DNA of 26,101 nucleotides from a virus (IMGVR_UViG_3300033142_001675:1-26101), one strand, 5' to 3'. Shown: positions 1-26,101, numbered from the stretch's first letter. Translations and numbers: made by a program. Notes: a model not told the origin generated them from the letters alone.

Positions 1-16
1 CACGCTCAGCGTCGAC

Positions 17-1774
17 ATGGTCGAGGACTACTTCACCGGTGGGGACGGCGAGTTCGAGAAGCGACACGACGAGCTGTTCGGCACCGACGGTGCAGCCGAC
101 ACGCTGTTCGGTCTGCAAGGTCGACACCCCAAGGAGGCGGAGAAGAAGAAGCAGGACGCGATGGACAAGGTCTATGGTGCCGTCGTCGCGAGGATCGCCA
201 AGCAGGACCCGGTCAAGGCTGAGGAAGAGCGCAAGAAGTTCCTGGGCGAGGGCAAGCTGTCCCGCGCGCAGTCGTCGGCGCTCGCCGAGCGCATTCGTCT
301 CGCGAGCACCAAGCACCGGGCGAACGCGCTCACGATGGACATGCGCACGAAGCACCCCGAGCTGCGTGACCAGCTCAACGCGATCGACGCCGGGGTCAAG
401 TCGAAGCAGTGGACGACCGAGATCGGTCTCGAAGCGTTCGACATGGCGGTGAAGCGCGCCAGAGTCGATGACACTCTCCGAGCCAAGTCACGCACCGAGA
501 TCTGGAACGAAGTCACCGGGGTGTTGCAGGCCGACGGCACGTTGACTCCCGAGCAGGAAGAGGCGCTCGAAACGACCGGGCAGGAGCAGAAGCTCAACCG
601 GTGGATCAAGGCTGGCAACCAACACGAGATGTCCGACGCCGGGTGGCGGCAGCTCGCGGTCAACCTGGGCCCCGATCTGGTGCGTGACTTCGACTCGGAG
701 GAAGAGGTCTACGACAACTTCATCGAGACCATGTCGCACGAGTATGCGACAAGCATGGTCGCGCGCTGGGCGAACACCAAGGGCGAGCAGGCGAAGGCCG
801 CGGCCAAGGTCGCCGGTGCCAAGCGTGACGTCAGCCTCGACGAGGGCCAGCTCATCATGGAGACCTACGCCTCCGCAGCGGGGATCCCCGACAAGGAGTG
901 GGACGCAATCCCGACCGCAAAGCTGGCGCGTTGGGGCAACGCGATGCGCGCCAAGGTGCGCTCGTTGATGGCGGAGCTGAAGGTGACCGAGGCGAACGAC
1001 TTCATCTGGCGCGAGGCCGGACGGCAGCTCGCAGCCAATCCCGTCTACCTCTCGCGCGAGGACGCAGAGAACAGAGTGGGTGCGCAACCGCTGTCCTTCA
1101 TCGGGGCCGACCGCGCAGCTGACCGCGACAACCCGCTGTTCTCTCGCCTGCGCGACGGAACGGTCACGCAATACGACTTGCAGGCAGTGATGAAGGGCGG
1201 GGACACCACACGCAGCCGCGCGGTGAAGTATCTCGTGGACAAGCTGCGGGAGGACACGCCCGACAAGCCGCGGGGGTTCATCAAGCTCGGTGATCAGTTG
1301 GTCGCTGGCGGCAACGTGCACGCCGGGCACATGGCCGAGATCGAGAACACGTTCCGCATGGACGACGAGAGCGATCGCCGCGGTCGCGGCACCGAGTGGA
1401 TGCGCGCCGCGTATCACAAGGAGCTGCAAGCAGTGATGCGCGAGAACGTCGCACACCACCGGAACGAACGCATCCGCCTCCAGCTCAACCTGATGCCGGC
1501 CCAAAGCGACGAGCTGTCCTTTGAAGAGAACCAGCGACGCGAAGCCGCACGCTGGCAGGTGCTCAGCCAGCGGTTTGCACCAATGCCCGAGTGGGAGGAG
1601 GCCCCGATCAAGTGGGCTCACGAGGAAGCAGTGAATCGCATCTTCGCACGCAGCGCCGAGTGGAAAGAGTTCTACTTGACCGACGAGGAAGTCCGCGACG
1701 ACATCCTGAAGTGGGTGCCCCCGACGAAGGCTCCACCCGATACCGGTATCGAGAGCCACCCCGTGTTCAGGTAA
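17..1774 (+). CDS. Probable internal virion (ejection) protein, 5' end uncertain
   Basis: At least 585 aa, mostly charged and helical, with no signal peptide or membrane segment. The reading frame is open from the first bases of the window, so the ATG at 17 may be internal and the gene may begin upstream. The N-terminal part (KRHDELFGTDGAADTLFGLQ, then Lys/Glu-rich helices) looks like the long helical internal proteins of short-tailed phages. These sit before a giant ejection protein, much as gp15 precedes gp16 in T7-like phages. That parallel rests on gene order and composition, not on a recognised domain. The stop TAA lies 3 bases before the ATG of the giant gene, so the two are surely co-transcribed. 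A general structural role is likely; the exact function is unknown. Confidence 0.6.
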   Translation: MVEDYFTGGDGEFEKRHDELFGTDGAADTLFGLQGRHPKEAEKKKQDAMDKVYGAVVARIAKQDPVKAEEERKKFLGEGKLSRAQSSALAERIRLASTKHRANALTMDMRTKHPELRDQLNAIDAGVKSKQWTTEIGLEAFDMAVKRARVDDTLRAKSRTEIWNEVTGVLQADGTLTPEQEEALETTGQEQKLNRWIKAGNQHEMSDAGWRQLAVNLGPDLVRDFDSEEEVYDNFIETMSHEYATSMVARWANTKGEQAKAAAKVAGAKRDVSLDEGQLIMETYASAAGIPDKEWDAIPTAKLARWGNAMRAKVRSLMAELKVTEANDFIWREAGRQLAANPVYLSREDAENRVGAQPLSFIGADRAADRDNPLFSRLRDGTVTQYDLQAVMKGGDTTRSRAVKYLVDKLREDTPDKPRGFIKLGDQLVAGGNVHAGHMAEIENTFRMDDESDRRGRGTEWMRAAYHKELQAVMRENVAHHRNERIRLQLNLMPAQSDELSFEENQRREAARWQVLSQRFAPMPEWEEAPIKWAHEEAVNRIFARSAEWKEFYLTDEEVRDDILKWVPPTKAPPDTGIESHPVFR

Positions 1775-1777
1775 CCC

Positions 1778-4700
1778 ATGGGACAGTTCACAGCGCCGCT
1801 CTTTACTCAGGAACCGCAGGGCCAGCAGGGTCCGCCGGTCGCTCCACAGAACCACCTCGACGCGATCGTGGAACGTCGCTTCCGCGACCTGCAAGCTGAG
1901 CGCGAGCAGACCATGCGGATGTCGGTGCACTCCGCGGTGTATGGTCCGCCCGAGGAGGGGCTCGTATCGCAGCAGAAGACCACCGAGGACCTCAGCACCG
2001 AGCAGGCGCTGCTGCACCTCGCACGCGTGAACCCCAGCCTTCACCGGCTGATGAGCAACCTGCCGACGACGCGCATGATTCGCGACGACGCGCTCAATCT
2101 GAAGCTCGTCTCGGACTCCACCGATTGGTGGACGCGCAACGTCGAGGCAGGCGAGACGATGAACGAGGCGGGCATGCTCCACGCGAAGAGCGCGTGGTAT
2201 GACCTGTCGCCGGCAGAGCGCGACCGGCTCGCCGAGATCGACACGGTCCAGCAGATGGCTGCTCTGGAGGAAGGGTGGCTCGACGAAGCAGCGAAGCTCG
2301 TGGGGCAGATCTGGAAGCCAGCGGCGGCGGCGATCGGCACCGGGCTGGCAGCCAGCGCGGTCGCCGGTGCTGTCTCTGGCCCGGGCGCGATCATCTCTGC
2401 GCCGACGGTCGGCACGATTGCTTCTGGCTCGGTCTACTTCGCGCACACCGCGATGGTCGAGTTCGGCCACCAGTTCAATGAGATCTACACGCGACTGCGT
2501 GAGAAGATGAAGTCCGAGGGGATCGACGACGTGATCGCGCACGAGCGCGCACGCGAGTTGGCGATCCAGTTCGGCGGAGGCTACGCGCTCGCGTCTGCTG
2601 CGATCGAGACCCTTGCCGGCGGTATCGTTGCCAAGCCTGTGTTCAAGGCCGCGCGTTTGGCTGCACCGAAGGTCTTCGCTCGCGGCATCCCAAGAGCGAC
2701 GAAGGCTCGCGCCGCGGGGACGTTCGCCAAGGAGACGGTGCTCGGCTACGGCGCGGAGATCGGGCAGGAAGGTGTGCAAGAAGTGCTCGGCGGCATCGCC
2801 GCGAACTGGGCCTTCGTCGCCGCCAACTACCCCGAGCTGCAAGACTCGGCGTCGGACATCTTCGACCGCGCGCTCTCGGTGATGGGCAAGGTCGCGAAGG
2901 GCATGGCGTTCATTGCGCCGCTCGGCCCGATGATGCACTACGGTGCGGACCTCCAGTATGCGAAGCGCGCGAAGCTCGGGGCTCAGCACTTCGAGAACAT
3001 CCGCGCCGCGGTCGAGGGAACCTCGCTCGCGGGTGAAGCGCCGGACGTCATGGCCGATGTGGTGGACGCGGCATCGGAAGGCACCGGCGCAGAGAACGTC
3101 TTCGTCGAAGGCCCCGACATGGCGGAGGCGTTGAAGCAGTCGGGCGTGACACGCGAGCAGCTCGCGCAGTCGCTGCCTGACGTAGCGAAGCAGCTCGCCG
3201 AGGCCGAGCGCACCGGCGGCGACGTGGTCATGACGATGGGCGAGTTCGCCGCGCATATCGCGCCGAGCCCCGCGTTGTATGCTGCGCTCCAGAAGAAGCT
3301 GCGTCTCACCGAGCAGGGCTACAGCCTGGAGCAGGCTGACGCGTGGCTCAGTGAGCAGACCAAGAACAGCGAAGCGGCGATGAAGAAGGTCGCCGAGGCT
3401 TCGTCCAAGGTCGCTGACTGGGACGAGCAGGCCGCCGCGGCGAAGGCTGAGTATCTGGCCTACGTGCGGAAGAGCCCGCGCTACACACCGCGGGAAGCGG
3501 ACATGGTCGCCCAGTTCTACCAGCACTGGGTCGAGGTCGGCGCCGCAGAAGACAACGTCACACCGCGCGAGTTCCACGAGAAGCACATGGTCCGCGTCGA
3601 GTTGAACCGGCAGCAGGGCGGACTCGAACAGTCGTCCCTGTTCCAGAGCGACGGGCGCCGCAAGACTGACACGCCAGAGTTCGGCACGTTCATCGAGAGC
3701 AGCTCGGTCAAGCAGTCGCTGTTTCACTTCGGCACCTTCGACGAGAGTGTTGACTCCGTGCCGGTCGTCAACGGTGCGGGGTTCCACTTCGGATCGAGGA
3801 ACGCCGCGCGCGACCGGGTCATCGGCAAGGCGATGGACGACGAGATCTCCGGGCTCAAGATCACGCAAGAGGAGAACAACGAGGGAGAGCTGCGCTGGTT
3901 CTGGACGGGCGGCGACTACGACTCCTACGACATCGACGACAGAGGTTTCGCCACCGCGGATGAAGCCAAGCAGAACGCGGCCAACATCGCGGCCAGTGCC
4001 GTCGATAGCTCGACGCTTGAGGAACTCGAAGACAGGGGTGTGACTTCCGAGGTGCACATCCAGGCCAAGAACCCGAAGCGGATGACGGACCAAGTCAACG
4101 CCGCCGGCTGGAAGGAAGCGATCGCGGAAGCCAAGGCCCAGGGCCACGACAGCATCGTCTACCGCAACGACTTCGAGGGCAGCGGTGAGGACAGCTACAT
4201 CGTCTTCTCCCCTGGTCAGATCAAGTCGGTCTACAACAAGGGGACCTTCGACCCGAGCAACCCGGACGTGCTGCGCCAGAGCGGCCAGAGCAGCGCGACC
4301 GAGTCACTGGAGGCAGTGACGAAGATCGAGACCGCGAACGAACTCGGCGCGTCGAAGAAGTGGGGCCGCGTGCGTGACCTGAAGGTCGCGTTGCAAGAGC
4401 GCACCGAAGCGGCCAGGGCAGAGGCGGGCGTCGAGCTGACGCGCATGGTCGAGGGTAAGAAGGGAACGAGCCCGACCAAGCAGGTCGTCGAGTCGCAGGA
4501 GGTCGAGGACTACCTCACCCGGGTCGGTCTCAACGACGCGCTGTTCGCGCTGAAGCAGAACCCCAACGCTGTCGGTTGGTATGACCTGAAGACGCGGCAG
4601 GCGCTCGCGGTGATGGCACTCGTTCACCCCGAGATCATGAAGGACGAGGACGCGCGCTTCGCGTTCACCTATGCGCTCGCGGTCACGAGCAACGGCCTCA

Positions 4701-7700
4701 AGGTCAGTCAGAACTTCGAGCTGGCCGACGAGGCATACCGCGCCTACAAGGCCACCGGGGTGATGCCGAACAACGTCGGCATCGGCAACGCGTCCAGCGC
4801 GATCAACGACACCCTGGCCGCGTTCAACACGCTGAAGAAGAAGTTCGGCCTGGAGCAGATGCGCAAGCTGATGCTCAGCATGGGCAAGGCGTCGGTGTTC
4901 GCCAACACCACCGGGATGGAAGTCAGCGGCGAGTTCGCCACCACCGAGGTGCTCGGCGCGTCGGTGCTCGGGCCGAAGATCGGCAACGGGTTCTTCGCCA
5001 ACCTCTACGGGATGTTCGACCAGCTGACGATGGATCGCTGGCTCGTCCGGTCGTGGGGTCGATGGACTGGCACGCTCCTGGTCGAGCGCCCCGACCTCGT
5101 CGCCAAGCAGACTACCCGCTTCGAGTCCGCGCTCACGAAGCTGAGCCCAGAGACCAAGGCCGCGGTCGAGGGTCTCGAAGTGGAGTCGACGGAGGGCCGC
5201 GGCGCCAAGAAGCACAAGGTCACCTACAAGTCGACGGTCAAGTTCGAGGAGGCAACGGTCGAAGAGATCGCTGCCGAGATCACGAAGGCGACCACGAAGA
5301 AGGCGCTGCGCGAGGCGATCCTTGCGCTGGGCCCTGAGGTCAACGAGCTGCGGCTCGCGGCGAACAACCTGACCAAGACCCTCGATGCACAGAAGGAAGC
5401 ACCACACGGCCCATCGGAGCGGATGTTCATCCGCAAGGTGTTCCAGCGGATCCTCGCTCAGTTGCAGCAGGACCCGAAGCTGCGGGACCTCACGATGGCG
5501 GACCTGCAAGCGGTGCTCTGGTATGCCGAGCGCCGGGTCTACGAGTCCGCGAAGGAGGAGACTCTTGTAGACACCGACGTCGCGGGGTATGATGATGAGT
5601 CGGCTCCCGATTACGCCGTCGCCGCTAGCAAGGCGGCTGCTGCCACGGGGGTCACTGACCGCAAGATCAAGAACGCACTACAACGCGAGAAGAAGAATGC
5701 TGGACGCACAAGAACAACACGATCAGGAACTGGCCAAGCGCAAGCCGCCAAGCAAGCGGGCCCTGGATTCAGCCCTCGCGAACTCCGAGTTGTCGCCGGC
5801 CATGCCGCAGCGGGAACAGGAAGACGTGCTCGGCTCGATGGTTCGCAACCATCCTGGGCTGTCGAGAGAAGAAGCCTTGCAAAGAGCGGAGGACGCGGGG
5901 TTCTGAAGAAGAGGCTCGGCGTCCGAGTGGCCGCCGAGTGGAAGTTGGGGAGGGTCCTCGCGAACCGCTACAAGGACGCGGGGATCAACACGAGCGAGCC
6001 GCTCTACGAGCTGGACCCGACGGACGAGGGGTCGGCGCTGCGCTTCGCGGAAGCCATCACCCAGTTCAAGCTCGCGAAGAAGAAGCACGGGGCCTCGGTC
6101 TTCGTCTACCAGCCCGAGGAGTATGCGGGCATGACCCTCATGCTCTCCGCCTCGGGGAAGAGCGGCGTCGCGGTGAAGGCCGACGGCGACATGGTCTCGG
6201 TGTTCTCCGCCGAGGGGATGGCGCGACCGATGGTCGACGCAGCTGTCGCTGCCGGCGCCACGCACGCTGACGCGTTCGACATCGGGCTCTCCGAGCTTTA
6301 CGCCGGGCACGGGTTCAAGGTCATCGCTCGGGCGAAGTGGAGCGACAAGGAAGCTCCGCCCGGCTGGGACAAGAACTACTTCAACAAGCACAACAAGGGC
6401 GAGCCCGACGTCGTGTTCTACGTCGTCGATCACGAATACTTCGACTCCTACCACGGGACCGAAGGCGGCAAGCCCGTCAGCTACGGCACCGCGGTGAAGC
6501 GGCAGAAGGCAGAGTCGCTGCGCTCCGGCACGCCGGACGCACCCCGCGGCGAATACACGCCGGGGGTCGCGTGGCTCAACGAAGAGCACGACGCGACGAC
6601 GCTGCTGCACGAGATGTCGCACCACTTCATGGCTGTCCTGCTGCAACGCGCGACTGCGGATGGGGCCGCGGATTCTGTATTGCAGCAGGCCGCCACTCTG
6701 CTGACGTGGTTCGGCATCGAGGGCGCGACGGTGCAAGAGCAGCTCGCGAACTGGAACGCGATGTCGATCGAAGAGCAGCGTCCACACTGGGAGTCCTTCG
6801 CCAGCAACTTCGAGATCTACCTGCACGAGGGCAAGGCTCCGAGCGTCGAGCTGGAGTCGATCTTCCAGGTCTTCTCGCGTTGGTTCCGTCACGCCTACCG
6901 CTACGTGCGCGAGGTCGTCGCGGCGCAGTATGAGTCTGAGTTCGGCAAGCCGCTGCCGGCGCTGACGCGCGAGGTCACCCAGGTCTACGATCGGATGCTC
7001 GCATCCGAGGACGCGATCCTCGCTGCGCAGACCGAGCGCGGCATGGCCGCCATGTTCGCTGAGAAGCCGCCGGAGTGGTCGGACGAAGCCTGGGCCGAGT
7101 ATCAGAAGGACAACCGGGCATCCACCGAGGATGCGATCCTGAAGCTCACGCGCGCCAGCTTGCGCGCAATGCGCTGGCTCGGCAACGCGAAGAGCCGGCT
7201 GATCAAGGAGATTCAGAAGAGCACGCGCAAGCTCCGCAAGGAGATCGAGGGAGAGGAGCGCGCCAAGCTCGAACGGCAGCCGGTGTATCGCGCACTACGG
7301 TGGCTGCGCACCGGCGAGCAGGTCCGGCAGGACGGGACCTTCGCGACCCCGGTCACCGCGGCCGACATCGGCGAAGCGTTGGGCGCGAGCGCCGCGGACC
7401 AGGGTGCACCGCACAAGCTCGACACGCAGATGGTCAAGGATCTGCTGATGGACGGCGAGAGCGTGACCACGCATATGTCCGGGCTGACGCACCCGAAGGG
7501 GATGCCGCCGGACCTCGCCGCCGAGATGTTCGACTACAACACCGGGGGCGCCCTGGTGTTTGATCTGGCGAACCACACGCCACTCGATGAAGCAGTGCAG
7601 GATGCAGCGGATGCGCGGATGCTCGCCGAGCACGCGGACCTGCTCGACGAGGACACGGTCGCGCGGCGTGTCGAGGAGGTGCTGCACAACGAGCACCGGG

Positions 7701-10579
7701 CGAAGGTCGTCGGCGCGGAGCTGAAGTTCCTGGCGAAGATCACGACCCCGTTGCGCGTGATGATCCGCGCTGCGCGCACGCACGCTCGGGAGGCTATCGC
7801 GGCCAAGAAGGTCTCCGCCCTGCGGCCACACCTCCACTCTGCCGCCGAGGTGCGCGAGCGTCGCGCCGCGGAGAAGGCGATGCTCGCTGGCGACACCACG
7901 CTCGCCTCGTATCACAAGCGACGTGAGCTGCTCGAAGGGCAGCTCGTGCGCGAAGCGGTCGCCGCACGCGACGAGATCGTGCGCGCACGGAAGCTGTTCA
8001 AGAAGCTGTTCCAGGCGGACAAGAAGCTCGGCAAGACTCGCGACGTCGACTACATCGCAGTCGGTCGCTCGTTGCTGGCGCGGCTCGGCCTCGCCCCCGG
8101 TGGCGACACCGTTGGCGCAGACAACTTCATCGAGCAGCTCAAGGACTACAACCCGGCGCTCTACGAGAAGCTGGTGCCGATCCTGCAACGGATCGACAGC
8201 TGGCAGAACGAGACGCCGCGACGCGTTGGTCAGCCGGAGAAGTCGTGGCAGGATCTCACGGTCGACGAGTTCCGCGAAGTGACCGAGACGGTCACCGCGC
8301 TGTGGCAGCTCTCGCGCGAGGAGCGCAAGGTCGAGCTGAACGACGTGAAGGAAGAACTCGACGACGTGGCGCAGACGGTCGCGGTCGCCGACTTCGAGAA
8401 CCCCGAGGTCAAGGTCACCGAGGAGCCGGGCTCGCTGACGTTCGGCGAGCGCGTGGGCGACAGGTGGCGCGGACTGAAGGCGCTCGCCGCGAGACCCGAG
8501 CACTGGTTCTTCCGCAAGGACAGAGCGAAGGACGGTGGCGTATTCACGCGTTACTTCTGGCGGCCGATCCGCGCCGCCGTCGACCGCTTCCAGGTCGACC
8601 GCACGAAATACACCAACCGTCTCGCGGCCATGGTGAAGAAGCTGCGCCCAGGTCTGCGCACCGGCAAGATCGAGATGCACGACCTGAACGGGAACGTGAT
8701 CCACGTGTTCGGTCGTGGCAAGGGCGGCTTCGGGCACGCTGAGCTGATCGGTGCGCTGCTGCACAGCGGCAACCGCAGCAACCTGCGCAAGCTGATCGTC
8801 GGCAACAAGTGGGGCACCTTCGACAAGGAGACCCAGATCCTCGACACCGCTGCGTGGGATGCGTTCCGCCAGCGCATGGTCGAGGAGGGCTACATCACCC
8901 CCGAGGTGATGGCGTTCGTGCAGCAGGTCTGGGATCTCAACGAGGAGCTGAAGCCGCTCGCGCAGGCTGCGCACAAGAAGCTCTTCGGCTTCCGGTTCAA
9001 GGAGATCGAGGCCACCGAGTTCGCTGTCCGGTTCAAGGACGGGACGGTGGAGAACTACCGCGGCGGATACATCCCGGCCAAGCTCGACCGGAAGGCGCGC
9101 TCCGCCGGTCGCATCCTCGACCTCAAGGAACTGGAGCAGGACTTCCGCAGTCAGTTCGCCACCACCGGGCGCGGCTTCGCGATGGAGCGCAACGACAACT
9201 TCGCCGAGCCGCTCAACCTCGACATCGATCTGCTGCCGTCACACATCGACGACGTGCTGCGGTTCGCGCACCTTCAGCCCGTGATCAACGAGGTGCAGCG
9301 CGTCGGCAAGCACAAGCTCGTGCAGGATGCGTTCGCTCGCACGAGCCCCGGTGCATGGAACCAGATTGTGCTGCCGTGGCTGCAACGCGTCGCGAGTCAG
9401 TCGGCGACGAAGGCGGGCATGAACCGCGACGTCGACAACTTCTGGCGCGCGGTCCGGTCGAGCACCGGCATCACCATGATGATGGGCAACCTCGTCAATG
9501 CCGCGCAGCAGTTTTCTGGCCTGATGACCGCGGCACTCCGGGTCAAACCGCAATACATCTTCTCCGCGTTCTTCAAGGTGCTCGGCAACCGGCGCGGTGT
9601 CTACCAGGACATCGCGGACTTCTCGCCTGGGTTCATGGCGAACCGGCAGAAGAACCAGATCTACGACAGCGTGCAGCAGATCAACTCGCTGATGCAGAAC
9701 AAGAGCAAGTTCGCAACCACGCAAGCCTGGGTGAAGCAGCACGCCTACTTCGCGCAGACGATGACGCAGAACTGGATCGACGCAGTGATCTGGTCGGCGA
9801 CGTTCGAGCAGTCGCTCGCCGAGCAGAGCAAGACGCGCTCGGACGAGGCCGCAGTGAAGGAGGCAACGCAGCGGGCTGACGCTGTGATCCGCATGACGCA
9901 GTCGAGCTTCGACCCGACCGACGTCGCCGGCTACACCGCGCTGACCCCGTTCGGAAAACTCTTCACGCAGTTCTCTGACTGGTTCAACACCATGGCCAAT
10001 GTCCAGGCCGACCAGTTCGTGCGCATCGCCAACGCGGCCGGGTTCACGTCGAAGGCAGGCGTGCTGTTCCAGACCTACCTGCTCGGGTTCGCAGTCCCGA
10101 TGATCGCGGCCGAGGCATTCGCGCAGTGGGCTCGCGGTCGCATCGACGACGAGGACGAGAGCGGCAGCGCGATGGACGAGCTGCTGATCGAGGCAGTGCT
10201 GATCGGGCACCTCCGGTCCGCCGCGGCCGAGGTCCCGATCGCGGGCGCAGGCATCAACGCGTTCTTCGGCTGGATGGACGACAAGGCGTGGAACGATCGC
10301 ATGACCAGCACCCCGGCGATCTCGCTGCTCGAACGCACGGGCAAGGGCTCGATGGATGCGATCAAGGCTCTGTTCGACGACGAGAAGAACTTCACCGGGA
10401 AGCACGTGCGCGACGTCCTGACCACGATCGGCATGGCGGCCGGGCTCCCAGGCGGCGCCGTCGGCAAGCACGCTGGTGCAGCCACCGACGTCGGTGTGCC
10501 CGAGTCCTTCGACGACTACCGTGCGCTGATCACTGGGGCGACGAGCAAGAAGCAGCGCGACGCCGCGCGAGAACGCTAG
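1778..10579 (+). CDS. Giant polyvalent phage protein (ART-like, GNAT-like, zincin and C-terminal membrane-associated domains)
   Basis: A 2933-codon open frame. In order: glycine/alanine-rich hydrophobic stretches (about residues 181-222, 265-297 and 375-388). Then an ADP-ribosyltransferase-like region of phage polyvalent proteins (about 648-834), ending in the typical GTFDPSNPDVLRQ. Then a conserved phage domain (about 934-1100, with LGPKIGNGFFANLYGMFDQ) that may be the DUF7178 type. Then a GNAT-like segment (about 1441-1551, ELYAGHGFKVIAR and PDVVFYVVD). A zincin motif HEMSH follows at 1611-1615, with a probable downstream Glu ligand in WESFASNFEIYL. Long helical segments and a C-terminal region (about 2460-2790) carry TPFGKLFTQFSDWF and a hydrophobic helix. 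Such proteins are thought to enter the cell with the DNA. By eye, residues about 1305-1375 show wrong-frame composition, so this may really be two proteins (see 5697-5906 and findings). Confidence 0.75.
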   Translation: MGQFTAPLFTQEPQGQQGPPVAPQNHLDAIVERRFRDLQAEREQTMRMSVHSAVYGPPEEGLVSQQKTTEDLSTEQALLHLARVNPSLHRLMSNLPTTRMIRDDALNLKLVSDSTDWWTRNVEAGETMNEAGMLHAKSAWYDLSPAERDRLAEIDTVQQMAALEEGWLDEAAKLVGQIWKPAAAAIGTGLAASAVAGAVSGPGAIISAPTVGTIASGSVYFAHTAMVEFGHQFNEIYTRLREKMKSEGIDDVIAHERARELAIQFGGGYALASAAIETLAGGIVAKPVFKAARLAAPKVFARGIPRATKARAAGTFAKETVLGYGAEIGQEGVQEVLGGIAANWAFVAANYPELQDSASDIFDRALSVMGKVAKGMAFIAPLGPMMHYGADLQYAKRAKLGAQHFENIRAAVEGTSLAGEAPDVMADVVDAASEGTGAENVFVEGPDMAEALKQSGVTREQLAQSLPDVAKQLAEAERTGGDVVMTMGEFAAHIAPSPALYAALQKKLRLTEQGYSLEQADAWLSEQTKNSEAAMKKVAEASSKVADWDEQAAAAKAEYLAYVRKSPRYTPREADMVAQFYQHWVEVGAAEDNVTPREFHEKHMVRVELNRQQGGLEQSSLFQSDGRRKTDTPEFGTFIESSSVKQSLFHFGTFDESVDSVPVVNGAGFHFGSRNAARDRVIGKAMDDEISGLKITQEENNEGELRWFWTGGDYDSYDIDDRGFATADEAKQNAANIAASAVDSSTLEELEDRGVTSEVHIQAKNPKRMTDQVNAAGWKEAIAEAKAQGHDSIVYRNDFEGSGEDSYIVFSPGQIKSVYNKGTFDPSNPDVLRQSGQSSATESLEAVTKIETANELGASKKWGRVRDLKVALQERTEAARAEAGVELTRMVEGKKGTSPTKQVVESQEVEDYLTRVGLNDALFALKQNPNAVGWYDLKTRQALAVMALVHPEIMKDEDARFAFTYALAVTSNGLKVSQNFELADEAYRAYKATGVMPNNVGIGNASSAINDTLAAFNTLKKKFGLEQMRKLMLSMGKASVFANTTGMEVSGEFATTEVLGASVLGPKIGNGFFANLYGMFDQLTMDRWLVRSWGRWTGTLLVERPDLVAKQTTRFESALTKLSPETKAAVEGLEVESTEGRGAKKHKVTYKSTVKFEEATVEEIAAEITKATTKKALREAILALGPEVNELRLAANNLTKTLDAQKEAPHGPSERMFIRKVFQRILAQLQQDPKLRDLTMADLQAVLWYAERRVYESAKEETLVDTDVAGYDDESAPDYAVAASKAAAATGVTDRKIKNALQREKKNAGRTRTTRSGTGQAQAAKQAGPGFSPRELRVVAGHAAAGTGRRARLDGSQPSWAVERRSLAKSGGRGVLKKRLGVRVAAEWKLGRVLANRYKDAGINTSEPLYELDPTDEGSALRFAEAITQFKLAKKKHGASVFVYQPEEYAGMTLMLSASGKSGVAVKADGDMVSVFSAEGMARPMVDAAVAAGATHADAFDIGLSELYAGHGFKVIARAKWSDKEAPPGWDKNYFNKHNKGEPDVVFYVVDHEYFDSYHGTEGGKPVSYGTAVKRQKAESLRSGTPDAPRGEYTPGVAWLNEEHDATTLLHEMSHHFMAVLLQRATADGAADSVLQQAATLLTWFGIEGATVQEQLANWNAMSIEEQRPHWESFASNFEIYLHEGKAPSVELESIFQVFSRWFRHAYRYVREVVAAQYESEFGKPLPALTREVTQVYDRMLASEDAILAAQTERGMAAMFAEKPPEWSDEAWAEYQKDNRASTEDAILKLTRASLRAMRWLGNAKSRLIKEIQKSTRKLRKEIEGEERAKLERQPVYRALRWLRTGEQVRQDGTFATPVTAADIGEALGASAADQGAPHKLDTQMVKDLLMDGESVTTHMSGLTHPKGMPPDLAAEMFDYNTGGALVFDLANHTPLDEAVQDAADARMLAEHADLLDEDTVARRVEEVLHNEHRAKVVGAELKFLAKITTPLRVMIRAARTHAREAIAAKKVSALRPHLHSAAEVRERRAAEKAMLAGDTTLASYHKRRELLEGQLVREAVAARDEIVRARKLFKKLFQADKKLGKTRDVDYIAVGRSLLARLGLAPGGDTVGADNFIEQLKDYNPALYEKLVPILQRIDSWQNETPRRVGQPEKSWQDLTVDEFREVTETVTALWQLSREERKVELNDVKEELDDVAQTVAVADFENPEVKVTEEPGSLTFGERVGDRWRGLKALAARPEHWFFRKDRAKDGGVFTRYFWRPIRAAVDRFQVDRTKYTNRLAAMVKKLRPGLRTGKIEMHDLNGNVIHVFGRGKGGFGHAELIGALLHSGNRSNLRKLIVGNKWGTFDKETQILDTAAWDAFRQRMVEEGYITPEVMAFVQQVWDLNEELKPLAQAAHKKLFGFRFKEIEATEFAVRFKDGTVENYRGGYIPAKLDRKARSAGRILDLKELEQDFRSQFATTGRGFAMERNDNFAEPLNLDIDLLPSHIDDVLRFAHLQPVINEVQRVGKHKLVQDAFARTSPGAWNQIVLPWLQRVASQSATKAGMNRDVDNFWRAVRSSTGITMMMGNLVNAAQQFSGLMTAALRVKPQYIFSAFFKVLGNRRGVYQDIADFSPGFMANRQKNQIYDSVQQINSLMQNKSKFATTQAWVKQHAYFAQTMTQNWIDAVIWSATFEQSLAEQSKTRSDEAAVKEATQRADAVIRMTQSSFDPTDVAGYTALTPFGKLFTQFSDWFNTMANVQADQFVRIANAAGFTSKAGVLFQTYLLGFAVPMIAAEAFAQWARGRIDDEDESGSAMDELLIEAVLIGHLRSAAAEVPIAGAGINAFFGWMDDKAWNDRMTSTPAISLLERTGKGSMDAIKALFDDEKNFTGKHVRDVLTTIGMAAGLPGGAVGKHAGAATDVGVPESFDDYRALITGATSKKQRDAARER
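5697..5906 (+). CDS. Overlapping +1-frame segment: C-terminal part of the upstream protein or a separate 69-aa gene
   Basis: Read from the ATG at 5697, this frame gives a 69-aa protein-like sequence (MLDAQEQHDQELAKRK to NHPGLSREEALQRAEDAGF, stop TGA 5904-5906). Its third codon positions are mostly G/C. The giant frame over the same bases gives an Arg/Gly/Ala-rich run with many A- or T-ending codons, as expected of a shadow. Protein-like sequence in the giant frame resumes only after the TGA. The segment could be the true C-terminus of the upstream half, reached by a +1 shift near GAGAAGAAGAATG (programmed, mutational or an assembly indel). It could also be a separate gene, as the same purine run resembles a ribosome site. 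A second protein could then start at GTG 5927 and run to 10579 (1550 aa). Confidence 0.55.
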   Translation: MLDAQEQHDQELAKRKPPSKRALDSALANSELSPAMPQREQEDVLGSMVRNHPGLSREEALQRAEDAGF

Positions 10580-10697
10580 CTCACTCAGCAGGAGACACCC
10601 GGCTCTTGGCTCGACCCCCGAGGGTGCTTAGCTCGGGGCGCCCGTTTTGCCGCCGGGATACGGTCCTTGTGGGGTGTCCCCTGCTGAGGGAGCTAGC
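10575..10697. terminator. Large imperfect inverted repeat between convergent gene blocks; probable bidirectional terminator
   Basis: The left arm 10575-10600 (begins GCTAGCTCACTCAGCAGGAG) pairs with the right arm 10672-10697 over 26 bp with two mismatches. An inner hairpin lies at 10616-10622 / 10632-10638 (CCCCGAG / CTCGGGG). The TAG of the virion gene (10577-10579) and the TAG of the converging - strand gene (10693-10695) each sit in the outer end of an arm. Transcripts from either side therefore read nearly the same sequence after their stop codon. No U-tract follows, so this is not a canonical intrinsic terminator. It could block transcription by structure or antisense pairing, or protect 3' ends. 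The 113-bp gap holds no gene. Confidence 0.6.
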
Positions 10698-11004
10698 TCA
10701 TCATCTGCTCGACCCTGCGGTCAAGGTCATACGCGACAACCAGTCGATACTCCCACAGTCCCCACTCCCGGTTGCCGCGCGGGCGTTTGTAGACTGTGTG
10801 CCCGCCGAAGCGAGCCTTGCGAAGGTGGCGCAGTTGCGCGCTCACCGATGCCTGCGGGTCCCCGGTCAAGTTCGAGATCTCCCCGAGGGTTCGATACGCG
10901 CTGTCGGACATCGTGCGGAACACCCGAAGGAGCTGCCCCGTGAGCCGGGCGTGATCAAACGTCGGGCTGTAGACTGGGCCGTTGAAGTGCGGGCTTGTCA
11001 TCAT
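10693..11004 (-). CDS. Winged-helix DNA-binding protein, 103 aa
   Basis: The pattern FDHARLTGQLLRVF, then YRTLGEISNLTGDPQASVSA and LRHLRKARFGGHTVYKR, ending in GLWEYRLV, is that of small winged-helix proteins often found in phages. The recognition helix is probably around the SVSAQLRHLRK stretch. It probably binds DNA and could regulate phage genes, but no target can be assigned. It is the last gene of the - strand cassette and its TAG lies in the arm of the inverted repeat. The start (ATG ATG at 11004/11001) overlaps the preceding gene by about 50 bases, which is unusual here. The conserved region begins soon after it, so a later start is unlikely. Confidence 0.7.
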   Translation of the reverse strand: MMTSPHFNGPVYSPTFDHARLTGQLLRVFRTMSDSAYRTLGEISNLTGDPQASVSAQLRHLRKARFGGHTVYKRPRGNREWGLWEYRLVVAYDLDRRVEQMMS

Positions 11005-11224
11005 CCGAGGGCTCGTCCTGTTCGAGCAGCTGCATGAGCACGTCGCCGTAGTCCTTGTGCCGGCGCGCTGCGATCTTGAGAGAGCGTTGCAGGATCCTCT
11101 TCTGCTTCGGCGAGAAGGGCTGCACGAGGAAGGCGTGGGCGTCGAGGCCCAGCTCGCGCAGCGCGTCGAGCAGCGCGCGGCCGACGGCGTGCCGGGTCAC
11201 TTCCTTCTTGTCCAGCTCAGCCAT
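10955..11224 (-). CDS. Hypothetical protein, 89 aa
   Basis: Not recognised. It is a Lys/Arg- and Leu-rich helical small protein (PFSPKQKRILQRSLKIAARR) with a polar, acidic then proline-containing tail. The start overlaps the end of the DUF6378-like gene by 8 bases (ATGGCTGA). The end overlaps the winged-helix gene by about 50 bases. Coding is supported by the overlap chain and codon composition. No motif suggests a function. Confidence 0.6.
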   Translation of the reverse strand: MAELDKKEVTRHAVGRALLDALRELGLDAHAFLVQPFSPKQKRILQRSLKIAARRHKDYGDVLMQLLEQDEPSDDDKPALQRPSLQPDV

Positions 11225-11609
11225 CGCAACGCTCTGCGTTCTCGGCCCAGCCCGCGATGTCCACGAGGTTGTCGCGCTTCGTCCGGTGCACGTCGCGGCT
11301 GATCTTCTGGAGGATGTTCATCATGCACACCTGTCGCGGCGTGACGACGATGCCCAGGTAGTCGGACCACATCTGCGCGGTGCGCGCATGGTTCACCTCG
11401 GGCTTGCCGTAGTCCTGGTGTCGGTCCCCGTTCACGATCTCGTGCGCCTCGGACAGGATGGTGTGCGCCGCGCCGGTCTCGCGCACCGGGCCTCGGGGTG
11501 GTGGACCGAGCACTTCCTCCTGCCGCGCCAAGACCTTGGCCGCGGTATGGAGCCCCTCGTCGCGAGATCGCCGCTGCGGTTTGGGAATATCCTGGTGCTC
11601 GTGTGCCAT
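11217..11609 (-). CDS. DUF6378-like phage protein, 130 aa
   Basis: The central pattern ILSEAHEIVNGDRHQDYGKP, then MWSDYLGIVVTPRQVCMM, MNILQKISR and DNLVDIAGWAENAE matches the small phage family DUF6378 (conserved GDR..DYG and D.LVDIAGY motifs). The family is common in phage replication or accessory regions and, as far as I know, has no proven function. I chose the ATG at 11609 (MAHEHQD) because it overlaps the previous stop as TGATG. A longer in-frame version upstream is Arg/Pro-rich and overlaps another gene. The N-terminal 40 residues are polar and probably flexible. Confidence 0.75.
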   Translation of the reverse strand: MAHEHQDIPKPQRRSRDEGLHTAAKVLARQEEVLGPPPRGPVRETGAAHTILSEAHEIVNGDRHQDYGKPEVNHARTAQMWSDYLGIVVTPRQVCMMNILQKISRDVHRTKRDNLVDIAGWAENAERCDG

Positions 11610-11866
11610 CAGCCCACCGCCTTCCGGCTCGCAGCGAGCGCCCGGGTCACGGTGGACTTCGCACGTTCGAGCACGGTGACGATGCGCTCGACGACGTGGT
11701 CGCTGGGCGTGCGGGTCCCGTCCATCAGGAAGTAGAAGTAGGCGCGGCTGACGCGGCACAGGCGAGCCAGCTCAGTGATCTCCACCGGGGGCTCGCCCTC
11801 CTTACGCCAGTCCTCACGCACGTTGTGCACGAGCTGCTTGAACGTCAGGGTCTTGGTCTTGGTCAT
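11609..11866 (-). CDS. Small helix-turn-helix protein, 85 aa
   Basis: The sequence contains ITELARLCRVSRAYFYFLMD followed by GTRTPSDHVVERIVTVL. This is the helix-turn-helix and following helices of a Cro/CI (XRE)-type DNA-binding domain, with the turn around CRVSRAY. The N-terminus is basic (MTKTKTLTFKQLV). It may regulate early phage transcription, possibly through the paired hexamer elements of this cassette, but that link is only inference. The start ATG overlaps the stop of the 30-aa membrane peptide as ATGA, implying translational coupling. Its own stop overlaps the next start as TGATG. Confidence 0.7.
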   Translation of the reverse strand: MTKTKTLTFKQLVHNVREDWRKEGEPPVEITELARLCRVSRAYFYFLMDGTRTPSDHVVERIVTVLERAKSTVTRALAASRKAVG

Positions 11867-11955
11867 GCGAAGAGGAAGAGTAGGATGATGAGCGCGGCTG
11901 CCACGCAGGGGAAGATGACGCGTTCGATGCGCCAACGTGTTCGACGTGAGAGCAT
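11863..11955 (-). CDS. 30-aa single-pass membrane peptide
   Basis: Starting at ATG 11955, it begins with seven basic or polar residues (MLSRRTRWRIER). It ends in one hydrophobic stretch (VIFPCVAAALIILLFLFA) at the C-terminus, giving a probable N-in, single transmembrane peptide. It begins 5 bases after the polymerase stop, with AGGGA about 10 bases upstream as a ribosome site. It overlaps the next gene as ATGA, so it fills a gap that would otherwise be non-coding. No family is recognised. Small phage membrane peptides of this kind can act on the host envelope or in superinfection exclusion, but nothing here shows that. Confidence 0.6.
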   Translation of the reverse strand: MLSRRTRWRIERVIFPCVAAALIILLFLFA

Positions 11956-11960
11956 AGCTG

Positions 11961-14009
11961 TCATCCCTGGAAGTGTCTACTCCTGTATCCTTCTGCCTCG
12001 ACGGGCAGTCCGTGAGCCCACGCCGGGCTCTCTGCCATGAGGGAGCTGAACTCCTCGACGTCGCCGGCACCCTTGTCCACCTCGGCGATCAGCGAGTCAT
12101 GGACATGCAGCACGATCGGGTAGCAGGTCTCGGCGAACCGGATCTGGCCAGACGCGAGCAGGTCGCGCGAGATCGCCTGGGTGATGTTCTCGGCGAGCTT
12201 CCCGCCGTAGGTGGTCTCGGGCATCATGCCGCCGCCGCCGGCCTTCAAGAACACCAGCTCGTTGGTCTTGATCACCCGCTCTTCGAGCACGCCTTCCTTG
12301 GTCACGATCTCCACCGTGCGCGTCCCGCGCCGACGACGTGGCCGCCAGTAGTGCAGCGACCGCCCGCTCGGCAGCACGATGCGCAGGACCTCCTTGCCGC
12401 AGATCATCGTCAGGTGCTCACCGATCGGGACGTGGGTCCCAGGGTTGTCGAGCGCGGTGCCGAACGCCTCTTCGAGGTCGGACCAGAACTGCACGATGCG
12501 CGGGTTGTTCTCGCGCCAGTTGGTGTGCGCCGCCTTCCACTCCTTCAGGCTGAGGTGGAACCCGGCGTCGGCGCCACGGGCCGCGAGGCTGGCGACGCCC
12601 ATCTGGTAGCCGAGGGACAGCACGCGGACCTTGCCCAGCTGCCTGTCGGTGGAGCCGAACTTCGCCGCGTCCTCGACGTAGACGTCGCGGCCGGCGCGGA
12701 ACGCGTCGAGCACGCCCAGCTCCCCGGCGAGCCACGCCAGGACCCTGGGCTCGATCGCCGAGTAGTCGGCCCCGATCAGCTCCTTCCCGGGGGCCGCGAC
12801 CAGGACCGAGCGGAGCTGCATGGACAGGGCCTGGAGGACGTTGGCCCAGATGGCTCCCAGATCGTCCAGGCTGCCCCGTAGGACAGCGGCACGGATGTCA
12901 GCGGCGCGCTGGACCCCCGCGGACTTCGGCTCTCCTGGGAGCGTGTAGTCGACCTTGGCGAGGTTGTGGACCTGGAGCCCCTTGCTCGACCAGCGCAGGG
13001 TGTGCGCTCCGCCGTAGAGCAGGGCGAACCGGAGGCGCCCGTCAGCCGAGACGATCTGGGGGACCCGGTCCAGCTTGGCCAGGGACGTCGTCTTGGCGCT
13101 CTCACGGCGCATCTCCATGACCTGCCGCACCAACGTCGGGGTCTCGGGCGAGGCGATCAGGCGGCCGACAGCAGCCTTGTCGAGGGTCTCCTTCTCGGTG
13201 ACCTTGCCCTTCTTCCGCTCCTTGACCACCGGGACCTCGACCCCCATGAGCACGAGCCACCGCTTCAGCGCCGGCACCCCGGTGAGACCGATCAGGTCCC
13301 CGGTCAGCTCGAACACGGCGCGGTCGAGCTGCTTGGCCCTGGCCTTGACCAGGACGTGCATCTTGGCAGCGAAGCTCTGGTCGAGGAACACGCCGCGGTC
13401 GTTGATCTCGCGATCGACCTGCATGACGCGCACCTCGGTGCGGGTCGGCCGCGGCAGCTTGTAGTAGCACCCGACCATCGAGACCACGTCGCGCTCGCAG
13501 TAGAGGCCGATGCGCTTGATCTCCTCGGGCGTCGGCTTCGGGTAGTCCCAGCCACCGGTGGCCTTGCTCTTGCGCACCCGGCAGTGCTTGAGCATCAGCG
13601 CGTTGCCCACCATGTCCTTCTCGACCGGGGCACCGATCACCTTGCCGAGGGCTTCGAGGCTGCGCGGCAGACTGAACACCGCGGCGATCTGCGCGGTGTC
13701 GAGCCACTGCCCTGGCTTGACCAAGGGCCAGCCATACTCGCGCGACAACAGGTAGCGGATGATCGAGTGCTCGAACGTCCAGTTGTGCGCAAGGACTGGT
13801 CCCCCGGAGCGAACGTGCCGCACCGCCCAGGCGGGCAGCTCGTCACCGGGGAACCAGCGAATGAGTTCCTTGGGATCGCCGGGACCTACCCAGTCGCCGA
13901 GCACCGCGCAGTGGATGCCCGTCGTCTCGTGCGATGCGTAGGCGTCGGACCCGCACTGGGTGACGTCCATCGCACTGTAGGTCTCGAAGTCGATCCCAAG
14001 AATGGACAC
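11961..14009 (-). CDS. Family A DNA polymerase with 3'-5' exonuclease domain
   Basis: 682 aa, a phage-type family A replicative polymerase. The N-terminal DnaQ-like proofreading domain has Exo I D7-x-E9 (GIDFET), an Exo II-like LAHNWTFEHSI (Glu where Asp is usual) and an Exo III-like YCERDVVSM. The polymerase domain has motif A GADYSAIEPR (catalytic D415), a motif B-like helix with K460 in KVRVLSLGYQMG, and motif C VHDSLIAE (H637, D638). Motif C has Ser where the family usually has HDE. The protein should copy the phage genome together with the PrimPol, helicase and ssDNA-binding protein of this window. It starts 2 bases before the putative sponge gene's downstream end and is followed by the 30-aa membrane peptide, 5 bases on. 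Confidence 0.93.
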   Translation of the reverse strand: MSILGIDFETYSAMDVTQCGSDAYASHETTGIHCAVLGDWVGPGDPKELIRWFPGDELPAWAVRHVRSGGPVLAHNWTFEHSIIRYLLSREYGWPLVKPGQWLDTAQIAAVFSLPRSLEALGKVIGAPVEKDMVGNALMLKHCRVRKSKATGGWDYPKPTPEEIKRIGLYCERDVVSMVGCYYKLPRPTRTEVRVMQVDREINDRGVFLDQSFAAKMHVLVKARAKQLDRAVFELTGDLIGLTGVPALKRWLVLMGVEVPVVKERKKGKVTEKETLDKAAVGRLIASPETPTLVRQVMEMRRESAKTTSLAKLDRVPQIVSADGRLRFALLYGGAHTLRWSSKGLQVHNLAKVDYTLPGEPKSAGVQRAADIRAAVLRGSLDDLGAIWANVLQALSMQLRSVLVAAPGKELIGADYSAIEPRVLAWLAGELGVLDAFRAGRDVYVEDAAKFGSTDRQLGKVRVLSLGYQMGVASLAARGADAGFHLSLKEWKAAHTNWRENNPRIVQFWSDLEEAFGTALDNPGTHVPIGEHLTMICGKEVLRIVLPSGRSLHYWRPRRRRGTRTVEIVTKEGVLEERVIKTNELVFLKAGGGGMMPETTYGGKLAENITQAISRDLLASGQIRFAETCYPIVLHVHDSLIAEVDKGAGDVEEFSSLMAESPAWAHGLPVEAEGYRSRHFQG

Positions 14010-14010
14010 G

Positions 14011-14634
14011 CTACGTCTCGTAGGTGGACTCGACGTTGCGGTCGAGCCGGTCCTTGGTCCGCTGGTGCAGGTAGACCAGCGCCAGCTTGACCGAGTCGAG
14101 TGCGCGCTGGTTATGCTTGCACGCGAACTTCCCAGCCTGGAACCCGCTCAGCCTGTCGGCACAGATCGCGAGCAGCACCTCCATCGTCAGACCGTTGGTC
14201 CCGATCGTGGGGTCGGTGGGGAGCCCGTGCTGGAACTTGATGAGGTGCTGCTGCACCGGGTCACCGAAGCGAGCCGCGTATTCGTGCGGTGCTCCACCGT
14301 CGCCCGGAGGTCCGGCGAGCACGCCGATCTTCTCCGCGCTCCCGAGCGCAGTGTAGATGTTCGGGTCGAGCACCTTCACACCCTTGGGCAGTTTGCCGAG
14401 TGCCTTCTCCACCTTCCCCTTGAGCGCGCCGAGGAGGTCGAGGCTGAGGTCAGCGCGCTCGGTCTGCTGCAACGTCTGCGGCGGAGGCACCTCGGTCTTC
14501 TCCTTCTCGTCGAGGACGTCCCGCTGCTCCAGCAGGGTGGGCTCGGTCGTGGGGTCGGGCTTCGTCACAACGAGCGGGTCGTGGGTCTTGGGGTTCTCGG
14601 GCAGTGGGCCCGGCACAGTTTCTTCGGGGTTCAT
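14011..14634 (-). CDS. Putative Acb2/Tad1-like cyclic-nucleotide sponge with N-terminal extension
   Basis: 207 aa from ATG 14634, with GAGAG upstream. Residues about 131-207 resemble the small phage family now linked to the Acb2/Tad1 hairpin domain. They show FQHG, GTNGLT, then DRLSGFQAGKFAC, a long helical hairpin with N..AL....AL.YLHQRTKDR, and a R.VEST end. Acb2 and Tad1 bind cyclic oligonucleotide or gcADPR signals and so blunt CBASS, Thoeris or related immunity. Here the match is by pattern memory only, and ligand binding is inference. Residues 1-130 are Pro/Glu/Thr-rich and unrecognised, making the protein about twice the length of typical Acb2. It starts 8 bases after the 97-aa gene and ends 1 base before the polymerase ATG. 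A longer upstream reading is Arg-rich and overlaps two genes, so it was rejected. Confidence 0.6.
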   Translation of the reverse strand: MNPEETVPGPLPENPKTHDPLVVTKPDPTTEPTLLEQRDVLDEKEKTEVPPPQTLQQTERADLSLDLLGALKGKVEKALGKLPKGVKVLDPNIYTALGSAEKIGVLAGPPGDGGAPHEYAARFGDPVQQHLIKFQHGLPTDPTIGTNGLTMEVLLAICADRLSGFQAGKFACKHNQRALDSVKLALVYLHQRTKDRLDRNVESTYET

Positions 14635-14642
14635 GGTTCTCT

Positions 14643-14936
14643 CTAGTTCAGGGTGATGAGTGAGGAGCCTGGGGCGTCCGGGTCTTCCTCGGCAGCTTCC
14701 AGCAGTCTCGTCGCGACCGCGTTGGTGGCCAACATGACGCACCACTTGCGGTCGAGACTTTCCTTGTTGATGCAGCGCACGGTGAGCACGCGACCGCGCA
14801 ACTCCGCGTTCGACAACGCGGATGCGAACTCGGCGAAGTTGGTGTGCACCGCGGTGACGAACGCGTCCATCACGTCCTCCGGCCCCGGCTGCTCTTCCTC
14901 TTCGTCGAAGGGATTCCTGTCGCGTGTCCCAGCCAC
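14643..14936 (-). CDS. Hypothetical protein, 97 aa
   Basis: Not recognised. The N-terminus is strongly acidic (NPFDEEEEQPGPEDVMDAF), followed by a compact alpha/beta-like segment (RGRVLTVRCINKESLDRKW). It starts with GTG that shares one base with the TAG of the DUF2815 gene (TAGTG), so it is translationally coupled to the ssDNA-binding protein. Its position between the ssDNA-binding protein and the putative sponge suggests a replication or accessory role, but no motif supports a specific one. Confidence 0.65.
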   Translation of the reverse strand: MAGTRDRNPFDEEEEQPGPEDVMDAFVTAVHTNFAEFASALSNAELRGRVLTVRCINKESLDRKWCVMLATNAVATRLLEAAEEDPDAPGSSLITLN

Positions 14937-15511
14937 TACTCGAACATCGCGTTGGGGTCTTCGTCGACTTCGGCGTCGGCGTCGAGGTCGGCGACGTCCA
15001 TCTCCAGCGGGTCGAAGACCTCACCGGTGACGACGCGTCCGTCGAGGCGCTCGCCCTCGCGCACGATCTGGATCGCGTTGAGGCCGAAGCTCACGCCCTT
15101 GGTCTTGGTCTTCGGGTAGAACCACGCGAACGCGTTGATGTGTGCGCGCACCCACAGCCCTGGGTAGCACCGATCAGGATCGGTGACCGGGGTCTTGGTC
15201 TGGTCGACCACCGCGGGGCGCGTGGTCCCGTGCATCGCGAGGAAGTGCCAGTCCTCGTCGTAGCCGGCGAAGTCCTTCTCGTCGGCGTCCTTGATCGGGT
15301 TCTTGACCTTGATCACCTTCTCCCACTTCTCGATCATCGCCGCCTTCATGGCAGCAACGAACGGGGCGAAGTCGGTGTCCGGCGGGAACAGCAGAGTGCA
15401 CTGGAACTCGTCGCCCTTGTCGAAGTAGGGCTTGGGCTCGAAGAGCACGGGGAAGGAGAGCCGGCACTCCGGCGTGATGATGTGACTCGCGGTCAGCTTT
15501 ACGTTGCTCAT
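14936..15511 (-). CDS. DUF2815 single-stranded DNA-binding protein
   Basis: 191 aa. The pattern of DUF2815 is clear: an opening beta region (LSFPVLFEPK, F.CTLLFPPD), a central Lys-rich helix, then a segment with DRCYPGLWVRAHINAFAWF and VSFGLNAIQIVREGERLDGR. The last about 20 residues are acidic (DVADLDADAEVDEDP) and end in an aromatic residue. That is the hallmark of phage gp2.5-like ssDNA-binding proteins that use the tail to contact polymerase and helicase. The family occurs in phage/prophage modules with family A polymerase, DUF2800 and SNF2 helicase, exactly as here. It lies downstream of an unusual 124-bp structured leader with no obvious ribosome site. Confidence 0.88.
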   Translation of the reverse strand: MSNVKLTASHIITPECRLSFPVLFEPKPYFDKGDEFQCTLLFPPDTDFAPFVAAMKAAMIEKWEKVIKVKNPIKDADEKDFAGYDEDWHFLAMHGTTRPAVVDQTKTPVTDPDRCYPGLWVRAHINAFAWFYPKTKTKGVSFGLNAIQIVREGERLDGRVVTGEVFDPLEMDVADLDADAEVDEDPNAMFE

Positions 15512-15635
15512 GATTCTGAGGGTTCAGGGTTCAGGGTTCAGGGTTGAAGACCCGGCTCGGGTTTGCCGCTAGGGCTTGGTGTCGGTCAGAAGATGGAGGG
15601 AAAGAGCACCCCAAGCCGGGTCAGGAAACACGTGT
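15512..15635 (-). promoter_or_regulatory. Structured leader with two mutually exclusive hairpins upstream of the ssDNA-binding protein gene
   Basis: In the - strand transcript, the 5' arm (15622 down to 15611) can pair with either of two later segments. One is CCAAGCC at 15579-15573 (7 bp); the other is AGCCGGGTC at 15557-15549 (9 bp). Both use overlapping bases of the same arm, so the two folds exclude each other. A heptamer repeat follows, then the ATG at 15511. No clear Shine-Dalgarno or promoter is seen. This could be an attenuator-like or translational control of the ssDNA-binding protein, or a processing site. No U-tract follows either fold. Confidence 0.4.
15519..15545. repeat. Tandem heptamer AGGGTTC, about four copies
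   Basis: Three perfect AGGGTTC units and a fourth ending in G lie directly upstream of the ssDNA-binding protein start (GAACCCT on the coding strand). It may be a slippage-prone spacer that changes the distance to the start codon, or a protein-binding iteron. It is the only tandem short repeat I noticed in the intergenic DNA. Confidence 0.8.
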
Positions 15636-15872
15636 CTACAGATCGTCTTCGTCCTCGTCAAGCAGGGTGTGTGCAACCGGCTCGTGACCAGGACTGGGTG
15701 TCGGGTTGAGGGAGCAGTCGTCGCAGACGAAGGACTTGCACCCGTAGCAGTAGTTGTCGTCGGTCATGCCCTTCGCGCGGCAGATGCGGCACAGCTTGAG
15801 GTCACGCGATGCGATCGCCCAGGCGATCTCGAAGCGCGCGTCCTCGCTGTCTGCGCTACGACGGGAGGACAT
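15636..15872 (-). CDS. Small zinc-finger protein, 78 aa
   Basis: Three CxxC pairs (CRIC, CYGC, CDDC) with spacers of ten and four residues, followed by GHEPVAH, form a probable two-zinc treble-clef or RING/FYVE-like fold. Small phage proteins with YCYGC..FVCDDC are familiar from many genomes; their role is not established. The C-terminus is acidic (LLDEDEDDL). The ATG at 15872 (MSSRRSADSED) was chosen; it overlaps the nuclease stop by 17 bases. A longer start at 15893 is possible. Its TAG falls inside GTAGAC, a single half of the hexamer element. Confidence 0.75.
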   Translation of the reverse strand: MSSRRSADSEDARFEIAWAIASRDLKLCRICRAKGMTDDNYCYGCKSFVCDDCSLNPTPSPGHEPVAHTLLDEDEDDL

Positions 15873-17025
15873 CGAAGATCTCCCCGCCGGCAATCGCCGG
15901 GCGTTTGTCGGCGTCGCGCACGAGCGCGTGGCCAGTCACCGGGCGCTCGGTCAACGGGTTGACCGTGGCCTTGCCGCCCTTGCCGAAAGCCTTCTCGACC
16001 TTCGCGGGCGAGAGCAGCTTCTTCTCGAACGGGTCGAGCCCGTGGTTCGCGAGGATCTTCTCGACCAGGGCCGGGTCCTTCCAGCGACGGTTGCCGATCT
16101 TGGCGACGAGCTTGTGCCCGGGGATCTTCTCGCCGGCACGGGCGCGGTCGAACGCGCTGTCGCGGACAGCCTTCAGCCACAGCTCGACGATCTCGGCGTT
16201 CGCGATCGCGAACGCGAGCTGCTTGGGCGTGAGGCCCTTCGGCACCGGCGGCACGATCAGCTCCTTCGTCGGGTTCACCTCGGTGAAGACGTCGTTCGCT
16301 GACGCGAGCGCGACCTTGCTCAGCTCGGGGCAGGTTGCCTTGCCGTCGCAGAACTGGCAGTGGTCGCCTGGGTGGAAGTGCGGGTCGCCACCGTCGATCT
16401 CGTTGATCACGGGGCGGACCTCGTTCTCCCACCAGTTGTCGAGGAACTCCACCGTGACCGGGTGGGTCCGATGCGCTTCGCCATCGCTGTCGAGGCGGCG
16501 CGGCTGGTTGATGTGCAGGTTGACGGTCTTGACGCCATACTCCGCTACCTTCTCAGGGAACGTGTTCAGCGCGGCGAGCCCGTAGATCTCCTCCTGCTCG
16601 TTGTCCTCGGGCATCACGAGGATGCCCTGGCCGAACTTCAGGTCGATGACGTCGAGCACGCCCGGCGACCAGATGAGCGCGTCGCTCGTGCCCCAGAGTT
16701 CGGGCGTGAGGATCACGCGCTGCTCGACCTGGAGTTCGCCGTCGATGGAGAGCATGTGCATCGTGCGCACCGCGGACACGTAGGTCTGGATGTGCTTGGC
16801 CATGTCTGCGTCGACCGTGAACTCGCCGTCGGTTTCACCGATGCACTCGGTCGCGTGGTCGATGTCTTGCAGCAGGATGTTCGCTGCGATCGCGTGCGCG
16901 AACGTGCCCTCCCGGGCATGGACGCTGTCGCGGTCTGGAGCCGCCGCGCAAAGCGCGACGGACCCAGGGCACTGCATCCAGCGGTGCGCCGCGCTCGGCG
17001 CCAGTTTTGCGTGGCCTTCGCTCAT
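15856..17025 (-). CDS. DUF2800 RecB/Cas4-like Fe-S nuclease
   Basis: 389 aa of the PD-(D/E)xK superfamily. Visible are the early Cys (C19 in RWMQCPGS), a His in motif I (H44), and GTSD (D115). The catalytic D128-x-K130 (DVIDLKFGQG) and a QxxxY-type motif (Q144..Y148) follow. A later C223-x2-C226-x5-C232 cluster, with C19, would bind a 4Fe-4S cluster as in Cas4 and AddB. DUF2800 proteins occur in phage replication/recombination modules with DUF2815 and family A polymerase. A role in processing DNA ends or recombination is likely. The start shares one base with the upstream stop (TGATG). Confidence 0.9.
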   Translation of the reverse strand: MSEGHAKLAPSAAHRWMQCPGSVALCAAAPDRDSVHAREGTFAHAIAANILLQDIDHATECIGETDGEFTVDADMAKHIQTYVSAVRTMHMLSIDGELQVEQRVILTPELWGTSDALIWSPGVLDVIDLKFGQGILVMPEDNEQEEIYGLAALNTFPEKVAEYGVKTVNLHINQPRRLDSDGEAHRTHPVTVEFLDNWWENEVRPVINEIDGGDPHFHPGDHCQFCDGKATCPELSKVALASANDVFTEVNPTKELIVPPVPKGLTPKQLAFAIANAEIVELWLKAVRDSAFDRARAGEKIPGHKLVAKIGNRRWKDPALVEKILANHGLDPFEKKLLSPAKVEKAFGKGGKATVNPLTERPVTGHALVRDADKRPAIAGGEIFDVLPS

Positions 17026-17297
17026 CAGAGTTCCCTGGCTGGCATCTGCATCACGATGCTGCGCAGCTCATTGCAGAGGCTGCCGAGGAGTTCGGGAATC
17101 GTGCTGCCGCTGCCTTCTTCGATCTCCCGTTGGCGTGCCATATCGCGAACCACATCGAGGGACTCGGTGACGTCGATGATCTCCTCGGCGAAGTGGATAC
17201 GTGTGCCGTCGTCGATCTTCTCCGCCTTGAGGGCGTTGTCCCAGTTGACCAAGACCGTTTCGTCGCCGGGCGTAGTGAGGTCGAGAGTGTTGCTCAC
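17025..17297 (-). CDS. Hypothetical protein, 90 aa
   Basis: Not recognised. It is acidic and helical, with a beta-like opening (TVLVNWDNALKAEKIDDGTR) and a C-terminal helix (LLGSLCNELRSIVMQM). The GTG start overlaps the stop of the preceding short frame as GTGA. The stop overlaps the DUF2800 start as TGATG, so expression is linked to the nuclease. Confidence 0.65.
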   Translation of the reverse strand: MSNTLDLTTPGDETVLVNWDNALKAEKIDDGTRIHFAEEIIDVTESLDVVRDMARQREIEEGSGSTIPELLGSLCNELRSIVMQMPAREL

Positions 17298-17461
17298 GAC
17301 GCGACTTCCCGCGCCTTCGCGAGTGCGGCCAGGAACTTGGGGTAGCTCGCCTCGGGCAGGTCGGAGAGCTTGGCGATCTTGAACTTCTTGAAGATCTTCC
17401 GGGTCGGGGTGTCGCCGACGGCGTCGAGGGTCTCGCGCAGTCCGGTGCGCAGGTCGTCCAT
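17294..17461 (-). CDS. Short phage domain downstream of an in-frame amber; 55 aa from ATG 17461
   Basis: The frame gives MDDLRTGLRETLDAVGDTP, then KIFKKFKIAKLSDLPEASYP and KFLAALAKAREVAS. It resembles a short C-terminal module seen in many phage proteins (DDLR..L...., FG..KLSDLPE..Y..FL..L). The same frame is open back to 17524 without another ATG or GTG. Immediately before that lies the TAG that ends the upstream gene, also in this frame. The stop overlaps the next gene as GTGA, which suggests it is translated. It is either a separate gene starting at 17461 or the second half of one 136-aa gene cut by the amber. Confidence 0.6.
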   Translation of the reverse strand: MDDLRTGLRETLDAVGDTPTRKIFKKFKIAKLSDLPEASYPKFLAALAKAREVAS

Positions 17462-17524
17462 CGTGGCCTCGGCCTCGGTCTCGGTGGCGTCGTCGAGGAA
17501 GTCCTCGACGGGCGTGGCCGCTGC

Positions 17525-17704
17525 CTACGTGGCCGCCTTCTTGGTGGCGCGGCGTGCCGGCGGCTTGGCGGCGGCGGGCGCGGCAGGCGGCGCGGCGGGC
17601 TCTGTCGTGAGGCTCGCGGGCGTGAGCCCGGCGAGAAGGACAAGCGCCTTGGCGGCGACGTCTGCGGGGGCGGTGAACGAGACTGTGATCTGTGGGATGG
17701 TCAT
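17525..17704 (-). CDS. Ala/Pro-rich small protein ending at an in-frame amber, 59 aa
   Basis: It starts at ATG 17704 (MTIPQITVSFTAPADVAAKA). The N-terminal half is beta/alpha-like, followed by a low-complexity linker (PAAPPAAPAAAKPPARR, ATKKAAT) that stops at TAG 17527-17525. Downstream of the TAG the same frame continues the linker (AAATPVEDFLDDATETEAEA) into a conserved-looking domain. A single C-to-T change of CAG to TAG would explain the break. A TTG in the promoter could extend the N-terminus, but the -35 role explains that better. Function unknown. Confidence 0.6.
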   Translation of the reverse strand: MTIPQITVSFTAPADVAAKALVLLAGLTPASLTTEPAAPPAAPAAAKPPARRATKKAAT

Positions 17705-17715
17705 TGGAGAGTCAG

Positions 17716-17744
17716 GTTGTAGAGGTTGGTAGACGGGTGTCAAC
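17716..17744 (-). promoter_or_regulatory. Promoter and paired-hexamer element for the nuclease operon
   Basis: On the - strand, TTGACA (17743-17738), 16 bp, then TACAAC (17721-17716), 11 bases before ATG 17704. Expected transcription would start about 4-5 bases before the ATG, so the mRNA may be leaderless. The paired element is GTCAAC 17739-17744 and GTAGAC 17729-17734, start to start 10 bp, with the second half inverted compared with other copies. The TGA of the upstream gene is part of the -35 box. Confidence 0.5.
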
Positions 17745-18213
17745 GGGTAGCGTGAACGAGTTTCACCTCGCGCAAGGGGATCGCCGCCCAGCCAGACTTG
17801 GGCTCAGGCATGGCCGCGGCGAACGCTTTGAGAATCCACCAGCACCCCTTGATTGTGGTGCGGCGGCGGAGCGGGAGCATCTGGCAGACTACGAACAGGT
17901 CCTCGTTGCCCGCGGCGTTGATGACGTTGATGCCCTTGGGCACAAGGACCTTGACCTTCCCCTTCGGGACGTTGATCGGCTTCAGGTGTGCGAGCTTGAC
18001 ACGCGGGCCCTTGATCAGGCGGCGCAGCTCGGGGTCCAGCCCCTCGGTGATTGCATCGATGGTGTCGAAGAGCACCGCGGGATCTGGTCGCAGGGGGAAC
18101 GGCTTTCGTTGAGTCATGATGGGTTCCACTTCGTTGAGGTAGTCACGAACGGCGCACGCGAGCACGCCGAAGTTGCGGCCCCGGAGGGCCGCGATGCGTT
18201 GGGCGTTAGTCAT
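17740..18213 (-). CDS. Hypothetical protein, 157 aa
   Basis: Not recognised. It has an N-terminal helical part (MTNAQRIAALRGRNFGVLAC) and a middle with PDPAVLFDTIDAITEGLDPE. A Lys/Val beta-rich region follows (INVPKGKVKVLVPKGINVIN) and a Trp-containing end (GCWWILKAFAAAMPEP). The ATG at 18213 overlaps the upstream stop as ATGACTAA. A second ATG at about 18118 could give a shorter form. The TGA stop is embedded in the next promoter's TTGACA. Confidence 0.65.
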   Translation of the reverse strand: MTNAQRIAALRGRNFGVLACAVRDYLNEVEPIMTQRKPFPLRPDPAVLFDTIDAITEGLDPELRRLIKGPRVKLAHLKPINVPKGKVKVLVPKGINVINAAGNEDLFVVCQMLPLRRRTTIKGCWWILKAFAAAMPEPKSGWAAIPLREVKLVHATR

Positions 18214-19366
18214 GGTGGACGCGGCCCGGGTTGTCGCGGCGCCACTGCGCGTGGCCTGAGTTCTGCTGCCGCGCACGGTCGCAGTCGACGCACCGCTTGT
18301 CCACCACCGGGGTCCCGTGGATGCCGCACGTCGTCGGCTTGACGGGCGCGGTGTCGATCCCGTCGGCGGCGTCGCGCTCGGCGCGCACGCTCTTGATCAC
18401 ATACTGCGTGCAGGCGTTGTTGGGGTCGCCGTTGACCAGCTCGGTCTCGTAGATCTCCAGGTCATCGAGCCCGACGATGGCGGCGAGCACGGACTCGCGC
18501 AAGGCAACGGGGTAGCTCCCCAGCACGCATTCGAGGATGCCGAAGTCGTGGCCGTTGCCGCTCGACTCAGCGTGCAGCCGCTCGCGCAGCTTGACCGTGT
18601 CGATGAGGTGGCCACCAACATCGACCGACGCGTGCGCCTGCTCGACCTTGCCCGCGGCCTCGACCTCGGGGTCGATGTCCCCCCAGGGGAGGCCGAACTT
18701 GCCGGCGCAGATCGGACCGTAGCCGACCGAGCGCGACTCCTTGGTCGAGAGGTCGCGGTTGCAGAAGCAGCAGACGCCGGTGGCGACGCCGTGCTGCGAC
18801 GCGACCTTCTGCGGGTCGGCGGCCAGCTCGCGCAGCGCGGCGAGCACCTCGACGGTGCAGGCGCGGGCGGCGGTGAAGCTGCCGTTCGGGGTGATGTAGC
18901 CGAACCACTTGTTCTCGCCGTAGGGCTTGCCGTCGGTCACGTTGACCGAGCCGGGGTTGCGGGCCTTCGACCCGGCGAGGGTCAGCGCGACCTTGACGCC
19001 GTGCGAGACGACGACGATCTTCGGGTTGCGCTTCTGCGCCCCGGCAGCCCGGGTCAGCAGCTCGACGATCGGCGCGAGGTTGACGTCGGACAGGCTGTGG
19101 TCCTGCTTCGGCGCGGCGGGCTTGCTGCCGTCGGTCGCCAGCTTGTGGATCCAGGCGGCCTGCTTCGGCGAGAGCTTGCGATCCTTCGCGGCGACCAGCA
19201 GGTCCCCGGCGAACTCGCTGCCCTTGCCGCCGGACTTGACGATCGCGACCTGCTGGTCCTTCAGCGCGTGCCACGCCACAGCTAGGGTCTCGAACTTGGA
19301 GGTGAAGGTGATGTCCTGGCCGCGCGCGGTGACGGTGAAGGACGGGAAGGTTTCGTTGGTTGCCAT
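18206..19366 (-). CDS. DUF6011-like zinc-binding phage protein, 386 aa
   Basis: An N-terminal beta-rich part (FPSFTVTARGQDITFTSKFE) is followed by LSPKQAAWIHKLA, a stretch common in phage proteins. The central domain contains C199, C200 and C202 followed by SVGYGPICAGKFG. This is the DUF6011 zinc-ribbon signature (CxxC..L....S...G.GP.C). A second Cys group, CGIHGTPVVDKRCVDC, lies at about 347-362. The role is unknown; a nucleic-acid or protein-binding role is inferred from the zinc sites. I prefer ATG 19366 (MATNETF); ATG 19375 is possible. A reading from TTG 19402 would translate the promoter. Confidence 0.75.
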   Translation of the reverse strand: MATNETFPSFTVTARGQDITFTSKFETLAVAWHALKDQQVAIVKSGGKGSEFAGDLLVAAKDRKLSPKQAAWIHKLATDGSKPAAPKQDHSLSDVNLAPIVELLTRAAGAQKRNPKIVVVSHGVKVALTLAGSKARNPGSVNVTDGKPYGENKWFGYITPNGSFTAARACTVEVLAALRELAADPQKVASQHGVATGVCCFCNRDLSTKESRSVGYGPICAGKFGLPWGDIDPEVEAAGKVEQAHASVDVGGHLIDTVKLRERLHAESSGNGHDFGILECVLGSYPVALRESVLAAIVGLDDLEIYETELVNGDPNNACTQYVIKSVRAERDAADGIDTAPVKPTTCGIHGTPVVDKRCVDCDRARQQNSGHAQWRRDNPGRVHHD

Positions 19367-19373
19367 GCGGACC

Positions 19374-19403
19374 ATGAAAGGGCTTTCGTCTACTGGTGTC
19401 AAC
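19374..19403 (-). promoter_or_regulatory. Promoter and paired-hexamer element for the DUF6011-like gene
   Basis: On the - strand, TTGACA (19402-19397), 17 bp, then a weak TTTCAT (19379-19374), 7 bases before ATG 19366. A transcript would begin at or next to the ATG. The paired element GTCTAC 19388-19393 and GTCAAC 19398-19403 is a direct repeat at 10 bp. The TAG of the upstream gene (19405-19403) touches the element. Confidence 0.5.
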
Positions 19404-19609
19404 TAGCTGAAGCTGGATTTCTGAACTTTTCCTGATCGGACCAACCGGGCCACCGCGTTCTTCACCGCGCGATGGTCGCTGGGGGTCCCTGGCAGCAGCA
19501 CCAGGGGGCCGCCGCCCGGGGGGTAGCACTTGATGTGGCCGCGGCGGGTGGGCACCACGCGCCACCCTGCGGCCACCAGGACCCGGAGGATCTTGTTGAT
19601 GCAGTCCAC
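19403..19609 (-). CDS. HicA-like small protein, 68 aa
   Basis: The pattern ILRVLVAAGWRVVPTRRGHI, then YPPGGGPLVLLPGTPSDHRA and VKNAVARLVRSG matches the HicA/YcfA dsRBD-like fold, with the probable catalytic His in RRGHIK. HicA proteins are ribosome-linked mRNA interferases when paired with HicB. No HicB-like gene is next to it, so a toxin-antitoxin role is doubtful here. The GTG start shares one base with the upstream TAG (TAGTG). A longer upstream reading overlaps the metalloprotease gene and is Arg-rich. Confidence 0.7.
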   Translation of the reverse strand: MDCINKILRVLVAAGWRVVPTRRGHIKCYPPGGGPLVLLPGTPSDHRAVKNAVARLVRSGKVQKSSFS

Positions 19610-20022
19610 TAGAGAATCCCCTGGTCGCGCATCGCGCGCCGCAGTGCGACCGCGGCCAGCTCGCCGAACCACTGGCGCACGAGGGTCAGGTAGGTAGCAC
19701 AGTATCGTCGATCGTGGTGCGCCCCAGCAGGCGCGCAGAGATGGGCCACCTCGTGCAGCAGCAGCCCCTGGCTCACCGGGCCAGGGGGCAGGTCGATGTG
19801 CCCCTCAGCGACGCGTGCGAGCGCGCACGAGGTCATCTGCGGTGCGCCCCTGGTCACGGTGATGTAGATGTTCGGCAGCTTGCACCGGGCGCGCAGCGAC
19901 GAGAACGTGTAGTCGTGCGTGACGTGGTCAACCCAGAGCTGCGGGTTGGGGACCAGCTCGCCGAACACGTGGCACTGCGGCCACGCGATGTTCTCGGCCC
20001 GGTAGAGTGGACAGTCGTTCAT
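19609..20022 (-). CDS. Small zincin metallopeptidase, 137 aa
   Basis: It contains LLLHEVAHLCAPAGAHHDRR followed by YCATYLTLVRQWFGE. This is a HExxH zinc motif with a further His eight to nine residues on, as in compact phage and actinobacterial metallopeptidases annotated only as putative. Several Cys residues lie in the N-terminal half (MNDCPLYRAENIAWPQC). It may cleave a host or phage protein; the target is unknown. The start overlaps the DUF2786 stop as ATGA. No signal peptide is seen. Confidence 0.75.
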   Translation of the reverse strand: MNDCPLYRAENIAWPQCHVFGELVPNPQLWVDHVTHDYTFSSLRARCKLPNIYITVTRGAPQMTSCALARVAEGHIDLPPGPVSQGLLLHEVAHLCAPAGAHHDRRYCATYLTLVRQWFGELAAVALRRAMRDQGIL

Positions 20023-20783
20023 CGGACCGAGTTCCTTCCGAGGCTGACGCTGCCGCCGCGCGAGCCACCGGTGCCGTAGGCAGACTGGTTGCGCGAGCAG
20101 CGCGTCGCGCGACCCTTGCCCAGGCCGAGCTTCTTGGACTTCACCGAGAGGGCGCGCTCGTGGTGCACCTCGGACTCGCCGAGGACGATCAACGCCATCG
20201 GGCCGGAGGGCCGCTCGACCTCGATGGTCTCCTCGCTGCGCAGCCGGTCGGCCTTCTCCTTCTGCGCTCGCTTGAGCAGCGCGTGCGACCACCCGTCGGC
20301 GAACGATCGCCCGGTGAGGGTGCTCTGGGGCACGCCGCGCTCGCGGCAGTAGGTCTTGCGGTCGGCGCGCATCTTCGCCGCGGCCCAGACGAACAGCTCC
20401 TTGCACACGGCGACGTCGGTCGGCAGGCCGTAGGCGACCAGGACCTTCTTGCTGGTGAGCAGGCCCTTCGCGTTGGTGAAGCTGCGCCAGCTGTGGTAGA
20501 TGCCGCAGCCGCACGCAGCGGCGCACGCCATCCCGACCCAGCCATCCTGCCGGATCTTCCGGTCAACGATCGTCTCGGTGACCATGTCGTCGGCGTCGAC
20601 CCTGCCGGCGGCCCGGGCCTCGTCCTTGGCGAACGCCGCGACGTCGCGCTCGGTCACCCGGTGCGCGGCCATTAGCCGCTGCGCGATCGTGAGTGCGGTC
20701 TGCGCTTCCGCGGGCGTTGCGCCAGAGTCGGCGCTGGTGGTCAGCAGCTTGCGGACCTTACTGATGATGTCTGCGTTGGTCAC
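20019..20783 (-). CDS. DUF2786 protein, 254 aa
   Basis: The N-terminal ISKVRKLLTTSADSGATPAE, then AQTALTIAQRLMAAHRV, is the DUF2786 signature. A C-terminal part with GMACAAACGCGIYHSW, LVAYGLPTDVAVCKELFVWA and FADGWSHALLKRAQ looks like the domain that often follows it (DUF7168 type). The tail is basic (KSKKLGLGKGRATR, CSRNQSAYGTGG). Such proteins are frequent in phages and bacteria and have no proven role. The GTG at 20783 overlaps the previous stop as GTGA. Confidence 0.82.
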   Translation of the reverse strand: MTNADIISKVRKLLTTSADSGATPAEAQTALTIAQRLMAAHRVTERDVAAFAKDEARAAGRVDADDMVTETIVDRKIRQDGWVGMACAAACGCGIYHSWRSFTNAKGLLTSKKVLVAYGLPTDVAVCKELFVWAAAKMRADRKTYCRERGVPQSTLTGRSFADGWSHALLKRAQKEKADRLRSEETIEVERPSGPMALIVLGESEVHHERALSVKSKKLGLGKGRATRCSRNQSAYGTGGSRGGSVSLGRNSVR

Positions 20784-21052
20784 TGGAACAGCTCCTCGGA
20801 GTCGTTGGACTTGGGCTTCGCACGCCACACCGTCTCGGCATCGACGTGCATCGGGACGCAGCCGCTCGCGATGTTGAGCAGCTCGCACAACTGGTGATGA
20901 CCCTTCGGGTCGAGCTTGACGACGCGCACGTCGGTCATGCCGACGAGGTCGCCGACGCGACGACCGAGGGCGATGGCTTCGTCGCGACGGACGAAGAACT
21001 GGTTGCACTCGTTCGTCTTCAGGGACGTCGCGAGCATTGCGTAGAAGATCAT
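20780..21052 (-). CDS. Hypothetical protein, 90 aa
   Basis: Not recognised. It starts at ATG 21052 (MIFYAMLATSLKTNECNQF), with GAGGAG about 9 bases upstream of the ATG. The middle is alpha/beta-like (DEAIALGRRVGDLVGMTDVR, VVKLDPKGHHQLCELLNIA) and the C-terminus acidic (SNDSEELFQ). It is coupled to the DUF2786 gene through GTGA. Confidence 0.65.
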   Translation of the reverse strand: MIFYAMLATSLKTNECNQFFVRRDEAIALGRRVGDLVGMTDVRVVKLDPKGHHQLCELLNIASGCVPMHVDAETVWRAKPKSNDSEELFQ

Positions 21053-21056
21053 GGTT

Positions 21057-21203
21057 CTAGTTCTCCTCGAAGCAGCGGATGCACTGGCCGTCGCCACAGG
21101 CTTCTTCGGTCAGGGTCAGGGCTTCGCCGCAGGCGACGCACGACGCTTCGCTCATCGGGACGGCGGGCATGGGGAAGGTGCGGGGTTTGATGTCGGTGGT
21201 CAT
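21057..21203 (-). CDS. Cys-rich 48-aa protein (zinc-knuckle-like)
   Basis: The short frame from ATG 21203 gives MTTDIKPRTFPMPAVPMSEA, then SCVACGEALT, LTEEACGDGQ and CIRCFEEN. The Cys pattern C22-x2-C25, C36 and C41-x2-C44 would hold one zinc. AAGGAA lies 4 bases before the ATG, giving a good ribosome site. It is the first gene after the paired-hexamer promoter at 21226-21264. Its TAG lies 4 bases before the next ATG. An overlapping reading from 21240 in another frame is Arg/His-rich and was rejected. Confidence 0.7.
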   Translation of the reverse strand: MTTDIKPRTFPMPAVPMSEASCVACGEALTLTEEACGDGQCIRCFEEN

Positions 21204-21225
21204 TGGGTTCCTTGGTGAGCTGGAG

Positions 21226-21264
21226 ATCATGCACATCCATCGGCTGTCGTCAACTGGTGTCTAC
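21226..21264 (-). promoter_or_regulatory. Promoter and paired-hexamer element for the 48-aa gene and downstream operon
   Basis: On the - strand, TTGACG (21253-21248), 16 bp, then CATGAT (21231-21226), a weak sigma70-like pair. The paired element GTCAAC 21249-21254 and GTCTAC 21259-21264 is a direct repeat at 10 bp. Unlike the other copies, this unit has a normal ribosome site (AAGGAA) and a leader of about 15-20 bases. Confidence 0.45.
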
Positions 21265-21273
21265 TGGATTTCC

Positions 21274-21306
21274 AAAAAAGAATCGCCCACCCCCGAAGGG
21301 GTGAGC
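21274..21306 (-). terminator. Rho-independent terminator with UUCG loop
   Basis: The - strand transcript forms a 9-bp stem, GCUCACCCC / GGGGUGGGC (one G-U pair), closed by a UUCG tetraloop. GAUUC and six U follow. It lies 8 bases after the stop of the 94-aa gene at 21315 and upstream of the next promoter, so it ends that short transcription unit. Confidence 0.85.
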
Positions 21307-21314
21307 GAACCGGA

Positions 21315-21599
21315 CTACTCTGCCCAGTCCTCGCCGCGGCGCAGCAGCTCGTCGACCTTCGTCGCCGAGACGTCGCCCCAGACGTGGCCAATGCGGAAGT
21401 CGTCCGAGACATCGAGCACGACGATGTCATCCAGGATGGTCTCGTCAGTGTCGTCGGCGCACTTCACGGCCTCACTCCAGAGCCCCCAGGCTTCGGCGAA
21501 CGACTCAGCATGTGCCCAGCGGTTGTGGCCGAGCAGGATGTAGTTGCCGTTCTTCGGCACCTCGGGGATGGAAGCGACCGCAGTCGGTAGCGTCTTCAT
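21315..21599 (-). CDS. Hypothetical acidic protein, 94 aa
   Basis: Not recognised. From ATG 21599 it reads MKTLPTAVASIPEVPKNGNY, ILLGHNRWAHAESFAEAWGL, WSEAVKCADDTDETILDD, and later RIGHVWGDVSATKVDELL. It is Trp- and Asp/Glu-rich with no Cys cluster. CTGGAG lies 5 bases before the ATG. It is the only gene of the cassette with its own promoter, long leader hairpin and intrinsic terminator. That suggests expression apart from its neighbours, a feature often seen for early anti-host or regulatory genes (inference). Confidence 0.7.
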   Translation of the reverse strand: MKTLPTAVASIPEVPKNGNYILLGHNRWAHAESFAEAWGLWSEAVKCADDTDETILDDIVVLDVSDDFRIGHVWGDVSATKVDELLRRGEDWAE

Positions 21600-21618
21600 G
21601 TGAACTCCAGTTGTCAAA

Positions 21619-21650
21619 GATCCGCGAGCAGCGAGTCCGCTCGCGCGATC
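21619..21650 (-). promoter_or_regulatory. Leader hairpin of the 94-aa gene
   Basis: Between promoter and start codon, GATCCGCGAGC (21619-21629) pairs with GCTCGCGCGATC (21639-21650), giving 11 bp with one bulge and a 9-base loop. It lies about 20 bases upstream of the ATG. It may stabilise the transcript or influence access to the ribosome site. Confidence 0.5.
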
Positions 21651-21653
21651 CTC

Positions 21654-21721
21654 CATTGTATCACAATGTCAACCAATGTCTACAACCAAGTTGTAACAAG
21701 GATGTGACAACTCGTGTCTAC
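21654..21721 (-). promoter_or_regulatory. AT-rich control region: sigma70-like promoter, two palindromes, two paired-hexamer elements
   Basis: On the - strand, TAGACA (21682-21677), 16 bp, then TACAAT (21660-21655), the best promoter of the cassette. Inverted repeats CATTG-TATCA-CAATG (21654-21668, over the -10) and TACAAC-CAA-GTTGTA (21681-21695, over the -35) look like operators. Paired hexamers lie at 21668-21683 (GTCAAC, GTCTAC) and, weaker, at 21706-21721 (GACAAC, GTCTAC). The last overlaps the TAG of the upstream gene. The region is clearly less GC-rich than its surroundings. Confidence 0.6.
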
Positions 21722-21990
21722 TAGTCACCGAACACGTAGTCGACGATCGTCTTCCCTGGGTGACCTTCCTTGCTGGCGCTGAACTCGACCGCACGGACGA
21801 GCAGTTTGACGTCATCCACCACGATCGTGTCGCCGACGCGCGGCACCGCCGGCAACGTCAGGACGAGGTAGTTAGGGCCCTCTTCGAGCTTCTTCAGGAA
21901 CGCGATGGTCTCGACTGCTTCCGCGCCGAGGCCGCTCCAGTCCTCGTTGAGCCCGGCCTCGTCCATGCACATCATGTGAATCTCGATCAT
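21721..21990 (-). CDS. Hypothetical protein, 89 aa
   Basis: Not recognised. It begins MIEIHMMCMDEAGLNEDW. The second half is beta-rich (YLVLTLPAVPRVGDTIVVDD, VKLLVRAVEFSASKEG), as in small phage proteins with a barrel-like fold. The ATG overlaps the upstream stop as ATGA. A longer reading from 22158 is Arg-rich and was rejected. It is the last gene of the helicase operon. Confidence 0.65.
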   Translation of the reverse strand: MIEIHMMCMDEAGLNEDWSGLGAEAVETIAFLKKLEEGPNYLVLTLPAVPRVGDTIVVDDVKLLVRAVEFSASKEGHPGKTIVDYVFGD

Positions 21991-22460
21991 GATCGTGGCC
22001 CTGGCGCGAGACGCTTGGCCAGGGCGACGCCGAGCGCCTGCCCCATGTCCTCGATCGCGCGGGTGCGCAGGTCGTCGACAGTCTCGCGCTTCTCCATCAG
22101 CATCATCACTGCGTCGAGGTGCTTGTCGACGGCGAGCGTGTCGCCGCACGGGGTGCACAGGGCGCTCGGCACCGAGAACGGTCGCGCCCGCATCGACATC
22201 GAGAGGACCTCGAACGCGTCCTTCCCGTCCTTGCCGCAGGGCTTCAGCTGCCGGCCCATGTCGAGCAGCTCGAAGCTCCAGCGCGTCACTGCCGGCGAGT
22301 AGACCTTCTCCCAGAGCTTGTCGCGTTGCCCTGCGATGTTCTCGATCATGGCGTCACGGGGCTCGTAGTGTCCCCCGTGCGGGCACCGGCGGAACGCGGA
22401 GATGACATCGCGCCAGATGCGGCGCGCGAGTCTGAAGTAGTGAACGAGTCGGCGGATCAT
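21987..22460 (-). CDS. Hypothetical protein with scattered Cys/His, 157 aa
   Basis: Not recognised. The basic, aromatic N-terminus (MIRRLVHYFRLARRIWRDVI) could be an amphipathic membrane-binding helix. It is followed by CPHGGHYEPRD, a single Cys (LKPCGKDG) and a CTPCGD pair, which together may bind zinc. The C-terminal half is helical (LDAVMMLMEKRETVDDL). Start and stop overlap the neighbours as ATGA. Confidence 0.65.
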   Translation of the reverse strand: MIRRLVHYFRLARRIWRDVISAFRRCPHGGHYEPRDAMIENIAGQRDKLWEKVYSPAVTRWSFELLDMGRQLKPCGKDGKDAFEVLSMSMRARPFSVPSALCTPCGDTLAVDKHLDAVMMLMEKRETVDDLRTRAIEDMGQALGVALAKRLAPGPRS

Positions 22461-22684
22461 TGCCCCATCTCCTCTGCGCTGGCTTTCTCCGCCTGCTGCA
22501 CTTCCGCCACCCTGGCCTCGATGCGGGCGTCACGGGAGCAGGTAGCAGGGCGGCCACCTATCGCGACCCACAACTCGTCGATGAGTCGCACGCCTTCGAT
22601 GTCGCCCATGAGGACGCTGAGCATATCGGGGTGGTTTTTGATGTGCTTGAGTAGCGAGAGGGCTGCGTCTCTTGGTGTTCTCAT
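22457..22684 (-). CDS. Hypothetical helical protein, 75 aa
   Basis: Not recognised. From ATG 22684 it reads MRTPRDAALSLLKHIKNHPD, MLSVLMGDIEGVRLIDELW, then an Ala/Glu-rich helix (RIEARVAEVQQAEKASAEEM). Both ends overlap neighbouring genes as ATGA. A longer version from 22804 overlaps the helix-turn-helix gene and was rejected. Confidence 0.6.
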   Translation of the reverse strand: MRTPRDAALSLLKHIKNHPDMLSVLMGDIEGVRLIDELWVAIGGRPATCSRDARIEARVAEVQQAEKASAEEMGQ

Positions 22685-22863
22685 TGTCTCGGTCCTGGCT
22701 GGTGTTGCAGCAGAGCTTCGTCGAGCGACTTGCGCACGAGGAACTCGCTGACGTTGAAGTGTGCCGCGGTCTCGCTGACCGAGGCGTCGTTTGTGGTGTG
22801 CCACTCGGCGATGCGTTGGCGGAGAGCGCGTCGCTCTTCGTAGATGCCTCTGGTCTTGGTCAC
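22681..22863 (-). CDS. Small helix-turn-helix protein, 60 aa
   Basis: The segment SVSETAAHFNVSEFLVRKSL is a typical helix-turn-helix, with the turn at FNVSE. Basic helices precede it (YEERRALRQRIAEWH). It resembles the DNA-binding part of transposase- or sigma-like proteins and is probably a small regulator. GTG start at 22863, overlapping the helicase stop as GTGA. Confidence 0.65.
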   Translation of the reverse strand: MTKTRGIYEERRALRQRIAEWHTTNDASVSETAAHFNVSEFLVRKSLDEALLQHQPGPRQ

Positions 22864-24218
22864 TTGACGATGCTCCTGATCATCTCGGTCTTGCGTTGAA
22901 GGATCTCGACCAGCAGCTCATCGACGCTGCCGGCGAGGGAGAAGGTGCGGACCAGGACAGATGTGTCCTGCCCGATGCGATGGCAGCGCGCCGCGGCCTG
23001 GGCGTTGTCGCCCGGGACGAACGACTGCTCGACGAAGAAGACGTTGCTCGCGGCAGTCAGCGTGATGCCGATGCCACCAGCGACGATGTTGCAGAGGGCG
23101 ACGCGCGTCTGCGGCTGCGCCTGGAAGTCGTTGACCAGGGTAGTGCGCAGCGCGGCCGGCGTCGCCCCGGTGATGCACACGGGGTCGGACTCGATGAGGG
23201 TCTGTTCGAGGTGACCGATCACGTCCTTGTGATGCGCGAACACGACAGCCTTCTGCCCAGGGTTGTCCGCCAGCCACTCGGTGAGATACTCACCGGCGGC
23301 CTCGGCCTTGGCCATGCCGCAGAGCCGACGCCACGTGCTGAACTCGACCTCGTCGCGCAGCTTCGCGATCGCCTGCTGCGGGCTCAGCCTGCTGAGGCCG
23401 AGCTTCTTCTCCAGGGCGACCAGCTCCTTCGGCAGGCTCTCGGGAGTCAGCGTGATCGTGCCGAACCGGATCGGCGGCAGGTCGAGCGTGCCCTTCACCG
23501 TGCGACGCAGCGAGAACCCCTTGAGCCGCTCGCGCAGCTCCCTGGTGTTGCGCGAGCCGACCACCTTCCATCCGTCGCCGTAGTCGCTCGGCTTCAGCTT
23601 GCAGTATTGCCGGCGGAACTCGATGAAGCGCATCGGCTGCGGCTCCAGCTCGATCGTCGCATCGAACTCCTTGGCGATGCGCTCGGGTGCGATGCCGGTG
23701 AGGTGCGTCCACAGCTCGGTCGGATCGTTCGGCATCGGCGTCCCGGTGAGCAGCCACACGCGGTCGGCGCACTCGACCAGACCAGTGGTCCCGCGCTTCA
23801 GCCCGTAGAGAACGTCGACCCTCTTGGCCTTCTTGCTCTTGAAGAACTGAGCCTCATCGACGATCAGCGAGTCCCACCGGAGTGCACTGAGCTGCGCCTG
23901 GATCTTCGCATTGAGCAGCAACCCGTGCGTGACGATCACGAACTCGGTGCGCGCGTTGAGCACGACCTTCCCGGTGTCGATCAGCTGGACACTAGATCCA
24001 GGGGCCCACATGCCGATCTCACGCTTCCAGTTGTGGAGCACGCTGGTCGGGACCACAACGAGGTGGCAGCCGCGGCCACCGTAGAGCTTGCGAACGGACT
24101 CCTTCGCGGCGACGATGGCGCACGCGGTCTTGCCCAGGCCCTGCTCGTCGAACAGGCCGCCGCGGGGGTGAGCTAGAAGCCAGTCTACGCCGGCACGCTG
24201 GTGGGGGTATAGGTCCAT
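22860..24218 (-). CDS. SNF2-type DEAD-box helicase/translocase
   Basis: 452 aa, a compact superfamily 2 SNF2 ATPase. Motif Q/I: YPHQRAGVDWLL and D24EQGLGKT31. Motif Ia VVVPTSVLHNWK. Motif II DEAQ 121-124. Motif III LLTGTPMPN (about 156-164). Motif V GGIGITLTAASNVFF. Motif VI QAAARCHRIGQ at 407-417. Phage enzymes of this size accompany DUF2800, DUF2815 and family A polymerase and are thought to remodel DNA at forks or in recombination. I see no accessory domain. The ATG at 24218 lies only 11 bases after the -10 box, with no ribosome site, suggesting a leaderless message. It is divergent from the PrimPol gene. Confidence 0.92.
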   Translation of the reverse strand: MDLYPHQRAGVDWLLAHPRGGLFDEQGLGKTACAIVAAKESVRKLYGGRGCHLVVVPTSVLHNWKREIGMWAPGSSVQLIDTGKVVLNARTEFVIVTHGLLLNAKIQAQLSALRWDSLIVDEAQFFKSKKAKRVDVLYGLKRGTTGLVECADRVWLLTGTPMPNDPTELWTHLTGIAPERIAKEFDATIELEPQPMRFIEFRRQYCKLKPSDYGDGWKVVGSRNTRELRERLKGFSLRRTVKGTLDLPPIRFGTITLTPESLPKELVALEKKLGLSRLSPQQAIAKLRDEVEFSTWRRLCGMAKAEAAGEYLTEWLADNPGQKAVVFAHHKDVIGHLEQTLIESDPVCITGATPAALRTTLVNDFQAQPQTRVALCNIVAGGIGITLTAASNVFFVEQSFVPGDNAQAAARCHRIGQDTSVLVRTFSLAGSVDELLVEILQRKTEMIRSIVK

Positions 24219-24371
24219 CGGGACGATGCATACTAGCGTCTACCGAACCCGTGTCAACAGGTGCTGGACACGACCACCCCAGATCGCTAGCGTCGGCAGA
24301 CCCCCAGCCCATGAAAAAACGACGCCGCCAAGCCCTTTGCCAGACGACGCCGTTGGGGTGGGTGACACCCG
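24219..24371. promoter_or_regulatory. Divergent spacer between helicase and PrimPol genes
   Basis: It holds the helicase promoter on the - strand: TTGACA 24257-24252, 16 bp, TAGTAT 24235-24230. The hexamers GTCTAC 24238-24243 and GTCAAC 24253-24258 occur at 15 bp instead of 10. A 9-bp direct repeat ACGACGCCG lies at 24319-24327 and 24344-24352. A small hairpin GGGT-GAC-ACCC at 24360-24370 lies one base before the PrimPol ATG. No clear + strand promoter is visible. The position between the two replication genes makes it a possible origin, but no AT-rich unwinding element is evident. Confidence 0.45.
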
Positions 24372-26101
24372 ATGGAGAAACCAGACTACACGAAGGCTCT
24401 CTTTCAAGGCGAGCACGTTCCCAAGATCCTGCGCGAGCACGACGCATGGTGCCTCTGGCACCTGAGCGCGAACCAAGGCGGCAAACCGACCAAGGTCCCA
24501 GACCAGAGCACCGCCAACCTCAACAAGTGTCGCACCTGGGACGAGGTCAAGCTCCACGTTCGCGACGGCAAGAGTGGCATCGGCCACGTGATGACGAGCA
24601 CCGAGGTCGTCATCGCATCCGAACTCGGGAGCGCACGCGACATCTTCCGATACATCGCTCTCGACTGTGACGGGTGTAGGCATCCAGTCACCGGGGTGCT
24701 CGAACCCTGGGTCATCGCGGTCATCGAGCACTTCAACAGCTACACCGAGGTCACGCCCTCGCTGACTGGTGTTCGCGTCTGGCTGCTCGTTCGCGAGCGC
24801 GACATTCCGAAGGACCTCGCGTCCTCGAAGATCAGAGTGCCGCACCCGGCACCCGAGGGCGTGACCAAGACGCCAGAGATTCAGATCTTCGGGCTCGGCG
24901 TCGCCGAGTATGTGACCGTCACCTGGTGGAAGCTCGCTGCCGTCACCGATCACATCGTCGAGGCGACCAGGGTCAGCCCCTTCGTGTGGCTGCTCGACCA
25001 GTTCAACTTCAAGCGTGGCAACAGAGACGCGACGATCGAGCTGCCCGTCGGCAGCGGCGACGCGCCGAGCTTGGTGGACATCGAGAAGGCAGTGTGCAAC
25101 AACTCGCGCGACGCGACTCTCTCACGCGGCGAGTGGCAGGAACTGTTCGTCGGCAAGTCGGCGAGCGAGGCGTTCCACCAGCTCGTTATCTGCGCGGTGC
25201 GAGGAGCACGCGGCCACGGCAACGCCGCGGTCGACTACCTGCTCTCAACTGCCTGGGGCAAGGGCAGAGTGCACGATTCGGCAGACCCACTGAAATACAC
25301 ACGCCGCGACTGGGTGGCCAAGGACGTCGCGAGAGTCTGCTCCAAGCTGCCGCTCGCAGTTGATCCCGGCAGCGTGTTCGACGAGCTGCCGGTGCCGACT
25401 GCGCCGCCGCGGCTCGCGATGGCGGAGCTGCCAGAGACTGGTGGCCGCCTGATCGACACCGTCGACTTCATCTTCGCTGCCGGCGACATGCAGTGGCTGG
25501 TCAAGGGCCTGCTGCCGCGCGTCGGAGTGTCGCAGCTCTACGGTGATCCAGGCTGCGGCAAGACGCCGCTCGCGCTGTCGCTCGCGATCAGGGTTGCTGC
25601 CGGGCTCGACACGTTCTTCGATCACTCGATCAAGCGACACGGCAAGGTGGTCTACATGGTTGGTGAAGGACGCAGCGGACTCGCGCGCCGGCTGCGCGCA
25701 GAATGCAAGGTCCTCGGCATCGAGGTCGAGTCGCTGAAGGACAAGCTGTTGTGGTCGGTGTGCCCGGGCAAGCTCACCGATGCCGAGGACGTGGCCAAGT
25801 GGTTCGCCGAGATCAAGGCCCGGTGCGGCGACGACCTCGCGCTGATCGTGGTTGACACCCAGGCCAGGAACTTCGGAGGTGGCAACGAGAACTCGACCCA
25901 GGACATGAACCTGTTCGTCAACAACCTCTCGAACCTGACCGAGGGGCTCGGCTGCCACACGCAGCTCGTGCACCACACGGGCCACACCAACAAGGATCGC
26001 GGTCGTGGCAACAGCGCGCTGTTCGGCGCGCTCGATGCGTGCTTCGAGATCGTGCGCGCTGGTCGCGAGGTCACGGCCACCGGCACCAAGGAGAAGGACT
26101 G
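24372..26101 (+). CDS. PrimPol-RepA-like primase/helicase, 3' end beyond window
   Basis: Open for 576 codons to the window edge from ATG 24372. The N-terminal part matches archaeo-eukaryotic primases of plasmids and phages: CLWHLSANQGGKPTKVPD, GIGHVMT, acidic D98-x-D100 in IALDCDG, SYTEVTPSLTGVRVWLLV, and EIQIFGLGVAEYVTVT. The C-terminal part is a RecA-fold ATPase of the RepA/AAA_25 type. It has Walker A GDPGCGKT (391-398), Walker B LIVVDT (D495), and HHTGH (534-538) followed by RGRGNSALFGALD. It probably makes primers and unwinds DNA as one polypeptide. The usual S-G-T-G of the second primase motif reads S-L-T-G here. The hairpin just before the ATG may reduce translation. Confidence 0.88.
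   Translation, partial: MEKPDYTKALFQGEHVPKILREHDAWCLWHLSANQGGKPTKVPDQSTANLNKCRTWDEVKLHVRDGKSGIGHVMTSTEVVIASELGSARDIFRYIALDCDGCRHPVTGVLEPWVIAVIEHFNSYTEVTPSLTGVRVWLLVRERDIPKDLASSKIRVPHPAPEGVTKTPEIQIFGLGVAEYVTVTWWKLAAVTDHIVEATRVSPFVWLLDQFNFKRGNRDATIELPVGSGDAPSLVDIEKAVCNNSRDATLSRGEWQELFVGKSASEAFHQLVICAVRGARGHGNAAVDYLLSTAWGKGRVHDSADPLKYTRRDWVAKDVARVCSKLPLAVDPGSVFDELPVPTAPPRLAMAELPETGGRLIDTVDFIFAAGDMQWLVKGLLPRVGVSQLYGDPGCGKTPLALSLAIRVAAGLDTFFDHSIKRHGKVVYMVGEGRSGLARRLRAECKVLGIEVESLKDKLLWSVCPGKLTDAEDVAKWFAEIKARCGDDLALIVVDTQARNFGGGNENSTQDMNLFVNNLSNLTEGLGCHTQLVHHTGHTNKDRGRGNSALFGALDACFEIVRAGREVTATGTKEKD

Follow-up and report, generated by a model that had tools for sequence, protein, structure and literature searches.

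Paired GTWGAC hexamers one helical turn apart overlie predicted promoters of an uncultivated phage and most likely mark a shared operator

Why does one pair of hexamers, held one helical turn apart, stand before gene block after gene block in a phage replication region? The question is raised by a 26.1-kb stretch of DNA with 65% GC, a phage genome fragment that makes up a whole IMG/VR record and is called the window here. Its leftward replication module encodes a SNF2-type helicase, a DUF2800 nuclease, an Enc34-type ssDNA-binding protein and a family-A DNA polymerase. The right end of the window carries a divergent AAA gene, and a polyvalent protein of 2,933 aa is encoded on the other strand. 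Microcystis phage Mae-Yong1326-1 shares a similar replication gene order at about 32–36% identity, and no closely related cultured phage was found. The window was unmatched in a near-DNA search among cultured phages, its helicase alone gave no usable relatives in a protein search, and the sole match of its polymerase was a near-identical contig. When species genomes were searched with the terminase to find the host, the best matches were at most 50% identical and came from unrelated metagenome-assembled genomes. Rfam gave no family in the window, and the loci scanned for tRNAs had none.

A preliminary description of the window had claimed that two related hexamers recur 10 bp apart at operon starts, and this was confirmed by enrichment, shuffling and a spacing survey. 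GTWGAC-N4-GTWGAC has three exact copies in the window, every one on the leftward strand and in a gene-start region. When up to one mismatch was allowed, six pairs were found against a shuffle mean of 0.14, and none of 100 shuffles reached six. Among spacings from 6 to 30 bp, exact direct pairs occurred three times at 10 bp, once at 15 bp and nowhere else. GTAGAC was the top hexamer at spacing 10 in an unbiased survey, and GC-rich coding-type hexamers topped the other spacings. Single GTWGAC hexamers are also enriched (48 versus 17.7 expected) and lie mostly inside coding DNA, so the pair is diagnostic and the lone hexamer is not. The paired element is present at nearly every gene-block start in the replication region, and all eight window sites (A to H) point the same way as transcription.

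Nearly all of these sites overlap sigma70-like predicted promoters, several of them apparently leaderless; all -35 and -10 assignments are consensus matches. Three of the five 10-bp pairs listed in the preliminary description are exact direct repeats. Site A (19366–19403, minus strand; pair at 19388–19403; GTTGACACCAGTAGAC; matrix score 21.2) carries the predicted promoter TTGACA-17-TTTCAT, and the ATG at 19366 is approximately at the expected transcript start of a leaderless DUF6011 gene. Site B (21226–21264, minus strand; pair at 21249–21264; GTAGACACCAGTTGAC; score 26.5) carries TTGACG-16-CATGAT, in which the predicted -35 box is the second hexamer. At site C (21655–21683, minus strand; pair at 21668–21683; GTAGACATTGGTTGAC; score 21.4) the first hexamer is the predicted -35 box of TAGACA-16-TACAAT and the spacer holds the second. 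The fourth pair, site D (21706–21721, minus strand; GTAGACACGAGTTGTC; score 18.9), adjoins site C upstream and has one mismatch. The fifth, site E (17704–17744, minus strand; pair at 17729–17744; GTTGACACCCGTCTAC; score 12.5), keeps the 10-bp spacing but is not a direct repeat, its second hexamer being inverted (GTTGAC-N4-GTCTAC); the predicted promoter is TTGACA-16-TACAAC. Between sites C and B lies a unit of one gene that ends in an intrinsic terminator (21283–21308, minus strand; z = -4.3). The site-C transcript leader (21604–21660, minus strand) has a strong predicted hairpin (z = -3.7), and the short gene behind it matches no PHROGs family. At 17294–17704 (minus strand), a 136-codon open frame is broken by one in-frame TAG at codon 60; because TAG serves as an ordinary stop in the rest of the window, it looks like a nonsense change or an assembly error.

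A 15-bp version had also been listed at 24238–24258. Its hexamers are indeed 15 bp apart (site F, 24230–24258, minus strand; GTTGAC-N9-GTAGAC; matrix match at 24243, score 13.1), but the element is weak as a pair. It lies in a predicted promoter, TTGACA-16-TAGTAT, ahead of the gene for the SNF2 helicase (ATG at 24218); this promoter is convincing by its consensus matches, and the hexamer pair is the weakest of the set. Two sites were added to the earlier list. Site G (11951–11990, minus strand; pair at 11975–11990; GGATACAGGAGTAGAC; score 16.4) has the predicted promoter TAGACA-17-TATGCT, which lies at the polymerase gene's 3' end. Site H (15624–15639, minus strand; GTAGACACGTGTTTCC; score 12.9) precedes the ssDNA-binding-protein gene (14936–15511), and no clear -10 box was found there by consensus matching. 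The second halves of sites F, H and E are degenerate, displaced or inverted, and these weak pairs are listed because of their position and matrix score. The stop codon of the previous gene had been thought to be often built into the element. This holds for TAG at 19403 (A) and 21721 (D), TGA at 17740–17742 (E) and also TAG at 15636–15639 (H), but no stop codon lies in the element at 21264 (B) or 21683 (C).

The relatives G001 (locus L057), G002 (locus L058) and L266 were found by helicase and terminase profile searches in which the motif was not used; G003, G004, G005 and G006 entered through motif scans and were left out of the independent evidence. A matrix was trained solely on the relatives found by protein homology and then run on the window. 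Its best four matches were sites B, C, A and D, followed by 11990 (G), a coding match at 5557 (plus strand), 24243 (F), 15639 (H) and 17744 (E). Nine matches scored at least 12 versus 0.66 expected, and eight of the nine were at leftward gene starts. The pair does not occur as often within coding DNA, since the match at 5557 was the sole one of this strength away from a gene start. The leftward cluster has seven gaps of more than 30 bp; with a slightly larger training set, six of them contained a match and the seventh was matched at its edge; column-permuted matrices never matched more than two of the seven. In the reverse test, a matrix built from the window only found five sites in G001 versus 0.15 expected, three in G002 versus 0.07 and four in L266 versus 0.07, each of them directly before a start codon. 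The sites, their spacing and their overlap with promoter-like sequences are conserved in these related phages, whose helicases are 44–48% identical to that of the window. The gene-start bias and these copies support the phage-specific operator or activator site proposed in the preliminary description, which was to coordinate several early units. Conservation has its limits, however, as G007 and G008 lack the pair, and so do about nine records that are more distant; at 10-bp spacing no alternative hexamer stood out in G007, G008 and the other relatives. When the whole collection was scanned for the exact 16-mer, mostly single chance matches were returned, and only L031 was shown to be of the same family.

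The position of the pair relative to the predicted promoter takes three registers. In the first, the pair covers the -35 box and the spacer (sites A and C; G001, G004 and G005). The five G001 copies read GTAGACA-N3-GTAGAC-N7-TANNCT-N6/7-ATG; here the first hexamer would be the -35 box, the second would lie in the spacer, and the transcript would begin at or very near the ATG. G004, which overlaps G001 at the ssDNA-binding gene and is 100% identical there, has three further sites of this type. In the second register the pair lies upstream of and includes the -35 box (sites B and G; L266), and in all but one of the L266 sites the -35 box is the second hexamer, for example GGAGACACCCGTTGACA-N17-TTCAAT ahead of ATG. 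In the third, found in G002, the near-identical G006 and one L266 site, the pair is reversed and covers the spacer and the -10 box (TTGACN-N17-TCTACT-N6/7-ATG). The pair motif could serve to predict promoters and start codons when related contigs are annotated. Several short G001 genes between the terminase and portal genes have a hairpin and T-run upstream, which gives promoter-gene-terminator cassettes.

Could the pair simply reflect a doubling of the -35 box in ordinary promoters, preserved by chance or through promoter turnover? One hexamer does resemble TTGACA, and tandem TTGACA-like words are also found singly in unrelated phages. However, the spare copy is misplaced as a -35 box for the existing -10 box and yet holds the 10-bp phase, and it is reversed in G002 and G006. 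In none of the registers does the second hexamer serve sigma70, so a duplicated -35 box cannot account for it, and we consider this explanation highly improbable. Because the pair slides and flips relative to the -35 and -10 boxes at a constant 10-bp spacing, it is better understood as an operator than as a part of the core promoter.

Most likely a phage regulator uses the element as a common on/off switch. Judged from the sequences, it is probably a multi-copy phage operator, at which a phage HTH protein would bind both half-sites and repress the promoters together. The two GTWGAC half-sites, normally a direct repeat one helical turn apart (consensus about GTAGACACCNGTWGAC), would be laid over the sigma70-like promoters of replication operons and of single-gene accessory units. 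A protein or dimer could read two major grooves on one DNA face, 10 bp apart, and the bound HTH protein would occlude the -35 box, the spacer or the -10 box, by which the promoters would be switched off together. Repression is favoured because the predicted promoters, with 5–6 of 6 matches in the -35 box and normal spacers, look able to fire unaided. Occlusion is favoured because, whatever the register, core promoter elements lie under the operator. Several mediocre -10 boxes (TTTCAT, CATGAT) count against the operator model. The window and nine related records yielded no integrase, so these ten records do not imply a lysogeny repressor, and a Cro-like early shut-off is no less likely. The bound protein, its mode of action (repressor or activator) and the 'early' timing are what we infer from these features.

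An activator site is unlikely, although one register resembles known cases. A protein on the direct repeat over the -35 box and spacer would recruit RNA polymerase, as SARP or lambda CII does, and TAGACA is a slightly weak -35 box. The lambda CII site is TTGC-N6-TTGC, with direct repeats one turn apart flanking the -35 box. The window pairs are likewise one-turn direct repeats around the -35 box, but here one repeat is the -35 box itself; the CII site is absent from the window, and no CII homologue (PF05269) was found in nine records. SARP (AfsR) sites are direct repeats 11 bp apart that overlap the -35 box and lie 8 bp from the -10 box (PMC10936776). In the commonest register here, the one-turn repeat also covers the -35 box and spacer, and its downstream hexamer ends 7 bp before the -10 box. 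Unlike SARP sites, the pair has no fixed register or orientation (it is reversed in G002 and G006 and shifted in L266 and at sites B and G), and the -35/-10 spacing is normal. The OmpR/SARP-type domain Trans_reg_C (PF00486) was found in none of the nine records, which are fragments, and a host protein of this type could still act.

G007 separates the operator from the promoter. It is near G001 in its replication genes (SNF2 70%, DUF2800 58%) and keeps a comparable promoter with GTAGACA as the -35 box, a -10 box and a leaderless ATG, and only the second hexamer is degenerate. The pair is missing from G007, the closer relative of G001 and G002 by replication genes, yet present in the more distant window, so the site does not track phage lineage, a point against the operator model. 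The same pattern could suggest that phages of related hosts have borrowed the site of a host transcription factor, as the 16-mer is common to phages with helicases about 47% identical and missing in a phage closer to one of them. But operators at nearly every start within the window's replication cluster are typical of phage-encoded control, and phage HTH genes are located in the same clusters, which makes a host factor improbable.

As is general for phage operators, the repeated site lies over several predicted phage promoters and is kept in relatives. The L5-type stoperator has a 13-bp consensus of the GGTGGMTGTCAAG type, and this had no match in the window with up to two mismatches. Cluster A mycobacteriophages (L5, TipsytheTRex) carry many asymmetric sites per genome at promoters and in short intergenic spaces, each read by a repressor monomer through two DNA-binding domains (PMC9283540). 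The window phage also has multiple intergenic or promoter copies, but its site is one hexamer twice, and its orientation flips between phages (G002 and G006 reversed, L266 mixed), whereas L5 sites lose function if reversed (PMC9283540). HTH phage repressors usually bind palindromes and direct-repeat operators are uncommon; the P2 C operator, bound by an HTH repressor, has direct-repeat half-sites at a phage promoter (PMC4752584). Its repeats are 8 bp long and 22 bp apart centre to centre at one promoter, whereas the present repeats are 6 bp long, spaced by 10 bp, and stand at many promoters. The putative operator would act much as the L5 multi-site and P2 C operators do but fails sequence or geometry tests of both. 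Cluster O mycobacteriophages have 17-bp intergenic repeats genome-wide, with some predicted promoters leaderless (PMC4351075). Unlike the window pair, the cluster O motif is palindromic, about one third of its copies are in coding DNA and most are not near promoters (PMC4351075). A direct-repeat operator at several promoters, fixed in its one-turn phase but free in its register, would make an instructive counterpart to P2 C, CII and the mycobacteriophage stoperators.

Two proteins are candidate regulators of the proposed operator. HTH-A, an 85-aa XRE-like protein (11612–11866, minus strand; HTH_31 at 26.0 bits, just below the cut-off of 27), has its gene directly downstream of the polymerase gene in the window and in G004 and G007. 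A site-bearing promoter precedes its gene in the window (site G) and in G004, where the operon has a leaderless promoter with the related pair GTTGACA-N3-GGGGAC. HTH-A could thus plausibly control its own promoter in the manner of Cro. Its recognition-helix segment reads VSRAYFYFLM and VSRAHLYNLM in the site-bearing phages and VHKSQLYRNF in G007, which lacks the pair, even though the full-length G004 protein is nearer to that of G007. The likeness of the recognition helix appears to track the presence of the pair, which is suggestive in a comparison of three sequences. The double-HTH protein, with 117 aa, two HTH_31 domains and a predicted model of pLDDT 92, has its gene between those for the AAA protein and the terminase in G001, G002, G006 and G007; its counterpart in the window would lie beyond the right end. 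Foldseek searches with this model gave weak HTH matches only, none with E below 0.001. As sole regulator it was rejected, because the recognition helices of G001 (with sites) are nearer to those of G007 (no pair) than of G006 (with sites), and six homologue loci (L355–L360) have no GTWGAC pair. This protein is thus not favoured over HTH-A. It is quite unlikely that one two-HTH chain reads the one-turn repeat as a monomer, as part of a regulator-operator pair moving between diverged phages in three registers over leaderless accessory-cassette promoters. For uncultivated phages in which no regulator had been annotated, the analysis supplies a predicted operator, a list of genes that would be co-regulated and two candidate regulators.

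Some further repeats were observed in other contigs. Repeated cassettes of a pair promoter, a short leaderless gene and a terminator occupy L057 1–2145 and L254 1–1100; these single-gene cassettes sit between the terminase and portal genes, and many of their proteins begin with MNN. In G007, 11 repeat copies at 30-bp spacing lie inside a glycine/aspartate-rich protein frame (L257, about 1997–2483). In other phage contigs, perhaps through convergent or related use of a doubled -35 word, one promoter-like GTTGACANNNGTTGAC-N7-TANNNT site each is present: L143, L164, L181, L182, L187, L189, L191, L193, L241 and L243.
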